64,000 bases of DNA, from NCBI RefSeq assembly GCF_028416635.1, contig NZ_CP114013.1, positions 2,418,001 to 2,482,000 on the forward strand, written 5' to 3'. Both the position numbers and the translations under genes were made by a program. The stretch is from Baekduia alba (GTDB lineage Bacteria > Actinomycetota > Thermoleophilia > Solirubrobacterales > Solirubrobacteraceae). Positions within the stretch are counted from its first letter, which is position 1. Each line of letters begins with the position of its first letter. The notes below the pieces were generated by a model. It was given only the letters and a program-made list of their open reading frames with translations, was not told where the DNA came from and made no database searches. This document shows positions 1 through 64,000 of this stretch, piece after piece.

Positions 1-758
1 ATCAGCGCGACGGATCCGGCGAAGCCGGCGCTCTCGCGCAGCTCGCCGCGATCGCGCTCGACGCCGGTGGCCGCGGCCGACGCCGCCTCGTGGCGGCCTA
101 GCGCCCACGGGATCACCAGCAGCGACGCCAGCGGCGCCGCGACGATGCCCAGCGCGACCGCGGTCTCGCCCGACGCGAGCCCCACGGCCACCGCGACCGG
201 GAAGCAGAAGCGCGAGAGCGACTCGAACAGCACGAGCCCGCCGTACAGGCCGAACCACTGATGCCCCGCGAAGTAGCCGCGCGCGAAGTACGACGCCGCG
301 TAGGCCATGGCCGCGCCGATCAGGATCCAGTACAGCGACGCGTGGCCGTCGAACAGCCCGTCCTGGATCGGCCCGCGCAGCGCCAGGGCCACGACCAGGA
401 AGCCGAGCGCGAACGACGCCTGGATCGTCGCCGGCACCCGCAGCGGGTGGCCGGCGTTGATCCCGCGCGCGCGGCGGTCGGCGATCGTCCGGGAGAGCAG
501 CTGCTCGACCGGCCGGTAGATCACCGACATGATCACGAACAGCAACGACCACAACAACGACACGCGGCCGTAGTCGGCGCCGTCCAGCACATGCCCGGCG
601 ACGCCGAAGTACGCGAACGTGAACAGCCCGGTCGCGGCGATCCCGATCGACAGGATCCGCGCGCCCGAGCCGTAGGACCGCTCGCCGCCCGTCGCACCCG
701 CGTCGCCGTCGGCCGACGCGGGGATCAGGTCTTCCGATGCCCAGTCGCTAGTGGTCAA
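1..758 (-). CDS. Oligosaccharide flippase-like multispanning membrane protein (3' end outside window)
   Basis: About 252 codons are visible before the window edge. The product is hydrophobic with several membrane spans, starting near ILSIGIAATGLFTFAYFG after a polar N-terminal tail of about 30 residues. It resembles Wzx/MurJ-type lipid-linked oligosaccharide flippases, which would move glycan precursors across the cytoplasmic membrane. The chosen start is a TTG overlapping the end of the methyltransferase gene by 11 bases; no ATG or GTG lies in frame close by, so the start is uncertain. It is the third gene of a minus-strand operon with a GT2 glycosyltransferase and a methyltransferase, which supports a role in envelope glycan assembly. 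The subfamily is not resolved. Confidence 0.7.
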   Translation of the reverse strand, partial: MTTSDWASEDLIPASADGDAGATGGERSYGSGARILSIGIAATGLFTFAYFGVAGHVLDGADYGRVSLLWSLLFVIMSVIYRPVEQLLSRTIADRRARGINAGHPLRVPATIQASFALGFLVVALALRGPIQDGLFDGHASLYWILIGAAMAYAASYFARGYFAGHQWFGLYGGLVLFESLSRFCFPVAVAVGLASGETAVALGIVAAPLASLLVIPWALGRHEAASAAATGVERDRGELRESAGFAGSVAL

Positions 759-1383
759 CGCGGACGAGGAGCATCGTCCACGGGAACGGGGAGCGCGCCT
801 CGACGACGGTCCCGTAGCGGCCGAGCAGTTGGGTGAAGCTGCGCTTGGACCAGTGGTTCAGGTGGCCCGGCGTGTTGCCCAGGTCCTTCAGGTACGCGCC
901 ACGGGCCATGTTCAGCCCGCGCCACAGCGGCTCGCGCGGCACGGAGACCAGCAGGTACTTGGACGCGATCCGCGCCATCTCGGAGACCGTGTGCTCCGGG
1001 TCCGGCACGTGCTCGAGGACCTCGATCGCCGTGGCGACCTCGAACTCGCCGTCGGCGAACGGCAGGTTCTCGGCCTTCATCACGACGTATTGGAGGCACG
1101 GGTGCTGCCGGCCCTTCCAGGCCTCGTGCAGCTGCGGGTCGTCGAGGTCGAGGCCGACGATGCGCTGCATGCCGGGCGTCTGGGCCCACTGGTGCGTCAG
1201 CACGCCCTCGCCGCAGCCGACGTCCAGCAGCGTCGTCGGCGTGGCCTTGGTGAACAGCTCCTCGAGCGTGCGCTCGAAGCCCGCCTGCAGGCGCCGCGCC
1301 ACCGGGTTGGTGGTGCCGTACTTGTCGTAGGTGTTGCCGGTGACCGTGCCTTCTTGGTCCACGGTGACGGTCGGAGGGGTCAT
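748..1383 (-). CDS. Class I SAM-dependent methyltransferase
   Basis: 211 residues. The SAM-binding glycine loop LLDVGCGEG is at about residues 45-53, followed by the acidic strand end IVGLDLDD and the later motifs NLPFADGEFEVATAIEVLEHVPD. This is the Methyltransf_11/UbiE-like pattern of small-molecule or sugar methyltransferases. The ATG overlaps the stop of the upstream GT2 gene as ATGA (1380-1383), so the two are translationally coupled. Given its neighbours, the substrate is probably a lipid-linked sugar or glycan precursor. That is inferred from context only. Confidence 0.85.
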   Translation of the reverse strand: MTPPTVTVDQEGTVTGNTYDKYGTTNPVARRLQAGFERTLEELFTKATPTTLLDVGCGEGVLTHQWAQTPGMQRIVGLDLDDPQLHEAWKGRQHPCLQYVVMKAENLPFADGEFEVATAIEVLEHVPDPEHTVSEMARIASKYLLVSVPREPLWRGLNMARGAYLKDLGNTPGHLNHWSKRSFTQLLGRYGTVVEARSPFPWTMLLVRVDH

Positions 1384-2426
1384 AGCTTGAGGGCCTCTCG
1401 TTCCTCGGTGCGGCCGGCCTGGGCGCCGGTGGTGGCCTGCTGGCCGGTAGGCCGCGCGCCGGGCTCGTAATGGGACGGGGGGACGCCGAGCTGGAGCTCG
1501 ATGCGCCGGACGCGCTCGAAGATCCGCTGGGACATGATGCGCTGGCCGTACAGGAGGTCGCCGATGATGCCCAGCACGCCGACCACGACGGACGCGTTGA
1601 AGAGCACGGCGCCGAAGATCAGCGACTGCACGTGGCCGGCGCCCTCGCCGTCGGCGTAGGCGATGACGAACCGGATGAACGGGATCAGCGCGAGGATGAA
1701 CAGCGCGAACGAGAGCGTGGAGAAGACCTTCAGCGGCTCGTACTGCGTGTAGATGCGCGTGATCGCCACGGCGTTGCGCCGGACGTAGGAGCTCATCGAC
1801 GGGAACAGCCGCGACTCGCGCGTCTTCGGGTTGGTCCCGATCGCCACGTGGTCGGTCGCGACCAGCAGCTTGCCCGCCTGGATGATCGTCTCGAGCGTGT
1901 AGGTGTACTTCGAGACGACCGCCATCTGGATCGCGGCCTCGCGGTTGTAGGCGCGGAAGCCGGACGTCGTGTCGGGCACGTCGGTGTTCGACGCCTGACG
2001 CACGACCCACGAGCCGAGGTTCTGCAGCCGCTTCTTCAGCGGCGAGAAGTGCTCGATCGTGTCGGTCTCGCGGTCGCCGACGACCATGTCGGCGCGGCCT
2101 TCGACGATCGGCAGCACCAGCTTGGGGATGTCGCTGCCCATGTACTGGTTGTCGGCGTCGGTGTTGACGATGACGTCGGCGCCGAGCTTGAGGCACGCGT
2201 CCAGGCCCGCCTGGAAGCCGGCCGCCAGGCCCTTGTTGTTCGTCAGCTTGACGATGTGGTCGACGCCGTTGTCGCGCGCCACCTCGATCGTCCGGTCGGT
2301 CGAGCCGTCATCGATCACCAGCCATTCGACCGTCTCGAAGCCGGGGACCTCACGGGGGAGGTCTGCCAGCGTGCCGGGCAGCGTCTCCTCCTCGTTGAGG
2401 CAGGGGATCTGGATGATGAGCTTCAT
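1380..2426 (-). CDS. GT2-family glycosyltransferase with two C-terminal membrane helices
   Basis: 348 residues. The N-terminal GT-A domain begins MKLIIQIPCLNEEETL and carries the nucleotide-binding VIDDGSTD and metal-binding TDADNQY motifs. Two hydrophobic segments follow (about residues 233-253 and 268-292), then a polar tail. This is the layout of polyprenyl-phosphate (dolichol-phosphate mannose synthase-like) sugar transferases, which charge a lipid carrier at the cytoplasmic face. Such a lipid-sugar could feed the polyprenyl-sugar-using GT39-like protein encoded divergently at 5639-7453; that link is inference. It is first in an operon with the methyltransferase and the flippase-like gene. 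Confidence 0.88.
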   Translation of the reverse strand: MKLIIQIPCLNEEETLPGTLADLPREVPGFETVEWLVIDDGSTDRTIEVARDNGVDHIVKLTNNKGLAAGFQAGLDACLKLGADVIVNTDADNQYMGSDIPKLVLPIVEGRADMVVGDRETDTIEHFSPLKKRLQNLGSWVVRQASNTDVPDTTSGFRAYNREAAIQMAVVSKYTYTLETIIQAGKLLVATDHVAIGTNPKTRESRLFPSMSSYVRRNAVAITRIYTQYEPLKVFSTLSFALFILALIPFIRFVIAYADGEGAGHVQSLIFGAVLFNASVVVGVLGIIGDLLYGQRIMSQRIFERVRRIELQLGVPPSHYEPGARPTGQQATTGAQAGRTEEREALKL

Positions 2427-2512
2427 GAGAAGGGTGGGGACGGCACGCGGGGGAACGCAGAGCAGAGCGAAGGCGTGCCGTACACTCGCGAGCCCAGTAT
2501 CTCAGAGGCTCG

Positions 2513-2541
2513 GGACGTACGTCGTCGCACGTAAAACGTCC
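2513..2541. promoter_or_regulatory. ACGT-core inverted repeats in a divergent promoter region
   Basis: The 150-base gap between the minus-strand GT2 operon and the plus-strand membrane glycosyltransferase genes contains the perfect palindrome GACGTACGTC (2514-2523). It also has GGACGT (2513-2518) paired at a distance with ACGTCC (2536-2541), and a third ACGT in between. This could be an operator controlling both directions. No matching regulator is adjacent. Confidence 0.35.
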
Positions 2542-2576
2542 TAACACGCCCCGGGCCGCTGGACCTCGACCACTGT

Positions 2577-4118
2577 ATGGAGAGCGCGACGCTCACCTCG
2601 CCGAGCGCGCGACTGCGCGCCCTGCCGGAACGCGCCTGGGCGCGGGCCGGGTTCGCGCTGCTCTGCCTCGGGGCGCTCATCGGGTACCTGGTGTACCCGA
2701 CCTATCCGAACTACGACTCGGCCTACTCGCTGATCTGGGGCCGCGAGCTCGTCGACGGGACGCTGCCGTCCTTCGACGCCTATCGGACGCCGACCGAGCA
2801 TCCACTGGCCGTCGCGGTCGGCGCGGTGCTGTCGCTGCTGGGCGACACCGTCGGGCCGCGCACCTGGCTGCTGCTCACCGTCGCGGCCTTCTGCCTCCTG
2901 GTCGCCGGCGTCTACCGCCTGGGCCGCGCGGCGTTCGGGCCGTGGGTCGGCCTGGTCGCGGCGCTGCTGGTCCTCTCGCGCCTGGACTACGCGTTCCTGG
3001 CCGCGCGCGGCTACATCGACGTGCCGTACCTGGCGCTCGTGGCCTGGGCGGCGGCGTTCGAGACCGCCAGGCCGCGGCGCGGCGGCGTGGTCTGGGTCCT
3101 GCTGGTGCTCGCCGGGCTGCTGCGCCCGGAGGCGTGGCTGCTGGGCGGCGCCTACTGGCTGTGGTGCGGCTGGCCGGCGGAGTCCCCGCCCAGAGGGCTC
3201 GGATCCGCGGCGAGTGTTCGCCCAGAGGGCGAAACTCGCGACTGGCGGCGGCTCCTGCGAACCGCCGGCTACGCGGCGCTCGCGCCCGTCCTGTGGGCCC
3301 TCACGGACCTGCTCGTGACCGGCGACGCGCTCTTCTCCCTGCGCCACACCAGCTCGCTGGCCAACGACCTCCAGCGCACCAAGCCGGCCTCGGAGGCGCC
3401 GTCGTTCGCGGTCCACTCGCTGAACGCGACGCTGAAGTGGCCGGTGCTGATCGGCGCGGTCCTCGGCGTCGCGCTCGCGCTGGTCTACGCGCGGCGCCGT
3501 GCGACGGTCCCGCTCGCGCTCGCCGCCTCGGGCCTGCTCACCTTCGGCGTCATCGCCGCCGCCGGCCTCTCGGTGATCGATCGCTACCTCGCGGTGTCGG
3601 CGCTCGCCCTGATCGTCTTCGCCGCCTTCGCGATCGCCGGCTTCACGGTCCTGGCGCCGGGCCACCCGGCGCGCAGGCCGTGGATCGTCGCCGCGTGCGT
3701 CGTCGCGCTCGGTGGCGCCGCGTTCACGGCCTCGCATCTTCATCCTGGGTACATCGACCGTGAGCTCACCACCCGCCGCGAGCTGCGCCAGGAGCTGGCG
3801 CGGGTCGTCAAGACCAACGCCTTCAAGACCGCGAACCGCTGCGGCCCGGTGACCGTGCCCAACCACAAGCTCATCCCGGACGCGCGCTGGATCCTGCACG
3901 CCGACGCCGACGAGGTCCGGGCGCGCTCGGACCTGCCGGACTTCGGCCAGGACGCCAAGGGCGTCCAGGTGTTCGTGACCGGCCCGACGATGCTCACGAA
4001 CTCGACCTACGGGCCGTTCGTCCCCGGCTCGCGCGACGATGCACGGATCCAGATCCCCGGCCCCGGGCTCCGCCTGATCGACCGCAGCCCCCATTTCCTT
4101 GTCTATGCCTCCTGCTGA
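2577..4118 (+). CDS. Multispanning membrane protein, GT39/GT-C-like, paralogue 1
   Basis: 513 residues with many membrane helices and a soluble C-terminal part of about 110 residues. An early acidic loop motif (PNYDSAYSLIWGRELVDG) sits where GT-C glycosyltransferases carry catalytic acidic residues on the first extracytoplasmic loop. A second conserved region reads LRPEAWLLGGAYWLW. It is clearly homologous along its whole length to the next gene, for example PTEHPLAVA, RGYIDVPYLA and PNHKLIPDARWIL. Activity is inferred from topology and neighbours; family-level identification is tentative. A twin-hairpin repeat (3179-3240) is embedded in frame and encodes roughly residues 201-222 of a variable hydrophilic loop. 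Confidence 0.75.
   Translation: MESATLTSPSARLRALPERAWARAGFALLCLGALIGYLVYPTYPNYDSAYSLIWGRELVDGTLPSFDAYRTPTEHPLAVAVGAVLSLLGDTVGPRTWLLLTVAAFCLLVAGVYRLGRAAFGPWVGLVAALLVLSRLDYAFLAARGYIDVPYLALVAWAAAFETARPRRGGVVWVLLVLAGLLRPEAWLLGGAYWLWCGWPAESPPRGLGSAASVRPEGETRDWRRLLRTAGYAALAPVLWALTDLLVTGDALFSLRHTSSLANDLQRTKPASEAPSFAVHSLNATLKWPVLIGAVLGVALALVYARRRATVPLALAASGLLTFGVIAAAGLSVIDRYLAVSALALIVFAAFAIAGFTVLAPGHPARRPWIVAACVVALGGAAFTASHLHPGYIDRELTTRRELRQELARVVKTNAFKTANRCGPVTVPNHKLIPDARWILHADADEVRARSDLPDFGQDAKGVQVFVTGPTMLTNSTYGPFVPGSRDDARIQIPGPGLRLIDRSPHFLVYASC
3179..3240 (+). repeat. Twin-hairpin GCCC-AGA-GGGC repeat, copy A (inside a CDS)
   Basis: Hairpin 1 spans 3179-3206: outer arms GGAGTCC/GGATCC with one bulge, inner GCCC-AGA-GGGC. 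Hairpin 2 spans 3210-3239: GCGAGT, bulged G, TTCGCCC, loop AGA, GGGCGAA, ACTCGC, which is 13 base pairs. The spacer is 3 nt. The element is read through in frame by the membrane-protein gene. Copies B, C and D lie at 19166-19238 and 33376-33543. Confidence 0.8.
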
Positions 4119-5652
4119 CGTGGCGACCCCGCCCGCGCCGGCGTCCGACCCGCCGCCCGCGCGCACGGGCGTGCTCGCGCGCCTCGCCGCGCTGCCCTGG
4201 CCCGGCCTCGCGCTCGCCGCGCTGGCCATCGCCACGCTCGTCGGCTTCCTCGTCTACCCGACCTATCCCAACTACGACAGCTACTACTCGCTGATCTGGG
4301 GCCGGGAGATCCTGCACGGCCACCTCCCGAGCTTCGACGAGTACCGCTCGCCGACCGAGCACCCGCTCGCGGTCGCCTTCGGAGCGGCGCTGTCGCTGCT
4401 CGGCCGCCACGGCGACCGCGTGATGGTGTTCTTCACCGAGGCGTCGTTCGTCGTGCTGTGCGCCGGGATCTACCAGCTGGCGCGGCGCGCGTTCACGCCG
4501 CTGGTCGGCCTCGCCGCGGCGGGGATCCTGTGCACGCGCTTCGACTTCCCGTTCCTGGCCGCGCGCGCCTACATCGACATCCCGTACCTGGCGTTCGTCG
4601 TCTGGGCCGCGGCGCTGGAGGTCGGCCGGCCGCGCCGGGGCGGGATCGTCTGGGTCCTGCTGGCCTGCGCCGGGCTGCTGCGCCCGGAGGCGTGGCTGAT
4701 CATCGGGCTGTACTTCCTGTGGATGTGCAGCGGGGAGCTGGGGGTGGGTGGGGACGGGGTTGAGCAGCACCCGCACGGCCGCGCGCGGCTGATCCGCTGG
4801 GCGCGCTACGCCGCGTGGGCGGCCGTCGGGCCGGTCGTCTGGGTCATCACCGACTTCGTCGTCACCGGCCACCCGCTCTTCTCGCTGCAGCACACGACCG
4901 GCCTGGCCGAGGAGCTCGGCCGCACCAAGGGCCTGGCCGAGGTGCCGGACGCGACCAAGAAGTTCTTCCTCAACCTGGCCAAGCCGCCGGTGCTCTACGC
5001 GGGCATCGCGGGCTTCCTCGCCGCGCTCGTGCTCGCGCCGCGGCGCGTGCTGATGCCCGCGGCGCTGTGGGTGGTCGGGACCGGGACGTTCGTGATGGTC
5101 GGCGTCGCCGGCCTGTCGGTGATCGACCGCTACCTGCTCGTCCCGACGCTGATGGTCATGGTCTTCGCCGCGGTCGTGCTCGCCGGCTGGACGATGCTGC
5201 GCTCCGACCTCCTGATCCGCAAGGTCTGGGCGGTCGCGGCGCTGGCCGTGATCGTCTACGGCGTCGCGTTCACCGCGACGCGGGTCAACTTCCACAACTT
5301 CGACGCCGAGCTGCGGCTGCGCGGCAACTCGCACCGCTCGCTGGTGCGGCTGCTCGACCAGCCCGCGGTCAAGGCCGCGCGCAAGTGCGGGCCGGTGACG
5401 ACGCCCAACCACAAGCTCGTGCCCGACACGCGCTGGATCCTGGACGCGACCGCGTCGCAGGTCGTGGCGCGCGCCGACCCCGCGCAGGCCAGGCACATCG
5501 GCCGGGGCGTCTCGCTGTTCGTCGTCGACCGTGGCGCGCTGCTGCGCCAGGCGCTGGTCGCCGATACCGACGACCCGTTTGACAACGTCCCGCTGCCGGA
5601 CTTCCGCCGCCTGGCCTTCACCGACTACTACGCCGCGTATGTCCGCTGTTGA
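4105..5652 (+). CDS. Multispanning membrane protein, GT39/GT-C-like, paralogue 2
   Basis: 515 residues from ATG 4105; a TTG two codons earlier is possible. It is a full-length paralogue of the preceding gene, with the same acidic loop (PNYDSYYSLIWGREI), PTEHPLAVAFGAALSLLG, RAYIDIPYLAF and C-terminal PNHKLVPDTRWIL segments. In place of the repeat-encoded loop it has a different glycine/histidine-rich stretch (ELGVGGDGVEQHPHG). The start overlaps the upstream gene by 14 bases, and the next gene overlaps this one by exactly 14 bases as well. It probably transfers sugar from a lipid donor on the outer face of the membrane. Substrate unknown. Confidence 0.75.
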   Translation: MPPADVATPPAPASDPPPARTGVLARLAALPWPGLALAALAIATLVGFLVYPTYPNYDSYYSLIWGREILHGHLPSFDEYRSPTEHPLAVAFGAALSLLGRHGDRVMVFFTEASFVVLCAGIYQLARRAFTPLVGLAAAGILCTRFDFPFLAARAYIDIPYLAFVVWAAALEVGRPRRGGIVWVLLACAGLLRPEAWLIIGLYFLWMCSGELGVGGDGVEQHPHGRARLIRWARYAAWAAVGPVVWVITDFVVTGHPLFSLQHTTGLAEELGRTKGLAEVPDATKKFFLNLAKPPVLYAGIAGFLAALVLAPRRVLMPAALWVVGTGTFVMVGVAGLSVIDRYLLVPTLMVMVFAAVVLAGWTMLRSDLLIRKVWAVAALAVIVYGVAFTATRVNFHNFDAELRLRGNSHRSLVRLLDQPAVKAARKCGPVTTPNHKLVPDTRWILDATASQVVARADPAQARHIGRGVSLFVVDRGALLRQALVADTDDPFDNVPLPDFRRLAFTDYYAAYVRC

Positions 5653-7453
5653 GGAGGGCGTGACGGCATCCGCGATCGCCCTGCGCGATGACGCGCCCGT
5701 GGGGGAGGACGCGGCGCGCCGTGCCGTGCGCAAGGCCGATCGCCGCGCGAAGCTGAAGTGGGCGCCGTGGGTGGCGCTGCTGCTGGCGTTCTCGTTCGTG
5801 CTGCGCGTGTGGGGCGCCAAGCAGGGGCTGCCCTACGCCTACAACGCCGACGAGAACGCGCACTTCGTGCCCAAGGCCATCGGGCTCTTCGGCCACGGGT
5901 GGAACCCGCACTACTTCGTCAACCCGCCGGCCTACACGTACCTGCTGCACATCGTCTTCGCGGTGTGGTTCGGCGGCCGGGAGGGCGTCAGCGACGCCTT
6001 CGCGCGCGACCCCACCGAGGTGTTCCTGGTGGCGCGCGTGGTCGCGGCGGCGTGCGGGACGTTGGCGGTCTGGCTGCTCTACCTGGGCGGGACCAAGCTG
6101 TTCGCCGATCGCCGCGTCGGCTTCCTCGGCGCCGGGCTGCTGGGCGTCGGCTTCCTGCCGGTCTTCTACTCGCACCTGGCGCTCAACGACGTGCCGACGC
6201 TCGCGCCGATCTGCCTGGCGCTGTACGGCACGGCCGGGATCGTGCGTCAGGGGCGGCTGGTCGACTTCCTGGTCGCCGGCGTCGGCCTCGGGCTGGCGTG
6301 CGCGACCAAGTACACCGGCGGCATCGCGCTGCTGCCGATCCTGGCCGCGGCGGCGGGCTGGCTGGTCGGGCGCCGGCGGCTGCGGTGGTCGACGGTGATC
6401 GGCGGGATGATCCTGTGCGGGCTCTGCGCTGCGGCGTTCTTCTTCGTCACCAACCCCTACGCCCTGCTCGACTACTCCGGGTTCAGCGACGGCCTGAACC
6501 ACCAGACGACGGTCGCCGACGACGCGCTGGGCAAGCTGGGGCTGACCGAGGACAACGGGCTCGCCTACTACCTGTGGACGATCACGTGGGGGCTGGGCTG
6601 GATCCCGGCGGTGGCGGCGGCGGTGGGCGTCGTCCTCACCGCGCGCGACAATTGGCGGATCGCCTTCGTGCTGGTCCCGGCGCCGGTCCTGTTCCTGCTG
6701 TTCATGGGCACGCAGGAGCGGTTCTTCGGGCGGTGGCTGATGCCGGTCTTCCCGATGATCTGCCTGCTCGCGGCCTACGCGGTGGTGCGCGTGGCGGGGT
6801 GGATCGCCGGCCGGCGGCCGGTGCTGGCGCCGACGATGCTCGTGCTCGCCGCCGCGCTGCTGTGCGGCCAGGGGCTCGTGTACTCCCTGCACATCGGCCA
6901 GGTGCTGCAGCGCGACGACACGCGCAACATGGCGCGCGCGTGGTTCGTCGCGCACGTGCCGCCGAAGACCAAGGTCGTCGTCGAGCCGGTCGTCCCGGAC
7001 GGCTGGGCCCAGGACATCGGCGACCCGTCGCCGCTGACCAACAACGGCAACCGCTGGGTGAAGTTCCCGACGTCGCGCTCGAACATCGCCAACGACGGCT
7101 CTGAGATCACGGGGCCCGGGCGGATCGTCAACATCGAGGACTACGAGCGGACGCTCTACCCGGGGCTCGTGGACAAGTACGAGGAGCAGGGCTACTGCTG
7201 GGTCGTCGTCGGCTCGACGCAGCGCGGCCGGGCCGAGGTCGAGCCCGACGCGGTCCCGCGCGCGCTGGCCTACTACCAGGAGCTCGAGAAGCGCGCGGAC
7301 ACGGCCTACGTGGCGTCGCCCTACCGCGACGGCGCGGGCCCGGTCGACTTCAACTTCGACTGGTCGTTCGACTTCTACCCGCTCGCCTACCACCGGCCGG
7401 GGCCGACGATGACGATCTACCACCTCCGCGGCGGGCGCTGCGCCAGCGGGTAG
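5639..7453 (+). CDS. GT39-family (PMT-like) membrane glycosyltransferase
   Basis: 604 residues. A cytoplasmic basic N-terminus precedes about 11-12 membrane helices. The first outer loop has the acidic motif AYNADENAHFVPKAIGLF and FVNPPAYTYL, typical of ArnT/PMT-type glycosyltransferases that use polyprenyl-phosphate sugars. A large soluble C-terminal domain of about 150 residues follows. The ATG lies inside the end of the previous gene (14-base overlap), so the three genes form one unit. The GT2 protein encoded on the other strand is a candidate donor-forming enzyme. Acceptor unknown. Confidence 0.82.
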   Translation: MSAVEEGVTASAIALRDDAPVGEDAARRAVRKADRRAKLKWAPWVALLLAFSFVLRVWGAKQGLPYAYNADENAHFVPKAIGLFGHGWNPHYFVNPPAYTYLLHIVFAVWFGGREGVSDAFARDPTEVFLVARVVAAACGTLAVWLLYLGGTKLFADRRVGFLGAGLLGVGFLPVFYSHLALNDVPTLAPICLALYGTAGIVRQGRLVDFLVAGVGLGLACATKYTGGIALLPILAAAAGWLVGRRRLRWSTVIGGMILCGLCAAAFFFVTNPYALLDYSGFSDGLNHQTTVADDALGKLGLTEDNGLAYYLWTITWGLGWIPAVAAAVGVVLTARDNWRIAFVLVPAPVLFLLFMGTQERFFGRWLMPVFPMICLLAAYAVVRVAGWIAGRRPVLAPTMLVLAAALLCGQGLVYSLHIGQVLQRDDTRNMARAWFVAHVPPKTKVVVEPVVPDGWAQDIGDPSPLTNNGNRWVKFPTSRSNIANDGSEITGPGRIVNIEDYERTLYPGLVDKYEEQGYCWVVVGSTQRGRAEVEPDAVPRALAYYQELEKRADTAYVASPYRDGAGPVDFNFDWSFDFYPLAYHRPGPTMTIYHLRGGRCASG

Positions 7454-7515
7454 GCCGGCCCGCGGTCCGTTTCCCGCCGGCCGCGGCGTGCGCGCCGCCA
7501 GGCGAGCACCCGCAA

Positions 7516-7549
7516 GGCCATGGCGAGCCCCTAGGGCGAGTCCATGGCC
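7516..7549 (+). terminator. Hairpin between glycosyltransferase and rib operons
   Basis: GGCCATGG (7516-7523) pairs with CCATGGCC (7542-7549). An inner GCCC-CTA-GGGC hairpin (7527-7537) is separated from it by an internal loop. It sits after the GT39-like gene and just before the ribD -10 box, so it could end the upstream transcript. No T-tract follows. The core resembles the twin-hairpin repeats, but with a CTA loop and unrelated arms. Confidence 0.5.
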
Positions 7550-7556
7550 CGGGCCC

Positions 7557-7562
7557 TATCCT
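7557..7562 (+). promoter_or_regulatory. -10 box of the rib operon
   Basis: TATCCT ends 9 nt before the ribD GTG, predicting a leaderless or nearly leaderless mRNA. No FMN-riboswitch core is recognisable in the short gap. Confidence 0.5.
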
Positions 7563-7571
7563 CCAGAACTG

Positions 7572-8702
7572 GTGCAGCGGACCGAGACCGACCATCAGCA
7601 TCTCTCGCGGGCGATCGACCTCGCCACCCGCGGTCGGGGCCAGGTGCACCCGAACCCGGTCGTGGGCGCCGTCGTCGTCAAGGACGACGTCGTCGTGGGC
7701 GAGGGTTGGCATGCCGAGTACGGCGGGCCGCACGCGGAGGTCAACGCGATCTCGGCGTGCGACGGCGCGGATCTGACGGGCGCGACGATCTACGTGTCGC
7801 TGGAGCCCTGCTGCCACACCGGCAAGACCGGACCGTGCACCGACGCGATCCTGCAGGCCGGGATCTCGCGCGTCGTGGTGGCCTCCGACGACCCGACGGA
7901 GAAGGCGTCCGGCCGCGGCCTGGGGATCCTGCGCGACGAGGGCGTCGTGGTCGACGTGGCCGGCGGCGAGCTCGCCGCCCGCGCCAGGCTCGCCAACCAG
8001 GCGTTCCGCAAGCACGCCCGCACGGGCCGGCCGTGGGTCCTGTTCAAGTCGGCGATGACGCTGGACGGCAAGGTCGCGACGCGGACCGGCGACTCGAAGT
8101 GGATCTCCTCGGACTCCTCGCGCGCGCTGGCGCACAAGTGGCGCGCGTCGGTCGACGCGGTCGTGGTCGGGATCGGGACGGCGCTGGCCGACGACCCGCA
8201 GCTGACCGCGCGGATCGAGGACCCGTCGGGAGGCGAGCTGCGCCAGCCGCGGCGCGTCGTGTTCGACGCGACGGCGCGGCTGCCGCTGGACTCCAAGCTG
8301 GTCCAGCAGGCGCCGGAGATCCCGTTGACGGTCGTGGTGTCGCGCGCGGCGCCGCGCAGCGCCGCCGATGCGCTGGAGAGCGCGGGCGCCGACGTGATCG
8401 TCGCGACCGGCGAGCACGAGCCGGCGCGCGTCAGGTCGGCGCTGGATCAGCTCGGCGAGGCGGGCATCCACGCGGTCCTCTTGGAGGGCGGTCCGCACCT
8501 AGCCGGCGCGTTCCTGGACGCGGGCGAGATCGACGAGGTCCGCCTGTTCCTGGCGCCGCTGCTGCTGGGCGGCTCGAAGGCCCGCGACCCGCTGGAGGGC
8601 GAGGGCGTGGAGAAGATCTCCGAGGCGTTGCGCGCGCTCACGCTGGACTGCGAGCGCGTCGCCGACGACGTCCTGATCAGCGCACGGCTGCGAGAGTGGT
8701 AG
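7572..8702 (+). CDS. ribD: Riboflavin biosynthesis bifunctional deaminase/reductase
   Basis: 376 residues. The N-terminal cytidine-deaminase-like zinc domain has HAE (about 54-56) and EPCCHTGKTGPC, plus the substrate segment VHPNPVVGAVVV. The C-terminal reductase domain starts near RPWVLFKSAMTLDGKVATRTGDSKWIS and ends with the VLLEGGPHLAGAFL region. The two domains perform consecutive deamination and reduction of the pyrimidine intermediate of riboflavin synthesis. The GTG start was chosen because homology begins right after it and a -10 box lies 9 nt upstream. It is first in ribD-ribE-ribBA-ribH. Confidence 0.95.
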   Translation: MQRTETDHQHLSRAIDLATRGRGQVHPNPVVGAVVVKDDVVVGEGWHAEYGGPHAEVNAISACDGADLTGATIYVSLEPCCHTGKTGPCTDAILQAGISRVVVASDDPTEKASGRGLGILRDEGVVVDVAGGELAARARLANQAFRKHARTGRPWVLFKSAMTLDGKVATRTGDSKWISSDSSRALAHKWRASVDAVVVGIGTALADDPQLTARIEDPSGGELRQPRRVVFDATARLPLDSKLVQQAPEIPLTVVVSRAAPRSAADALESAGADVIVATGEHEPARVRSALDQLGEAGIHAVLLEGGPHLAGAFLDAGEIDEVRLFLAPLLLGGSKARDPLEGEGVEKISEALRALTLDCERVADDVLISARLREW

Positions 8703-8705
8703 TTG

Positions 8706-9308
8706 ATGTTCACCGGACTTGTTGAAGATCTTGGCGTGGTCGTCGCGGTCGACCGGACGGGCGACGGCGCGGTGCTGACCGTGGAGTCCAAGCTCGCGCC
8801 GCAGATCGGCGAGGGCGACAGCGTCGCGGTCAACGGCGTGTGCCTGACGGCGACGGCGATCGAGGGCGACCGCTTCGGCTTCGACGTCATGTTGGAGTCC
8901 CTGCGCCGCTCGTCGCTGGGCGAGATCGCGCAGGGCTCGCGCGTGAACCTGGAGCTGGCGCTGCGCGCCGACGCGCGCCTGGGCGGCCACATCATGCAGG
9001 GCCACGTCGACGGCGTCGGCGTCGTCGGCGCCATCGCCGACGACGGCTTCGCGCGCGTGGTCACCGTCGAGGCTCCGAACGAGCTGCTGCGCTACGTGGT
9101 GGAGAAGGGCTCGATCGCCGTCGACGGCGTCAGCCTCACGGTGTCGCGGGTGGACGACACGACGTTCGACGTGTCGCTGATCCCCGAGACGCTGGAACGG
9201 ACGAACCTGGGCGGCCTGACGATGGACCCACCCGCCCGCACCGTCAACCTGGAGGTCGACGTCGTGGCCAAGTACGTGGAGAAGTTGATGGGAGCGCACA
9301 CGCGATGA
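8706..9308 (+). CDS. ribE: Riboflavin synthase, alpha chain
   Basis: 200 residues, the usual family length. It starts with the canonical MFTGLVE and contains two homologous lumazine-binding repeats: VNGVCLTAT then MLESLRRSSLG in the first, VDGVSLTVS then IPETLERTNLG in the second. Dismutation of two 6,7-dimethyl-8-ribityllumazine molecules gives riboflavin. It begins 3 nt after the ribD stop, and its stop overlaps the next ATG (ATGA, 9305-9308). Confidence 0.96.
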   Translation: MFTGLVEDLGVVVAVDRTGDGAVLTVESKLAPQIGEGDSVAVNGVCLTATAIEGDRFGFDVMLESLRRSSLGEIAQGSRVNLELALRADARLGGHIMQGHVDGVGVVGAIADDGFARVVTVEAPNELLRYVVEKGSIAVDGVSLTVSRVDDTTFDVSLIPETLERTNLGGLTMDPPARTVNLEVDVVAKYVEKLMGAHTR

Positions 9309-10624
9309 AGTCCTCTGGCGAGGTGACGCGCGACGAGGTCCAGTTCTCGACGATCGAGGAGGCGCTGGAGGACATCGCCGCCGGCAAGATGATCGTGGTC
9401 GTCGACGACGAGGACCGCGAGAACGAGGGCGACGTCGTCATGGCGGCGGAGTTCGTCACGGCCGACGACATCAACTTCATGACGCGCCAGGCGGGCGGCT
9501 GGATCTGCCTGACGCTGACGCCTGAGCGCTGCGACGACCTCGGGCTCGAGCTGATGTCCTTGAAGAACGAGTCCGCGCACGAGACGCCGTTCACCGTGAC
9601 GATCGAGGCGCGCGAGGGCGTGACGACCGGGATCTCGACCGCCGACCAGGCGACGACGATCCGCACGGCCGTCGACCCGGGCAAGGGCAAGGCCGACATC
9701 GTGGTCCCGGGCCACGTCCACCCGCTGAAGGCGCGCGAGGGCGGCGTCCTGGAGCGCACGGGCCACACGGAGGCGTCCGTGGACCTGGCGCGGCTGGCGG
9801 GCGTGACGCCGGCGGGCGTGATCTGCGAAGTGCAGAACGAGGACGGCTCGATGGCGCGTGTCGGCGACCTCGCCGCCTACTGCCACAAGCACGGCTTCAA
9901 GATGATCACGATCGCCGATCTGATCGCCTACCGGCGCCGGCACGACAAGCTCGTCGAGCGCGTCGTGTCGACCTCGATGCCGACGGGCTTCGGCGACTTC
10001 ACGGTCTTCGGCTACCGCTCGCTGGTCGACGACAAGCACCACGTCGCGCTCGTCAAGGGCGATGTGGCCGGCAAGGAGGACGTGCTGGTCCGGGTGCACT
10101 CCGAGTGCCTCACGGGCGACGTCTTCCACTCGCTGCGCTGCGACTGCGGCGAGCAGCTGGAGTCCGCGCTGTCGATGATTGAGGCCGAGGGCGAGGGCGT
10201 CCTGCTGTACCTGGCCCAGGAGGGGCGCGGCATCGGGCTGCTCAACAAGCTGAAGGCCTACAAGCTGCAGGAGGAGGGCTACGACACGGTCGACGCCAAC
10301 CTCCAGCTGGGCCTGCCGGCCGACCTGCGCGACTACGGCATCGGCGCGCAGATCCTGGCCGACCTCGGGCTGTCGTCCATCCGGATCCTGACCAACAACC
10401 CCAAGAAGATCCGCGGGTTGGAGGGCTACGGGCTGCGGGTGACCGACCAGGTCCCGATCGCGCACGCGCCGAACAAGCACAACGAGGCCTACCTGCGGAC
10501 CAAGGCGGAGCGGATGGGGCACACGCTGCACCATCAAGGGCTCCCGTTGGACGAGCAGATGCTGCACGACGAGCACGTGCACGACGCCGCCGCCGAGAAG
10601 GAGAAGGGCGAGGACGCGTCGTGA
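9305..10624 (+). CDS. ribBA: Bifunctional DHBP synthase / GTP cyclohydrolase II
   Basis: 439 residues. The N-terminal half is 3,4-dihydroxy-2-butanone-4-phosphate synthase, with the metal-binding VDDEDRENEGDVVMAAE loop and RTGHTEASVDL. The C-terminal half is GTP cyclohydrolase II, with zinc ligands in SECLTGDVFHSLRCDCG, then QEGRGIGLLNKLKAY and the GTP-binding IRILTNNP. The fusion supplies both precursors of the pathway. It is translationally coupled on both sides (ATGA with ribE, GTGA with ribH). Confidence 0.97.
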   Translation: MKSSGEVTRDEVQFSTIEEALEDIAAGKMIVVVDDEDRENEGDVVMAAEFVTADDINFMTRQAGGWICLTLTPERCDDLGLELMSLKNESAHETPFTVTIEAREGVTTGISTADQATTIRTAVDPGKGKADIVVPGHVHPLKAREGGVLERTGHTEASVDLARLAGVTPAGVICEVQNEDGSMARVGDLAAYCHKHGFKMITIADLIAYRRRHDKLVERVVSTSMPTGFGDFTVFGYRSLVDDKHHVALVKGDVAGKEDVLVRVHSECLTGDVFHSLRCDCGEQLESALSMIEAEGEGVLLYLAQEGRGIGLLNKLKAYKLQEEGYDTVDANLQLGLPADLRDYGIGAQILADLGLSSIRILTNNPKKIRGLEGYGLRVTDQVPIAHAPNKHNEAYLRTKAERMGHTLHHQGLPLDEQMLHDEHVHDAAAEKEKGEDAS

Positions 10625-11067
10625 GGTTCGCGATCTGCGTGGGCCGGTTCTACGAGGATCTCGCGGCGCGGCTGGTCGCGGGCGCGTCGGCGGTCCTCGC
10701 GGAGGCCGGCGTCGCCGCTGACGCGGTCGACGTCTTCGACGTCCCGGGCGCCTACGAGCTGCCGTTGGCGGCGAAGTTCGCGGCGGAGACGGGGCGCTAC
10801 GCGGGCGTGGTGTGCCTCGGCGCGGTGATCCGCGGCGAGACGTCGCACTACGACTACGTCTGCGGCGAGAGCGCGCGGGGGATCATGGACGTGCAGCTGG
10901 AGACCGGCGTGCCGTGCTCGTTCGGCGTGCTGACCGTCGACTCGCAGGCCCAGGCGCTCGCGCGCTCGGGCGGCGACAAGCGGGACTCGGGGCGCCACGC
11001 CGCCGAGGCCGTGCTCGCGCTGCTCGAGGTCAAGAAGACGCTGGGCAGCGGCGCGACCGCAGCCTGA
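10621..11067 (+). CDS. ribH: 6,7-dimethyl-8-ribityllumazine synthase
   Basis: 148 residues. The lumazine synthase fold is marked by VGRFYEDLAARLVAGA, DVPGAYELPLAAK, GAVIRGETSHYDYVCGESARGI and FGVLTVDSQAQA. The catalytic histidine is in TSHYDY. The enzyme condenses the two branch products made by RibD and RibBA. The GTG start overlaps the ribBA stop (GTGA). Confidence 0.96.
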   Translation: MRFAICVGRFYEDLAARLVAGASAVLAEAGVAADAVDVFDVPGAYELPLAAKFAAETGRYAGVVCLGAVIRGETSHYDYVCGESARGIMDVQLETGVPCSFGVLTVDSQAQALARSGGDKRDSGRHAAEAVLALLEVKKTLGSGATAA

Positions 11068-11111
11068 CGCTCGGCGCCACGGCGCTGCCCGCCCTCGGTA
11101 CGCTCAGCCCT

Positions 11112-11438
11112 GTGACCCTCGAAGTCGTCGCGATCCTGCTGACGCTCGTCGTCCACATCCTCGGCGCCATCGTCCTGGTGATGGTGCTCCTCGACGGGGA
11201 GACGATCGACTGGCGTGGCACGCTCTGGCCCCGCGACGACGACGGCCCCGGCCCCTCCTTCGAGCCCCCGGAACCGGACCCCACGCCTTCCGGCTCCGGT
11301 GTCCCCCTGCCCGACGCATCGCCCGCCGCCGTCCGCCTCCGCGAACCCGGCCGCATCCGCGAGGGCTACCCAAAGCCCGCCCGCCGCCCGGCGCACACGC
11401 CGGAGCGGACGCCGCCGCGAGAGCCGGCGGAACGGTAG
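11112..11438 (+). CDS. Small single-pass membrane protein with proline-rich tail
   Basis: 108 residues from GTG. One N-terminal helix (about residues 4-27, VVAILLTLVVHILGAIVLVM) is followed by a hydrophilic, proline-, glutamate- and arginine-rich cytoplasmic or exported tail. It starts 44 nt after ribH, so co-transcription with the rib operon is likely. I do not recognise a family. The composition of the tail looks disordered. Confidence 0.55.
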   Translation: MTLEVVAILLTLVVHILGAIVLVMVLLDGETIDWRGTLWPRDDDGPGPSFEPPEPDPTPSGSGVPLPDASPAAVRLREPGRIREGYPKPARRPAHTPERTPPREPAER

Positions 11439-11744
11439 CGGCGCAGCAGACGCGCCCGACGCTGTTCGGCGCCGCCATCGCGGTCGAGGCGGTTTCGCTG
11501 CCGCCGGTCCTCCGTAGGCGGAGGCCCCACCTCGCTCGGCGTGGGGATGTTGGTCGACGTGACTGGGATGTCCCGGTCGATCGGGCCGCGACCTGAGGCT
11601 CGGTGGCGAACCCGCGTTCGCGGCGGTGGTCTGCGTCGCGTTCGCCTACGTGAAGCCGCCGGCGCGGTGGCTCGACCCCAAGGACCCCAAGCGGCGCGGC
11701 GTTCGAGGCGGGGAGGACGAGGACGACGCGGGCGCGTGGTGCGC
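11439..11744. other. 306-base gap between convergent rib and kinase units
   Basis: No coding frame here looks like a protein. Two adjacent hairpins (11509-11546) are the only structure seen; they are listed separately. The remainder is GC-rich sequence without recognisable signals. Confidence 0.6.
11509..11546. terminator. Tandem hairpins between convergent units
   Basis: CCTCCG-TAGG-CGGAGG (11509-11524) is directly followed by CCCCAC, a 10-nt loop, and GTGGGG (11525-11546). They sit between the ends of the rib operon and the oppositely oriented kinase gene and have no T-tract. This fits a bidirectional terminator of high-GC bacteria. Confidence 0.55.
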
Positions 11745-13418
11745 TCAGTCGCCGGAGCCCAGCAGGCCGCCCGGCCCGGCGGCGCCCTTGTCGTGCTTGG
11801 CCTTGCCCTTCGCCTTGCCGTGGCCCTTCGCGCTCGCGCCCGTCGCCGGCACGCCGGCGGCGGACTGGGCGGTCGCGAGCTCCTTCTCGACGATCCCGCG
11901 CTTGTAGTCGGAGATCCGGAGGCGCTCCTGCAGGTACGGGATCGCGTCGGCGGGGCGGCCGGCCAGGCGTAGGGCCCAGCCGAGGTTGTACAGGGAGAAC
12001 GCGTAGTTGATGGACTTGGTGTCGCCCTGGGCGCGGAACTTGTCGACGGCGGACTGCAACAGCGGCACCGCGCCCTGCGCGTCGCCCGGCAGCATCTTGT
12101 AGCCGGCGTTGTTGATGTCGACGGCCGAGCGGGGATCGCCGGCGGACGGCGTCGTGGGCGCAGGCGTCGACGAGGCGGCCGGTGGCGGCGTCGAGGCGTC
12201 GGGGGCGGCGGTGGTCGCGGACGCGGCTGCGCGCTGCCGGATCCCGCCGGTCGGCACGCCCTGCGACTTGGACGCCGTGGCCCGCGGGGCGGTGCCGCCC
12301 TTGCCGGTGCCGCGGCCGTCGTCGCTGATCAGCGCGGCGCCCGCGCCGATCACCACGCAGCCCGCGGCCAGCGCGGCCAACATGAAGGCCCTGCGGTGCG
12401 GATGGCGCTGGCGCGCGACCGGATCGCGCGGTCGCTCGCGGACCGCGCCGGCCTCGGCCGCGGGGACCGGCACCGCGATCGGCGGGCGCCCGGCCGTCGC
12501 GTCCGGGAACACCTCGGGCGCGCGGTTGCGCGCGAACCGCGGCGCCGGTGCCGGCGCCATCACCTTCGTCACCCGCGTCGGCTCGCCGGCCGACCCCAGC
12601 GCGCGCGCCAGCTCCGCGACGAACGCCGCGGCGGTCGCGGGCCGGCCGGCCGGATCGCGCGACAGCCCCCAGCGCAGCGGCTCCTCGGCCGCGATGCAGT
12701 GGCCGGTCAGCGTCGCCGGGTCCTGCTCGACGCGCGCACGCGCCTGCGCCATCGGCGTGTCGCCCGCGAACGGGCGCTTGCCGCACAACAGCTCGTAGGC
12801 GACGACCGCCAGCGAGTAGCGATCCGATGCCGGCGTCGCGGCGTGGCCGCGCGCCTGCTCGGGCGACAGGTAGGCCGCGGTGCCGAGCACCTGGCCGGCC
12901 GCCGTCACGGCCGTCTCGCCCGCCAGCGACGCGATCCCGAAGTCCCCGACCGCGAGGCGGCCGTTCTCGTCCAGCAGCAGGTTGCCCGGCTTGACGTCGC
13001 GATGGACGATGTCGGCCGCATGCGCGGCGTCCAGCGCCGACGCGGTCTCGCTCAGCCAGCGCAGCGCCAGCGGCGCCGGCACGACGTCGCCGGCGCGCAG
13101 CCGGTCGGCGACCGTCCCGCCCGCGAAGTGCTCCATGACGATGAAGGCCTGCGCGGGCGGCGAGGACATCTCGCCGATGTCGAAGATCGTGACCACGTTG
13201 GGGTGGTCGCTGACCCGTGCCGCCGCGCGCGCCTCACGCGTGAAGCGCCGGCGCGCCGCCTGGTCGACCGCGTAGCCCGCCGCGAGCACCTTCACCGCGA
13301 CCAGGCGCTCCAGCACCGAGTCCTCGGCGGCCCAGACCGTGGCCATGCCGCCGTTGGCGATGTGGCGCACGACCCGATAGCGCGGAGGCAGGTCGACCTG
13401 CTGCGAAAGGGCGGGCAT
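11745..13418 (-). CDS. PknB-like Ser/Thr protein kinase with extracytoplasmic TPR-like domain
   Basis: 557 residues. The cytoplasmic Hanks-type kinase domain (about 14-275) has the glycine loop IANGGMATVW, Lys43 in VAVKVL, HRDVKPGNLLLD (Asp141) and the DFG at 159-161. A low-complexity juxtamembrane linker leads to a single membrane helix (about 344-364). Outside lie a Ser/Thr/Pro/Ala-rich spacer, a tetratricopeptide-like segment (about 425-510, DAQGAVPLLQSAVDKF, RPADAIPYLQERLRIS) and a Gly/Lys-rich tail. PASTA repeats, usual in PknB, are absent. The external signal is unknown. Confidence 0.92.
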   Translation of the reverse strand: MPALSQQVDLPPRYRVVRHIANGGMATVWAAEDSVLERLVAVKVLAAGYAVDQAARRRFTREARAAARVSDHPNVVTIFDIGEMSSPPAQAFIVMEHFAGGTVADRLRAGDVVPAPLALRWLSETASALDAAHAADIVHRDVKPGNLLLDENGRLAVGDFGIASLAGETAVTAAGQVLGTAAYLSPEQARGHAATPASDRYSLAVVAYELLCGKRPFAGDTPMAQARARVEQDPATLTGHCIAAEEPLRWGLSRDPAGRPATAAAFVAELARALGSAGEPTRVTKVMAPAPAPRFARNRAPEVFPDATAGRPPIAVPVPAAEAGAVRERPRDPVARQRHPHRRAFMLAALAAGCVVIGAGAALISDDGRGTGKGGTAPRATASKSQGVPTGGIRQRAAASATTAAPDASTPPPAASSTPAPTTPSAGDPRSAVDINNAGYKMLPGDAQGAVPLLQSAVDKFRAQGDTKSINYAFSLYNLGWALRLAGRPADAIPYLQERLRISDYKRGIVEKELATAQSAAGVPATGASAKGHGKAKGKAKHDKGAAGPGGLLGSGD

Positions 13419-13430
13419 CGAGGTCCGCTT

Positions 13431-13436
13431 ACCCTA
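13431..13436 (-). promoter_or_regulatory. -10-like box of the kinase gene
   Basis: TAGGGT on the minus strand lies 12 nt before the kinase ATG. Confidence 0.35.
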
Positions 13437-13541
13437 GCCACCGAGGCGCGACACGGGACTGGACCATCGCCACGAAAGGCCCGCACCACGTGTCGAATGT
13501 CGCGAGCTCCGACCCGCAGGTCGCCTCCGCGCGGGCTCCGC

Positions 13542-13547
13542 TACACT
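13542..13547 (+). promoter_or_regulatory. -10 box of rpmB
   Basis: TACACT lies 10 nt before the rpmB ATG. The transcript would have almost no leader. Confidence 0.5.
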
Positions 13548-13557
13548 GCGCGGCCGA

Positions 13558-13749
13558 ATGTCGAAGGTTTGTCACAGCTGCGGGCGCGGTCCCGCTTTCG
13601 GTCAGAGCCGCAGCCACTCGATGCGCGCTACCAAGCGTCGCTTCGATCCGAACCTGCAGAAGGTCCGGATCTTCGTGGGCGCCGCCCCGCGTCGCGTGTA
13701 CGTCTGCACGCGCTGCCTCAAGGCCGGCAAGGTCAGCAAGGCCGTCTAG
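13558..13749 (+). CDS. rpmB: 50S ribosomal protein bL28
   Basis: 63 residues, full length. The N-terminal MSKVCHSCGRGPAFGQSRSH and the C-terminal VYVCTRCLKAGKV supply the two CxxC pairs of the zinc-binding form of L28. HSMRATKRRFDPNLQKV is the rRNA-contacting core. It stands alone, with its own promoter, just upstream of the DAK2/recG unit, an arrangement common in Actinobacteria and Firmicutes. Confidence 0.97.
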   Translation: MSKVCHSCGRGPAFGQSRSHSMRATKRRFDPNLQKVRIFVGAAPRRVYVCTRCLKAGKVSKAV

Positions 13750-13805
13750 CGGCGCCGTCCGCTCGGCGGCGCTCCGCGCGGGCGCCTGTCGGCCGGCGGA
13801 CCCGC

Positions 13806-13811
13806 TACGGT
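13806..13811 (+). promoter_or_regulatory. -10 box of the DAK2/recG operon
   Basis: TACGGT is exactly 7 nt before the GTG start, the spacing expected of a leaderless mRNA. Confidence 0.55.
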
Positions 13812-13818
13812 CGCTCTC

Positions 13819-15510
13819 GTGTCCGACCCGAGTCTCGTCCGCTTCCGCGTGGCGGTCCAGGGCGCGCTCGCGCACCTGGAGTCGCGCCGCGAGGAGATCA
13901 ACGACCTCAACGTCTTCCCGGTCGCCGACGGCGACACGGGCGACAACATGGCGCTCACGCTGCGCGCCGTGCTGACCGAGCTCGACCGCCTGGAGGCCGA
14001 GGCCGGCAACCGCTCGATCGACGAGATCGGCCGCGACGAGATCGTCCAGTCGGTCGCCCGCGCGGCGCTCCTCGGCGCGCGCGGCAACAGCGGCGTCATC
14101 CTCTCCCAGCTGATCCGCGGCGCCGCGGAGGAGCTGGTCTCCCGCCCCGGCGAGCTCGTCGACCCGACGCTGCTCGGCGCCGCCTTCGCGACCGCCGCCC
14201 AGCGCGCCTACGCGTCGGTCCGCGCGCCCGCCGAGGGCACGATGCTCACGGTCATGCGCGACATGGCGACCTCGATCGCCCACGACCTCGCGCACCTGCC
14301 CGAGGAGCACCGCCGTCTCGCCTCCGCCGCCGATCCCCAGCAGCAGAACCTGCTGATCGCCGCCGCGCTGGAGCGCGCGATCATCGCGGGCGAGGCGAGC
14401 GTCAAGCGCGGCCCCGAGCTGCTGCCGGCGCTGCGCGAGGCGGGCGTCGTCGACGCCGGCGGCTACGGCGTCATCATCATCTTCGCCGGGATCGTCGCCG
14501 CCCTGCGCGGCACCGAGGCGCCCGAGCTGCAGCACTACGCGCCCGCGCGGATCACGCATCCCGAGCACGCCTCCGAGACCTATCGGTACTGCACCAACTT
14601 CGCGGTCACCGGCACGGGCCTGGAGGCGTCGCGGTACGTGCCCGCGCTGGAGGCGATCGGCGACTCGGTGCTCGTCGTCGGCGACGACGCGACGCTCAAG
14701 GTCCACGTCCACACCGACGAGCCCGAGCAGGCCACGCACGTCTTCGCCGGCGCCGGCGAGGTCAGCCGCCTCGACGTCGCCGACATGCACGCGCAGGTCA
14801 CCGAGCGCGAGACGCGCCTGGCGGCCGTCGGCTCCGACGGCAACGGCGCCGGCCCGGGCGCCGCCGCCGTCGTCCCGACCCAGACCTGCGGCGCGCTGGC
14901 CGTCGCCACCGGCGCCGGCCTCGTCGCGCTGTTCGAGAGCCTCGGCGCGCGCGTGCTCGACGGCGGCCCGACGCTCAACCCGTCGACGATGGAGATCCTG
15001 GCCGGCATCCACGACGTGCCCGCCGAGGAGGTCGTGGTCCTGCCCAACAGCCCCAACGTCTTCATGGCCGCCGAGCGCGCCGCCGAGCTGTCGGACAAGG
15101 CCGTGCGCGTCGTCGGGTCCCGCTCGCAGCAGGCCGGCCTGTCCGCCGCCTTCGCGCTCAACGCCGACCGCTCCGCCGACGCCAACGCCGCGGCGATGCA
15201 GGAGGCGCTGGACGCCGTCCGGACCGGCGGCGTCGCGCCCGCTGCGCGTCAGGATCCCGACGGCAGGTTCACCATCGGCGACGCCGTGGGCTACGTCGGC
15301 GACGACCTCGTCGCCTGGGGCGAGCCCGCCAAGACGCTGGAGATCGTCCTCGGCCAGCTCTCCGCCGACGCCGAGCTCGTCACGTGCATCGAGGGCGAAG
15401 GCGCCCCGTTGGACGGCGACGCGGTGGCGGCGCTGGCGCCCTCGGGCGTGGAGCTCGAGCTCGAGGACGGCGGCCAGCCGTCCTGGTGGTGGCTGCTCGC
15501 CGCTGAGTAG
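13819..15510 (+). CDS. DAK2-domain protein, FakA/YloV family
   Basis: 563 residues from GTG. The N-terminal DhaL-like (DAK2) ATP-binding domain carries INDLNVFPVADGDTGDNM, whose aspartates bind Mg-ATP, and LLGARGNSGVILSQLIRG. A middle domain (YRYCTNFAVTG, VHVHTDEPEQA) and a C-terminal DegV-like region (HDVPAEEVVVLPNSPNVFMAA) complete the YloV/FakA layout. FakA phosphorylates fatty acids bound to a FakB partner. No fakB lies in this window, so assignment as a fatty-acid kinase is by family. It ends directly at the recG start. Confidence 0.88.
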   Translation: MSDPSLVRFRVAVQGALAHLESRREEINDLNVFPVADGDTGDNMALTLRAVLTELDRLEAEAGNRSIDEIGRDEIVQSVARAALLGARGNSGVILSQLIRGAAEELVSRPGELVDPTLLGAAFATAAQRAYASVRAPAEGTMLTVMRDMATSIAHDLAHLPEEHRRLASAADPQQQNLLIAAALERAIIAGEASVKRGPELLPALREAGVVDAGGYGVIIIFAGIVAALRGTEAPELQHYAPARITHPEHASETYRYCTNFAVTGTGLEASRYVPALEAIGDSVLVVGDDATLKVHVHTDEPEQATHVFAGAGEVSRLDVADMHAQVTERETRLAAVGSDGNGAGPGAAAVVPTQTCGALAVATGAGLVALFESLGARVLDGGPTLNPSTMEILAGIHDVPAEEVVVLPNSPNVFMAAERAAELSDKAVRVVGSRSQQAGLSAAFALNADRSADANAAAMQEALDAVRTGGVAPAARQDPDGRFTIGDAVGYVGDDLVAWGEPAKTLEIVLGQLSADAELVTCIEGEGAPLDGDAVAALAPSGVELELEDGGQPSWWWLLAAE

Positions 15511-17652
15511 GTGGCCGTGAGCGACGCGCCAGCGCCAGCGTTCGGGCCCGGCCTCACGCCGCCGCTCGCCTTCGCCGAGGCGCGCGAGCTGACGGCGCAG
15601 GAGCTGTGGGACGCCCCTGCGCGCACGCCGCGCCCGTCCCGGCTGGCGCAGCCGTTGGTCATCAAGAACCCGACCGCCGCGGGCGGCGCCGAGGCGCTGG
15701 GCCTGGAGACGATCGGCGACCTGCTCGCGCACCTGCCGCGCGCCACGGGCGAGGCCCGGACGATCGCCGAGCTGGCGATCGACGAGGTCGCCACCGTCCT
15801 GGTCGAGGTCAAGTCCATCACCTCGCGCCCGGTGCGCCGGCGGGGGATGAAGCCGCTGGTCGAGGCGACGGTCACCGACGGCACCGGGGTCATGAAGGCC
15901 ACGTTCTTCAACCAGCCGTGGCTGAGCGCGCAGTACGCGCCACCGACGCGGCTGATGCTGTCCGGCAAGTACCAGGGCCAGAACCGGTTCCGGGTCAACG
16001 CCCACGCCAAGACCGACGCCGTCGCGGCGGTGGGCAGCGAGGCCGCGCAGTACCCGGCGACCAAGGGCATCAACTCGACCCAGATCCTGGCGCTCGTCCA
16101 GGAGCACCGCGCCGGCGTCTACGACGCGACCGACCCGCTGCCCGTGGCGCTGCGGCTGCGCCAGCGCCTGCCGGACCGGGCGACCGCGCTGGCCGCCGCG
16201 CACTTCGGTCCGGACCACGACGCGGGACGCCGGCGCCTGGCCTTCGACGAGCTGCTCGTCGACCAGATCGTCCAGCTGCGCCTGCGCCGCGAGCGCCGCG
16301 CCGACATCTTCGCCGCGCCGCTGGCGCAGCCGCCGACCGTCAGCGCGCGGTGGCGCGACGAGCTGCTGCCGTTCACGCCGACCGGCGACCAGGTCGACGC
16401 GATGGCCGACGTCGACGCCGACCTCGCGCGCGAGCGCCCGATGCAGCGGCTGCTGATGGGCGAGGTCGGCTCCGGCAAGACCGTCGTCGCGTTGCACACC
16501 ATGTTGCGCGCGGTCGAGCACGGCGGCCAGGCCGCGCTGATGGCGCCCACCGAGACGCTGGCCGAGCAGCACTTCGCGACGCTGCAGACGCTGATGCCGG
16601 GCTCGATGATCTCCGCCGCGCTGCTGACCGGGTCGACGACCACGGCGCGCCGGCGCGAGATCCTCAGCCGGCTGGGCTCCGGCGAGCTCAAGCTCGTCGT
16701 CGGCACGCACGCGCTGATCGAGGACGACGTCGCGTTCGCCGACCTGATGGTCGCGGTGGTCGACGAGCAGCATCGCTTCGGCGTCCGCCAGCGCGCCGCG
16801 CTGGACGCCAAGGCGCCGTCCGGGCTCGTCCCGCACCTGCTGCACATGACCGCGACGCCGATCCCGCGCACGCTGCGCCTGGCGAACTTCGGCGCGCTGG
16901 ACGTCACGGCGCTGCGCGAGCTGCCGCGCGGCCGTCAGCCGATCACGACGCACGTCTGCTCCACCGACGCCGAGCGCCACCGCGCCTACGAGCGCATCCG
17001 CGAGGAGCTGCGCGCGGGCCGGCAGGCGTTCGTGGTCTGCCCGCTGGTCAGCGAGTCCGAGGCCCTGAACGCGCGTGCCGCGACCGCCGAGCACGAGCGG
17101 CTGAAGACCGGCGAGCTCAAGGACTTCGAGGTCGTCCTGCTGCACGGCCAGATGCGCCCGGCCGAGAAGCAGGCGGCGATGGAGCGCTTCGCGGCCGGCA
17201 CGGCCGACGTCCTGGTCGCCACGACCGTGATCGAGGTCGGGATCGACGTCCCCAACGCCACGATCATGCTCGTCGAGGACGCCGACCGCTACGGGATCTC
17301 CCAGCTGCACCAGCTGCGCGGGCGCGTCGGCCGCGGCGAGCACGCGTCGCTGTGCCTGCTCTTCGGCCCGCGCGAGTCCAAGCGGCTGCAGGCGCTGGCG
17401 CTGAACGGCGATGGCTTCCGGCTCGCCGAGATCGACCTCGAGCTGCGCGGCGAGGGCGAGCTGACCGGCACGCGTCAGTCGGGCATGGCCCGCTTCCGCT
17501 TCGCGCGGCTGCCCGACGACGCGGCCGTGCTGGAGGCGGCGTTCGCCACGGCCGAGGAGCTGCTGGAGCGCGATCCGCACCTCGATGCGCCCGAGCACGC
17601 GCTGCTGCGCGCCGAAGTCGCGCGGGCCGAGGCCGCGCCGGTGGCCGCGTGA
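15511..17652 (+). CDS. recG: ATP-dependent DNA helicase RecG
   Basis: 713 residues. An N-terminal OB-fold wedge domain (about 90-190) is followed by two RecA-like domains with Walker A GEVGSGKT, Walker B DEQH, motif III MTATPIPRTL, TVIEVGIDVPNA and QLRGRVGRGEH. RecG remodels stalled forks and branches Holliday junctions. The GTG start follows immediately after the upstream stop; a second GTG two codons later is possible. The stop overlaps rsmD (GTGA). Confidence 0.96.
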   Translation: MAVSDAPAPAFGPGLTPPLAFAEARELTAQELWDAPARTPRPSRLAQPLVIKNPTAAGGAEALGLETIGDLLAHLPRATGEARTIAELAIDEVATVLVEVKSITSRPVRRRGMKPLVEATVTDGTGVMKATFFNQPWLSAQYAPPTRLMLSGKYQGQNRFRVNAHAKTDAVAAVGSEAAQYPATKGINSTQILALVQEHRAGVYDATDPLPVALRLRQRLPDRATALAAAHFGPDHDAGRRRLAFDELLVDQIVQLRLRRERRADIFAAPLAQPPTVSARWRDELLPFTPTGDQVDAMADVDADLARERPMQRLLMGEVGSGKTVVALHTMLRAVEHGGQAALMAPTETLAEQHFATLQTLMPGSMISAALLTGSTTTARRREILSRLGSGELKLVVGTHALIEDDVAFADLMVAVVDEQHRFGVRQRAALDAKAPSGLVPHLLHMTATPIPRTLRLANFGALDVTALRELPRGRQPITTHVCSTDAERHRAYERIREELRAGRQAFVVCPLVSESEALNARAATAEHERLKTGELKDFEVVLLHGQMRPAEKQAAMERFAAGTADVLVATTVIEVGIDVPNATIMLVEDADRYGISQLHQLRGRVGRGEHASLCLLFGPRESKRLQALALNGDGFRLAEIDLELRGEGELTGTRQSGMARFRFARLPDDAAVLEAAFATAEELLERDPHLDAPEHALLRAEVARAEAAPVAA

Positions 17653-18191
17653 GAGTCGTCGCCGGCGCGCTGGGCGGCCGCCGCTTCCAGGCGCCCGCCG
17701 GCAAGGACACGCGTCCGACGTCGGACCGCGTCCGCGAGGCGCTGTTCAGCGCGCTGGGGCCGATCGACGACGCCCGCGTCCTCGATCTGTTCGCGGGATC
17801 TGGCGCGTTGGCGATCGAGGCGCTGTCGCGCGGCGCCGCGCATGCGGTCCTGGTCGACGACGACGCCCGCGCGGCGGCCACGATCCGGGACAACCTCACG
17901 ACGCTGGATCTCGGCTCCGATCGCGCCAAGGTGCGGCGCCGCGACGCGCTGCGGGCCCTGCGCGACGCACGCGAGGCGGGCGAGTCATACGATCTCGTCT
18001 TCCTTGACCCCCCGTACCGGCTCGCGACCGGGCTCGGACCGGATCTGGCGGACTCGCTGCTTCCGATCCTCGCTCCCGCCGCGCGCGTGGTCGGGGAGAG
18101 CGACCGGCGCACGCCGCTCGACCTCCCGGGCCTGAGCACGACGTTCGAACGCCGCTACGGCGACACCCTCCTTCGCATCCATAAGGCATGA
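17649..18191 (+). CDS. rsmD: 16S rRNA (guanine966-N2)-methyltransferase
   Basis: 180 residues. It has the expected N-terminal RVVAGALGGRRFQAP and TRPTSDRVREALFSAL, the SAM loop DLFAGSGALAIEALSRGA and the catalytic FLDPPY. It modifies 16S rRNA in the assembled 30S subunit. Coupled to recG by a GTGA overlap and to coaD by ATGA (18188-18191); the rsmD-coaD pairing is widespread in bacteria. Confidence 0.95.
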   Translation: MRVVAGALGGRRFQAPAGKDTRPTSDRVREALFSALGPIDDARVLDLFAGSGALAIEALSRGAAHAVLVDDDARAAATIRDNLTTLDLGSDRAKVRRRDALRALRDAREAGESYDLVFLDPPYRLATGLGPDLADSLLPILAPAARVVGESDRRTPLDLPGLSTTFERRYGDTLLRIHKA

Positions 18192-18685
18192 CCGACGAGA
18201 AGCGCATCGCTGTCTGTCCAGGCAGCTACGACCCGATCACCAACGGGCACCTCGACATCATCGGACGCACCTCGGCGCAGTTCGACGAGGTCGTCGTCGC
18301 CGTGGTCAACGTGTCCGTCCGCAAGAACGAGCCGATCTTCGGGATCGAGGAGCGCGTGTCGTTCATCGAGGAGGCCACGGCGCACCTCGGCAACGTCCGG
18401 GCCGAGCCGTTCAGCGTGCTGGTCGTCGACTTCGCAAGGTCGATTGGGGCCCGAACGATCGTCAAGGGACTGCGCGCCATCTCCGACTTCGAGTACGAAT
18501 TGGAGATGGGGCAGCTGAACCGCATGCAGGCGCCGGACGTCGACACGCTCTACCTGATGGCCAGCCCGCAGTACAGTTTCCTCAGCTCCAGCGGAGTCAA
18601 GGAGCTCGCCACGTTCGGCGGTGACATCGACAGCCTCGTCCCGGAGCGCGTCGCCCGTCGCCTGAAGGAAGAGCTCACCCGATGA
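18188..18685 (+). CDS. coaD: Phosphopantetheine adenylyltransferase
   Basis: 165 residues. The nucleotidyltransferase motif is CPGSYDPITNGHLDII (T/HxGH type). KGLRAISDFEYELEMGQLNR and SSSGVKELATFGGDID are the CoaD-specific substrate and ATP regions. It catalyses the penultimate step of coenzyme A synthesis. Third gene of recG-rsmD-coaD. Confidence 0.97.
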   Translation: MTDEKRIAVCPGSYDPITNGHLDIIGRTSAQFDEVVVAVVNVSVRKNEPIFGIEERVSFIEEATAHLGNVRAEPFSVLVVDFARSIGARTIVKGLRAISDFEYELEMGQLNRMQAPDVDTLYLMASPQYSFLSSSGVKELATFGGDIDSLVPERVARRLKEELTR

Positions 18686-18701
18686 AGAAAGACGCTTAGC
18701 C

Positions 18702-19169
18702 ATGGACGTCCTGGTCCTCATTGACAAGCTCGACGACCTTGTCCACAACGCCAAGAAGGTCCCTCTCACCGACGAGGTGCGGGTGGATCGCGAGCAGATC
18801 TACGACATCTTGGATCAGATGCGCGCGACCATCCCTGAGGAGATCAAGCAGGCGCGGTGGATCGTCAAGGAGCGTCAGGAGATGCTCGCCGAGGCCAAGC
18901 GCGAGGCCGAGCGCATCGTCAAGGACGCCGTGCGCAAGCAGGAGGAGCTCGTCTCCGACCAGGAGGTGACGCGCGAAGCCGAGCGCGCCGCCGAGGAGAT
19001 CGTCGAGGACGCGCGGGCCCGCGAGCGGGAGATCCGCCTGGGCGCCGAGGACTACGCCGACGAGATCCTGAACACCCTTGAAGTGAACTTGTCCAAGTTC
19101 ATCGCCGCGGTCCGCCGCGGTCGCGAGCGGCTGCAGGGCAAGGAAGAGGAGTCGGTGGAAGCAGCCTGA
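18702..19169 (+). CDS. Coiled-coil protein, Rv2927c/ATP-synthase-b-like
   Basis: 155 residues, almost entirely charged helix. After an N-terminal VLIDKLDDLVHNAKKVPLTDEVRVD, a long heptad-rich segment (about 45-130, rich in E, R, A and K) resembles the b-subunit stator or DivIVA-type coiled coils. Position between coaD and the yceD/rpmF region matches mycobacterial Rv2927c homologues. The biochemical role is unknown; scaffolding near the division site is only a guess. The first hairpin of repeat copy B overlaps its stop codon. Confidence 0.7.
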   Translation: MDVLVLIDKLDDLVHNAKKVPLTDEVRVDREQIYDILDQMRATIPEEIKQARWIVKERQEMLAEAKREAERIVKDAVRKQEELVSDQEVTREAERAAEEIVEDARAREREIRLGAEDYADEILNTLEVNLSKFIAAVRRGRERLQGKEEESVEAA

Positions 19170-19238
19170 TCCTGCGGCCCAGAGGGCCGCGATCAGTCCG
19201 CTTCCATCGCGGGTGTCGGCCCAGGGGGCCGAACTCGC
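19166..19238 (+). repeat. Twin-hairpin GCCC-AGR-GGGC repeat, copy B
   Basis: Hairpin 1 (19166-19196): CTGATC, bulge CT, GCGGCCC, loop AGA, GGGCCGC, GATCAG. The TGA stop of the coiled-coil gene (19167-19169) lies in its left arm. Hairpin 2 (19209-19238): GCGGGT, bulged G, TCGGCCC, loop AGG, GGGCCGA, ACTCGC, with one G-T(U) wobble. The spacer is 12 nt. The element may also terminate transcription before the macro-domain gene. Confidence 0.8.
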
Positions 19239-19247
19239 CGCGTCGGG

Positions 19248-19253
19248 TAGCTT
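19248..19253 (+). promoter_or_regulatory. -10 box of the macro-domain gene
   Basis: TAGCTT lies 6 nt before the GTG start, just downstream of repeat copy B. Confidence 0.45.
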
Positions 19254-19259
19254 CGTCGG

Positions 19260-19766
19260 GTGCCTTCGATCGAGGTCCTGGACACCGACATCACGACGCT
19301 GGCGGTCGACGCGATCGCCAACGCGGCCAACACGCGGCTGCTGCACGGTGGCGGCGTGGCCGGTGCGATCTCGCGGGCCGGCGGGTCCGTGATCGACGAG
19401 GAGAGCCGCGCGGCGGCGCCGGTGGAGCTGGGCGCCGCGGTGGCGACCTCGGCGGGCGCGATGCCGTCGCGGTGGGTCATCCACGCGGCCACGATGGAGC
19501 TCGGCGGGCCGACGTCCGCCGACATCGTGCGACGCTGCACGGCGGCGACCCTCGCCGCGGCGGAGGAGCTCGGGGCGACGTCGCTGGCGCTGGTCGCGTT
19601 CGGGACGGGCGTCGGCGGGTTCCCGCTGGACGAGGCGGCCGCGATCGAGGTCGGCGAGGTGCGCCGGCATCTGCTGGCCGGGCCGGGGTCCGGGCTGGAG
19701 CGCGTCGTGTTCGCCGTACGCGGTGCTGATGCGGTGCGCGCGTTCTCGGAGGCCTTGGCCGCGTGA
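19260..19766 (+). CDS. Macro-domain (ADP-ribose-binding) protein
   Basis: 168 residues from GTG. The macro-domain signature is DAIANAANTRLLHGGGVAGA with a downstream VAFGTGVGGFPLDEAA phosphate loop. Related proteins bind ADP-ribose or hydrolyse O-acetyl-ADP-ribose or mono-ADP-ribosylated targets. The Asn and the glycine loop needed for activity are present. It is coupled to the acylphosphatase gene by a GTGA overlap. Confidence 0.92.
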   Translation: MPSIEVLDTDITTLAVDAIANAANTRLLHGGGVAGAISRAGGSVIDEESRAAAPVELGAAVATSAGAMPSRWVIHAATMELGGPTSADIVRRCTAATLAAAEELGATSLALVAFGTGVGGFPLDEAAAIEVGEVRRHLLAGPGSGLERVVFAVRGADAVRAFSEALAA

Positions 19767-20032
19767 TCGCCCGGCGCCTGGTGGTGCGCGGGCGCGTCCA
19801 GGGCGTCAACTACCGCGGCTGGGTGCAGGATCGCGCTCGCGCGCGGGGAGTCATGGGGTGGGCGGAGAACCGCGCGGACGGCACGGTCGACGTCTGGCTG
19901 CAGGGCGCGCCGGACGACGTCGTCGCCGTCGAGCGCGCGGTGGGCGAGGGCCCGTCGCACGCGCGGGTCGAGGGCGTCGAGACTTCCGACGTCCACCCGC
20001 GCGGCGACCTGGACGGCTTCGCCCGGCGGTAG
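19763..20032 (+). CDS. acyP: Acylphosphatase
   Basis: 89 residues, the family length. VRGRVQGVNYRGWVQD contains the phosphate-loop arginine, and GWAENRADGTVDVW supplies the catalytic asparagine. It hydrolyses carboxyl-phosphate bonds of small acyl phosphates. The stop (20030-20032) directly abuts the stop of the convergent ABC permease gene. Confidence 0.93.
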   Translation: MIARRLVVRGRVQGVNYRGWVQDRARARGVMGWAENRADGTVDVWLQGAPDDVVAVERAVGEGPSHARVEGVETSDVHPRGDLDGFARR

Positions 20033-20796
20033 CTAGCGGATCTCGCCGCGGATGAAGCGGTAGGCGCCGATCGCCAGCGGCAGCGCGCACCACAGCAGCG
20101 CGGTCGTCGCGACCTGCGCCCACTCGTGCCCGGAGAGCGCGTGGTCGGTGAGGTCGGCGAACGTCTCGCTCTGGTCGGTCCAGTTCGCCAGGCCGTCGAG
20201 GCCGCCGATCAGGTGCGTGATCGCGCTGTAGGCCAGGCCGAGGACGAAGAGGGCGACGATCGCCGGCGCCGAGACCAGGATCGCCGCGCCGAGGCCGACG
20301 CCGCCCAGCATCGACAACACCGTGAAGACCACGGTCTGGCCGAGGATGCCGCCGTCGAGGTGCCAGGCGTCGACCGCCGCGGGGTTGATCGCGGTGCAGA
20401 CGGCGGAGAGGGCGAGCGCGACGACCACGGCGACGACCGACAGCACCATGCTCGCGGCGATCTTCGCGACGAGCACGCGCCCGCGCTGGGGCACCATCGT
20501 GAACGTCAGCAGCGCGGTGCGCTGCGACCACTCCGAGGTCACCAGCAGGATGCCGACGACCGGCAGGAGCACGTTGATGGCCTGCGAGCAGTTGTTGAAG
20601 ATGTTGCCGAGGTTGTGCGAGTCGTCGCTGCCGGTGAGGACCGTGATCAGCGCCGTCGCGAGCGTCAGCAGGAGGCCGGAGATGAGCAGCCAGAAGCCGG
20701 CGCGCGTGTCATACATCTTGCGCAGCTCGACCTTGGTCAGCTGCGCGAAGCCGGGCCGGTGGTCGCGGCCGGCGTCGTAGGTGGCGGCGGCGGTGC

Positions 20797-20800
<4 letters not shown>
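20033..20800 (-). CDS. ABC-2 type transporter permease
   Basis: 255 residues. A short cytoplasmic N-terminus (FAQLTKVELRKMYDTRAGFW) is followed by six hydrophobic segments, as in ABC-2 exporter subunits. TSEWSQRTALLTFTMVPQRG is the typical first cytoplasmic loop. Its ATG overlaps the stop of the ATPase gene (ATGA, 20797-20800), so the two form a DrrAB-like exporter. Substrate unknown; lipophilic compounds or antibiotics are the usual cargo of this class. Confidence 0.88.
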
Positions 20801-21747
<947 letters not shown>

Positions 21748-21865
21748 GGTCAGCAGCATCGTGGTTCGGCCGGCGCGGCGCGACCGTCGCGAGGCTGTCG
21801 TGTCCGCGACCGGGGTCGGTGCGTGCATCGACTTCGGTAGGGGGTGCGGCGCGGTGGCGCTTGTC

Positions 21866-21871
21866 TAGGCT
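21866..21871 (+). promoter_or_regulatory. -10 box of the two-component operon
   Basis: TAGGCT lies 11 nt before the ATG; two in-frame GTGs lie between (2 and 5 nt after the box). Confidence 0.45.
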
Positions 21872-21882
21872 GGGTGGTGGTC

Positions 21883-23202
21883 ATGACCGACGGCGTCTCC
21901 CCATGGCAGCGGCTCCTGCTCCCGGCGGCGGTGCTGGCGGAGTCCGACGGGCGCCGCACGCCGCGCGACTGGGTCGTCGACGCGTTGATGTACGCCTTCT
22001 CGATCGGGTTCGGGATCGTGATCCTGGCGTCGACCCGGGACTACCGCTCGGACCCGACGCTCGCGCTCGACGTCGCCTGCGGCGTGGTCGCGTTCGTGGC
22101 GCTGTGGTTCCGGCGCCGGCGGCCGACGGAGGTCGCCGTGCTGGTGATCGCGCTGTCGGCGTTCTCGGCCCTGGCCGCCGCCGCCGCGCTGGCGGCGTGC
22201 TTCAACGCCGCGCTGCGGATGGAGGTCCGGCCGCTGATCGGCGTCATGCTCTTCGGGATCGCGTGCGCGGCGGTGTCCGCGCTGGCCTACGGCAACGCTC
22301 ACGGCTACGACTGGTCGGGGCTGTTCGTCGGCGTCCTGCTGACCACGGTCGCGGTCGGCTGGGGCCTGTTCGCGCGGGCGCAGCGCGATCTCGTGTCGTC
22401 GCTGCACGAGCGCGCGGCGCGGATGGCGACCGAGCGGCGGCTGTACGAGGAGCAGGCGCGCGATGCCGAGCGGCGCCGGATCGCGCGCGAGATGCACGAC
22501 GTCCTGGCCCATCGCCTGTCGCTGCTGAGCGTGCACGCGGGCGCGCTGGAGTTCCGGCCGGACGCGCCGCCCGACGAGATCGCCGAGGCGGCGGGGGTCG
22601 TGCGCGGCGCGGCGCACGCGGCGCTGCAGGAGCTGCGCGACGTCATCGGGGTGCTGCGCGAGCCGGACGCCGAGGGCGAGGACGGCGACGCGGCCGCGAC
22701 GGGTTCGGGACTGGTCGCCGCGAGCGGCGCGCCGTCGCCCGACGGGGCGCGGCCGTGGGCGGGGCCTGGCGAGCGGGCGACGGAGCCGCCGCAGCCGACG
22801 CTCGCCGAGATCCCGGCGCTGGTCGAGGAGTCGCGGACGGCGGGCGCGCGGGTCGCGTTGCGGATCGACGTTCCCGATGGGGTCGACCTCGCGCCGGCGC
22901 TCGGGCGCACGGCGTACCGGATCGTGCAGGAGGGGCTGACCAACGCCCGCAAGCACGCGCCGGCGGCCGCGGTCGAGGTCGCGGTGGGGGCGCGCGACGG
23001 CAACCTGGTGGTGTCGGTGGTGAGCCGGCGACCGGTCGGGGTGGTCGCGGCGCGGCGCGGGGACGTCCCGCCCGGCGCCGGGACGGGGCTCTTCGGGCTG
23101 CGCGAGCGCGTCGCGCTGGCCGGCGGCACGCTGGAGCACGGGCCGGAGCCCGGCGGCGACTTCGTGTTGCGAGCGGCGCTGCCATGGGTGGCGGGCGCGT
23201 GA
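21883..23202 (+). CDS. NarL-type (DesK-like) sensor histidine kinase
   Basis: 439 residues. Four to five N-terminal membrane helices (about 30-165) precede a coiled linker and a HisKA_3 domain with the phosphoacceptor in IAREMHDVLAHRLSLLSVH. The ATPase domain has the N-box RIVQEGLTNARKHAP and the G-box GTGLFGLRERVALAGG. A low-complexity loop (about 265-305) separates the two. A role in membrane stress or antibiotic sensing is usual for this class and fits the divergent ABC exporter, but that is inference. Confidence 0.92.
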   Translation: MTDGVSPWQRLLLPAAVLAESDGRRTPRDWVVDALMYAFSIGFGIVILASTRDYRSDPTLALDVACGVVAFVALWFRRRRPTEVAVLVIALSAFSALAAAAALAACFNAALRMEVRPLIGVMLFGIACAAVSALAYGNAHGYDWSGLFVGVLLTTVAVGWGLFARAQRDLVSSLHERAARMATERRLYEEQARDAERRRIAREMHDVLAHRLSLLSVHAGALEFRPDAPPDEIAEAAGVVRGAAHAALQELRDVIGVLREPDAEGEDGDAAATGSGLVAASGAPSPDGARPWAGPGERATEPPQPTLAEIPALVEESRTAGARVALRIDVPDGVDLAPALGRTAYRIVQEGLTNARKHAPAAAVEVAVGARDGNLVVSVVSRRPVGVVAARRGDVPPGAGTGLFGLRERVALAGGTLEHGPEPGGDFVLRAALPWVAGA

Positions 23203-23855
23203 GCATCCGCGTGGTGTTGGTCGACGACGACGCGCTGGTGCGCTCCGGGCTCAAGATGATGTTGTCGGGCGCGGACGGGATCGACGTGGTGGGCGAGGCC
23301 GACGACGGCCGCGGCGTCCTGGCGGCGCTGGATCGCCACCGGCCCGATGTCGTGTTGATGGACTTGCGCATGCCCCAGGTCGACGGCATCGAGGCCACCA
23401 GGTTGGTCCGCGACCAGCCCGACGCGCCGGCCGTCGTCGTGCTCACGACGTTCGACGCCGACGAGCTCGTCCTGCGCGCGCTGCAGGCGGGCGCCGCCGG
23501 GTTCCTGTTGAAGGACACGCCGCCGACGGAGATCGTCCGGGCGATCGAGACCGTGCACGCCGGCGACGCGATGCTGTCGCCGACGGTCGCCCGCCAGCTG
23601 ATCTCGCTCGTGGCCGGCGACGGCGAGGCCGCCGCGCGTCAGGACCGGGCACGGACCCAGCTCGCGACGCTCAGCGCGCGCGAGCACGAGGTCGCGCTGG
23701 CGGTCGGCGAGGGCCGGGCGAACGCCGAGATCGCGACCGAGCTCCACATGAGCGTCGCGACCGTGAAGGCCCACGTCTCCAAGCTCCTGGCCAAGCTCGA
23801 CGTCGACAACCGCGTCCAGATCGCCCTGCTCGTCCAGGCGGCGGGCCGGGATTAG
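23199..23855 (+). CDS. NarL/FixJ-family response regulator
   Basis: 218 residues from GTG, overlapping the kinase stop as GTGA. The receiver domain has the acidic pair LVDDD, the phosphoacceptor Asp in VLMDLRMP, TTF at the switch position and LLKDTPP with its lysine. The C-terminal LuxR helix-turn-helix reads LSAREHEVALAVGEGRANAEIATELHMSVATVKAHVSKLL. The partner is certainly the preceding kinase. Confidence 0.95.
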   Translation: MSIRVVLVDDDALVRSGLKMMLSGADGIDVVGEADDGRGVLAALDRHRPDVVLMDLRMPQVDGIEATRLVRDQPDAPAVVVLTTFDADELVLRALQAGAAGFLLKDTPPTEIVRAIETVHAGDAMLSPTVARQLISLVAGDGEAAARQDRARTQLATLSAREHEVALAVGEGRANAEIATELHMSVATVKAHVSKLLAKLDVDNRVQIALLVQAAGRD

Positions 23856-23858
23856 GGG

Positions 23859-24461
23859 CTAGGCGCGGGGGCGGAGGCCGAGCAGGAGGCGCCGGACGGC
23901 GTCCTCGATCAGGTCGTCGAGCGGGTCGTCGCCGAGCATGCCGTTGTTGGCGAGCGCGACGAGGCCCTGAAGGGCGGCGAAGGCGACGATGGCGACGCGG
24001 TGCGGGTCGCCGGCGACGATCGCGCCCGCGGCCTGGCCCTCGGCGACCGCGCCGAGGGCGGGGGCGAACGCGCGCTCGCCGGCCTCGGTCAGCTCGGCGG
24101 GCGCGCCGGCCTGGTGCTTGCTGGCGAACATCAGCTCGACGAGCGCCGGGTGCGCGGTCGCGTAGGCGATGTAGGCGCGGCCGAGGCTGAGGAGGCGGGC
24201 GTCGAAGTCCGGGCCGGCGTCCGCGACGGCGGTCGCGAGGATCGCGCCGAGCTGCTCGAAGCCGTTCTGGGCGAGCGCGTCGAGCAGGGCCTGCTTGTCG
24301 GCGAAGTGGCGCCGGGGCGCGGCGTGGCTGACCCCGACGTCGCGGGCCAGCTCGCGCAGCGACAGCGTCTGGGCGCCGCCGCTCTCGAGCGCCTGCTCGC
24401 CCGCGCGCAGCAGCGCCTCGCGGAGGTTGCCGTGGTGGTAGGGCCGCGCGACGGTCGTCAC
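23859..24461 (-). CDS. TetR-family transcriptional regulator
   Basis: 200 residues from GTG. The N-terminal helix-turn-helix reads LREALLRAGEQALESG, LSLRELARDVGVSHAAPRRHFADKQALLDAL. The C-terminal ligand and dimer domain is of the WHG/TetR_C_33 type (YIAYATAHPALVELMF). Its -10 box TACGAT is 7 nt upstream (24469-24474). It is divergent from a short-chain dehydrogenase gene. A TGACA-N7-TGTCA repeat lies in the shared control region and is the obvious operator candidate. Confidence 0.93.
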   Translation of the reverse strand: MTTVARPYHHGNLREALLRAGEQALESGGAQTLSLRELARDVGVSHAAPRRHFADKQALLDALAQNGFEQLGAILATAVADAGPDFDARLLSLGRAYIAYATAHPALVELMFASKHQAGAPAELTEAGERAFAPALGAVAEGQAAGAIVAGDPHRVAIVAFAALQGLVALANNGMLGDDPLDDLIEDAVRRLLLGLRPRA

Positions 24462-24468
24462 GCGATGG

Positions 24469-24474
24469 ATCGTA
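24469..24474 (-). promoter_or_regulatory. -10 box of the TetR gene
   Basis: Minus-strand TACGAT exactly 7 nt before the GTG start. Confidence 0.55.
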
Positions 24475-24491
24475 CCTCGCCGAGTAGACGC

Positions 24492-24514
24492 TGACAGCAT
24501 TGTTGTCATTGACA
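24492..24514. promoter_or_regulatory. Candidate TetR operator
   Basis: TGACA (24492-24496), 7 nt, TGTCA (24504-24508), then T and TGACA (24510-24514). This forms two overlapping inverted repeats, and the last half-site coincides with the -35 TTGACA of the dehydrogenase promoter. The first half lies about where the -35 of the TetR promoter would be. Binding here would repress both genes. Confidence 0.6.
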
Positions 24515-24537
24515 CCTTTGTCGGCGCCGTCTACATT
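24509..24537 (+). promoter_or_regulatory. Sigma-70-type promoter of the short-chain dehydrogenase gene
   Basis: TTGACA (24509-24514), a 17-nt spacer, TACATT (24532-24537), then 7 nt to ATG. This is the best-matching complete promoter in the window, and it predicts a leaderless transcript. Confidence 0.75.
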
Positions 24538-24544
24538 CGCGTCC

Positions 24545-25447
24545 ATGTCTTCCTCCAAGTGGACCGCCGCGGACCTCCCCGATCTGGCCGGGCGCACGAT
24601 CGTCGTCACCGGAGCCTCCAGCGGCCTGGGGGCCGTGACCGCGCGGGAGCTCGCCCGGGCGGGCGCGAACGTCGTGTTGGCGGTACGCGACGTCGCCAAG
24701 GGCCAGGGCGTCGCGGAGCGGTTCACGGGGTCGTGGGAGGTGCGGCCGCTGGATCTCGCCTCGCTGGACTCGGTGCGCGCGTTCGCCGACGACTGGACCG
24801 GCGACCTCGACGTCCTCATCAACAACGCCGGCATCATGGCCGTGCCGCAGGGCAAGACGGCCGACGGCTTCGAGTTGCAGTTCGGGACCAACCACCTCGG
24901 CCACTTCGCGCTGACGAACCTGCTGCTCGGGCAGGTGCGCGACCGCGTCGTGACGGTCTCGTCGGGGGCGCATCGCTTCGGCCGGATGTCCTTCGACGAC
25001 CTCAACTGGGAGCGCCGGCGCTACGACCGCTGGCGCGTGTACGGGCAGACCAAGTTGTCCAACCTGCTGTTCACGACGGAGCTGCAGCGCCGGCTGACCG
25101 AGGCCGGCTCCGGCGTGCGCGCCGTCGCGGCGCATCCGGGCTATGCCAACACGCATCTCCAGGACCACACCGGCAGCCGGGTGCAGCACGTGCTGATGTC
25201 GACGCTCGGCAACCGCCTGTTGGCGCAGAGCGACGAGATGGGCGCGCTGCCGACGCTGTACGCGGCCACCCAGGAGATCCCGGGCGACGCGTTCGTCGGC
25301 CCGGACGGCTTCATGGAGCAGCGCGGTCACCCGAAGGTGGTCGGCCGGGCGAAGGCCGCGCAGAGCGAGGAGGACGCCCGGCGGCTGTGGGACGTCAGCG
25401 AGGAGCTGACCGGCGTGCGCTTCGGGCTGTCGACGGCCGCGGCGTAG
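24545..25447 (+). CDS. Short-chain dehydrogenase/reductase
   Basis: 300 residues. The NAD(P)-binding motif is VVTGASSGLGAVTAREL, the structural motif is INNAGIM, the catalytic serine is in TVSSGAH and the catalytic pair is YGQTK (YxxxK). It resembles the WW-domain-oxidoreductase/retinol-dehydrogenase-like SDR group. Substrate unknown. Regulation by the divergent TetR protein is likely from the operator overlap. Confidence 0.92.
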   Translation: MSSSKWTAADLPDLAGRTIVVTGASSGLGAVTARELARAGANVVLAVRDVAKGQGVAERFTGSWEVRPLDLASLDSVRAFADDWTGDLDVLINNAGIMAVPQGKTADGFELQFGTNHLGHFALTNLLLGQVRDRVVTVSSGAHRFGRMSFDDLNWERRRYDRWRVYGQTKLSNLLFTTELQRRLTEAGSGVRAVAAHPGYANTHLQDHTGSRVQHVLMSTLGNRLLAQSDEMGALPTLYAATQEIPGDAFVGPDGFMEQRGHPKVVGRAKAAQSEEDARRLWDVSEELTGVRFGLSTAAA

Positions 25448-25463
25448 AGGGCGCACGCCGCAC

Positions 25464-25488
25464 GGCGTCGCCCGGGCCGGGCGACGCC
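25464..25488. terminator. Bidirectional hairpin between SDR and YhaN-like genes
   Basis: GGCGTCGCCC (25464-25473), loop GGGCC, GGGCGACGCC (25479-25488): a perfect 10-bp stem without a T-tract. Its right edge touches the stop codon of the convergent YhaN-like gene. Confidence 0.65.
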
Positions 25489-28400
25489 TACAACAAGCTG
25501 GTCTGCTCGCCGTAGGGCGACTCGTGCACCGCGTGCCCGGCGAGCGCGGCGAGCTCCTCGGCCAGCGTGGGGGTGGGCTCGTCGCCGTCGGGCTCGGGCT
25601 CGTCGTCGGCGTCGAGCGCCGGGACGGCGGGCTCGGAGGGCGCTGGGTCCTCGGCGGTCGCCGGCGCCGCGTCGCGCTGCGCGGTGGCGGCGGGGGTGAG
25701 CGGCTCGGCGGTGGTGGTGGCGACGGGCACGGGCTCGGCAGTCGCGGCGGTGGCGGTGGCGGTGGCGGTCAGCGGCTCGGCGGCGGTGGCGACGATCTCG
25801 GCGCGCTCCCGCGCCGGCGCGGCCGACGTGGTGTCGGCGGTCAGCTCGATCAGGTCGAGGCGGTCTGCCGGGATCGTGGATCGGGCGATCTCGACGAGGT
25901 GGTGGTGGTGGGTGAGGAGGATGACCTGGGTGTGGGTCGCCAGCTCGGCGAGCGCGGTGAGGATGCGGTCGGCGCGCTCGTCGTCGGACTCCAGGAGGAC
26001 GTCGTCGAAGAGGACCGGAACCGGCTGGGCGGTGGCGACGTGGCGCTCGATCGCCGCGAGGCGGAGGGCGAGGAAGAGCTGCTCGCGGGTGCCGTCGCTG
26101 AGCTCCTCGACGCGGCGGCGGGAGCCGTCGGCCGTGATCGCGATCAGGACGTCCTCGTCGCGATCGTCGACGTCGGTCTCCAGCCGCGCGAAGCGCTCGC
26201 AGGTCAGCGCCGGGAACAGCTCGTTGGCGCGGGCGAGCAGCGGGCCCTCGTGGGCGCTGCGGTAGCCGGCGATCGCGTCGCGCAGGACACGCTGGGCGAG
26301 GCGCGCACGCGCGTAGCGCTCGGCGACCTCGCGGATCTGGGCCTCCAGCGTCGCGGCCTCCTGCCGCGCCTGCGCGGCCTCGTCGGAGCGCTCCAGGCGG
26401 GCGAGCTCGTCGCGTGCGCGGGTCAGCGCGCGGCCGGCGTCGTCGCGCTCGTCGCGCTGGCGGGACGCGAGCGCCTCGAGATCCCCGGCGCGCACCGCGG
26501 CGACGTCGGCGTCGAGGTCGGCGACGGCCCGGGCGACCTCGCCGGCGGGCGCGCCGCCGGCGCGGGCGAGGTCGCCGTCCAGGCGCGCGATCTCGGCGCG
26601 CAGCGCGTCAGCACGCGCGCTCTGCTGCTCGCGCTGGACGAGCGCGGCGTCGCTCTCGGCGCCGGCCGCCGCGCGCAGCGCGGCGAGCTCCTCGTCGGCC
26701 TCGGCGACGATCGCGACCTGCTCGGCGTGGTCGGCCGCGAGGTCGGCGATGGTCGTCGAGAGCGTGTCGCGCTCGGCGGCGGCCGCGCGCACGGCGGTCG
26801 CGCGGCGATGCAGCTCCTGTGCCGCGGCGACGGCGGGGCGCTCTGCGAGGTCGGGGGCGCGCGCCGTCACGTGCTCGGCGACCGCGGCCTCGAACGCGCG
26901 GCGGCGGGCGACGATGGCGTCGCGGTCGGCGGTCAGCGCGCCGAGCCGCTCCTGGTCGCGCGCGGCCTGCTCGAGGGAGCGCAGCGCGCCGAGCGCCGCG
27001 TCGGGCGCGAGCGTGGCGGCAAGGCCGCAGGCGTCGCGGAGCGACGTCCAGCTCGTGGTCCAGTCGGCGAGCCGTGTGTCCGCGCGGGTCAGCGCGGTCT
27101 CGGCGTCCTCGAGCTCGGCCTCGGCGCGGGTGAGCGCCTCGGCGGCGCGGGTGGCCTGGTCGGCCTCGGCGCGCAGCGTCTCGAGCCGCACGTCGGCGAG
27201 CTCGACGAGCGTGGCCAGCGGGAGGTCGGGGTCGGCAGGGTCGACGAGCGCCGAGCGCAGCGCGGAGGCGTGCTCGGCCCGCAGCCGTTCGCCGGCCTCG
27301 GCCTGCTCGGCCGCGCGGGTCGCGGCCGCGAGATGGTCGAGGGCGGTGTCGCGCTGGGCGAGCCAGGCGCCGGCGGCGGCCGGGGACGGTGCCGCGTCGG
27401 CGGCCGGCGACCAGGCCGCCGACCAGGCGTCGGCGGCACGGGCCGCGACGGCGTCGTGGCGCTCGCGGCGGTGAGCCAGCTCGGCCTCGTCGCGACCGAG
27501 CTTGGCGAGGTCGCGCTCGATGTCGGCCAGGCGTGAGACGTCCTCCGCGTGGCGGAGGCGCTCGTCGGCGATGTCGTCGGCCTCGGTCGTCGTGTGCTCG
27601 TGCTCGACGGCGAGCTGCTCGGCCTCCTCGGCCTCCAGCGGAGCCGAGAGCCCCGCGCGGACCTTGGCCCACGAGTCGTCGCGGGCCGTGCGGGCGGCCG
27701 CGAGCGCGGAGGCGTCGAGGACCGGGGCGTCGGCGCCGAGGTCGTCGCGCTGGGCGGCGAGGAGGTGGACGCGGTCGGCGATCGCGATCGCCTCCGTCTC
27801 CAGCTCCGCACCGATCCGCTCTGCCTCGACGATGGCGCCGAGGAGGTCTTGGAGCGTCTCACGGTCGGGGACCGGGATCGCGGCGAGCGCGGCGGCGTCG
27901 CCGCCGGCGGCACGATCGGCCGCGGTGAGGGCGGCGCGCTCCTCCGCCCGGCCGCGAGCGACCTGCTCGTCCACGTCGCCGGCGCGGCGGGCCGCGCGCA
28001 GGGCGGCGGTCAAGGCAAGGTCATTGCCAACGGCTGGGGCCGCGGCGGCGTCGCGCTCGGCGCGCTCCACGGCGCGGCGCGCGTCCTCGGCGGCCGCGCG
28101 GGCGGAGGTCGCGGCCTCCGTGACGCCGCCGCGCGCCTGGAGGCAGGCCTCGAGGCGGTCGCGCGCGTCGGCGTCGAGGGCCAGGCGCGGGACGGGGGAG
28201 GCTCCGTCCGACGTGGAGGAGTCGCCGGCCGCGGAGGCTCCGCCCGACGCGGAGGTCACGCCGTGGGCGGACGCATCGCCGGGCGCGGAGGCGTCGGTGG
28301 GCGCGAAGGCGCCCTCGTCCGAGGCAGCCGCGCGCTCCCCGCCCGCCGGCTCGCGCAGCGCCGCGCCCAGCGCCGCGCGGGCGCCGTCCAGGCGCGCCGA

Positions 28401-29432
28401 CAGCGCCGCCGCGGTCGTCGACAGCTCGTCGTGGCGCGCTGCGTCGGCGGCCACCGCCGACGCGGTCGTGTGGAGCGTCTCGAGCGCGTCGAGCGCGGGC
28501 AGGAAGGCGTCGTCGACCGCCAGCTCGGAGGCGCGGGCGCGGTGGCGCGAGAGCTCGCGGGAGGCCGCGGAGGCGTTGGTGCGCGCGTGGGCGCGACGTT
28601 CGGTCGCGGCCATCCGGCGCGCCGGGGCATCGGAGCTGAGCGCCGGCACGTCGCCGAGGGCCTCCAGCTCGGCCGCGAGCGTCGCGCGCTGGCCGGCGAT
28701 CGGCGCCGCGCCGCGCAGGCGCTCCAGCCGGGAGCGCTCGCGCTCGGTCTCCTCCAGCGCCGTGCCGGCGACCGCGAACGCCGCCTCGAGGTCCGCCCGC
28801 TCGCGCTGCAGCCCCTCGTAGCGCGGCGGCCGCAGCCCGACGTCGCGCAGCAGCGCCCGCACCTCGGCGTGTCGCGCCAGGAGCAGGTTGAGCTCCTTCT
28901 TCGAGGGACGCGTGGAGAAGAGCGTGTCCGCGTCGGCCTCGAGCCGGCGCAGCAGCGCGTGCAGCCGCGCCGTGCCGGCCGCCGCCGCGAACAGCGACTC
29001 GCCGACCGCGCCGCGACCCGCGAGCAGCTCCTGACCGCCCTCGACGAGCGAGTCGTGGGTGATCTCGAACAGGCCGGCGTGGACGTCGCCCGTCAGGCCG
29101 CCGAGCGCGCCCGCCAGCCCGGCCGGATCGAGCACCTCGCCGGCGCCGTCCAACAACGTGTTCTTGAGACCCTTGCGGCGCACGACCTCGACGGGCACGC
29201 CGTCGAGCTCCAGCAGCGCGCCGACGCGCAGGTCGGCGCCCGGCCGCCCGAACGTGTCCCGCGTCCGCGCCGGCACGCCGAACAGCAGCGCGCTGACTGC
29301 GCGCCGCGTCGTCGACTTGCCGGCTTCGTTGGCGCCGAAGACCACGTGCAGCGAGCCGGCCGGGGCGAACGGCAGCGAGCGCCCGTCGAAGTGCCCCCAC
29401 CGCTCGAGGTCCAGGCGCGCGATGCGGATCAC
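25488..29432 (-). CDS. YhaN-like AAA ATPase (SMC/Rad50-type DNA repair protein)
   Basis: 1314 residues from GTG. The N-terminal half-ATPase begins VIRIARLDLERWGHFDG with Walker A GANEAGKST and the YhaN-type FGxxxRTRDTFGRPGADL segment. Very long Ala/Glu/Arg coiled-coil regions fill about 200-1110. The C-terminal half-ATPase has the signature EELSDGTREQLFLALRLA, Walker B VPVLFDDVLLESDDER and the H-loop ILLTHHHHLVEIA. It is longer than Bacillus YhaN (about 960), partly because of a Ser/Ala/Asp/Gly-rich insert (about 375-425) and a repetitive Thr/Ala/Pro tail (about 1195-1280). With the upstream nuclease it forms a Mre11/Rad50-like pair. Confidence 0.88.
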   Translation of the reverse strand: MIRIARLDLERWGHFDGRSLPFAPAGSLHVVFGANEAGKSTTRRAVSALLFGVPARTRDTFGRPGADLRVGALLELDGVPVEVVRRKGLKNTLLDGAGEVLDPAGLAGALGGLTGDVHAGLFEITHDSLVEGGQELLAGRGAVGESLFAAAAGTARLHALLRRLEADADTLFSTRPSKKELNLLLARHAEVRALLRDVGLRPPRYEGLQRERADLEAAFAVAGTALEETERERSRLERLRGAAPIAGQRATLAAELEALGDVPALSSDAPARRMAATERRAHARTNASAASRELSRHRARASELAVDDAFLPALDALETLHTTASAVAADAARHDELSTTAAALSARLDGARAALGAALREPAGGERAAASDEGAFAPTDASAPGDASAHGVTSASGGASAAGDSSTSDGASPVPRLALDADARDRLEACLQARGGVTEAATSARAAAEDARRAVERAERDAAAAPAVGNDLALTAALRAARRAGDVDEQVARGRAEERAALTAADRAAGGDAAALAAIPVPDRETLQDLLGAIVEAERIGAELETEAIAIADRVHLLAAQRDDLGADAPVLDASALAAARTARDDSWAKVRAGLSAPLEAEEAEQLAVEHEHTTTEADDIADERLRHAEDVSRLADIERDLAKLGRDEAELAHRRERHDAVAARAADAWSAAWSPAADAAPSPAAAGAWLAQRDTALDHLAAATRAAEQAEAGERLRAEHASALRSALVDPADPDLPLATLVELADVRLETLRAEADQATRAAEALTRAEAELEDAETALTRADTRLADWTTSWTSLRDACGLAATLAPDAALGALRSLEQAARDQERLGALTADRDAIVARRRAFEAAVAEHVTARAPDLAERPAVAAAQELHRRATAVRAAAAERDTLSTTIADLAADHAEQVAIVAEADEELAALRAAAGAESDAALVQREQQSARADALRAEIARLDGDLARAGGAPAGEVARAVADLDADVAAVRAGDLEALASRQRDERDDAGRALTRARDELARLERSDEAAQARQEAATLEAQIREVAERYARARLAQRVLRDAIAGYRSAHEGPLLARANELFPALTCERFARLETDVDDRDEDVLIAITADGSRRRVEELSDGTREQLFLALRLAAIERHVATAQPVPVLFDDVLLESDDERADRILTALAELATHTQVILLTHHHHLVEIARSTIPADRLDLIELTADTTSAAPARERAEIVATAAEPLTATATATAATAEPVPVATTTAEPLTPAATAQRDAAPATAEDPAPSEPAVPALDADDEPEPDGDEPTPTLAEELAALAGHAVHESPYGEQTSLL

Positions 29433-30658
29433 GCCGCGCCTCCGTCCAGCAGCAGCGCCGGCAGATCGCGCGCGACGTCGTCCAGCAGCTCGCGCACGAC
29501 GTCCTCGGACGTCGGGTCCCAGTCCACCGCGCCGCGCAGCTTCCCGGCCAGCCCCTCCAGCTCGGCGCCCAGCTCGGCCTCCGACGCGGCGCCGACCGCG
29601 CGCGCCAGCTCGGCGAACACGTCGTCGCCGACCGCGACGCCCTCGACCGCGCCGATCGCCGACGTCCGGACCTGCACCTTCTCGATCCACGCGCCCTCGC
29701 CGGCGACCTCGGCCGCCGCGCCGCGCACGTCCCACTCGAAGCGCCGCGCGTCGCGCACCAGCGCGCCGTGCGCGCTGGAGGCGCCCACGATGCGGACGCG
29801 CGCCGCGAGCAGCCGACCCTCGGCCGCGGCCACGGCGTCGGACAGCGCTGAGCCCACGGCGACGACGACCTCGTCGCCGTCGGCCAACGCGGAGGCGTCG
29901 ACGTCCACGACCGCCCAGCGGACGACGTCCAGCACCCGCTCCGACAGCACCGGCAGCCCATCGGCGCCGAACGTCACGACCGTGGCGCCCTTCGGCCCGG
30001 TCTCCCGCACGTTGCGCCCCTGCAGGCATCCCGGGAACAGGATCGGCGGCTCGGCGTGCAGCAGCGTGCGGTCGTGCACGTGCCCGAGGCCCCAGAAGTC
30101 GTAGCCGTGCGCCGCCAGGCGGTCGACCCGGCACGGCGCGTACGGCGCGTGGTCGAAGCGCCCGTCGGCGCTCGTGTGGAGCAGCCCGACGTTGACGAGC
30201 CCGGACACCGGCGCCGGATAGGCGGCCGACAGGTCCGCCATGACAGCCGGGGTCGCATAGCCCTGGCCGTGGACCGCCAGGCCCAACGCGTCCAACACCA
30301 CGGTCTCCGGCGCGTCGACCCCGAGCAGCCGCACGTTCTCGGGCAGCCGCAGGGACTTGGTGATCCGCGACGCCGCGTCGTGGTTGCCCGTCACGACGAC
30401 CACGGGGATCGACGCCTCGCCCAACCGCGCGGCCTCGCGCACGAAGAACGCGCCCGTCGCGTAGTCGTGCCAGTCGCCGTCGTACAGATCGCCCCCGATC
30501 AGCAGCGCGTCGGCGCCCTCCTCCAGGCACAGGTCGACCAGCCCGCGGAACGCGCTGCGCGTCGCGAGGCGCAGCTCGGCGACGGGCGCGGTGTCGTAGG
30601 CGGCCAGCCCGTGCATCGGGCTGTCGAGATGGATGTCGGCGGCGTGGACCAGCTTCAT
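29429..30658 (-). CDS. YhaO/SbcD-like metallophosphoesterase (DNA repair nuclease)
   Basis: 409 residues. The calcineurin-like phosphoesterase motifs appear in order: HAADIHLDSP (D8, H10), IGGDLYDGD, VVTGNHDAASR, VGLLHTSADG and GLGHVHDRTLL. The C-terminal domain of about 170 residues is the YhaO/Mre11-type capping region. Its stop overlaps the GTG of the ATPase (GTGA, 29429-29432), so equimolar production is likely. Predicted Mn-dependent nuclease acting with the ATPase on DNA ends. Confidence 0.9.
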   Translation of the reverse strand: MKLVHAADIHLDSPMHGLAAYDTAPVAELRLATRSAFRGLVDLCLEEGADALLIGGDLYDGDWHDYATGAFFVREAARLGEASIPVVVVTGNHDAASRITKSLRLPENVRLLGVDAPETVVLDALGLAVHGQGYATPAVMADLSAAYPAPVSGLVNVGLLHTSADGRFDHAPYAPCRVDRLAAHGYDFWGLGHVHDRTLLHAEPPILFPGCLQGRNVRETGPKGATVVTFGADGLPVLSERVLDVVRWAVVDVDASALADGDEVVVAVGSALSDAVAAAEGRLLAARVRIVGASSAHGALVRDARRFEWDVRGAAAEVAGEGAWIEKVQVRTSAIGAVEGVAVGDDVFAELARAVGAASEAELGAELEGLAGKLRGAVDWDPTSEDVVRELLDDVARDLPALLLDGGAA

Positions 30659-30711
30659 ACGGGACCGACCAGTCTGGGGCCGGCGACGGACGGACCACCG
30701 CGCGAGCGCCA

Positions 30712-30717
30712 TAGGCT
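30712..30717 (+). promoter_or_regulatory. -10-like box of the unknown gene at 30728
   Basis: TAGGCT lies 10 nt before the ATG. Confidence 0.4.
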
Positions 30718-30727
30718 CTCGTCCCAC

Positions 30728-31678
30728 ATGCGGCCGACGCTGACCGGCATCGAGCAGGTCCTCGCCGACGCGGGCGGGGCCGATGCGCCCCGCGAGCGCA
30801 TCGGCCAGCTGCGCCAGCTCTTGGGACAGGAGTTGCAGCACGGCGCCGCCGAGCTCGCGCAGAGCCGTTCGGGATATGACCATCCGGTCGTCCTGGCCGT
30901 GGCCGAGACGCGCCGCGAGGGCGGCGGCCTGATCGCGGTCGCGCCCGTCGCGCCCGGGCTGAGGGCCGATCCCGACGCGGTCGACGAGCGCGCCTGGCTG
31001 CTCACCGCCGCGCTCGTCGGCGCCCTCGCCGACGCCACCGACCGTCCGACGCGGATCGAGGCCGGCCACTTCGACGACTTCCTCGCGATCAGGGTCACGT
31101 CGGCACGAGGTCACGGCGACCCGGAGCTCGCCCCCCTCGCGTTCGACACCGACCACATCGCGCCCGTCGACCGCCTCAAGGCGCAGCTGCTCGCCGTCCC
31201 GCCGGCGCTCCTCGACGACGCCGCCGACTTCAAGGCGCCGATCGGCCCGGCGCACCCGCTCAACGTCGCGCTCGAGGTCGCCAAGCTCCAGGGCCGGCCC
31301 GCCGACCCGCAGTCCGTCGCCGAGCACGAGGACGCGATCCTCACCGCGCTGGAGGCGAGCCGGCCCGCCCAGGCCACGCGTCCGCATGATGACCCCGACC
31401 CGTCGCGCCGCGTGGCCCGCCGGATCCTCCAACGCCTCGACGGCATGGGCAAGTGGGGCGGCTACCACACCGACTTCACGCATCTCGCCCGCGGCTTCGC
31501 CGGCAACGACCGCGCGCTGGCCGACGAGGTGGGCGAGGCCTTGCTGCTCTCAGGGTTGCTGGCCGAGAAGCCGAGCGTCGGGCAGCGCCACGTGTTCCTC
31601 AACCCACGGAGAGCCGCCGACATCCGCGGGCTGATCGAGCGCGGCGACGTGCCGCCCGACCTCGAGCTGCCGTCCTGA
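30728..31678 (+). CDS. Unknown protein divergent from the YhaO/YhaN pair
   Basis: 316 residues, soluble, not recognised. An N-terminal helical part (GIEQVLADAGG, RIGQLRQLLGQELQHGAAELA) leads into an alpha/beta region (HPVVLAVAETRREGGGLIAVAP). The C-terminal 80 residues (VARRILQRLDGMGKWGGYHT, LADEVGEALLLSGLLAEKP) look like a winged-helix module. Genes sharing a promoter region with a repair pair are sometimes functionally linked, but nothing in the sequence proves that here. Confidence 0.75.
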   Translation: MRPTLTGIEQVLADAGGADAPRERIGQLRQLLGQELQHGAAELAQSRSGYDHPVVLAVAETRREGGGLIAVAPVAPGLRADPDAVDERAWLLTAALVGALADATDRPTRIEAGHFDDFLAIRVTSARGHGDPELAPLAFDTDHIAPVDRLKAQLLAVPPALLDDAADFKAPIGPAHPLNVALEVAKLQGRPADPQSVAEHEDAILTALEASRPAQATRPHDDPDPSRRVARRILQRLDGMGKWGGYHTDFTHLARGFAGNDRALADEVGEALLLSGLLAEKPSVGQRHVFLNPRRAADIRGLIERGDVPPDLELPS

Positions 31679-31724
31679 CCGAACGGTCAAGTGCGGAACC
31701 GCACCATCGCGGAGCCGCAAGTGC

Positions 31725-31730
31725 CATATT
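31725..31730 (+). promoter_or_regulatory. -10 box of the acyl-CoA synthetase gene
   Basis: CATATT lies 8 nt before the ATG in otherwise GC-rich sequence. Confidence 0.5.
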
Positions 31731-31738
31731 CCCCCTCA

Positions 31739-33406
31739 ATGCCCCAGGTGCAGTCTGTCCTCGACCGGGTCGGCAACACGGCGCAGGCCGTCAAGGTCCT
31801 CGCCGATGCCGGCGTCATCCGGCCCATGCGACCGGACAAGGTCGTCCACATGGCCTCGACGATGGTGCGCTGGGGGCCGACGCCCGCCGCCGGCTACAGC
31901 GTCTCGGCCGTCCGCCGCCCGGACAAGGTCGGGATCGTCGACGAGCTCGGCACGCTGACCTTCAGGGAGATCCACGAGCGCACCAACGCGCTGGCCAACG
32001 CGTGGAGCGACCTGGGCATCGGCGAGGGCGACGGCGTCGCGATCCTCTGCCGCAACCACCGCGGGTTCGTCGACGCGACCGTCGCGTGCTCCAAGTTGGG
32101 GGCCAACGCGTTGTACCTCAACACGATGTTCGCGGGGCCGCAGATCACCGACGTCTGCGCGCGCGAGAAGCCTAAGGCCATCGTGTACGACGAGGAGTTC
32201 GCCGACCTCGTCAAGGACGCCGGCAAGCGCCGCAAGCGCTTCGTCGCCTGGTTCGACGGGGAATCGGGCCCGCCCACCCAGCCGGCCGGCGACCCGCTCC
32301 TGGAGGACCTCATCCAGCGGGGCGACAGCGCCGACCTCGTCCCGCCGGCCGAGAAGGGCCGCGTCGTGATCCTCACCTCGGGCACGACCGGGACGCCGAA
32401 GGGCGCGAACCGCTCGCAGCCCAAGTCGCTGCTGCCCGCCGCCGGCCTGCTGTCCAAGATCCCGCTGCGCGCCGAGGAGCCGTGGATGGTCGCGGCGCCG
32501 ATGTTCCACTCCTGGGGCTTCGCGCACTTCACGCTCGGGATGGCGCTCGGCGCCCAGCTCGTCCTGCGCCGCCGCTTCGACCCCGAGGGCGCGCTCAGCG
32601 CGATCGCCCAGCACGAGGCCACGACGCTCGTCGTCGTCCCGGTGATGCTCAGCCGGATCCTCGAGCTCCCGCCCGAGACGATCGACCGCTATGACCTGCG
32701 CAGCCTGAAGATCATCGGGGCGAGCGGCAGCGCGCTGCCGGGCCCGCTGGCGACCGAGGTCATGGACCGCTTCGGCGACGTCCTCTACAACCTGTACGGG
32801 TCGACCGAGGTCGCGTGGGCGACGATCGCCCAGCCGACCGACCTGCGCGCCGCGCCCGGGACCGCCGGCCGGCCGCCGTTCGGGACGATCGTCAAGTTGT
32901 ACGACGACGACGGCAACGAGGTCGGCGACGGCGAGACCGGCCGGATCTTCGTGGGCAACGAGCTGGTCTTCGACGGCTACACCGGCGGCGGGAACAAGGC
33001 CATCATCAACGGCCTGATGTCCACCGGCGACGTCGGCCACATGGACGACGGCGGGCGCCTGTTCGTCGACGGTCGCGACGACGAGATGATCGTCAGCGGC
33101 GGCGAGAACGTCTTCCCGCGCGAGGTCGAGGACCTGCTCAGCCACCACGACGCGGTCGACGAGGCCGCGGTGGTCGGCGTCGACGACGCGAAGTTCGGCC
33201 AGCGCCTGCGCGCGTTCGTCGTGCTGACCGGCGGCGCCGGCGCGTCCGAGGACGACCTCAAGGCCTACGTGAAGTCCAACCTCGCGTCCTACAAGGTGCC
33301 GCGCGAGATCGTCTTCCTCGACGAGCTGCCGCGCAACGCGACGGGCAAGGTGCTCAAGCGCGAGCTGGCGAGCGACGACGTGGAGTCATCGCCCAGAGGG
33401 CGCTGA
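31739..33406 (+). CDS. Acyl-CoA synthetase (AMP-forming, FadD2-like)
   Basis: 555 residues. The ATP/AMP-binding motif is ILTSGTTGTPKGA. NLYGSTEVAW, STGDVGHMDDGGRLFVDGRDDEMIVSGGENVFP (hinge Asp) and the C-terminal PRNATGKVLKRE with its catalytic lysine complete the ANL-family set. It activates a fatty or aromatic acid through an acyl-AMP; chain length is not predictable. The last 10 residues or so (VESSPRGR) and the stop codon are encoded by the twin-hairpin repeat copy C, so the natural C-terminus has been remodelled. Ancestral length is probably about 10 residues shorter or different. Confidence 0.92.
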   Translation: MPQVQSVLDRVGNTAQAVKVLADAGVIRPMRPDKVVHMASTMVRWGPTPAAGYSVSAVRRPDKVGIVDELGTLTFREIHERTNALANAWSDLGIGEGDGVAILCRNHRGFVDATVACSKLGANALYLNTMFAGPQITDVCAREKPKAIVYDEEFADLVKDAGKRRKRFVAWFDGESGPPTQPAGDPLLEDLIQRGDSADLVPPAEKGRVVILTSGTTGTPKGANRSQPKSLLPAAGLLSKIPLRAEEPWMVAAPMFHSWGFAHFTLGMALGAQLVLRRRFDPEGALSAIAQHEATTLVVVPVMLSRILELPPETIDRYDLRSLKIIGASGSALPGPLATEVMDRFGDVLYNLYGSTEVAWATIAQPTDLRAAPGTAGRPPFGTIVKLYDDDGNEVGDGETGRIFVGNELVFDGYTGGGNKAIINGLMSTGDVGHMDDGGRLFVDGRDDEMIVSGGENVFPREVEDLLSHHDAVDEAAVVGVDDAKFGQRLRAFVVLTGGAGASEDDLKAYVKSNLASYKVPREIVFLDELPRNATGKVLKRELASDDVESSPRGR

Positions 33407-33543
33407 CTCCATAGCGAGCAATCGCCCAGGGGGCGATTCTCGCGGTTCGTGGCACCGCACGACGTGGAGTCATCGCCCAGAGGGCGCTGACTCCATAGCG
33501 AGCAATCGCCCAGGGGGCGATTCTCGCGGCTCATGGCACCACC
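33376..33543. repeat. Tandem twin-hairpin repeats, copies C and D
   Basis: Two 84-bp units (33376-33459 and 33460-33543) differ at only a few positions near their ends. Each holds hairpin 1 (GGAGTCA, T/C mismatch, CGCCC, loop AGA, GGGCG, TGACTCC) and hairpin 2 (GCGAG, bulged C, AATCGCCC, loop AGG, GGGCGATT, CTCGC), 3 nt apart. Unit C contains the stop of the acyl-CoA synthetase gene. Unit D contains the stop of the convergent dehydrogenase gene. Possible bidirectional terminator. Confidence 0.85.
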
Positions 33544-34496
33544 ACCGCCGCTCCCTCGAGCGCGCCCGACCGCAGGTCGTCGAGCGCCTGCTGGGCGTCG
33601 TCGAGCGCGTAGGTCGTGACCTGCGGCCGGAGCGGTACGCGAGTCGCGAGCGCCAGCAGCTCGTGCCCGTCGGCGCGGGTGAGGTTCGCGACCGAGCGGA
33701 GGACCCGCTCGCCCCACAGGTCGGCGTAGGGGAACGACGGGATGTCGCTCATGTGGATCCCGCCGCAGACGACGACGCCGCCCGGGCGCACGGCGCGCAG
33801 CGCGAGCGGGACCAGCTCGCCGGCCGGGGCGAAGATCAGGGCGGCGTCCAAGGGCTCCGGCGGCGCCGCGTCCGTCCCGCCGGCCCAGCGCGCGCCCTGG
33901 CTGCGCGCGAAGGCCTGCCCGCGCTCGTCGCCCGGCCGGGTGAAGGCGTACACCTCGCGCCCCTCCCAGACGGCGATCTGGCAGATCAGGTGCGCGGCTG
34001 CGCCGAAGCCGTACAGCCCGACCCGCGCCGGGTCGCCCGCGGCGCGCAGGGTCCGTAGCCCGATCAGCCCCGCGCACAGCAGCGGCGCCACGTGGACGTC
34101 GTCCATGACGCCGTCCCGTCCACCCAGCGGCAGGCAGAAGCGCTCGTCGGCGACCGTCCACTCCGCGAAGCCGCCGTCGATGTCCTTGCCGGTGAAGCGC
34201 GCAGCGACGCAGAGGTTCTCCTGGCCGCGCGCGCAGGCCGGGCAGGTCCCGTCGGTCCAGCCCAGCCAGGGGACGCCGACGCGCTCGCCGGTGTCGGCCC
34301 GCTCGGCCACGATCTGGTGGCCGAGCACGAGCGGCGCGCGGGTCTGCGCGACCTCGCCGTCGGTCACGTGCAGGTCGGTCCGGCAGACGCCGCAGGCGCG
34401 GACGCGGAGCAGGACCTGGCCGGGTCCGGGCTCTGGCCTGGGCTGCTCCAGCGGGTGGAGCCGCGTCCCCGGACCGTCCAAGACCATCGTGCGCAC
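33531..34496 (-). CDS. Zinc-dependent alcohol dehydrogenase
   Basis: 321 residues from GTG; an ATG three codons later is possible. The medium-chain dehydrogenase zinc ligands appear in VRACGVCRTDLHV, LGHQIV and the structural-zinc loop CPACARGQENLC. The cofactor domain has VGLYGFGAAAHLICQIAV. It oxidises an alcohol with NAD(P); the CRTDLH form is the AdhA-like subgroup. Its stop lies inside repeat unit D, and it converges on the acyl-CoA synthetase gene. It is divergent from yceD with a 28-base gap. Confidence 0.92.
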   Translation of the reverse strand: MRTMVLDGPGTRLHPLEQPRPEPGPGQVLLRVRACGVCRTDLHVTDGEVAQTRAPLVLGHQIVAERADTGERVGVPWLGWTDGTCPACARGQENLCVAARFTGKDIDGGFAEWTVADERFCLPLGGRDGVMDDVHVAPLLCAGLIGLRTLRAAGDPARVGLYGFGAAAHLICQIAVWEGREVYAFTRPGDERGQAFARSQGARWAGGTDAAPPEPLDAALIFAPAGELVPLALRAVRPGGVVVCGGIHMSDIPSFPYADLWGERVLRSVANLTRADGHELLALATRVPLRPQVTTYALDDAQQALDDLRSGALEGAAVVVP

Positions 34497-34508
34497 CGAT
34501 CCATCTTC

Positions 34509-34514
34509 TACCCT
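34509..34514 (+). promoter_or_regulatory. -10-like box of yceD
   Basis: TACCCT lies 10 nt before the ATG; the short gap also holds AAGGG, which could serve as a ribosome binding site. Confidence 0.4.
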
Positions 34515-34524
34515 CGCAAGGGCG

Positions 34525-35046
34525 ATGTCCGCGCGAACCGATTCCTTCGACCTCGGCCCGCTGCATCTGCGCGCCGGGGAAGCCCGCCATCTCGAGGTCG
34601 ACGTCCCGCTCGACCACTTCGAGCTGAGCAACGAGCGCTATGACGTGCGGCCCACGCCGATCCCGGTCGAGCTCGACGTCAGCCGGATGACCGGCGGCGG
34701 CTGGTCGCTGCGCCTGCGCTTGACCGCGGAGCTGCACGGGCCGTGCATGCGCTGCCTGGAGCCGGCGTCGCCGTCGTTCGCGGTCGACAGCTACGAGGTC
34801 GACGTGCCCGACGAGGGGCCGGAGCTGGACTCGCCCTACGTGGAGGGCGAGGTCGTCGACGCGGCCGGCTGGACCCGCGACGCGCTCGCGCTGGCGCTCC
34901 CGGCCAACATCCTCTGCAAGCACGACTGCCTCGGGCTGTGCCCGGAGTGCGGGATCGACCTGAACAACGCCGGCGCCGACCACCACCACGAGAAGGCGCC
35001 GGACGCCCGCTGGGCCGCGCTGTCGCAGATCAAGTTCGAGGAGTAG
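34525..35046 (+). CDS. yceD: YceD/DUF177 family protein
   Basis: 173 residues. The DUF177 metal-binding pattern is present as CMRCLEP and CKHDCLGLCPECGIDLN, with the C-terminal DARWAALSQI. YceD homologues normally sit directly before rpmF and are implicated in 23S rRNA maturation. Here a minus-strand block of three genes (35030-36699) separates it from rpmF. Its end overlaps that of the small convergent gene by 17 bases. Confidence 0.9.
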   Translation: MSARTDSFDLGPLHLRAGEARHLEVDVPLDHFELSNERYDVRPTPIPVELDVSRMTGGGWSLRLRLTAELHGPCMRCLEPASPSFAVDSYEVDVPDEGPELDSPYVEGEVVDAAGWTRDALALALPANILCKHDCLGLCPECGIDLNNAGADHHHEKAPDARWAALSQIKFEE

Positions 35047-35269
35047 CCAGCTCCTCCGTGATCTCCACGCGGCGCACCACCAGCTCGTCGATCTCGAGCT
35101 TCTCGAACCGCGCCTGACCGACCCTCAGCCGCCCGATCGCGAGCGCGCCGACCGCGACCGCGCCGACGGCGACCGCGCCGAACGCGGCGCTGCCGGCCGC
35201 CAGGGCGAGGATCGGCCGCGCGCCGGTGATCGCGACGGGGCGGGCTTCGAGCTTGGAGGAGGAGGCCAT
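35030..35269 (-). CDS. Small protein with Gly-Ala-Val repeat, unknown
   Basis: 79 residues. An imperfect repeat FGAVAVGAVAVGALAIGRLRVGQ forms either a short membrane hairpin or a beta-solenoid-like strand. It is followed by a charged EIDELVVRRVEITEE. The minus-strand box AATACT (35277-35282) is exactly 7 nt before the ATG. A similar small family occurs in many bacteria, but I know of no function. It is the last gene of the opposed block inside the yceD-rpmF interval. Confidence 0.65.
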   Translation of the reverse strand: MASSSKLEARPVAITGARPILALAAGSAAFGAVAVGAVAVGALAIGRLRVGQARFEKLEIDELVVRRVEITEELATPRT

Positions 35270-35276
35270 GGGCGCC

Positions 35277-35282
35277 AGTATT
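35277..35282 (-). promoter_or_regulatory. -10 box of the small Gly-Ala-Val protein gene
   Basis: Minus-strand AATACT exactly 7 nt before the ATG. Confidence 0.45.
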
Positions 35283-35311
35283 GCGACCGGGCTGGGCCTC
35301 CCGGGCCGGCG

Positions 35312-35818
35312 CTAGCCCAGCTCCTTGACGTAGGCCACCGTGTCGAGCCCCATCGGCGGGAACGTGTCGCGGCGGCCGTCGCGCGACCAGCCGAGCGCGG
35401 TGTAGAGCTGCTCGGCCGGGGAGCCGTCCAGGGTCCAGAGCTGGGCGCGGGAGAAGCCGGCGGCGCGCATCGCCGCGTCGGCGGCGTCGAGCATGAGGCG
35501 CGCGATGCCGCGACGCCAGTGCGGCGGGTCGACGAAGACCGCGGAGACGTGGCCGACCCCGGGGATCGGCGTGCGGTCCTCGCGCGCGACCGTCGCCTGG
35601 GCGAAGGCGACCGCGCCGAGGATCGCCTCGCCCTCGACCGCCACCTGGATCCAGGCCGCCGAGCGCGCGAACCGGACCTCCCACTCGAGCTCCTCGCCCT
35701 CGGAGGCGGGCATCGGGACGTCCGTGCCGGCCCACGCGCGCTGCGACTCGTCGCAGCGACGCACCAGCGCCGTGAGCTCCGGGATGTCGGCGCGCGTCGC
35801 CGCGCGCAACGCGATCAC
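35312..35818 (-). CDS. GNAT-family N-acetyltransferase
   Basis: 168 residues from GTG. The fold starts IALRAATRADIPELTALVRR; the acetyl-CoA strand and loop are VSAVFVDPPHWRRGIARLMLDAA, with the terminal LYTALGWSRDGRR. Substrate unknown. The GTG overlaps the stop of the upstream GNAT gene (GTGA, 35815-35818), so the two are co-expressed. Confidence 0.88.
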   Translation of the reverse strand: MIALRAATRADIPELTALVRRCDESQRAWAGTDVPMPASEGEELEWEVRFARSAAWIQVAVEGEAILGAVAFAQATVAREDRTPIPGVGHVSAVFVDPPHWRRGIARLMLDAADAAMRAAGFSRAQLWTLDGSPAEQLYTALGWSRDGRRDTFPPMGLDTVAYVKELG

Positions 35819-36699
35819 AGGTACGCCCCGCTCGGCAGGTACGGCGCCAGCGGGCCGAGGTCGCCGCGCGTGAAGATCGGGCCGTCGGGCGTGAGCGCCA
35901 GGCCCATGTCGAGCGCGACCTCGACGGCCCAGTCGTTGCCCTGCCCGATGAAGTCGACGTGGGCTGCCGCGCCCGGCGTCGCGGCGGCGAAGCAGGACCA
36001 GAGCAGGTCGCGCGCGGCCGCGTCGTCGAAGGCGGCGACGACCATCGGCGAGCCGTCGCGGACCACCGCCCAGCCGCGGCCGTCGACGACCAGCAGCTCG
36101 CCGCCGGTCCGCAGCATCGCGTCGACGTCGGCGCCGTGCTCGGCCGTCCGCACGTGGCGCGAGACCGCGGCGATCAGCTCCGCGTCGTCCGCGACGTCGC
36201 CGGTCCGCGCGCGCAGGCCGGCCGGCAGCCGCGAGCGGTTGATCGCGCCGGCCGCGGCGATGCACGGCCGGACCTGGAAGCCGGCGCGGAAGTAGCGGCG
36301 CATCGCGCGGGCATCGGTCGAGCTGAGGATGATCGCGGCGCGCCGGCCCTCGGCGTAGCGCAGCGAGCCGTCGAGGATCGGGCCGCCGATGCCCTGGCCC
36401 TGCAGGCCGGGCTTGACGCCGAACAGCGACAGTCCCCAGACGTCCTCGCGGACGAGCGCGAGCGCGATCCCGACGATCTCGCCGTCGCCGGCCTCGGCGA
36501 CCCACGCGCCTTCGGGATCGGTCTGGCGGAGATGGTCGACGCGGGTCTCGGAGCGCACGCGTTGGGCTTCGCGCTCCTCGTCGGTGGAGGGTTGGAACTC
36601 GACGGGGTAGAGGGCGCCGAGCGCGTCGCGGCCGACCTTCGCGGCGGCAGGGACGTCGGCGGGCGTCATCAGGCGGGGAGTGACGGGGAGAGAGGACAC
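35815..36699 (-). CDS. GNAT-family acetyltransferase, two-domain
   Basis: 294 residues from GTG; ATG at 36669 is an alternative that would remove strand one. The N-terminal GNAT domain has LSLFGVKPGLQGQGIGGPIL (acetyl-CoA loop QGQGIG) and MRRYFRAGFQVRP. A second, degenerate alpha/beta domain follows (about 170-290, VDGRGWAVVRDGSPMVVAAF, VDFIGQGNDWAVEVALDMGL). Tandem GNATs of this kind often keep one active site. Substrate unknown. Confidence 0.82.
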   Translation of the reverse strand: MSSLPVTPRLMTPADVPAAAKVGRDALGALYPVEFQPSTDEEREAQRVRSETRVDHLRQTDPEGAWVAEAGDGEIVGIALALVREDVWGLSLFGVKPGLQGQGIGGPILDGSLRYAEGRRAAIILSSTDARAMRRYFRAGFQVRPCIAAAGAINRSRLPAGLRARTGDVADDAELIAAVSRHVRTAEHGADVDAMLRTGGELLVVDGRGWAVVRDGSPMVVAAFDDAAARDLLWSCFAAATPGAAAHVDFIGQGNDWAVEVALDMGLALTPDGPIFTRGDLGPLAPYLPSGAYL

Positions 36700-36756
36700 G
36701 GCGCCGCAGTCAAGCAGGCGGCCCGGACCCGCAGGGCGGTGCGATCGCGCGTCCGC

Positions 36757-36762
36757 TACCCT
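36757..36762 (+). promoter_or_regulatory. -10-like box of rpmF
   Basis: TACCCT lies 12 nt before the ATG. It gives the rpmF-plsX-acpP-rnc-smc series its own start after separation from yceD. Confidence 0.45.
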
Positions 36763-36774
36763 TCGGCGTCGCCC

Positions 36775-36972
36775 ATGGCCGTCCCGAAGCAGAAGCAGTC
36801 GCACAGCCGCACGACCAAGCGTCGTTCGCAGCACAAGATCTCCTCGCCCGCGATCAACGCGTGCCCGGTGTGCCACAGCCCGCGCCGCCCGCATCGCGTG
36901 TGCCCGTCCTGCGGGACGTACGCCGGTCGCGAGATCCTCGCGCCCGAGCAGCACGGCCACTCGCACGATTAG
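36775..36972 (+). CDS. rpmF: 50S ribosomal protein bL32
   Basis: 65 residues. MAVPKQKQSHSRTTKRRSQH is the canonical N-terminus. CPVCHSPRRPHRVCPSCGTYAG gives the two zinc CxxC pairs. The stop is followed one base later by the plsX GTG. The link to plsX and acpP, which connects ribosome and lipid synthesis, is conserved widely in bacteria. Confidence 0.97.
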   Translation: MAVPKQKQSHSRTTKRRSQHKISSPAINACPVCHSPRRPHRVCPSCGTYAGREILAPEQHGHSHD

Positions 36973-36973
36973 C

Positions 36974-38050
36974 GTGACGGCCTCGGGAGAGGCCGTCGTC
37001 GTCGCGGTCGACGCCAACGGCGCCGACCTCGGCCCGGCGGAAGTGGCCGCCGGCGCCGCCATCGCCGCCCGGCAGGGCGTCAAGTCGCTGCTCTTCGGAC
37101 CGGCCGACGCGTTCGGCCCGATCGACGCGCCCGCCGACCTCGTCGAGGTCGTCGACGCGCCCGTCTCGATCGCCAAGGTCCCGGATCCCGTCTCCGCCGC
37201 GCGGTCCACGAAGGACGCGTCGATCGTCCTCGCCGCGCAGGCCGTCGCCGCAGGGCGCGCCGGCGCGCTGGTCTCCGGCGGCTCGACCGGCGCCGCGCTC
37301 GCGGCCGGCCTGTTGAACATCAAGCGCTCGCAGGGCATCTACCGCCCGGCGCTCGCGCTCCCGATCCCGGTTCCGGGCGGCCGCCCGCCGGTCACGCTGC
37401 TCGACGTCGGCGCCAACACCGAGGTCCGCCCCGAGCACCTCGTCCAGTTCGCGTTCATGGGCGCGGCGCTGGCCAAGACGGTCCTCGGGATCCAGCGCCC
37501 GCGCGTCGCGCTGCTGTCCAACGGCAGCGAGGCGATCAAGGGCACGCCGCTGGTGATCGAGGCGCACCGCCTGCTCGTCGAGCGCGCCGCCGCATCGCCG
37601 CTGGTCGACTTCGTCGGCAACACCGAGGGCAACGTGATCATGGACGGCGAGGCCGACGTGGTCGTCGCCGACGGCTTCACCGGCAACGTCACGCTCAAGC
37701 TCATCGAGGGCGTGTCGTCGGCGACGCTGCGCTCGATCCGCGAGGCGGCCATGAACTCCTCGCGCGGCAAGGTCGGCGGCCTGCTGCTGCGGTCCGACCT
37801 GCGCACGCTGCGCTCGGAGATCGACCCCGAGGCGCAGGGCGGCGCCTACATGCTCGGCCTGCGCAAGCTCGGGATCGTCCCGCACGGCCGCTTCAGCCGC
37901 GTCGGCTTCGGCCAGGCGATCCTGCTCGCGGCCCGCGGCGTCCGCAACGACGTCGTCGGTCAGACCCACGCCGCGCTGGAGGAGGCCGGAGCGCTCAAGG
38001 GGGCGGGCGGGACCACATCCCTCGCGTCCGGCTCCGGCAGTACGGTCTAG
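36974..38050 (+). CDS. plsX: Phosphate acyltransferase PlsX
   Basis: 358 residues from GTG. VAVDANGADLGP, SGGSTGAALAAGLLNIKR, LLDVGANTEVRPEHLVQFA, NGSEAIKGT and VVADGFTGNVTLKLIEG are the PlsX signature regions. The usual N-terminal DAMGGD reads DANGAD here. It makes acyl-phosphate from acyl-ACP as the first step of phospholipid synthesis. Its substrate carrier gene acpP follows immediately. Confidence 0.95.
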   Translation: MTASGEAVVVAVDANGADLGPAEVAAGAAIAARQGVKSLLFGPADAFGPIDAPADLVEVVDAPVSIAKVPDPVSAARSTKDASIVLAAQAVAAGRAGALVSGGSTGAALAAGLLNIKRSQGIYRPALALPIPVPGGRPPVTLLDVGANTEVRPEHLVQFAFMGAALAKTVLGIQRPRVALLSNGSEAIKGTPLVIEAHRLLVERAAASPLVDFVGNTEGNVIMDGEADVVVADGFTGNVTLKLIEGVSSATLRSIREAAMNSSRGKVGGLLLRSDLRTLRSEIDPEAQGGAYMLGLRKLGIVPHGRFSRVGFGQAILLAARGVRNDVVGQTHAALEEAGALKGAGGTTSLASGSGSTV

Positions 38051-38058
38051 GGGACGCC

Positions 38059-38310
38059 ATGACCCGCGAAGACGTCTTCACCCTGATCCGGAACCACCTC
38101 GCCGACGAGCTCGACGTCGATGGGACGCGGATCGACGAGTCGACGCGCTTCAAGGAGGATCTGGACGCCGACTCGCTGGATCTGTACACGCTGGTGCAGG
38201 AGCTCGAAGACTCCTACGGCGTGAAGATGTCGGACGAGCAGGCGGCGCAGATCCTCTCCGTGGGCCAGGCGGTCGACTTCGTCCTCGCCCACGCGCCCAG
38301 CGCCACGTAG
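38059..38310 (+). CDS. acpP: Acyl carrier protein
   Basis: 83 residues. Four-helix ACP with the phosphopantetheine serine in DLDADSLDLYTLVQELE. It carries the growing acyl chain in fatty acid synthesis. It follows plsX by 8 bases, with a GGGGA ribosome-binding-like sequence before the ATG. Confidence 0.97.
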   Translation: MTREDVFTLIRNHLADELDVDGTRIDESTRFKEDLDADSLDLYTLVQELEDSYGVKMSDEQAAQILSVGQAVDFVLAHAPSAT

Positions 38311-38325
38311 CCGTGAGCCACTAGC

Positions 38326-39006
38326 TTGCAGAAGCTGCGAGACCTCCTCGGCGAGGTGCCCGAGGATCTGGCTCGCCAGGTCTTCACCCACGCGTCCTGG
38401 ACGGCGCGGCGGTCGGACTCCTACGCGCGCCTCGCGTTCCTGGGCGACAGCGTGCTGGGCCTGGCGATCACCGCGCACATCTACCCGTTGCTGGAGGCCG
38501 AGCGCTACGGCGCCGGCCGGCTGACGAAGATCCGGGCCCAGACGGTGTCCGGGCCGTCGTGCCGCAACGTGGCCGAGCGCCTCGGCGTGCCGGAGCGGCT
38601 GCGGGCCGCGGCGCCCGAGGGCGCCGAGCAGACGACGGCGCTGATGGAGACCGAGCGCGTCCTCGCGTCGATCATCGAGGCGGTCATCGGCGCGTGCTTC
38701 CTGCACGCGGGCTACGAGCGCACGGCGGCCGCGGTCGTCGAGGCCTTCGAGCCCGAGCTCGAGCACGCGCTGGAGCATCCCGTCGACTACAAGTCGACGC
38801 TGCAGGAGCGGCTGGCCCAGCGCGGCGAGGTCGTGGTCTACGAGGTCACCGCCGAGAACGGCCCGCCGCACGACCGCACCTTCGAGGTCGCCGCCGGCGT
38901 GTCCGGCGCGGTCCTCGGAACCGGGTCGGGCCGGTCCAAGAAGCACGCCGAGCAAGAGGCCGCGCGCGTAGCGCTCGAAGGTCTCGAAGCCGACGACGCC
39001 GCCTAA
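38326..39006 (+). CDS. rnc: Ribonuclease III with altered catalytic motif
   Basis: 226 residues from TTG. Full RNase III layout: N-terminal nuclease domain (FTHASW, RLAFLGDSVLGL, RLTKIRAQTV, VLASIIEAVIGACFL) and C-terminal double-stranded-RNA-binding domain (DYKSTLQERLAQRG, GSGRSKKHAEQEAARVAL). The signature normally reads ERLEFLGD, and here both glutamates are alanine. The usual ADxxEA is ASIIEA, Asp to Ser. The motif Asp (GD) and the Glu of IIEA remain. Whether it cleaves or only binds RNA is open. Position before smc is the normal one. Confidence 0.9.
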   Translation: MQKLRDLLGEVPEDLARQVFTHASWTARRSDSYARLAFLGDSVLGLAITAHIYPLLEAERYGAGRLTKIRAQTVSGPSCRNVAERLGVPERLRAAAPEGAEQTTALMETERVLASIIEAVIGACFLHAGYERTAAAVVEAFEPELEHALEHPVDYKSTLQERLAQRGEVVVYEVTAENGPPHDRTFEVAAGVSGAVLGTGSGRSKKHAEQEAARVALEGLEADDAA

Positions 39007-39075
39007 GGCTCCCCAAAACTCCCTGCACCCTCCGGTTCGGGCACGAACGTCCGGGGCACCCGCAAGGATGTGGGG

Positions 39076-42000
39076 GTGCATCTGAAGTCGCTGACCCTGA
39101 AGGGCTTCAAGTCCTTCCCCGACCGCACCAAGCTCGAGTTCGGGCCTGGCGTGTCGGTGATCGTCGGCCCGAACGGGTCCGGCAAGTCCAACATCACCGA
39201 CGCCGTGCTGTGGGCGATGGGCGAGCAGTCGCCGCTCGCGGTGCGCGGCCAGTCGATGCAGGACGTCATCTTCGGCGGCGGCCGCGGCGTGCAGGCGCGC
39301 TCGTCGGCCGAGGTCGAGCTGGTGCTGGACAACTCCGACGGCACGGTCGACCTCCCGGTGGGCGAGATCTCGATCCTGCGCCGGCTCGACCGCTCCGGCG
39401 ACGGCGAGTACCGCCTCAACGGCGCGAAGTGCCGGATGGTCGACGTGCTCGAGGTCCTGAGCGACACGGGCCTGGGCAAGGAATCGCATTCCGTCGTGTC
39501 CCAGGGCCGCGTCGAGGCGATCGTCACGTCCAAGCCCAAGGACCGCCGGCTGCTGATCGAGGAGGCCGCCGGCCTGGGCAAGCACCGCAAGCGCCGGCGC
39601 CGCGCGCAGCTCAAGCTGGAGCGCACGCAGGACAACCTGGATCGCGCGCTGGACGTCGAGCGCGAGGCGCGGTCGCGGCTGCGCCCCCTCAAGCGCCAGG
39701 CCGAGGCCGCCGAGCTGCACGAGCGGCTGGAGCGCCAGACGGTCGAGGCGCGCTGGGAGCTCGCGCGCGAGACCGTGCGCGCGCGCCGCGCCGAGATGGC
39801 CGAGGCGGTCGCGAAGGTCACGTCGTCGCGCGCCGAGCGCGAGGAGGCCCAGTCCGAGCTGCGCGCGGTCGCGGCGCGCCGTCAGCTCGCCGAAGAGGCG
39901 CTGGCCAAGCGCTCGGAGCAGCGCGAGGCGCTGGCCCGGCGCGTCGAGCGGGCGCGGTCGGCCGCCGACCGGATCGAGCTGCGCCTGGAGCGCACGCGCG
40001 AGACGGCCGAGCAGGTCGCCGAGCGGGCCGAGTCGCGCGAGCGCCAGCTCGGCGCGCTGCAGCTGCAGGCCGCCGAGGACCAGCCGGACGAGAACGGCCT
40101 GGAGCGCATCGAGTCGATCGAGGCTCAGCTCGTCGAGCTGGACTCCGACCGGACCGCCGCGCTGGAGCGCGAGCTGCAGGCCCTGGAGGCGCAGCGGTCC
40201 GCGGCGGCCGCGCGCGTCGAGGAGCTGAAGACGGCGGTCGAGGCCAAGCGCGCGGCGCTGGCCGAGGCCGACCAGGCCTGCGAGGTCGCGCGCCAGGCGC
40301 GGCGTGCGGCGGAGGCGTCGGCCGAAGGCGCCCGGCGCGAGGCCGCGAAGGTCGGCGCCGAGCTGGCGCGGGCCAACCAGTTCCTGCGCTCCCATTCCGG
40401 ACCCGCCGGCAGCGCGCGGTCGCTGAGCGACGACCTCGAGGTCGAGGCGGGCGCCGAGCTGGCGCTGAGCGCCGCGCTCGGCGCGCGGCTGAGCGCCGCG
40501 GTCGTCGCGGACCGCGCGGCCGGCGCCGCGCTGCTGGACAAGGCCAAGCGCGACGGCGGCCGCGCGCTCGTCTCCGGCGACGCTCCCGCGGGCGCTCCGG
40601 TCGCGCAGCCGACGCCGCCCGTCCCCGGCGCGCGGCCCTTCGTCGACCTCGTCCGCGGTCCCGAGCCGGCGCTGTCGCTGGCCAGGCGGCTGCTCGCCGA
40701 CGCGTGGCTGGTCGAGTCGCTCGACGCGATTCCGGACACCTTCACCGGCGTCGCCGTCACGCCCGCGGGCCGCGCCTGGCTCGGCGCCACGCGCGAGCTC
40801 CAGCAGGCCGCCGAGGGTGGGGCGGAGCGCGTCCTGGCGATGCGCAACCAGCGCGACGCGCTGATCGCCGAGGCCGACAAGCACGTCAAGGCGGAGCACG
40901 AGGCGTCGACCGGCGTCGAGGCCGCGACGGGCGCCGTCTCCGCCGCCGACGCGTCGCGCGACGTCGCCGAGCGCGAGCGGCGCGACGCCGAGCGCGCCTA
41001 CGCGGAGGCCAAGGAGTCCGAGCGCCAGGCCGCGTGGCTGATGGAGGAGCGCCGCAAGGCGCCCGAGCAGGGCGAGGCCGCGGTGCGGCGCGCGCAGCTC
41101 GAGGGCGAGCTGACGTCCGAGCGCCGCGTGGCCGAGCAGGCCGCGAAGGCGCGCGAGGAGCGTACGCGGCGCATCGCCTACCTCGAGGCGCAGCTCAAGC
41201 GCGACCGCGAGCTCGGGCCCGCGGCCGGCCGCGTCGCCGACGTCCTGGCGGTCGTCCACGAGGCGGTCATGGGGCGGATGCGCGAGATGGAGGGCGCGCT
41301 GGCCGCCGATCGCGCCGAGGGCGAGGGCGTCGCCCAGGAGCTGCGCGCGTGCGCCGCGGCCGAGGCCGAGATCCAGCAGAAGCTCGGCGAGCGCAACGAG
41401 GCCGTGACCCGCGCCGAGGTCCGCGCGCAGCAGCTGCGCGACCAGGAGGCCGAGGCCGCGCACGAGCTCGCCGAGCTGGCCGAGAAGCTCGGCCTCGAAG
41501 CGGAGCCGCGCGAGGAGCCGCTGTCGACCGAGGAGGCGATGCAGCTGCGCCAGCGCGTCGAGCGCCTCGTCAAGCGCCGCGAGCAGCTCGGCCCGGTCAA
41601 CCCGCTGGCCAAGCAGGAGTACGACGAGGCCGTCGTGCACGTCGACGAGCTGGAGCGCCAGCGCACCGACCTGGAGACCGCGCTGCGCGAGCTGCGCGCG
41701 TTCATCCGCGACACCGACCGCCAGATCCGCACCACGTTCACCGAGACGTTCGAGGCCGCGGCCAAGAACTTCGAGGAGCTGTCGCAGACGCTGTTCCCGG
41801 GCGGCGGCGGGCGCCTGACGCTCGTTCGCGAGGACAACGGTCCGCGCCCCGTGCTCGGCGGGGCCAAGGCCGACGGCGACGCCGGCGACGGCGCGTCCGA
41901 GGTCGAGGCCGAGGCGGCCGCCGAGGCCGCGGCCGACGCCGAGGCCGCCGCGGACGAGCACGGGATCGACCCCGACGACGACCTCGGCGTCGAGATCGAG

Positions 42001-42372
42001 ATCACGCCTGCGGGCAAGTCGATGAAGCGCCTGACGCTGCTGTCCGGCGGCGAGAAGACGATGACCGCGATCGCCTTCCTGTTCAGCGTCTTCCTCGCCA
42101 AGCCGTGCCCGTTCTACATCCTGGACGAGGTCGAGGCCGCGCTCGACGACCTCAACATCACGCGCTACCTCGACCTGCTCCAGGCGCACGCCGACCGCGC
42201 GCAGTTCATCGTCGTCACCCACCAGAAGCGGACGATGGAGGCGGCCGACACGCTCTACGGCGTGTCGATGGGCAACGACGGCGTCTCGAAGATCGTGTCG
42301 CGCAAGATGCCCAAGGAGTACGTCGCCGACGCCGAAGAGGCGCACGGCGAGCCCGTCGGCGCCGGCGCGTAG
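39076..42372 (+). CDS. smc: Chromosome segregation protein SMC
   Basis: 1098 residues from GTG of VHLKSLTLKGFKSF; a GTG two codons earlier is possible. Walker A GPNGSGKSN is near 31-39, followed by long coiled coils. A hinge domain (about 440-570, LGARLSAAVVADRAAGAALL, ALSLARRLLADAWLVES) is in the middle. The C-terminal ATPase has the signature LLSGGEKTMTA and Walker B FYILDEVEAALDD. An Ala/Glu/Asp-rich insert (about 930-975) precedes the signature. It is slightly shorter than typical SMC (about 1150-1200). It organises and separates the chromosome with ScpAB. Confidence 0.97.
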   Translation: MHLKSLTLKGFKSFPDRTKLEFGPGVSVIVGPNGSGKSNITDAVLWAMGEQSPLAVRGQSMQDVIFGGGRGVQARSSAEVELVLDNSDGTVDLPVGEISILRRLDRSGDGEYRLNGAKCRMVDVLEVLSDTGLGKESHSVVSQGRVEAIVTSKPKDRRLLIEEAAGLGKHRKRRRRAQLKLERTQDNLDRALDVEREARSRLRPLKRQAEAAELHERLERQTVEARWELARETVRARRAEMAEAVAKVTSSRAEREEAQSELRAVAARRQLAEEALAKRSEQREALARRVERARSAADRIELRLERTRETAEQVAERAESRERQLGALQLQAAEDQPDENGLERIESIEAQLVELDSDRTAALERELQALEAQRSAAAARVEELKTAVEAKRAALAEADQACEVARQARRAAEASAEGARREAAKVGAELARANQFLRSHSGPAGSARSLSDDLEVEAGAELALSAALGARLSAAVVADRAAGAALLDKAKRDGGRALVSGDAPAGAPVAQPTPPVPGARPFVDLVRGPEPALSLARRLLADAWLVESLDAIPDTFTGVAVTPAGRAWLGATRELQQAAEGGAERVLAMRNQRDALIAEADKHVKAEHEASTGVEAATGAVSAADASRDVAERERRDAERAYAEAKESERQAAWLMEERRKAPEQGEAAVRRAQLEGELTSERRVAEQAAKAREERTRRIAYLEAQLKRDRELGPAAGRVADVLAVVHEAVMGRMREMEGALAADRAEGEGVAQELRACAAAEAEIQQKLGERNEAVTRAEVRAQQLRDQEAEAAHELAELAEKLGLEAEPREEPLSTEEAMQLRQRVERLVKRREQLGPVNPLAKQEYDEAVVHVDELERQRTDLETALRELRAFIRDTDRQIRTTFTETFEAAAKNFEELSQTLFPGGGGRLTLVREDNGPRPVLGGAKADGDAGDGASEVEAEAAAEAAADAEAAADEHGIDPDDDLGVEIEITPAGKSMKRLTLLSGGEKTMTAIAFLFSVFLAKPCPFYILDEVEAALDDLNITRYLDLLQAHADRAQFIVVTHQKRTMEAADTLYGVSMGNDGVSKIVSRKMPKEYVADAEEAHGEPVGAGA

Positions 42373-42408
42373 GTTCGCGCCGCGTCGCGCACGGGTAACG
42401 GAGCGGCT

Positions 42409-43002
42409 ATGAAGAGGTCAGCGGTCCTCATCGTCTGCGTGCTCGCGGCGCTCGTCGCCCTCGCGCCCGCCGCGGCGCAGGCCAAGAGCAAGCAGTGCGG
42501 CACGACGACCCGCGCGTTCTCGTCGTCGAGCAAGTTCAAGTTCAAGGTCTGGGTCGCGCACGGCGACGTGTCGTGCGCGCTGGCCAAGAAGGTGATGGGC
42601 CGCGCGTTCACGGCCAAGGCCGTGAAGGGGTGGAAGTGCTACGACGCCACCAACGGCCCGACGCCGGTGTCCTACTCCGACAAGTGCAAGAAGGGCCGCT
42701 CGGAGGTCCGGGGCAACCTGCTCGGCCAGGTCTCGCGCACCACCGCCCAGGCCGCCTACACGGGCAAGTGCAAGACGGTGGCCTTGACCGACAGCATCGA
42801 CGCGCGGGTGGTCGTCGTGAACGACACCTGCGCGCGCGGCCGGCCGCTCGTCAAGCGGTGGCTGGCGGCCAACGTGCGTGACGACCGCGCCCCGCGGATC
42901 CGCAAGGTCGGCGGCTACGTCTGCGCCTTCGGCGGCAACACCGTCCTGGTCCTGCGCTGCACGCAGCGCGACCGGGTCATGCGCGCCAGCTGGGGCGACT
43001 GA
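42409..43002 (+). CDS. Secreted cysteine-rich protein with internal duplication
   Basis: 197 residues. A Sec signal peptide (MKRSAVLIVCVLAALVALAPAAAQA) is followed by two related halves. Each pairs a valine-rich strand and a Cys-containing helix: VWVAHGDVSCALAKKVMG, and VVVVNDTCARGRPLVKRWLA. Each half then ends in a Cys-containing beta region (GWKCYDATNG, GGYVCAFGGN). Eight cysteines in the mature part suggest disulphides. No family recognised. It lies alone between smc and a GNAT gene. Confidence 0.8.
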   Translation: MKRSAVLIVCVLAALVALAPAAAQAKSKQCGTTTRAFSSSSKFKFKVWVAHGDVSCALAKKVMGRAFTAKAVKGWKCYDATNGPTPVSYSDKCKKGRSEVRGNLLGQVSRTTAQAAYTGKCKTVALTDSIDARVVVVNDTCARGRPLVKRWLAANVRDDRAPRIRKVGGYVCAFGGNTVLVLRCTQRDRVMRASWGD

Positions 43003-43017
43003 CCCGAGCCGTGCGCC

Positions 43018-43476
43018 CTACAGCGCCTTCTCGCCCCAGAACGACGCGAACGGGTTCGCGTTGAAGTTGCCGATCGGCGCGTAGCCGGCGCGCTCGTACA
43101 TCGCCTGCGCCTCCGGCTGCCGCGGTCCGGTGTCCAGCCGGGCGATCGCGTAGCCGCCCGCGCGCGCCGCGTCCTCCAAGGCCACCAACAACTGCGAGGC
43201 CAGACCGCGGCCGCGCGCCTCCGGGACCACGTACATGCGCTTGATCTCGCACGCCGTGTCGTCCAGGCGCTTGACGCCGCCGCCGGCCACCGGCTCGCCG
43301 TCCTCGAACAGCACGACGAACACGCCGCCGCGCGCCTCGGAGAAGTCGACCGGCGTCGCGCTCGGCGCGCCCGGCGCGTCGATCCGGCCGTACAGCTCGG
43401 AGACCTCGTCGACCATCGCGGCGACGAGCGTGGTCGCCGGAACGGCATCGGACGGGACGGTGCGCGCATCGATCAC
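43018..43476 (-). CDS. GNAT-family N-acetyltransferase
   Basis: 152 residues from GTG (VIDARTVPSD). An in-frame ATG at 43497 would interlock with the ftsY ATG and is less likely. The acetyl-CoA loop is MYVVPEARGRGLASQLL, with YERAGYAPIGNFNANP near the end. This is the general small-molecule GNAT class with a PxFSEARGG-like strand. Substrate unknown. It is divergent from ftsY with 19 bases between. Confidence 0.85.
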   Translation of the reverse strand: MIDARTVPSDAVPATTLVAAMVDEVSELYGRIDAPGAPSATPVDFSEARGGVFVVLFEDGEPVAGGGVKRLDDTACEIKRMYVVPEARGRGLASQLLVALEDAARAGGYAIARLDTGPRQPEAQAMYERAGYAPIGNFNANPFASFWGEKAL

Positions 43477-43481
43477 CCCGC

Positions 43482-43487
43482 TATCTT
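43482..43487 (+). promoter_or_regulatory. -10 box of ftsY
   Basis: TATCTT lies 8 nt before the ftsY ATG, inside the very short divergent gap. Confidence 0.5.
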
Positions 43488-43495
43488 CGCGCGCC

Positions 43496-44512
43496 ATGGC
43501 CCGTGACTGGCGCGACCTCTTCCTGACCGGCGACGACGGCGGCTCCGCCCCCGCGGGCGGCACTTCCGAGCCTGACGAGCAGCCGGATCGCCGGCGTGGC
43601 TTCTTCCGCCGCCTGCGCGAGAACATGTCCAAGACTCGCGAGGCGCTGACCTCCGAGATCCAGGCCACGCTGTTCGACACGCTCGACGAGGCCACGTGGG
43701 AGCGGCTGGAGGAGGCGCTGATCATGGCCGACGTCGGCGCGCGCACGACCGCGAGCGTCGTCGGCCAGCTCGAGCAGGAGGCGACGTCCGGCCAGGTCGA
43801 GGGCGGCCCGGCGCTCCAGGACCGCCTCGTCGAGCTGCTGGCCGACATCGCCAAGACCGGCACCGACACCATCGACGTCCGCCCGCGCGAGAACGGCCCG
43901 ACGGTGATCATGGCCGTCGGCGTCAACGGCACCGGCAAGACCACCACCATCGGCAAGCTCGCCTGGCACCTGCGCCAGGAGCTCGGCAAGACCGTCCTGC
44001 TCGGCGCGGCCGACACGTTCCGCGCCGCCGCGGTCGAGCAGCTGACCGAGTGGGCCAGGCGCGCCGACGTCGACATCGTCACCGGCCCCGAGAACTCCGA
44101 CCCGGGCGCGGTCGCCTTCGACGCGGTCGCCCGCGGCCGCGAGCGCGGGGTGGACGTGGTGATCATCGACACCGCCGGCCGCCTGCACAACCAGGAGGAG
44201 CTGATGAACGAGCTGACGAAGATCCGGCGCGTCATCGGCAAGCAGATGCCCGACGCGCCGCACGAGACGCTGCTGACGATCGACTCGACGACCGGCCAGA
44301 ACGGCGTGCGCCAGGCCAAGCTCTTCTCGGAGGCGGTCCCGGTCGACGGCATCGTCCTGACCAAGCTCGACGGCACCGCCAAGGGCGGCATCGCGCTCGC
44401 GATCGCCGGCGAGTTGGGGATCCCCGTCAAGCTCATCGGCATCGGCGAAGCACTGGAGGACCTGCGCCCGTTCGACGCCGACGACTTCGCCCGCGCCCTG
44501 GTCAGCGTCTGA
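43496..44512 (+). CDS. ftsY: Signal recognition particle receptor FtsY
   Basis: 338 residues. A short acidic/basic N-terminus, then the N domain (FFRRLRENMSKTREALT) and the G domain with GVNGTGKTTTIGKLA, LGAADTFRAAAVEQL, IIDTAGRLHNQEELMNEL, LTKLDGTAKGG and GIGEALEDLRPFD. It docks SRP-ribosome complexes at the membrane; its partner Ffh is at 47473. The last 27 bases of the gene (from 44486, including the stop) plus 11 bases after it are repeated downstream (44543-44580). Confidence 0.96.
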   Translation: MARDWRDLFLTGDDGGSAPAGGTSEPDEQPDRRRGFFRRLRENMSKTREALTSEIQATLFDTLDEATWERLEEALIMADVGARTTASVVGQLEQEATSGQVEGGPALQDRLVELLADIAKTGTDTIDVRPRENGPTVIMAVGVNGTGKTTTIGKLAWHLRQELGKTVLLGAADTFRAAAVEQLTEWARRADVDIVTGPENSDPGAVAFDAVARGRERGVDVVIIDTAGRLHNQEELMNELTKIRRVIGKQMPDAPHETLLTIDSTTGQNGVRQAKLFSEAVPVDGIVLTKLDGTAKGGIALAIAGELGIPVKLIGIGEALEDLRPFDADDFARALVSV

Positions 44513-44616
44513 GCCCGGCGACGCGAAGTCGTCGCGACGACATTCGCCCGCGCCCTGGTCAGCGTCTGAGCCCGGCGACGACATTCGCCCGCGCCCTCGT
44601 CCCCGTCGGGTCCTAG
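44486..44616 (+). repeat. Repeated ftsY 3' end
   Basis: A 38-base sequence that includes the ftsY stop codon (44486-44523) recurs identically at 44543-44580. A third, shorter copy of its start follows from 44584 (TTCGCCCGCGCCCT). Between copies 1 and 2 lies the hairpin GCGACG-CGAAGT-CGTCGC (44518-44535). Each full copy carries its own TGA in register with the FARALVSV codons. Confidence 0.85.
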
Positions 44617-44653
44617 GGCGCACCGAGCGGCGCCCGGCGCCCGACCGGCCTGG

Positions 44654-44659
44654 GATACT
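44654..44659 (+). promoter_or_regulatory. -10-like box of the NfeD gene
   Basis: GATACT lies 8 nt before the ATG. Confidence 0.4.
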
Positions 44660-44667
44660 CGGCGGGG

Positions 44668-45099
44668 ATGGATGCCTGGCTCGTCTGGCTGATCGCAGGG
44701 GTCTTCGCAGCGGTGGGGGAGATCCTCACGGCCGGCTTCTTCCTCGCGCCGTTCGCGGTGGGCGCGTTCGGCGCGATGCTCGCGGACCTCGTCGGCGCGG
44801 GAGCGGCGCTCCAGCTCATCGTCTTCGCGGTCCTGACCCTCGCCTGCTTCGGCCTCGTCCGGCCGATCGCCAAGCGCCACCTGTACACGCCGCCGCGGAT
44901 CCGGACGGGCACCGCCGCGCTCGTCGGGCGCAATGCCATCGTGTTGGAGCGCATCGCCAACGACGAGAGCGTCGGCGCGGTGCGCATCGACGGCGAGGTC
45001 TGGACGGCGCGCTCGCTCGACGACGACCAGGAGATCGCGGCCGGCACCAAGGTGCAGGTCGTCGAGATCCGCGGCGCTACGGCGCTCGTAACCCCATGA
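44668..45099 (+). CDS. NfeD-family membrane protein
   Basis: 143 residues. Three to four membrane helices (about 4-80, VWLIAGVFAAVGEILTAGFF) precede a C-terminal OB-fold domain (TGTAALVGRNAIVLERI, GEVWTARSLDDDQEIAAGTKVQVVEIRG), the short NfeD1b form. NfeD proteins pair with SPFH/stomatin proteins in membrane microdomains, and the next gene encodes exactly such a partner. Confidence 0.92.
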   Translation: MDAWLVWLIAGVFAAVGEILTAGFFLAPFAVGAFGAMLADLVGAGAALQLIVFAVLTLACFGLVRPIAKRHLYTPPRIRTGTAALVGRNAIVLERIANDESVGAVRIDGEVWTARSLDDDQEIAAGTKVQVVEIRGATALVTP

Positions 45100-45145
45100 C
45101 CCTCTTCGACGCCATCATCTTGACCCGAGACCCGGAGGTACCCCA

Positions 45146-46072
45146 GTGGCCGCGCTGATCGCGCTCGTCGTCATCCTGCTCTTCGCGCTGTTCGTCGCGT
45201 CGCAGACGATCCGCATCATCCCCCAGGCGCGCGCCGGCGTCGTCGAGCGCTTCGGGCGCTACAACCGCACGCTCGAGCCCGGCCTGACGATCGTGCTGCC
45301 GTTCGTCGACCGGGTCAAGCCGCTGATCGACCTCCGCGAGCAGGTCGTCAGCTTCCCGCCGTCGGGCGTGATCACCGAGGACAACGTCACGGTGAACATC
45401 GACACGGTGTTGTACTTCACGATCACCGACCCCAAGTCGGCGTCCTATGAGGTCGCCAACCCGCTGCAGGCGATCGAGCAGCTGACGGTCACGACGCTGC
45501 GCAACGTCATCGGCGGCCTGACGCTCGAGGACTCGCTGACGTCGCGCGACCAGATCAACTCGCAGCTGCGCACGGTCCTCGACGAGGCGACCGGCAAGTG
45601 GGGGATCCGCATCGCCCGCGTGGAGCTCAAGGCCGTCGACCCGCCGGCCGGCATCCAGGAGGCGATGGAGAAGCAGATGCGCGCCGAGCGCGACCGCCGT
45701 GCCGCCATCCTCAACGCCGAAGGTCTCAAACAGTCGCAGATCCTGACCGCCGAGGGCGAGAAGCAGTCCGCCGTCCTGCGGGCCGAGGGCCAGAAGACCG
45801 CCGCGATCCTGCAGGCCGAGGGCGAGGCGCAGGCGATCGACACGGTCTTCACCGCCATCCACAAGGGCGACCCCGACCCCAAGCTGCTGTCCTACCAGTA
45901 CCTCCAGATGCTGCCGCGCATCGCCCAGGGTGACGCGAACAAGCTCTGGGTGATCCCGAGCGAGTTCACCGCAGCGCTGGGCCAGCTCACGAGCGCGTTC
46001 GCGAGCGGGCGCGACGACCACCCGGCGCCGCCGCAGACACCGCCCGGCGGCGGGCCTCGTCCACTCTCATAG
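45146..46072 (+). CDS. SPFH/Band 7 (stomatin-like) membrane protein
   Basis: 308 residues from GTG, preceded by a strong GGAGG ribosome binding site 7 nt upstream, one of few clear ones here. An N-terminal helix (about 2-20) is followed by the band-7 domain (RIIPQARAGVVERFGRYNRTLEPGL, TEDNVTVNIDTVLYFTITDP, TSRDQINSQL). The flotillin-like helical repeat follows (AILNAEGLKQSQILTAEGEK, AEGQKTAAILQAEGEAQAID). It likely forms oligomeric membrane platforms with the NfeD partner. Confidence 0.93.
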   Translation: MAALIALVVILLFALFVASQTIRIIPQARAGVVERFGRYNRTLEPGLTIVLPFVDRVKPLIDLREQVVSFPPSGVITEDNVTVNIDTVLYFTITDPKSASYEVANPLQAIEQLTVTTLRNVIGGLTLEDSLTSRDQINSQLRTVLDEATGKWGIRIARVELKAVDPPAGIQEAMEKQMRAERDRRAAILNAEGLKQSQILTAEGEKQSAVLRAEGQKTAAILQAEGEAQAIDTVFTAIHKGDPDPKLLSYQYLQMLPRIAQGDANKLWVIPSEFTAALGQLTSAFASGRDDHPAPPQTPPGGGPRPLS

Positions 46073-46101
46073 AACCTTCATGCAACCACGGCGGCGGCGG
46101 C

Positions 46102-46107
46102 TACGTT
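46102..46107 (+). promoter_or_regulatory. -10 box of the secreted protein gene at 46116
   Basis: TACGTT lies 8 nt before the ATG at 46116. It supports that start over an upstream in-frame one at 46080. Confidence 0.5.
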
Positions 46108-46115
46108 CCAACCGC

Positions 46116-47459
46116 ATGCTCCTCCGTCGTCTCCCCGCCGTCCTGGCGGCCGCCGCCGCGGTCGCCGTCCCCACCGCCGCCCAAGCCGACGCGCCGTGGT
46201 CGGCGCCGGCCACGCTGTCCGCCGCGTCCGTCGGCGTCGCGCCCGGCGGCGCGATCACCCAACGCGGCACCGCCGCCGTCGCGGTCACCGGCCCCGGCGG
46301 CACGGCCACGGCGCCGCAGTTCCCGACCCACCTGATCCGCCTCGACGCCGGCGGCGCGGTCGCCGGCGACGACGGCCTCACGTTCGCCGACGCCCACCTC
46401 GCGTCCTACGGCGCCACCGGGCTGATCGCCGCCGGCTCGTCGCTCGGGACCGCTTACCCCGGGACGATCGACGACACCAGCCACATCCGCTTCACGACCG
46501 CGAGCGGGACGGGCGCGATCAAGACGTCGGCGATCTCCGGCACCACCGGCCTCGGGGTCGCCGCGATCGCCGGCGACGCCCAGGGCAACGTCGCGCTGGT
46601 CGCGTTCAACACCAAGGAGCGCGTCGTCTACCTGCGCACGAAGGGCTCGTCGACGTTCAGCAAGGTGCTGACGATCAAGGCGTCGGACAGGGCGCGCGGC
46701 GCGACCGTCGCGGTCGGCGGCAAGAGCGGCGGCGAGCTGCTCGTGGTGTGGGAGGACCAGCACGAGGTCTATGCGCGCCACCGCGGGGCGAGGTCCTGGG
46801 GCGCGACGCACACGCTCGGCGCCGGCATCCAGTCCGACCTCAGCGCCGTGATCGACGGCTCGGGCCGTGAGTCGGTCGCCTGGAAGTCCCAGCGCGTCAG
46901 CGAGGGCGAGAGCGACGCGCCCGCGATCGTGTCGTTCATCACCGCCGCGCCGGGCAAGGGCTTCGGCGCACGCCGCCAGATCGAGTCGGTCGGCACGCCC
47001 GCGGGCGCGGGCACCTACATCGCGTCGCCGGGCGTCCTGCTGCGCGCGATCGACGGCCAGCGCACGCTGCTGGCCTGGTCCGGCTTCAGCGACAACTACG
47101 TCGTGCGCGCCGAGACGATCACCAACGGCCACCTCGGGACGCCGGCGGCGCTCAGCCCGGCCGGCACCGACGCGATCCTCGGCGACGCGGCGACCACGCC
47201 CTCCGGCGCGGCGCTCGTCCTGTGGCGCGCGGGCGTCCGGGGCAACGACCCCTCGGTCGCGGCCCCGCGCGTCTTCGGCTCCGTCGCCGCCCCGTCCTCG
47301 CGTGCCGCGTCCTTCGGCGCCCCCGCGGCGATCAGCGCGCCCGACGCCCAGACCGCCCAGCCGCCGGTCGCGCTGCTCGACGCGTCGACCGGCAAGGCGC
47401 TGGCGGCGTGGGCGAACGTCAGCGGTCCGGCCCAGGTCGCGGCGCGTCCCGCGCCCTAA
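46116..47459 (+). CDS. Secreted beta-rich protein, propeller-like, unknown
   Basis: 447 residues. Signal peptide MLLRRLPAVLAAAAAVAVPTAAQA, then a series of about 45-residue strands-and-turns units. The units recur around patterns such as GNVALVAFNTKERVVYLR, GELLVVWEDQHEVYARHRG, SVAWKSQRV, RTLLAWSGFSDNYVVRAE and AALVLWRAG. The recurring small-hydrophobic-W-x(2-6)-YxR motif suggests a beta-propeller like those of exo-sialidase/BNR-type proteins. No catalytic residues identified. Extracytoplasmic binding is the most that can be said. Confidence 0.75.
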   Translation: MLLRRLPAVLAAAAAVAVPTAAQADAPWSAPATLSAASVGVAPGGAITQRGTAAVAVTGPGGTATAPQFPTHLIRLDAGGAVAGDDGLTFADAHLASYGATGLIAAGSSLGTAYPGTIDDTSHIRFTTASGTGAIKTSAISGTTGLGVAAIAGDAQGNVALVAFNTKERVVYLRTKGSSTFSKVLTIKASDRARGATVAVGGKSGGELLVVWEDQHEVYARHRGARSWGATHTLGAGIQSDLSAVIDGSGRESVAWKSQRVSEGESDAPAIVSFITAAPGKGFGARRQIESVGTPAGAGTYIASPGVLLRAIDGQRTLLAWSGFSDNYVVRAETITNGHLGTPAALSPAGTDAILGDAATTPSGAALVLWRAGVRGNDPSVAAPRVFGSVAAPSSRAASFGAPAAISAPDAQTAQPPVALLDASTGKALAAWANVSGPAQVAARPAP

Positions 47460-47462
47460 ACT
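47457..47462 (+). promoter_or_regulatory. -10 box of ffh
   Basis: TAAACT lies 10 nt before the ffh GTG; its TAA is also the stop codon of the upstream gene. Confidence 0.45.
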
Positions 47463-47472
47463 CCGTCGCCTC

Positions 47473-48810
<1,338 letters not shown>

Positions 48811-48826
48811 CCTCCAGCGTCGCTCT

Positions 48827-48848
48827 CGCGCGCGATCATCCGCGCGCG
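48827..48848 (+). terminator. Strong hairpin between ffh and rpsP
   Basis: CGCGCGCG, loop ATCATC, CGCGCGCG: a perfect 8-bp stem 16 bases after the ffh stop and about 40 bases before rpsP. No T-tract and no clear promoter after it, so it may attenuate rather than fully stop transcription into rpsP. Confidence 0.5.
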
Positions 48849-48889
48849 CTCGCACCACCTTCCCCAGTTCCAACCCGCAAGGACACAGA

Positions 48890-49138
48890 ATGGCCGTTCG
48901 ACTCCGACTGACGCGCGTGGGCGCGAAGAAGAACGCGATCTGGCGCATCGTCGCCGCCGATCAGCGCTCCCCGCGCGACGGCCGCAACATCGAGATCCTG
49001 GGGCAGTACAACCCCCAGACCGAGCCGTCGACCATCTCGGTCAACGAGGACCGCGTGCGCCACTGGGTCGCCACCGGCGCGACGGCCACCCCGCAGGTCC
49101 GCAAGCTCCTGCGCACGCAGGGCATCGAAATCGCCTAG
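48890..49138 (+). CDS. rpsP: 30S ribosomal protein bS16
   Basis: 82 residues, full length. MAVRLRLTRVGAKKNAIWRIVAADQR, NIEILGQYNP and DRVRHWVATGA are the S16 core motifs. An AAGGA ribosome binding site is 7 nt before the ATG. It starts the conserved rpsP-KH-rimM-trmD-rplS series. Confidence 0.97.
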   Translation: MAVRLRLTRVGAKKNAIWRIVAADQRSPRDGRNIEILGQYNPQTEPSTISVNEDRVRHWVATGATATPQVRKLLRTQGIEIA

Positions 49139-49153
49139 GACGTCTCGCCCGCG

Positions 49154-49387
49154 ATGAAGGACCTGCTCGACTACCTCGTACGTCAGCTCGTCGACCATCC
49201 CGACAGCGTCGCGGTGGAGCAGTTCGACGAGGAGGACGGCACGGTCGTCCTCGAGCTGTCGGTCGGCGACGACGACTACGGCCGGGTGATCGGCAAGGGC
49301 GGACGCACCGCGAACGCGCTGCGGACCGTCGTCAAGGCCGCGGCCGTCAAGGAGCAGTGCCGCGTCCTCGTCGACATCGTCGACTAG
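49154..49387 (+). CDS. khpA: KH-domain RNA-binding protein KhpA
   Basis: 77 residues. A single type-II KH domain with the RNA-contacting loop GRVIGKGGRTANALRTVV. KhpA homologues pair with KhpB and affect cell elongation and small-RNA-linked regulation in Gram-positives. Location between rpsP and rimM is the standard one. Confidence 0.95.
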   Translation: MKDLLDYLVRQLVDHPDSVAVEQFDEEDGTVVLELSVGDDDYGRVIGKGGRTANALRTVVKAAAVKEQCRVLVDIVD

Positions 49388-49400
49388 GGCGCCCCGCGCC

Positions 49401-49913
49401 GTGTCCTCCGCGGACGACTCCGAGCTCATCAGCGTCGGACGCGTCGGCCGGCCCCACGGGCTGGACGGCTCCTTCCACGTGACGCAGCCGCGCGAGCGCG
49501 TCCTGGCCGCCGCCTCGACGCTCGTCGTGGACGGCCGGCCGATCGCGATCATGCGCCACGGCGGCACCCCGGCCCGGCCCGTGCTGCGGCTCGCCGGCGT
49601 CGACTCGCGCGAGGCGCTCGACGCGCTGCGCGGGACCGACCTGTACGTGCCGCGCGCCAGCGCGCCGCCGCTGGGGGAGGACGAGTGGCTGGCGGAGGAC
49701 CTCGTCGGCTGCCGCGTGGTGGACGGCGAGGCGCCGATCGGCGTCGTCGCCAAGCTCCTGCCGTACCCGTCGTGCGAGCTGCTGGAGGTGCAGCGGCCCG
49801 AGCCCGGGGCCGGCGCCCTCCTCGTGCCGCTGATCTCCGACGCCGTCCGCGCGGTCGACGTCGAGCGCAAGCTCATCGACATCAACTTGACCTTCCTCGG
49901 CGAGGACGCCTGA
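49401..49913 (+). CDS. rimM: Ribosome maturation factor RimM
   Basis: 170 residues from GTG. The N-terminal beta-barrel ([18 protein letters not shown]) and the C-terminal PRC-barrel ([40 protein letters not shown]) are complete. It assists 16S rRNA processing in the 30S head. The TGA shares its A with the trmD ATG (49911-49915). Confidence 0.96.
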
Positions 49914-50719
49914 TGCAGCTCGACGTCGTGACCCTCTTCCCGGAGTGGTTCGACTGGTTCCAGACCCAGCGCCACGTCCGCAACGCCTCGCAGCAGGGGC
50001 ACGAGCTGCGCACGTTCAACCCGCGCGACTGGACGCCGCTCAGCGGCGGCCAGGTCGACGACACGCCGTTCGGCGGGGGCGCCGGGATGGTGCTGCGCGT
50101 CGACGTCATGGACAAGGCGCTGCAGGGGATCTACAACCAGGATCCGGTCGACCTGCGCCGCGAGCGCCGCGTCATCGCGCTCACGCCCGGCGGGCGGATG
50201 CTCGACGACGCGCTCGTCGACGAGCTGGCGGGCGAGCCCGCGATCACGCTGCTGTGCGGGCGCTACGAGGGCTTCGACGAGCGCATCGTCCAGCACTTCG
50301 CGTCCGACGCGATCTCGGTCGGGCGGTTCGTCCTCAGCGGCGGCGAGCTCGCCGCGATGGTCGTCATGGACGCCGTGCTGCGCAAGCTGCCGGGCGCCCT
50401 GGGGCACGCGCACAGCGCGCTGGAGGAGTCGTTCTCCCAGGCGCTGGGCGGCGATCCCGAGTACCCGCACTACACCCGGCCCGCGGACTACCGCGGCTGG
50501 AAGGTCCCGCCGGTGCTGCTCAGCGGCCATCACGAGGAGATCGCCACCTGGCGCCGCGCGCGGTCCCAGGAGCGCGGCGTCGTGGGGCCGACGGCGCACC
50601 CGCCGGACCCCGAGTCCGACACGACGCGGCGCGGGGGAGGGCCGGACCCGTTCGGCCCGATGTCCGAGCAGGCGCCGCGCGGCTCGGGCCCGGATCCCTT
50701 CGGCCCCATGGGCTCGTAG
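49913..50719 (+). CDS. trmD: tRNA (guanine37-N1)-methyltransferase with C-terminal extension
   Basis: 268 residues. SPOUT-fold signatures: [53 protein letters not shown] and [17 protein letters not shown]. The usual SIGDYVLSGGE reads [11 protein letters not shown], with Arg at the position expected to hold the catalytic Asp. The C-terminus carries an extra tail with [11 protein letters not shown] and [11 protein letters not shown], 15 residues apart. The typical length is about 230-250. Confidence 0.95.
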
Positions 50720-50726
50720 GCTCGAA

Positions 50727-50751
50727 CCCGAGGGGCCAGGCCCCCGGCGGG
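50727..50751 (+). terminator. Hairpin after trmD
   Basis: CCCG, GGGG, loop CCAGG, CCCC, CGGG, with a small bulge on each side. It lies between the trmD stop and the rplS -10 box and likely separates rplS from the upstream operon. Confidence 0.55.
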
Positions 50752-50760
50752 ACTCTTCGC

Positions 50761-50766
50761 TACCAT
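50761..50766 (+). promoter_or_regulatory. -10 box of rplS
   Basis: TACCAT lies 45 nt upstream of the rplS ATG. Unlike most boxes in this window, it leaves room for a structured 5' leader. Confidence 0.5.
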
Positions 50767-50778
50767 CACTCAGCCGAC

Positions 50779-50799
50779 GCGCGGAGCCGATCTCCGCGC
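50779..50799 (+). promoter_or_regulatory. rplS leader hairpin
   Basis: GCGCGGAG, loop CCGAT, CTCCGCGC: a perfect 8-bp stem followed by CTTCTCTTT and then the ATG. It is placed where an r-protein autoregulatory leader or attenuator would be. No similarity to a known L19 leader was established. Confidence 0.45.
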
Positions 50800-50811
50800 C
50801 TTCTCTTTGCC

Positions 50812-51402
50812 ATGAGCACTGTCATCGACTCCCTTGAGCGCGCCCAGCTGCGCCGCGTCCCGTCCTTCCAGGCCGGCGACCGCGTCCGTGTCCACTTCCA
50901 GGTCATCGAGGGCACGCGTCGCCGTACGCAGGTCTTCGAAGGCGTGGTGATCAAGCGTCAGGGACATGGTGCGCGCGAGACCTTCACGGTCCGCAAGCAG
51001 TCCTTCGGCGTCGGCGTGGAGCGCACGTTCCCCGTGCACTCGCCGAAGATCGAGAAGATCGAGGTCGCGGCCCGCGGCGACGTCCGTCGCGCGAAGCTGT
51101 ACTACCTCCGCGATCGCGTCGGCAAGGCCGCCCGCGTCCGCGAGCGCCGCTACGTCGGCCCCGAGGAAGTCGTCGAGGCCGGTCTGCTCCACGATCCCGC
51201 CGCGCAGCTCGAGGCCGAAGCGGCCGCGACCGACGGCGCCGTCGACGCCGAGGGCGCGTCGATCGAGGAGATCGTGCCGGAGGAGACGGCGGCCGACGCC
51301 GTCGAGGCTCCGGACGCCCCCGCGGCTGAGGCGAGCGACGAGGCAGCGGCCCCTGCGGCCGAGGCCGGCGCTCAGGCTGACGCCGACGCTGAGCAGAAGT
51401 AG
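50812..51402 (+). CDS. rplS: 50S ribosomal protein bL19 with long acidic tail
   Basis: 196 residues; normal bL19 is about 115. The conserved body ([81 protein letters not shown]) ends near residue 115. It is followed by about 80 residues almost entirely of Ala, Glu, Asp and Pro, probably disordered. L19 lies at the 30S-50S bridge B8 region. The following lepB ATG begins right after the stop. Confidence 0.95.
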
Positions 51403-52029
51403 ATGAGCACCGCCTCTGGCGGGGCGAAGAAGGAGAAGTCGGCGGGGAGCTCGTTCATCGAGCTCATCGTCATCGTGGTCGTCGCGCTGGGCTTGGCGCT
51501 CGCCATCCAGGCGTTCCTCGTCAAGCCCTACCGGATCCCGAGCGAGTCGATGGTCCCGACCTTGAAGATCGGCCAGCGCGTCCTCGTCAACCGGTTGGGC
51601 AACCGCTTCAACAAGCCGGAAGTCGGCGAGATCATGGTGTTCCACCCGCCCAAGGGGGCGGACACGAACACCTGCGGCGACGCCGGCAAGAAGCCCGACG
51701 AGGCGTGCGACAAGCCGACGGCCACGAAGGCCAGCGTGAACTTCATCAAGCGCGTCGTCGCCGGGCCGGGCGACAAGCTGTACATCAAGGGCGGGCACGC
51801 CTACGTCAACGGCAAGCGGCAGAAGGACGACTTCACGCGGCCGTGTGAAGGCGGCTCCGGCTGCGACTTCCCGCGCGAGATCACCATTCCGGCGGACCAC
51901 TGGTTCATGATGGGCGACAACCGTGGCCAGTCGGACGACAGCCGGTTCTGGGGCCCCGTTCCCCGCAAGTGGATCATCGGCGGTGCCTTCTCGACGTACT
52001 GGCCGCCGAAGCGCATCGGGCTCCTCTAG
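51403..52029 (+). CDS. lepB: Signal peptidase I
   Basis: 208 residues. One membrane anchor (about 18-40, FIELIVIVVVALGLALAIQAF), then the catalytic serine in RIPSESMVPTL (Ser49) and the general-base lysine in FIKRVVAGPGD (Lys116). MMGDNRGQSDDSRFWGPVP is the conserved box E. Two short Cys-containing insertions (CGDAGKKPDEAC, CEGGSGC) may form disulphides outside the membrane. It removes signal peptides from Sec substrates. Confidence 0.96.
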   Translation: MSTASGGAKKEKSAGSSFIELIVIVVVALGLALAIQAFLVKPYRIPSESMVPTLKIGQRVLVNRLGNRFNKPEVGEIMVFHPPKGADTNTCGDAGKKPDEACDKPTATKASVNFIKRVVAGPGDKLYIKGGHAYVNGKRQKDDFTRPCEGGSGCDFPREITIPADHWFMMGDNRGQSDDSRFWGPVPRKWIIGGAFSTYWPPKRIGLL

Positions 52030-52036
52030 CACCGAC

Positions 52037-52819
52037 GTGGCGCGCGAGAAGTACCCGACGCTCGCCGCTGAGCTCGCGGCCGCGGTGCCCGAGGGCGGCG
52101 ACGCCCCGGCCGCCGACGTGCCCGAGGCTGTGCCGGCCGCCAAGCCGCGCGCCAAGGCCAAGCCGCGGGCCAAGAAGAAGCGTAAGGGCGGCCGCCGGCT
52201 GTTCCAGCACGACCGCGCGCTCGGCATCCGCTTCGTCGCCGGTGCCGACGAGGCCGGCCGCGGCAGCCTCGCCGGCCCGCTCGTGGCCGCCGCGGTGCTG
52301 TTCGACTACGAGCGCCTCGGCCCGCGCGAGGTCCGCGCGCTGTCGCTGCTCAACGACTCCAAGCAGCACACCGAGGAGGCGCGCGAGGCGCTCTACCCGG
52401 TGGTGATGCGGATCGCGACGCGCGTCGCCGTCGTGTCCCGATCGGCCGGCGGCATCGACACCCGCGGCCTGCACAAGACCAACCTCGCCGCGCTGCGCGA
52501 GTCGCTCCTGAAGGTCGCCCGCCCGGGCTGCATCTGCCTGAGCGACGGCTTCCCGGTCGGCGACCTCGACGGCCACGACCGCCGAGCGATCGTCGACGGC
52601 GACTGCAAGTCCGCCGCGATCGCCGCGGCATCGATCATCGCCAAGGTCACCCGCGACCGCTTCATGCACCGCGCCGACGCCCGCCACCCGGGCTGGGACT
52701 TCGCGACCCACGTCGGCTACTCGACCCCCGAGCACCGCGACGCGATCCAGCGCATCGGCGTCTCGCCCCTGCATCGCATGTCGTTCCAGTCGGCGGCCTA
52801 CCAGGGCCTGCCGCTCTAG
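52037..52819 (+). CDS. rnhB: Ribonuclease HII with basic N-terminal extension
   Basis: 260 residues from GTG. Residues 1-57 or so form an Ala/Pro segment followed by a lysine-rich stretch (PRAKAKPRAKKKRKGGRR). The catalytic domain then has GADEAGRGSLAGPLVAAAV, LSLLNDSKQ, CLSDGFPV and KVTRDRFM, with the Asp-Glu-Asp-Asp set. The core is of usual length, so the extension is an addition, possibly for nucleic-acid binding. It removes ribonucleotides and RNA primers from DNA. Confidence 0.94.
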   Translation: MAREKYPTLAAELAAAVPEGGDAPAADVPEAVPAAKPRAKAKPRAKKKRKGGRRLFQHDRALGIRFVAGADEAGRGSLAGPLVAAAVLFDYERLGPREVRALSLLNDSKQHTEEAREALYPVVMRIATRVAVVSRSAGGIDTRGLHKTNLAALRESLLKVARPGCICLSDGFPVGDLDGHDRRAIVDGDCKSAAIAAASIIAKVTRDRFMHRADARHPGWDFATHVGYSTPEHRDAIQRIGVSPLHRMSFQSAAYQGLPL

Positions 52820-52835
52820 CGTCCGCATCCGCACG

Positions 52836-53204
52836 CTAGAACGCGTCTTCCAGGTGCTCGAGCCGCGTGAGGCGGCCGCGAGGGTCGAGGACGACGCCGA
52901 TCGCGTCGAAGCGCAGGAGGCGAACGCGGGGGCGGTCGGTGGTGTCGGTCAGGTAGGCGCGCGCCATCCGGCGGACCTGGGCGCGCTTGGCGTCGTGCAG
53001 GCCGTCCCAGGGCTCGCCGCGCCCGCGGCGGGTCTTGACCTCGACGAACACGAGCGTCGTGCCGTCGGTCGCGATCACGTCGATCTCCCCGTACCGCGTG
53101 CGGTGGTTGCGCGTCACGATCGCGTAGCCCAGCCGCTCCAGGTGCTGGGCGGCCAAGTCCTCGCCGATGCGGCCGAGGTGCTGGCGGGGATCGGTGGTCG
53201 ACAC
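52836..53204 (-). CDS. YraN/UPF0102 family nuclease-fold protein
   Basis: 122 residues from GTG. The UPF0102 signature is GRIGEDLAAQHLERLGYAIVTRNHRTRYGEIDVIATDGTTLVFVEVKTRRG split over about 40 residues, a restriction-endonuclease-like fold with E-x-D and E-V-K metal ligands. It often neighbours rnhB. A minus-strand TAGCTT (53212-53217) sits exactly 7 nt before the start. A role in recombination or repair is suspected for the family. Confidence 0.93.
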   Translation of the reverse strand: MSTTDPRQHLGRIGEDLAAQHLERLGYAIVTRNHRTRYGEIDVIATDGTTLVFVEVKTRRGRGEPWDGLHDAKRAQVRRMARAYLTDTTDRPRVRLLRFDAIGVVLDPRGRLTRLEHLEDAF

Positions 53205-53211
53205 CCGGGCG

Positions 53212-53217
53212 AAGCTA
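53212..53217 (-). promoter_or_regulatory. -10 box of the YraN gene
   Basis: Minus-strand TAGCTT exactly 7 nt before the GTG start. Confidence 0.55.
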
Positions 53218-53283
53218 CGCGCCAACCCTTCCCAGGTCTGGCGCGGAACGTGACGATTCCGCGGCGGTTGCGTTCCGGACGCG

Positions 53284-53622
53284 ATGAGACGGACGTCCTC
53301 GCACCGACGGATCGGCGATCGCCTGCGCGTCGCCGCGACGCGGCGCGCGGCCGGCGACCGGCGCGTGCTCGTCCTGCCCGACGTCGCGCCCGGGACCCAG
53401 CTCCTGATCGGCCGCTCACGCGCCAGCGACCTGCGGTTCCTGGAGCCCACGGTCTCCCGCCGGCACGCGGCGCTGCAGCGCGTCGACGGCGGTTGGCTGC
53501 TCGTCGACCGCGCCTCCACGCACGGCACCTTCGTCAACGGCCGGCGCGTCGACCGCGCGATCCTGGCCGACGGCGACCACGTCGACCTCGGCCGCCACTG
53601 CCGGCTCGTCGTCCGCACCTGA
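53284..53622 (+). CDS. Small FHA-domain protein
   Basis: 112 residues, essentially one forkhead-associated domain. GRSRASDLRF, the VSRRHAAL helix with the phosphothreonine-contacting Arg/Ser/His, and STHGTFVNGRRV are all intact. It should bind phosphothreonine peptides made by a Ser/Thr kinase such as the one at 11745-13418. It lacks the zinc or DUF domains of larger FHA proteins. It may share regulation with the Ig-like gene 82 bases downstream; no clear promoter was seen. Confidence 0.88.
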   Translation: MRRTSSHRRIGDRLRVAATRRAAGDRRVLVLPDVAPGTQLLIGRSRASDLRFLEPTVSRRHAALQRVDGGWLLVDRASTHGTFVNGRRVDRAILADGDHVDLGRHCRLVVRT

Positions 53623-53704
53623 GCTCGCGTGGAACGCCCCATCTGAGCTCGGCCATGCGTCCACGACGCTGCGGGTCGCGGCCCCGGATGCCGTTCCAAG
53701 GGAG

Positions 53705-56700
53705 GTGCGGCGGTCATCCGGTGCCCTGCTCTGCCTGCTCGCGGCGATCGCCGCGCTGCTGGCGCCTGCCGCCGCGGGCGCCGACGGCCTCCGCGACCCG
53801 CTCTCGGTCTCGCCGCTCGCGTCGCTGACCTCGGGCCCGCCCGTCAACGTCGGCGTGCCCACCGTGGCGGGGACGCTCATCGAGGGCCAGACCCTCGTCG
53901 CCGCCTCCGGCTCCTGGAACCCGTCGGCGACGAGCGCGACCTACCAGTGGCAGCGCGACACCGGCTCGGGCTACGCCGACATCTCCGGCGCGACGGCCAC
54001 GACCTACACCCTCCTCGCCGCCGACGTCGGCGCGTCGCTGCGCGTGCACGTCGTCGCGACCAACGCGTCGGGCAGCGGCGCAGCGGACGCCGACGGCGTC
54101 GGCCCGATCATCGCCGGCGACCCCGTCAACACGGTCACGCCCGTGATCGCCGGCAACCTCCAGGGCGGCAGCACGCTGATCGCCGGCGTCGGCAGCTGGC
54201 ACCCGGCCGGCACGTCCTACAGCTTCAAGTGGCAGCGCGACAGCGGCTCTGGCTACGCCGACATCGCGGGCGCGACCGCGATGACCTACACGACGGTCCC
54301 GGCGGACGTCACCGCCTCGATCCGCGTCCGGGTGACGGCGGTCAACGGCTTCGCGTCGGTCGTCGCGACCTCCAACGTCCTCGGCCCGATCACCACGGGC
54401 AAGCCGGCCAGCGTCGTCGCGCCCGTGATCACCGGGACGGCGAAGCGCGGCGTCGCGCTCGCCGCCAACTCCGGCAGCTGGAGCCCGGCGCCGACGAGCT
54501 ACGCCTACCAGTGGCAGACCGACGCCGGCTCCGGCTACGTGGACATCGCCGGCGCGACGTCGACGAGCTACACGCCGGTCGGCGGCGACCTCGGCCATCC
54601 GCTGCAGGTCGTCGTCACCGCCACCAACTCCTTCGGGTCGACGGCCGCGACCTCCGCGGCCACCGCCGCCGTCGCCGCCGATCCCCCGGTGAACGTCGGC
54701 ACGCCGTCGATCGCGGGCACCGCCAAGCGGACGTTCACGCTCACGGGCTCGGCCGGATCGTGGTCGCCGGCCGGCGCGGCCTTCACCTACCAGTGGCAGC
54801 GCGACACCGGCTCGGGCTTCGCCGACATCTCCGGCGCGACCGCCTCGTCCTACACCTTGGTCACGGCCGACGTCGGCGCGACGGTGCGCGTCAGGGTCAA
54901 GGCCACCAACGTGGACGGCAACGCCGTCGCCGCGTCGGCCCAGACCGCCGCGGTCGCCGCCGCGACGCCGGGCTCCTCGGTCGCGCCGGCGATCACGCAG
55001 GCCAACCGCATCGGCGAGGCGGTCACGACCTCCGACGGCTCATGGAACCCCGCGGCCGCGTCCTACGCCTACCAGTGGCAGCGGCGCGTCGCCGGCAGCT
55101 ACGTCGACATCTCCGGCGCCACGAGCAGGACCTACACGTTGGTCACGGCCGACGTGGGGACGACGATCCGCTCCAAGGTCACCGCGACCAACGCCGACGG
55201 CACCGGCGCCGGCTACTCGGCGGCGTCGCCGACGATCGTCGCGCCGCCCGTCCCGCCGACGACGATCGCGGCGCCGGCCGGCACGCTGACCGACACCAAC
55301 ACCTTGACGATCGCCCCGGGCGTCTGGACGCCGTCGGCGACGACGCTCACCTACCAGTGGCTGCGCTGCCCGGCCGGCGCGACCGCCGTCGGGGGCTGCG
55401 TGACGATCGGCGCCGGCCAGTCCTACACCTTGGTCGGTCCGGACGTCGCGCACACGATCGCGGTCCGCGTGACCGGCATGGCGGGCGGCGTCTCGACGGT
55501 GGCGACGTCGACCTTCACCGCCGACGTCACCGGCCGGGCGCTCACGCTCGTCACCGCGCCGGCGATCAGCGGGACCGTCGAGGTCGCCGCGACCGTCCAC
55601 GCGGTCCCTGCCCTCTGGAGCGTCCCGACGCTCACCGAGCGCTACCAGTGGCAGCGCTGCGCGGCGGACGGCAGCGCGTGCGTCGACATCGCCGGCGCCA
55701 CCCGCCCGGACTACAAGGTCGCGGTCGCCGACAAGACCCACGCGCTGGTCGTCCACGAGACCGCGACGTCGTGGGGCCGGACAAGCACCGCCGACTCCAC
55801 GTTCGCGGTCGTCGACGACCAGCCGCTGCCGGGCAACGTCGACGCGCCGCTGGTCACCGGGACGGCGAAGCGCACCGGCAACCTGCAGGTCGCGCGCGGC
55901 TCGTGGGCGAACAACCCGACCGGCTTCAGCTACTCCTGGCAGCGCTGCGCGAGCGACGGCACGGGCTGCGCGGCGATCGCCGGGGAGACGCGCGCCAACC
56001 ACATCCTGAGCTCGGCCGACGTCGGGCACACGATCCGCGGAGCGGTCACGGCGACCAACACGGAGGGGTCGGTCCTCGCGGTCTCGGCGCCGACCGCGGT
56101 CGTCGCGGCGGTGCTGCCCCAGCTGCTGAGCACCGGCGCGATCCACGGCACGCTGCAGGTGCCGCAGATGATCCAGGCGTACACGTCGAGCTGGAGCACG
56201 ACGCCGGACACGCGCTTCGCCTACCAGTGGCAGCGCTGCGACGCGGCGGGCGCCAACTGCGTGGACATCGTGGGCGCGCGCACGCAGGCCTACCGGCTGC
56301 AGACGGCCGACGCGCGCGCCCGCCTGCGCGTGGTCCACGTCGCGACGAACCCGGACGGGTCGACGAGCGCGGCCACGCCGGTGACCGCGGCGATCCTGCC
56401 GGCGCCCCCGGGCGTCACGACCACGCCGCGGCTCAGCGGCGTCGGCCGCACCGACGTCGGCAAGACGCTGACGCTCACGCCGGGCCGCTGGAGCGCGGCC
56501 ACGGAGATCACGACCAAGACGCTGGAGTTCTGGCGCTGCTCGCCGCGCTGCGTGTCGCTGCCGACGAACGGCGCGGGGTCCTACGTGCTGACCGACGCCG
56601 ACGCGGGCGCGCTGATCCGCGGCTCGGAGACGGCGGTCGGCCCGGGTGGGACGGTCGTGTCCTGGGCGGCGTCGTGGCTGGGGCCGGTGCACTCGGCGGC

Positions 56701-57049
56701 GGTGGCGACGTCGTCGTTCGCGGTCAGCGGCGGGAGCCGGTCGCTGACGACGTCCAAGGGCCTGGTGCTGGCGCGGGTGACCGTGGGGTCGGGCGCGCAT
56801 GCCGCGGCGGCTGCGGCGCCACCGATCACGAGCTCCGGCGCGCGGTCGGTGCGCATCGCGCTGCGGCGGGCCAAGACCGCTCCTCACGGCGCGCGCCTGC
56901 GCGCGTGGGCGTGCCTGGCGAAGCCGAGCGCGACGGGCGCCGTCGCGCCGTGCACGAAGGCCGTGTGGTTGAAGACGACGTCGACGCTGAAGCTGGCGGT
57001 GCCCAAGGGCCAGCGCCTGCGGGTCGTCGTCGTGCGCAAGCGGCGCTAG
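53705..57049 (+). CDS. Large secreted protein with ten Ig-like repeats
   Basis: 1114 residues from GTG overlapping a GGAGG. Signal peptide about 1-26 (ALLCLLAAIAALLAPAAAGA). Then about ten tandem repeats of 85-105 residues. Each begins PxxVxTPxIxG, has a central TYQWQRDTGSGYADISGAT-like strand, and ends TYTLxxADVGxxxRVxVxATN. Repeats 1-5 use QWQRD; later repeats use QWxRC plus a second Cys, adding likely disulphides. A basic C-terminal domain of about 95 residues ends in KSGQRLRVVVVRKRR-type sequence. No LPxTG or membrane anchor. It is likely a surface or matrix adhesin; binding partner unknown. Confidence 0.85.
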   Translation: MRRSSGALLCLLAAIAALLAPAAAGADGLRDPLSVSPLASLTSGPPVNVGVPTVAGTLIEGQTLVAASGSWNPSATSATYQWQRDTGSGYADISGATATTYTLLAADVGASLRVHVVATNASGSGAADADGVGPIIAGDPVNTVTPVIAGNLQGGSTLIAGVGSWHPAGTSYSFKWQRDSGSGYADIAGATAMTYTTVPADVTASIRVRVTAVNGFASVVATSNVLGPITTGKPASVVAPVITGTAKRGVALAANSGSWSPAPTSYAYQWQTDAGSGYVDIAGATSTSYTPVGGDLGHPLQVVVTATNSFGSTAATSAATAAVAADPPVNVGTPSIAGTAKRTFTLTGSAGSWSPAGAAFTYQWQRDTGSGFADISGATASSYTLVTADVGATVRVRVKATNVDGNAVAASAQTAAVAAATPGSSVAPAITQANRIGEAVTTSDGSWNPAAASYAYQWQRRVAGSYVDISGATSRTYTLVTADVGTTIRSKVTATNADGTGAGYSAASPTIVAPPVPPTTIAAPAGTLTDTNTLTIAPGVWTPSATTLTYQWLRCPAGATAVGGCVTIGAGQSYTLVGPDVAHTIAVRVTGMAGGVSTVATSTFTADVTGRALTLVTAPAISGTVEVAATVHAVPALWSVPTLTERYQWQRCAADGSACVDIAGATRPDYKVAVADKTHALVVHETATSWGRTSTADSTFAVVDDQPLPGNVDAPLVTGTAKRTGNLQVARGSWANNPTGFSYSWQRCASDGTGCAAIAGETRANHILSSADVGHTIRGAVTATNTEGSVLAVSAPTAVVAAVLPQLLSTGAIHGTLQVPQMIQAYTSSWSTTPDTRFAYQWQRCDAAGANCVDIVGARTQAYRLQTADARARLRVVHVATNPDGSTSAATPVTAAILPAPPGVTTTPRLSGVGRTDVGKTLTLTPGRWSAATEITTKTLEFWRCSPRCVSLPTNGAGSYVLTDADAGALIRGSETAVGPGGTVVSWAASWLGPVHSAAVATSSFAVSGGSRSLTTSKGLVLARVTVGSGAHAAAAAAPPITSSGARSVRIALRRAKTAPHGARLRAWACLAKPSATGAVAPCTKAVWLKTTSTLKLAVPKGQRLRVVVVRKRR

Positions 57050-57138
57050 CCGCGCGGGCGCGCCGGTCGCCGCGGGTGCGTCACGGCGCCTGCGCAGGAT
57101 CGTTGCGAACCGCGTGTCTCACCGCGCGCTCGCGTCCG

Positions 57139-57144
57139 TAGCGT
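57139..57144 (+). promoter_or_regulatory. -10 box of the comM-dprA unit
   Basis: TAGCGT lies 8 nt before the comM ATG. Confidence 0.5.
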
Positions 57145-57152
57145 CGCCGGGC

Positions 57153-58682
57153 ATGTTGGCCCACGTCACCACCTTCGCGATCCACGGCGTCGAGAGCCGG
57201 CGCGTCACCGTCGAGGTCGACGTCCGGCCCGGCCTGCCGAACTTCCTGATCGTCGGGCTCGGCGACCGCGCGGTGCGCGAGGCGCGGGAGCGCGTCCGGG
57301 CGGCGATCCTCAACTCCGGCTTCGAGTTCCCGGCGCGGCGCATCACGGTCAACCTGGCGCCGGCGTCGCTGCGCAAGGAGGGGCCGGGCTTCGACCTGGC
57401 TATCGCGTGCGGCGTGCTGGCCGCGGGCGCGCAGCTCCCGGCCCAGGAGCTGGAGCGCGTCGCCGTGTTCGGCGAGCTCGCCCTGGGCGGCGAGCTGCGG
57501 CCGTGCCGCGGGGTGCTCGCGGTCGCCGAGGGCACCGTGGCCGCGGGTCTGATCGGCCTGGTGCTGCCCGCGCCGCACGCCCGCGAGGCGGCGCTGGTCG
57601 ACGACCTCGGCGTGCACGGCGCGACCACGCTGGCCGAGGTCGCGCAGATCCTGCGCGGCGAGAGCGCCGGCACGGCGCCACCGCCCGACGACCCGCTGCC
57701 ACCGCTCGCGTCCGGGTCGACGCTCGACCTCGCCGACGTCCGCGGCCACAGCGCGCCGCTGCGCGCGCTGGCGATCGCGGCGGCGGGCGGCCACAACCTG
57801 CTGCTCGCCGGGCCGCCCGGCACCGGCAAGACGATGCTCGCCCAGCGCCTGCCGTCGATCCTCCCGCCGCTCACGCGCGCCGAGGCGATCGAGGTGACGC
57901 GGATCGCCGGCGTCGCCGGGCTGCGGCCGTGCGCGGGCCTGGTCTGCGAGCGGCCATTCCGGTCGCCGCACCACACGATCTCGGCGTCCGGGCTCGTCGG
58001 TGGCGGCGGGGTCCCGACGCCGGGCGAGGCGACGCTCGCCCACCACGGCGTCCTGTTCTTGGACGAGCTGCCGGAGTTCCGCCGCTCGACGCTGGAGGCG
58101 ATGCGCCAACCGCTGGAGGACGGGCGCGTGGCGATCGTGCGCAGCCAGCGCCATGCGGTGTTCCCGGCCCGGTTCATGTTGGTGGCCTCGACCAACCCGT
58201 GCCCGTGCGGCTTCGCCGGGACGCCGCGCTGCCGGTGCGGCGAGAACGACGTCGCGCGCTACCGCCGCCGGCTCAGCGGTCCGCTGCTCGACCGCATGGA
58301 CCTGCTCGTCGACGTGCAGCGCCCGACGCCGGCCGACTTCGCCGCCGGGCCGGTCTGCACGTCGGCGACCGAGCGCGAGCGCGTGGTCGCGGCGCGCGAG
58401 CGCCAGGGCGTCCGTCTGGCCGGGACCGGCGTGCCGTGCAACGCGCAGTTGGACGCGGCGCTCGTGCGGCGCCACGTCGTGCTCGACGCGGCGGGGTCCG
58501 CGATCCTGCGGCGGGCCTACGACCGCGGCGCGCTGAGCCCGCGCGGCCATGACCGCGTGCTGCGCGTCGCGCGGACGATCGCCGACCTCGACGACCATGC
58601 GTCGGTCACGTCCGCGCACCTGCTCGAGGCATTGGGGCTGCGCCAGGACCTGTCGGACTTCGGCGACGAGGAGGCGGCGTGA
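57153..58682 (+). CDS. comM: ComM/YifB-family Mg-chelatase-like AAA ATPase
   Basis: 509 residues from ATG. An N-terminal Lon-protease-like domain (VEVDVRPGLPNFLIVGLGDRAVREARERVRAAI) is followed by the AAA module with GPPGTGKTM, FLDELPEF, the zinc-like CPCGFAG..CRC cluster and SGPLLDRMD. ComM is a helicase that promotes branch migration during integration of transformed DNA. The neighbouring dprA, overlapping by GTGA, strengthens a competence role. Confidence 0.94.
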   Translation: MLAHVTTFAIHGVESRRVTVEVDVRPGLPNFLIVGLGDRAVREARERVRAAILNSGFEFPARRITVNLAPASLRKEGPGFDLAIACGVLAAGAQLPAQELERVAVFGELALGGELRPCRGVLAVAEGTVAAGLIGLVLPAPHAREAALVDDLGVHGATTLAEVAQILRGESAGTAPPPDDPLPPLASGSTLDLADVRGHSAPLRALAIAAAGGHNLLLAGPPGTGKTMLAQRLPSILPPLTRAEAIEVTRIAGVAGLRPCAGLVCERPFRSPHHTISASGLVGGGGVPTPGEATLAHHGVLFLDELPEFRRSTLEAMRQPLEDGRVAIVRSQRHAVFPARFMLVASTNPCPCGFAGTPRCRCGENDVARYRRRLSGPLLDRMDLLVDVQRPTPADFAAGPVCTSATERERVVAARERQGVRLAGTGVPCNAQLDAALVRRHVVLDAAGSAILRRAYDRGALSPRGHDRVLRVARTIADLDDHASVTSAHLLEALGLRQDLSDFGDEEAA

Positions 58683-59860
58683 GCGCCGCGACCGTGGCGA
58701 CGACGGCGTGCGCGGCCTGTCTGCGGCGCTCGCGGCTGCTCGCGCTCGTCGCGGGCGGCATCGAGGTCGCGCACAGCCGGCGCCGGCCGATCCGCGACGT
58801 CCTGGCCCTCTCCGATCGGGACCTGATGAAGGCGGTGGGCGGGAGCGCGGAGGACGTCGCGAGCCTGCGCCAGCGGCTGGCCGCCCGCAGCGCGTTCGAC
58901 CTGCTCGTCGCCGCGGCCGACGCCGACCTCGACGTGCTCTGCCGCCACACCGACGACTACCCCGAGCGGCTGACCGACGACCGCTCGGCGCCGGCTGCGC
59001 TGTACGTGCGCGCGGGGGAGGACGGCCGGTCGCGGCTGGCACGGCTCGTCGGCGACGGGCGCGGCGCGCCGCAGCCGCCGGCGGTCGCGATCGTCGGGAC
59101 GCGCAAGGCGTCGCCCGAAGGCCTGGAGATCGCGCGCGGGCTCGGGCGCGGGCTGGCCTCGGCGGGCGTGACGGTCGTCTCCGGGATGGCGCTCGGGATC
59201 GACAGCGCGGCGCACGCCGGCGCGCTGGAGGTCGGCGGGCCGACGGTCGCCGTGCTGGCCGGCGGCGCCGACGTGCCGTACCCCGCGAGCAAGCGGCGGC
59301 TGTACGACGCGATCCTCGACGGCGGCGGCGCGATCGTGTCCGAGCTGCCGCCCGGCTTCCGCGCGTTCCGCTGGAACTTCCCTGCGCGCAACCGGATCAT
59401 CGCGGGGCTCGCGCCGGCGACGATCGTCGTCGAGGCCGCCGAGCGCTCAGGGTCGCTGATCACCGCCGACCTGGCCCTCGACCTCGGCCGCGACGTCGCC
59501 GCCGTCCCGGGCCCGGTCAACAGCTGGCGCTCGAAGGGCGCCAACGCGCTGCTGCGCGACGGCGCGATCCTGGTCCGCGACGCCCACGACGCGCTCGACC
59601 TCGTGCTGGGCGTCGAGGCCGCCACGGTCGCCCGCGCGGCGGCGGCCGACCAGGCGGTCCCGCCGCCGCCGAGCCTGACGCGCGAGTTGATGGCCTTGCT
59701 CGCGGCCGTCGAGGACGGCGGCGACACCGTCACCGCCCTCGCGCCCGACCCCGCCGGCGCCGCCACCGTCCGCGCCGGCCTCATGGAGCTCGAGCTGCTC
59801 GGCCTCATCCGCCGCGCCCCCGCCGGCCGCATCGTGCGCACCACGCGCACCGTCACGTGA
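58679..59860 (+). CDS. dprA: DNA processing protein DprA
   Basis: 393 residues from GTG, overlapping comM. A divergent N-terminal region holds CAACLRRS. The Rossmann-like core has VAIVGTRKASPEG, VSGMALGIDSAAHAGAL, LAGGADVPYPASKRRLYD, NFPARNRIIAGL and AERSGSLITA. A C-terminal winged helix (ELMALLAAVEDGGDTVTALA) is present. DprA loads RecA on incoming single-stranded DNA. No comEC or comEA is in the window. Confidence 0.95.
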   Translation: MSAATVATTACAACLRRSRLLALVAGGIEVAHSRRRPIRDVLALSDRDLMKAVGGSAEDVASLRQRLAARSAFDLLVAAADADLDVLCRHTDDYPERLTDDRSAPAALYVRAGEDGRSRLARLVGDGRGAPQPPAVAIVGTRKASPEGLEIARGLGRGLASAGVTVVSGMALGIDSAAHAGALEVGGPTVAVLAGGADVPYPASKRRLYDAILDGGGAIVSELPPGFRAFRWNFPARNRIIAGLAPATIVVEAAERSGSLITADLALDLGRDVAAVPGPVNSWRSKGANALLRDGAILVRDAHDALDLVLGVEAATVARAAAADQAVPPPPSLTRELMALLAAVEDGGDTVTALAPDPAGAATVRAGLMELELLGLIRRAPAGRIVRTTRTVT

Positions 59861-59865
59861 CCGAC

Positions 59866-59896
59866 CGCGCCGCCGCCTCCAGGAGGCGGCGGCGCG
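59866..59896. terminator. 31-bp near-perfect palindrome between dprA and a GNAT gene
   Basis: CGCGCCGCCGCCTCC, A, then GGAGGCGGCGGCGCG: 15 complementary bases on each side with a single central base, so about a 14-bp stem with loop CAG. It lies just after the dprA stop between convergent genes. No T-tract. Confidence 0.7.
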
Positions 59897-59928
59897 ACCC
59901 GCCGGGGCGCCCGCTACGCCACGGCCCG

Positions 59929-60726
59929 CTACGCCACCGGGATCGACATGTGCAACATCGTGCTCGTGTCGCGGAAGCCCGCGCGGGCGTAGACGCGGTG
60001 GGCGTCGTCGCGGCCCGGGGTCAGCCAGACGGTCGTCTGGCCGCCGGCGAGCGCGGCGTGGGTCAGGTGCGCCGTGATCGCGCCGGCGATGCCGCGGTTG
60101 CGGTGCGACGCCAGCACGCCGATGCCGGCGATCTCGGTCACGCCGCCGGCCGGGACCGTCGCGACGCCGCCGCCGACCACCGAGCCGGTCGTCGTGTCGC
60201 GGGCCAGGGCCAGCAGGGTGCCGGCGGCCATCGACGCGCGCTGGCGGCCGACCTCGTCGGCGTCGACCTCGGGCTCCTCGACGCCGAAGGCCGAGTGCTG
60301 CGCGACGCGCATCCCGCGGAGGTCGTCGTCGGTGATCGGCGCCTCGATCGCGATGCCCTGCGGCGGCGCGAGGGCGACGGCGTCGCCGACCGCGCACGTC
60401 ATCACGACCAGGCGGCCTTCCTCCGCGAAGCCGCCGGCGGCCAACGCCGCCTCGACCTTGGGCGCGACCGCCGGGAGGAACTCCAGGCGCGGCACGCGAT
60501 CGCGCGCCCGGTAGACGGCGGCGAGCGCCGCGACGTCCTCCGTCGTCGGCCGGGCGCCGTCGTCGGGGAACGCGTAGTTGAGGTACGGGTTGGTCGAGTG
60601 CGGGTCGAACGTCGCCGTGAACGGGCCGACGCGTTCGGCGTCGCGGTCGCGCGTCGCGACCGTCCGCACGTACTGCTGAAGCTGCTGATCCAACGCGAGC
60701 GCGTCGGAAGGGGCGTGGAGATCCAC
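59929..60726 (-). CDS. GNAT-family acetyltransferase, two-domain
   Basis: 265 residues from GTG. The N-terminal half is a degenerate GNAT-like region (RDRDAERVGPFTATFDPHST, PRLEFLPAVAPKVEAALAAGGF). The C-terminal half is the active-looking domain with IAGIGVLASHRNRGIAGAITAHL and VYARAGFRDTSTMLHM. Similar two-domain proteins occur in Actinobacteria; substrate unknown. The hairpin at 60736-60752 lies 9 nt upstream of the start. Confidence 0.85.
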   Translation of the reverse strand: MDLHAPSDALALDQQLQQYVRTVATRDRDAERVGPFTATFDPHSTNPYLNYAFPDDGARPTTEDVAALAAVYRARDRVPRLEFLPAVAPKVEAALAAGGFAEEGRLVVMTCAVGDAVALAPPQGIAIEAPITDDDLRGMRVAQHSAFGVEEPEVDADEVGRQRASMAAGTLLALARDTTTGSVVGGGVATVPAGGVTEIAGIGVLASHRNRGIAGAITAHLTHAALAGGQTTVWLTPGRDDAHRVYARAGFRDTSTMLHMSIPVA

Positions 60727-60735
60727 TGGTTGAGG

Positions 60736-60752
60736 CCTTTCGGCTCGAAAGG
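60736..60752. promoter_or_regulatory. Perfect inverted repeat upstream of a GNAT gene
   Basis: CCTTTCG, loop GCT, CGAAAGG, AT-richer than its surroundings. It sits 9 nt before the minus-strand GTG, so it could be an operator or a hairpin that hides the translation start. Confidence 0.45.
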
Positions 60753-60951
60753 GAGAACGACGGGCCGGGCGCGTCGCGCGCGCCGGGGCGATGCGAGGGA
60801 TATGGAGCCGCGGCGGGCGGCTAGCGCACCATGCCGGCGGCCATCTGGGAACGCGTCGTCTGCAGAGGCCTCGCGCCGAACCTACCAACCGCGTCGCCGG
60901 CCGTCGAGCGCTCGCCGGCCGCGCAGACCGCTGGCCCGCCCGACGCGCGGC

Positions 60952-60957
60952 TAGCAT
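60952..60957 (+). promoter_or_regulatory. -10 box of thiD
   Basis: TAGCAT lies 8 nt before the thiD ATG. The predicted leaderless start leaves no room for a TPP riboswitch. Confidence 0.5.
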
Positions 60958-60965
60958 CGCTCGCG

Positions 60966-61832
<867 letters not shown>

Positions 61833-61875
61833 CCGCGGCCAAAGGCCTCGCAAGAGCGCCAAAGCGCCCAAACCC

Positions 61876-61893
61876 TGCCACGGAGACCGTGCA
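61876..61893 (+). terminator. Small hairpin after thiD
   Basis: TGC, bulged C, ACGG, loop AGA, CCGT, GCA. It lies 43 bases after the thiD stop and before the -10 box of the next gene. Confidence 0.4.
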
Positions 61894-61931
61894 ACGTCGC
61901 TCAGCGCCGCTCCCGGGCGCCGTCCCTTTGC

Positions 61932-61937
61932 CATAAT
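61932..61937 (+). promoter_or_regulatory. -10 box of the small gene at 61945
   Basis: CATAAT exactly 7 nt before the GTG start. Confidence 0.55.
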
Positions 61938-61944
61938 CCGGCCG

Positions 61945-62193
61945 GTGAGGTTCCTGCGCATGAAGCCTGGTCATGGCGAGGTCCTCCTGGCCGAGGGTGA
62001 CGTCGAGGTCGCCGCCGAGGAGCAGCTGCTCCTGGACGAGTTCCGGCGCCAGCTCGACGAGGGTATGTGGGCCGCCGTCCCGACCACCTCCGAGGCCGGC
62101 CGCCGCGAGGCCCAGATGGTCAAGGCCTTCGGCGACATCCCGCGCGACGCCGATCGCGTGATCTTCTTCCCGCGCGCCGCCGGCGGACGGTAG
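61945..62193 (+). CDS. Small conserved-looking protein, unknown
   Basis: 82 residues from GTG (VRFLRMKPGHGEVLLAEGDV). Acidic, probably alpha/beta: strand VLLAEGDVEV, helix EEQLLLDEFRRQLDE, then strand DADRVIFFPRAAGG. An ATG six codons in is possible, but the CATAAT box 7 nt before the GTG favours the longer form. It leads, 22 bases later, into a membrane-anchored protein gene and probably forms an operon with it. No family recognised. Confidence 0.65.
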   Translation: MRFLRMKPGHGEVLLAEGDVEVAAEEQLLLDEFRRQLDEGMWAAVPTTSEAGRREAQMVKAFGDIPRDADRVIFFPRAAGGR

Positions 62194-62215
62194 CCCGACC
62201 CGACCCGACGCAGCC

Positions 62216-62836
62216 ATGGTCCTCGCCCTCAGCGCCACCCTCATCGTCATCGTGGCCCTGCTGTGGGAGGTCGCGGCACCCCGCGTCGTGGAGACCTACC
62301 GGCGCCACAAGGCACGCCGCGCGCTCGTCCCGGTCGACGTCTACGACCCCGGCCGCGAGCGCCGCGCCGAGCAGCGCGCCCGCCAGCTGCTGCGCTCCTG
62401 CGTCAACGACGAGGAGTGGGAGATGTACCGCGAGCTCGGCTTCATCCGGGTCTGGGGCGCGCTCGCGTCCGGCCCCGAGCAGGGCGGGACGCAGGCCACG
62501 CGCGCCGGTGCGCCGTACGCCTACATCATCTACCCGCACAAGCCGGTCGTCGCCTACCTGCCGCAGACCCGCGAGCTGCTGGCCGAGTACTGCGTGGCCT
62601 TCCCGGACGAGACGCGCCCCTACGGCTCGGCGCGCCTGCCGGACTCCGACGACGCGCTGGCCAAGTGGATGGCCTTGACTGGCGACGAGCGCCACCTCGT
62701 CTCCCAGGCCAACATGCACCTGCCCGGGCGCCAGATCGACCCCAAGCAGGTCCGCCGCGACCTGTGGCGCCTGACGCAGTGGGAGCAGTCCCGCCTGCGC
62801 CGCCTGGCGCGCGAGCAGCGCACCCCCGCGCCCTAG
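62216..62836 (+). CDS. Membrane-anchored protein, unknown
   Basis: 206 residues. One N-terminal helix (about 2-22, LALSATLIVIVALLWEVAAP), a basic stretch (RRHKARRALVP), then a soluble domain. Conserved-looking parts are RQLLRSCVNDEEWEMYRELGFIRVWG, YAYIIYPHKPVVAYLPQTREL and AKWMALTGDERHLVSQANMHLPGR. Similar proteins occur in Actinobacteria, but no function is known to me. The soluble part is cytoplasmic if the positive-inside rule holds. Confidence 0.7.
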   Translation: MVLALSATLIVIVALLWEVAAPRVVETYRRHKARRALVPVDVYDPGRERRAEQRARQLLRSCVNDEEWEMYRELGFIRVWGALASGPEQGGTQATRAGAPYAYIIYPHKPVVAYLPQTRELLAEYCVAFPDETRPYGSARLPDSDDALAKWMALTGDERHLVSQANMHLPGRQIDPKQVRRDLWRLTQWEQSRLRRLAREQRTPAP

Positions 62837-62880
62837 CCGCCGCGGCGCGGCGAGCGGGCGAGAACCCGCCGCCCCGCGGG

Positions 62881-62886
62881 TAGGGT
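62881..62886 (+). promoter_or_regulatory. -10 box of ilvD
   Basis: TAGGGT exactly 7 nt before the ilvD ATG. Confidence 0.55.
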
Positions 62887-62893
62887 CGGGCTC

Positions 62894-64000
62894 ATGAGCG
62901 CCACGACCGACTTCGACCTCAAGCACAAGTCCCGGGCCCTCACCGACGGCCCGCAGCGGGCCGCCGCGCGCGCCTACCTCAAGGGCATCGGCTACTCCGA
63001 CGAGGACCTCGCCAAGCCGATCGTCGGCGTCGCGAACACGTGGATCGAGACGATGCCGTGCAACTTCCACCTGCGCGCGCTGGCCAAGCACGTCAAGGAC
63101 GGGATCCGCGCGGCGGGCGCGACGCCGATGGAGCTCAACACCATCGCCATCTCCGACGGCATCACGATGGGCACCTCGGGGATGAAGACGAGCCTCGTCT
63201 CCCGCGAGGTGATCGCCGACTCGATCGAGCTCGTCGCCCGCGGCCACCTCTTCGACGCCGTCATCGCCCTGAGCGGCTGCGACAAGACGATCCCCGGGAC
63301 CGTGATGGCGCTCGCGCGCCTGGACCTGCCGAGCGTCATGGTCTACGGCGGCTCGATCCGCCCCGGCACGTTCGAGGGCCGCGACGTCACGATCATGGAC
63401 GTCTTCGAGGCCGTCGGCGCGCACGCGTCGGGCCGCATGACGGACGCCCAGCTGAACGAGCTCGAGGGCGTCGCGAGCCCGGGCGCCGGCGCCTGCGGCG
63501 GCCAGTTCACGGCCAATACCATGGCCATGGCCTTCGAGGTGCTGGGCATCAGCCCGGCCGGCAGCGCGATGGTCCCGGCCGAGCACAAGGCCAAGCGCGA
63601 GGTCGCGTTCGAGGCCGGCCGGCTCGTGGTCGACGTTCTGCGCCGCGGCGTCACCGCCCGCCAGATCATCACCAAGCCCGCGTTGGAGAACGCGATCGCC
63701 GCGGTCGCGACCTCCGGCGGCTCGACCAACGCCGTCCTGCACCTGCTGGCCGTCGCCAAGGAGGCGGGGATCGCGCTCAGCATCGACGAGTTCGACGCGA
63801 TCTCCACCGCCACGCCGCTGCTGTGCGACCTCAAGCCGGGCGGCGCCTACAACGCCGTGGACCTCTTCGCGGCCGGCGGCGTGCCGCTCGTGATGGCGCG
63901 CCTCAGCGCCATGGGGCGCCTGCACCGCGACGCGATCACCGTCACCGGCCAGACCGTGGGGGAGATCGCCGACGCCGCGACCGAGACCCCGGGCCAGCCG
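62894..64000 (+). CDS. ilvD: Dihydroxy-acid dehydratase (3' end outside window)
   Basis: 369 residues visible of about 560. Iron-sulphur and active-site motifs: ETMPCNFHL, ISDGITMGTSGMKTSLVSREVIADSIE, LSGCDKTIPGT and GACGGQFTANTMAM, then TSGGSTNAVLHLLAVAKEAG. It makes the 2-oxoacid precursors of valine, leucine and isoleucine. It starts a new transcription unit with a TAGGGT box 7 nt before ATG. Confidence 0.97.
   Translation, partial: MSATTDFDLKHKSRALTDGPQRAAARAYLKGIGYSDEDLAKPIVGVANTWIETMPCNFHLRALAKHVKDGIRAAGATPMELNTIAISDGITMGTSGMKTSLVSREVIADSIELVARGHLFDAVIALSGCDKTIPGTVMALARLDLPSVMVYGGSIRPGTFEGRDVTIMDVFEAVGAHASGRMTDAQLNELEGVASPGAGACGGQFTANTMAMAFEVLGISPAGSAMVPAEHKAKREVAFEAGRLVVDVLRRGVTARQIITKPALENAIAAVATSGGSTNAVLHLLAVAKEAGIALSIDEFDAISTATPLLCDLKPGGAYNAVDLFAAGGVPLVMARLSAMGRLHRDAITVTGQTVGEIADAATETPGQP

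What the first reader, a model, noticed from the sequence alone, without database searches (positions are those of the whole stretch)
3179..3240. Twin-hairpin repeat embedded in frame in a membrane-protein gene
Copy A encodes about 20 residues of a hydrophilic loop. The adjacent paralogue (4105-5652) has an unrelated loop at the same position while flanking sequence aligns well. The repeat therefore seems to have inserted into, and been tolerated by, a variable loop without a frameshift.
Basis: partly seen in the sequence, partly recalled or inferred. Interest (0 to 1): 0.6.

Follow-up and report, generated by a model that had tools for sequence, protein, structure and literature searches.

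The report
Palindromic repeat inserted inside a gene
A short repeat that folds into two hairpins, and that normally sits exactly at the stop codons of genes in this family of soil bacteria, has in one case landed inside a membrane-protein gene and adds 21 amino acids to a loop without breaking the reading frame; this is a new variant of a known kind of bacterial repeat.

Summary
Observation and interpretation hold. Window 3177-3239 (63 nt, 21 codons) is a twin hairpin lying in frame in a 513-aa membrane-protein gene. The insert is missing in all five same-genus orthologues that can be read (59-83% identical, loops of 11-23 residues against 37) and in the neighbouring paralogue. It belongs to a dispersed family: 33 copies in this 5.86-Mb genome, with matches in 12 of 101 relatives, all in the same family (Solirubrobacterales by named records). 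Each copy is about 64 nt: two hairpins in head-to-tail order, each 6 bp, a bulged base (mostly G), 7 bp and usually an AGR loop. The stems covary strongly (21 of 26 pairs changed on both sides). New here is the usual position: at 42 of 64 sites the stop codon of the co-oriented upstream gene lies within -10..+8 of the element, often inside the first stem, whose 3' arm complements it. Copy A is the exception. REPs near stops and in-frame REP/RPE insertions are already published, so this is a new variant of a known kind: head-to-tail, untagged, in Actinomycetota. No transposase link was shown. G.T and A.C cells are about equal (41:34), which points to DNA-level arm correction more than to selection on RNA.

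The parts
3177..3239 (+). Copy A, twin hairpin of 63 nt, 21 codons in frame inside the membrane-protein gene
   Evidence: model match 3177-3240, 75.9 bits; folds -24.3 kcal/mol as DNA with flanks 3175-3245, z -4.39; absent from 5 of 5 readable same-genus orthologues
3177..3208 (+). Hairpin 1 of copy A (imperfect: stem GCGGA/TCCGC, inner stem GCCC-AGA-GGGC)
   Evidence: fold
3210..3239 (+). Hairpin 2 of copy A (GCGAGT, bulged G, TTCGCCC-AGA-GGGCGAA, ACTCGC)
   Evidence: fold
2577..4118 (+). Host gene, 513 aa, polytopic membrane protein, possibly a GT-C-type glycosyltransferase (its paralogue gives a weak PMT_2 match; the host protein itself gives none)
4105..5652 (+). Tandem paralogue without the element; unrelated G-rich loop at the same place
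   Evidence: weak Pfam PMT_2, E 6e-4, below its cut-off
33380..33444 (+). Family copy at the end of a co-oriented gene; the gene runs into hairpin 1 and stops at 33406 (..VESSPRGR*)
33464..33528 (+). Tandem second copy, 98% identical over an 82-nt unit, spacing 84
19155..19239 (+). Diverged family copy; stop codon (TGA, 19167-19169) of the upstream gene lies inside the 5' arm of hairpin 1
   Evidence: 43.4 bits; RNA fold z -6.20

Best explanation
Copy A is a member of a dispersed REP-like palindromic repeat family of Solirubrobacterales. One unit is about 64 nt: two hairpins in the same direction, each with a 6-bp outer stem, one bulged base (mostly G), a 7-bp inner stem and usually an AGR loop. 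Shown: units are present in about 33 copies, near-identical at unrelated genes, absent from many orthologous sites, patchy between species, and usually placed at the stop codon of the upstream gene. Inferred: units spread as small non-autonomous DNA by an enzyme not identified here; they persist where they do no harm, and at gene ends they give the mRNA a strong hairpin at or just after the stop. Copy A landed inside a gene. It survived because its 63 nt keep the frame, contain no stop in that frame, and fall in a hydrophilic loop between membrane helices whose length already varies.
For: Family and copy number. Identical 64-nt units at unrelated genes (L029 and L030). Empty orthologous site for copy A, 0 of 5. 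Empty sites for other copies: FKBP-like gene 6 of 6 relatives, sigma-factor-like gene 5 of 5, ferredoxin-like gene 6 of 6 (gene names recalled from their sequences, no family search). Patchy range: 12 of 101 genomes in the relatives search, own included, and 5 of 299 class genomes, own included. Stop anchoring at 42 of 64 sites. Covariation: 21 of 26 pairs changed on both sides, shuffles 13.9 +- 1.1; cells changed on both sides 350 against 101 +- 7. Stop-poor units: 17 of 33 own copies open in all six frames, against 15% of composition shuffles.
Against: No mobilising enzyme is shown. A Y1 (IS200-like) transposase domain is in 7 of 12 genomes with the repeat and 10 of 89 without (Fisher p 5e-4, kinship not corrected). 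But G001, with 27 matches and one contig, has none; G002 and G005 have it without repeats; and no unit lies near the 12 Y1 loci scanned (best E 0.33). No target-site duplication could be read, because flanks are too diverged. Four sites (genes g5, g7, g8, g10) carry a unit in three or four species, own included, so some copies are old.
Confidence: 0.85

Rival explanations
1. The unit is a functional 3'-end RNA element (terminator, RNase barrier or ribosome-stalling hairpin at the stop codon) kept by selection on the transcript; copy A is a stray copy.
For: 42 of 64 sites lie at a stop codon. Units persist at the same gene end in up to four species with different but still paired stems, e.g. 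genes g7, g8, g10. E. coli REPs within 15 nt of a stop are reported to stall ribosomes (PMC12306157, section 8 and passages).
Against: No run of four T in the 30 nt after any of the 33 copies (read), so not a canonical intrinsic terminator. G.T and A.C cells are about equal, 41 to 34 (p 0.49), whereas selection on RNA should favour G.U. Two other genomes of the genus, G002 and G005, have no unit at E 1e-3.
Confidence: 0.4
2. The stems are kept paired by template-switch correction of the DNA palindrome during replication, not by selection; arms then also copy host sequence such as the gene end into the opposite arm.
For: Many double changes with few G.T or A.C intermediates (75 of 2291 cells). 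At site L034 the 5' arm GGCGTAAGCC is also present in G006, which has no unit there, and the 3' arm is complementary to it. At the 19155 site the two arms changed together in three species. The mechanism is described in PMC8794818 (abstract and introduction seen).
Against: Several own copies share one GGGAAC/GTTCCC stem at unrelated genes, so arms also travel with the unit. G006 may have lost a unit and kept its 5' arm.
Confidence: 0.4
3. Copy A is an ancestral loop of this protein from which the repeat family was derived.
For: None found beyond the copy being in frame.
Against: 0 of 5 readable orthologues has it, and units with higher model scores lie elsewhere in this and other genomes.
Confidence: 0.02

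Closest known systems
REP sequences (GTAG-tagged) and REPINs/BIMEs
   Same: Short palindromes, dispersed, mostly between genes and close to the 3' ends of ORFs, sometimes supplying the stop codon, sometimes inside ORFs as dimers encoding 20-30 residues (PMC3733652, section 15 read).
   Different: No GTAG head in most copies; [quoted passage not shown] no RAYT beside the units; phylum Actinomycetota, not among those named for GTAG repeats in the part of the sentence seen.
Rickettsia palindromic elements (RPE) and other CGTC-tagged repeats
   Same: In-frame insertion of a palindromic repeat into protein genes, tolerated by the host (PMC10969869 passages).
   Different: No CGTC tag in the consensus; here only 1 of 29 own sites is fully internal and 4 more add a C-terminal tail.
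REPs within 15 nt of a stop codon in E. coli
   Same: Hairpin at or just after the stop; 446 of 4072 REPs there (PMC12306157).
   Different: Here 42 of 64 sites, and the stop is often inside the stem.
Template-switch-maintained hairpins (PMC8794818)
   Same: Double compensatory changes with few intermediates.
   Different: That work is on RNA genes; this would be a dispersed repeat.

Membership tests
REP sequence (GTAG class) | GTAG head at the 5' foot of the palindrome | tested here: not met
   GTAG at the foot in 6 of 76 matches of own, G001 and G006; any nTAG in 25 of 76. The spacer before hairpin 2 is mostly TT or TC.
REP sequence (GTAG class) | dispersed short palindromes in many copies, close to gene 3' ends | tested here: met
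   33 copies; 42 of 64 sites at a stop codon
REP sequence (GTAG class) | associated with a RAYT (Y1) transposase gene flanked by the repeats | tested here: not met
   one Y1 gene in the genome; no unit near 12 of 13 Y1 loci held
REPIN / BIME | two REPs in opposite orientation | tested here: not met
   both hairpins read CCC-AGR-GGG on the same strand
CGTC-tagged repeats / RPE | CGTC at one end | tested here: not met
   consensus of A2 has none
Rho-independent terminator | U-tract directly after the hairpin | tested here: not met
   no TTTT in 30 nt downstream of 33 copies (read)
Known Rfam RNA family | match at gathering score | tested here: not met
   0 matches in the window
Integron attC site | R'/R'' core sites and an IntI integrase | not tested
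   considered because attC sites also lie at stop codons (recalled); the integrase was not searched

The most novel reading that the evidence does not exclude
A repeat that tailors itself to the stop codon: the first hairpin's 5' arm is host DNA (last codons and stop) and its 3' arm is a templated inverted copy of it, made at insertion or by later template switching, so that each host gene ends inside a custom-made hairpin.
Probability: 0.2. Interest if true: 0.7.

Novelty: new variant of a known kind. Interest (0 to 1): 0.42.

Why it matters
It adds a repeat family in Actinomycetota with a head-to-tail architecture and an unusually exact address, the stop codon, and it gives a clean case of a dispersed palindrome being turned into protein. 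Because sister species have empty, old and new copies at the same gene ends, it could be used to ask whether stem pairing in such repeats is kept by selection on RNA or by template switching in DNA.

Tried and rejected
RAYT mobilisation: examined through PF01797 and not supported within the genus. CTAG or GTAG as a fixed target: not needed, because genes of the window use TAG 26, TGA 24, TAA 3 of 53, so TAG-rich feet follow from ordinary stop usage. Canonical terminator: no U-tract. Rfam: nothing. Structure of the host protein: AlphaFold model too weak to use (mean pLDDT 53.8, pTM 0.48); it only places residues 199-221 in a coil between two helices. Papers: searches for such repeats with Solirubrobacter, with RAYT and Actinobacteria and with Conexibacter gave no report of this family; the library holds only open papers.

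Limits: gene ends come from a simple codon-usage caller of my own, not a published one; the L030 gene end was set by hand. Tandem second copies were dropped before counting sites. G003, G004 and G016 copies were not put in the stop-codon count. The null for stop placement is my own assumption (random spot and orientation in a 100-nt gap, or uniform in the free gap). Alignment A3 was fitted to the model, so its pair counts lean towards it; some antisense rows remained, and the last 10 of 106 rows were removed. Relatives at gene g9 in G001 and G005 (61-65% identical) may be paralogues.

Full report
What is there. The reported repeat is real. It covers 3177-3239 of the window: 63 nt, 21 codons (AESPPRGLGSAASVRPEGETR) in the frame of the gene at 2577-4118. 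It folds into two hairpins, with z -4.39 as DNA and -5.04 as RNA. The tandem paralogue has a different, G-rich loop at that place, while its flanks align at 74-76% DNA identity.

The family. A DNA search of the own genome with the region gave 22 matches, itself included. A covariance model from nine copies gave 33 copies down to E 0.0022, out of 48 matches listed at E 1 or better, among which some of the weaker ones are antisense to known copies. The unit is two hairpins in the same direction. Each has a 6-bp outer stem, one bulged base (G in 61 of 96 rows for hairpin 1 and 76 of 96 for hairpin 2), a 7-bp inner stem and usually an AGG or AGA loop. Some copies are in tandem. In the window there are four: copy A, the pair at 33380-33444 and 33464-33528, and a diverged one at 19155-19239.

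Range. With the model, 12 of 101 genomes (own included) have a match at E 1e-3 or better, all in the same family; of the six other genomes of the genus, G002 and G005 have none. In a class-wide sample 5 of 299 genomes match at E 1e-4, all in the same family. An exact pattern in named genomes hit 11 stretches, all Solirubrobacterales (Conexibacter sp. MAGs, Candidatus Solirubrobacter pratensis and unnamed MAGs); that tool may leave out the window's own genome.

The insertion in copy A. The gene has five intact orthologues in the genus, at 83, 78, 75, 75 and 59% identity. None has the insert. Between invariant W196 and A234 they have 11, 23, 18, 18 and 19 residues, the paralogue 33, and this protein 37. 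Taking out 21 residues leaves 16, within the natural range. The sixth genome, G002, is interrupted by unrelated sequence there. So the insertion is specific to this lineage, in frame, and in a loop that already varies.

Where the other copies sit. Gene ends were called with a simple codon-usage method. Counting each tandem array once, 64 sites were examined: 29 own, 22 in G001 and 13 in G006. At 42 of 64 the stop codon of the upstream gene in the same direction lies between -10 and +8 of the unit's start. At 8 the gene runs into or through the unit (copy A included), at 10 there is no upstream gene in that direction, and 4 are others (L030 set by hand). At the 16 sites with a same-strand downstream gene, placement so close to the stop has a combined chance of about 1e-23 under uniform placement in the free gap; this ignores any constraint from the downstream promoter.

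Are these the native stops? For ten own genes the ends of orthologues were read. No unit was present in the relatives for the FKBP-like gene (6 of 6), the sigma-factor-like gene (5 of 5), the ferredoxin-like gene (6 of 6), gene g2 (5 of 5), gene g9 (5 of 5) and gene g3 (4 of 4 readable; the fifth is cut off in the print), and in most of these the protein ends at nearly the same residue. So the units do not truncate genes; they sit at the old stop. At four genes units are shared: g5 (own, G003, G006), g7 (own, G001, G003, G006), g8 (own, G001, G004, G006) and g10 (own, G001, G006).

Stems. On 100 distinct rows 21 of 26 pairs have changes on both sides (shuffles 13.9 +- 1.1), and sliding the 3' partners destroys pairing. 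G.T cells are 41 and A.C cells 34 of 2291, no excess of G.T (p 0.49). That is unlike selection on one RNA strand and fits correction of DNA palindromes by template switching, a mechanism described for RNA genes (PMC8794818, abstract and introduction). In gene g2 the first stem's 5' arm, GGCGTAAGCC with the stop inside, is also present in G006, which has no unit, and the 3' arm is complementary to it. At the 19155 site own, G006 and G001 differ in both arms and still pair. These cases suggest that arms can be copied from the host, but most units carry their arms with them: L029, L030, L031 and L032 share one stem.

Coding copies. Besides copy A, four own copies are read as protein at the end of genes: L032 and L043 whole, L036 and the window copy at 33380 in part. 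The relatives read for L032, L043 and L036 have other tails; for the 33380 copy G003 shares the coding arrangement and G006 has the unit after its own stop. Units are poor in stops: 17 of 33 own copies are open in all six frames, against 15% of shuffles, which makes such fusions easy.

How it moves. Unknown. A Y1 transposase domain is present in 7 of 12 genomes with units and 10 of 89 without, but not in G001, which has 27 matches on one contig, and no unit lies beside 12 of 13 Y1 loci held (L086 was not given). The link is not established.

Compared with the known. The 2013 survey of GTAG- and CGTC-tagged repeats (PMC3733652, section 15 read and other passages seen) already describes REPs next to 3' ends, REPs that give the stop codon, and REP dimers inside ORFs encoding 20-30 residues. 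Rickettsia elements are the best-known in-frame case (PMC10969869 passages). E. coli REPs within 15 nt of a stop are thought to act on translation (PMC12306157, abstract, section 8 and passages). RAYT-type REPs carry a GT(A/G)G head (PMC2817692 passages). The present family fails the GTAG and CGTC tags, the opposite orientation and the RAYT link, so it is not filed as a member of those classes; it behaves like them. It is an untagged, head-to-tail family that I found no report of.

Verdict. Interest 0.42.

Noticed in passing
window 53892-55242: Five direct repeats of 223 nt at a 282-nt spacing, 65-70% alike to one reference copy: probably a repeated protein domain.
   Followed up: no
window 4735-4800: The paralogue's loop at the same place is G-rich and also longer (33 residues) than the loops of the orthologues of the host gene; its origin was not traced.
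   Followed up: no
L009 1264-1839 (minus): The genome's only Y1 (IS200-like) transposase gene, 191 aa, single copy, without twin hairpins nearby.
   Followed up: partly
L106 about 545-790: In genome G002 the orthologue of the host gene is interrupted by unrelated sequence of lower GC (possible insertion element or assembly fault).
   Followed up: no
L146 1525-1862: Four twin-hairpin units in tandem at 91-nt spacing with identical 65-nt cores in G001: recent tandem growth.
   Followed up: no
L040, L147, L160, L165: In several convergent gene pairs the unit fills almost the whole gap between the two stop codons.
   Followed up: partly

What the first reader, a model, noticed from the sequence alone, without database searches (positions are those of the whole stretch)
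38326..39006. RNase III lacking conserved acidic catalytic residues
The signature ERLEFLGD reads ARLAFLGD, and the ADxxEA motif reads ASxxEA. In the family, the Glu of RLEF and the Asp of ADxxE help bind the catalytic metals. Two of the four acidic ligands are therefore missing, although the dsRNA-binding domain is intact. It may be a binding-only protein or use altered metal coordination. Gene order before smc argues that it is the only canonical rnc.
Basis: partly seen in the sequence, partly recalled or inferred. Interest (0 to 1): 0.6.

Follow-up and report, generated by a model that had tools for sequence, protein, structure and literature searches.

The report
RNase III with stripped-down active site
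The only RNase III of a whole order of soil bacteria (Solirubrobacterales) has lost most of the conserved acidic residues around its active site but kept the two that matter most, the same minimal set as in the working enzyme Mini-III, so it is probably a trimmed-down dsRNA-cutting enzyme rather than a dead one.

Summary
ORF 38326-39006 encodes a full RNase III (nuclease domain plus dsRBD). D45 and E117 are kept. It is not a sequencing error. A41 is present in 56/56 sampled order members and E65 is lost in nearly all. Outside the order, 69/69 class and 49/49 other phylum sequences keep E41 and E65, and E41A maps as a single event on the tree. D114 loss is older and commonplace in the class. 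The gene is the only RNase III-domain gene in this genome and in the order genomes searched, and it sits before smc.

'Binding-only' is not favoured. D45 and E117, the two residues whose loss kills E. coli RNase III, are invariant. Long pre-16S and pre-23S stalks, the standard RNase III substrates, are present, and the 16S stalk covaries across the order. Mini-III, an active dsRNase, natively has Ala at 41 and Thr at 114, and its D45 and E117 equivalents are its known catalytic residues. I conclude: most likely an active RNase III with a Mini-III-like minimal metal site, reached convergently. New variant of a known kind. Activity is inferred, not shown.

The parts
38326..39006 (+). rnc, RNase III, 226 aa, TTG start, TAA stop
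   Evidence: only RNase III-domain gene in the genome
38362..38742 (+). RNase III nuclease domain (residues 13-139)
   Evidence: PF14622 match; AF2 model pLDDT 90, Z 18.8 to M. tuberculosis RNase III 2a11
38425..38427 (+). Ala34 = E. coli E38 position; E/T/A/S/V in the family, G in some others of the order
38434..38436 (+). Ala37 = E. coli E41 position (MgA ligand lost); Ala in 56/56 order members, Glu in 69/69 class and 49/49 other phylum sequences
38446..38448 (+). Asp41 = E. coli D45 (MgB ligand), invariant
38512..38514 (+). Ala63 = E. coli E65 position; acid lost in the order only
38668..38670 (+). Ser115 = E. coli D114 position; S in most of the order, A/N in much of the class
38677..38679 (+). 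Glu118 = E. coli E117 (bridges both metals), invariant
38788..38982 (+). dsRNA-binding domain (residues 155-219), GPPH and SKKHAEQ motifs intact
   Evidence: PF00035 5.2e-15
38059..38310 (+). acyl carrier protein gene upstream (context)
   Evidence: read from the translation
39070..42372 (+). smc downstream (context; rnc-smc order seen in 61 of 64 order loci)

Best explanation
This is the orthologous, sole RNase III of a Solirubrobacterales bacterium. Its nuclease domain was remodelled in the ancestor of the order by loss of E41 and E65, on top of an older and labile loss of D114 in the class. It most likely still cleaves dsRNA, including the pre-16S and pre-23S rRNA stalks. D45 would hold MgB and E117 would bridge MgA and MgB; MgA, deprived of E41, would be held by E117, the scissile phosphate and water. 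This is the residue set that Mini-III has. Shown here: the residues, their distribution, the single gene, the stalks, and the match to Mini-III. Inferred: that it is active, how the metals are held, and that it processes the stalks. A further inference is that losing these acids lowers electrostatic repulsion of dsRNA and raises the need for metal.
For: (1) D45 and E117 are conserved without exception in 56 order, 69 class and 49 phylum sequences, while E41 and E65 go from 100% to about 0 in the order. In E. coli, D45A and E117K/A/Q lose activity but still bind RNA (table in PMC8708148), so binding alone would not explain keeping both. (2) E41A, E65A, E38A and D114A single mutants of E. coli retain weak activity in excess magnesium. 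(3) Mini-III from three bacteria (PDB 4oun/6tnn, 1u61, 2gsl) reads LA(Y/F)(I/M/L)GD and STAFEA/ATALEA, that is Ala at 41 and Thr at 114 with D45 and E117 kept. B. subtilis Mini-III cleaves dsRNA in 1 mM MgCl2 (PMC4357697), and E106Q, the E117 equivalent, inactivates it completely (PMC5141509). (4) It is the only RNase III-domain gene in this genome; searches of 60 relatives show one such gene wherever one was found. (5) The genome keeps pre-16S and pre-23S stalks far stronger than shuffles: -65.1 vs best shuffle -54.3 and -68.7 vs -42.7 kcal/mol. A 24-pair part of the 16S stalk has 6 pairs changed on both sides, 99.6% of cells paired, and 0/500 shuffles reaching its covariation score. (6) E41A maps as a single change. 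(7) The model is confident and fits RNase III structures.
Against: No activity data were found for any enzyme of this order. E41A, D114A and E65A each weaken E. coli RNase III and are scored 'low' for binding; no test of the combination was found. Mini-III depends on ribosomal protein L3 for efficient cleavage of pre-rRNA, so the minimal site may be intrinsically weak. No acidic residue gained throughout the order that could replace E41 was found. Stalk conservation could reflect ribosome assembly or other nucleases.
Confidence: 0.72

Rival explanations
1. Catalytically dead RNase III kept as a dsRNA-binding or ribosome-assembly factor, in the manner of the mitoribosomal protein mL44 or the trypanosome KREPB proteins.
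For: E41, E65, E38 and D114 are gone together; the dsRBD is intact; mitoribosome chains of the RNase III fold appear among the structural matches of the model; each single mutation is damaging in E. coli.
Against: D45 and E117 are invariant over strongly diverged sequences. In the non-catalytic KREPB domains the metal residues are degenerate and the dimer glycine is kept (PMC5770545). Mini-III shows that the two acids can suffice. There is no second RNase III to take over.
Confidence: 0.17
2. Active enzyme with a substitute metal ligand (a residue of the partner subunit, S114, or E109) or a preference for Mn2+ over Mg2+.
For: Ser at 114 is common in the order and E109 (E. coli numbering) is acidic in 80% of the order against 10-24% outside. 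Mn2+ restores some E. coli and C. jejuni active-site mutants and makes Mini-III cleave more extensively.
Against: Neither E109 nor S114 is universal in the order; Mini-III works in Mg2+.
Confidence: 0.1
3. Sequencing or assembly error at the motif.
For: None found.
Against: The same residue occurs in 56 sequences from genomes of four families and in 64 loci from named records.
Confidence: 0.01

Closest known systems
Class 1 bacterial RNase III (E. coli Rnc, M. tuberculosis RNase III; TIGR02191)
   Same: Domain order RIIID + dsRBD, fold (Z 18.8 to 2a11, 17.6 to 7r97), D45, E117 and G44 kept.
   Different: E38, E41, E65 and D114 all replaced in this protein; scores under the TIGR02191 cut-off.
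Mini-III (MrnC; PDB 4oun, 6tnn, 1u61, 2gsl)
   Same: Active site residue set: Ala at 41, Ser/Thr at 114, no acid at 38 or 65, D45 and E117 kept; the 2gsl protein (F. nucleatum) even reads LAFLGD.
   Different: Mini-III has no dsRBD and is a separate subfamily; the window protein falls within Thermoleophilia RNase III on the tree, so the likeness is convergent.
Engineered E. coli EEQ 'bacterial Dicer' (E38A/E65A/Q165A; PMC9291653)
   Same: The window protein naturally has Ala at 38, 65 and 165.
   Different: EEQ keeps E41 and D114. Ala at 165 is common in RNase III outside the order (57 of 69 class sequences), so the match at 165 is weak evidence.
Non-catalytic RNase III domains (trypanosome KREPB4-10; mitoribosomal mL44)
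   Same: RNase III fold with catalytic acids lost.
   Different: KREPB domains have degenerate metal residues; here the two essential acids are invariant.

Membership tests
Class 1 bacterial RNase III | RNase III domain followed by a dsRNA-binding domain | tested here: met
   PF14622, PF00636 and PF00035 over cut-off; fold confirmed
Class 1 bacterial RNase III | Orthology: nests within RNase III of its class, rnc next to smc, single gene | tested here: met
Class 1 bacterial RNase III | Signature ERLEFLGD with E38 and E41 | tested here: not met
   ARLAFLGD
Class 1 bacterial RNase III | Catalytic D45 and E117 | tested here: met
Class 1 bacterial RNase III | D114 of the ADxxEA motif | tested here: not met
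   Ser here; already A/N in much of the class
Class 1 bacterial RNase III | Score over the curated NCBIfam equivalog cut-off (TIGR02191) | tested here: not met
   152.3 bits against 166.25
Class 1 bacterial RNase III | Cleaves dsRNA with divalent metal | not testable with these tools
   needs the purified protein
Mini-III | Ala at 41, Thr/Ser at 114, D45 and E117 kept | tested here: met
Mini-III | No dsRBD | tested here: not met
   dsRBD present; therefore not a Mini-III, though its active site may work like one
Non-catalytic RNase III domain (KREPB type) | Metal-binding residues degenerate, dimer glycine kept | tested here: not met
   D45 and E117 invariant in 56 sequences; comparison

The most novel reading that the evidence does not exclude
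A whole order of Actinomycetota runs its only class 1 RNase III on an MgA site with a single protein ligand. If it also behaves like E. coli E38A/E65A, it may release ~22 bp duplexes from long dsRNA by cooperative inside-out cutting, a natural counterpart of the engineered bacterial Dicer.
Probability: 0.12. Interest if true: 0.65.

Novelty: new variant of a known kind. Interest (0 to 1): 0.42.

Why it matters
RNase III is described with four conserved catalytic acids and is the model for two-metal RNA cleavage. A whole order that replaced half of them in its only RNase III, and converged on the Mini-III residue set, is a natural experiment on which ligands the reaction needs. It also warns against calling an RNase III dead because E41 or D114 is missing.

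Tried and rejected
Sequencing error: rejected by 56 plus 64 orthologues. A second RNase III or Mini-III in the genome: none found with PF14622, or with PF00636 up to E = 1. RLAFLGD in RNase III outside the order: a pattern search of 396 phylum genomes found 12 genomes with hits outside the order, none of which reads as RNase III. An acidic residue gained order-wide to replace E41: none; the best, residue 56, lies in an insertion confined to the family, and E109 is not universal. Whole-flank duplex folding for the 16S stalk with a 200-base trailer gave no signal because the 3' arm lies further into the spacer; the windowed search found it. A windowed search over 21 loci timed out, and local alignment of whole flanks was uninformative; a first motif script found nothing because of a wrong pattern; motif-anchored arms worked. 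Selecting arms by their conserved ends biases the end pairs towards pairing, so only the inner pairs count as covariation. The Oerum 2020 Mini-III ribosome paper is not held. No paper on RNase III of Thermoleophilia was found.

Full report
WHAT IS THERE. Window 38326-39006 (+) encodes a 226-residue RNase III with a TTG start. Pfam finds the nuclease domain (PF14622, 1e-20) and a dsRBD (PF00035, 5e-15). The protein scores 152.3 bits on TIGR02191, below its cut-off of 166.25. In E. coli numbering it has E38A, E41A, E65A and D114S and keeps G44, D45 and E117. The AlphaFold2 model has mean pLDDT 90. It matches M. tuberculosis RNase III (2a11, Z 18.8, rmsd 2.3 over 141 residues), E. coli 7r97 (Z 17.6, rmsd 5.1 over 213) and A. 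aeolicus 2nug (Z 17.4, rmsd 4.9 over 207).

WHERE IT OCCURS. The window lies in a 5.86 Mb single-contig genome. The nearest named relative is a Conexibacter sp. MAG (92% identical over the segment), and the close named hits are mostly Solirubrobacterales. I aligned RNase III from 56 order members in four families, 69 from other families of the class, and 49 usable from the rest of the phylum. Position 41 is Ala in 56/56 of the order and Glu in 69/69 and 49/49 outside it. Position 65 is acidic in 2% of the order and 100% outside. Position 114 is mostly Ser in the order, but Ala in most members of three other families of the class, Asn in one, and Asp in two; it is Asp in 41 and Asn in 8 of the phylum set. 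D45 and E117 are invariant in all three sets wherever the position is covered. On a tree of 144 sequences E41 changes once, E65 (acid or not) four times, and D114 (D or not) seven times. All 64 order loci from named records also read RLAFLGD, and 61 of them have an smc start just downstream. A pattern scan of 396 phylum genomes found no RNase III with RLAFLGD outside the order.

ONLY ONE RNASE III. PF14622 and PF00636 each find a single place in this genome, the latter even at E up to 1. Among 60 relatives, those with a match have one gene; one incomplete genome (G008) shows it in two adjacent pieces, probably a frameshift in the assembly.

SUBSTRATES. The rRNA operon (16S, 23S, 5S) is at G000:C1 2634095 onward. 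The 16S leader and the spacer form a stalk of -65.1 kcal/mol (best of shuffles -54.3). The 23S flanks form one of -68.7 (best of shuffles -42.7). The 16S stalk was recovered in 16 order loci. Over ten distinct versions of a 24-pair part, 99.6% of cells pair, 6 pairs change on both sides, and 0 of 500 shuffles reach the covariation score (0.229 against a mean of 0.102). The arms were picked by conserved end motifs, so the end pairs are not independent evidence. The stalks show that the usual RNase III substrate is maintained. They do not show which nuclease cuts it.

WHAT THE MISSING RESIDUES DO ELSEWHERE. In the E. coli post-cleavage complex MgA is held by E41 and E117, MgB by D45 and E117, and D114 touches no metal; E38 and E65 line the ends of the catalytic valley (PMC9291653). 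In E. coli, E38A, E41A, E65A and D114A are weakly active in excess magnesium, D45A is low in vitro and inactive in vivo, and E117K/A/Q is inactive while still binding RNA (PMC8708148). So the order has given up the less essential acids and kept the essential two.

THE MINI-III PARALLEL. Mini-III sequences from PDB entries 4oun, 6tnn, 1u61 and 2gsl align without a gap at the signature: LALAYIGD, LALAYMGD and LELAFLGD against the window's ARLAFLGD, so position 41 is Ala. At the second motif STAFEA/ATALEA against ASIIEA puts Thr at 114; this part rests on a low-scoring profile alignment with one gap nearby. The acids at 38 and 65 are absent too. B. subtilis Mini-III cleaves dsRNA in 1 mM MgCl2 (PMC4357697), and E106Q, the E117 equivalent, inactivates it completely (PMC5141509). 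The deposited chains carry E106Q (4oun) and D23N (6tnn), the E117 and D45 equivalents. An RNase III domain without E41 and D114 is therefore not dead by default. Because the window protein has a dsRBD and nests inside Thermoleophilia RNase III, the likeness is convergent, not membership.

VERDICT. The best reading is an active enzyme with a minimal metal site (0.72). A dead binder is possible (0.17), but in RNase III domains known to be non-catalytic the metal residues are degenerate, whereas here D45 and E117 never vary. The presence of Ala at 38, 65 and 165, the three sites changed in the engineered EcEEQ 'bacterial Dicer', allows a more speculative reading: stronger dsRNA binding and ~22 bp products. 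Everything about activity, metals and products is inference.

Noticed in passing
class-wide survey, loci L059-L128: D114 of RNase III is replaced by Ala or Asn in four other Thermoleophilia families that keep E41 and E65, so D114 is not a reliable mark of an active RNase III.
   Followed up: yes
L192-L197 (phylum family f22): A different lineage of the phylum has an RNase III with a shortened stretch before the second motif (IESSVMNDSVIADTVEAIIGA) and Gly aligned at position 38, and matches PF14622 only weakly; the acids at 41, 45, 65, 114 and 117 are kept.
   Followed up: partly
L157 879-903 and 2908-2946; leader and spacer of L129, L212-L229: The pre-16S and pre-23S stalks share a TTGAAAACT / GTTTTGA element with a G-G mismatch at the same place; the mismatch becomes G-C in L226 and L227. 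It may mark the processing site.
   Followed up: partly
G112, G138 (class search): Two class genomes listed as 93% and 90% complete gave no PF14622 match; RNase III may be missing or in an assembly gap.
   Followed up: no
38326: The rnc start codon is TTG; the ORF list gives it as the first ATG/GTG/TTG after the preceding stop.
   Followed up: no
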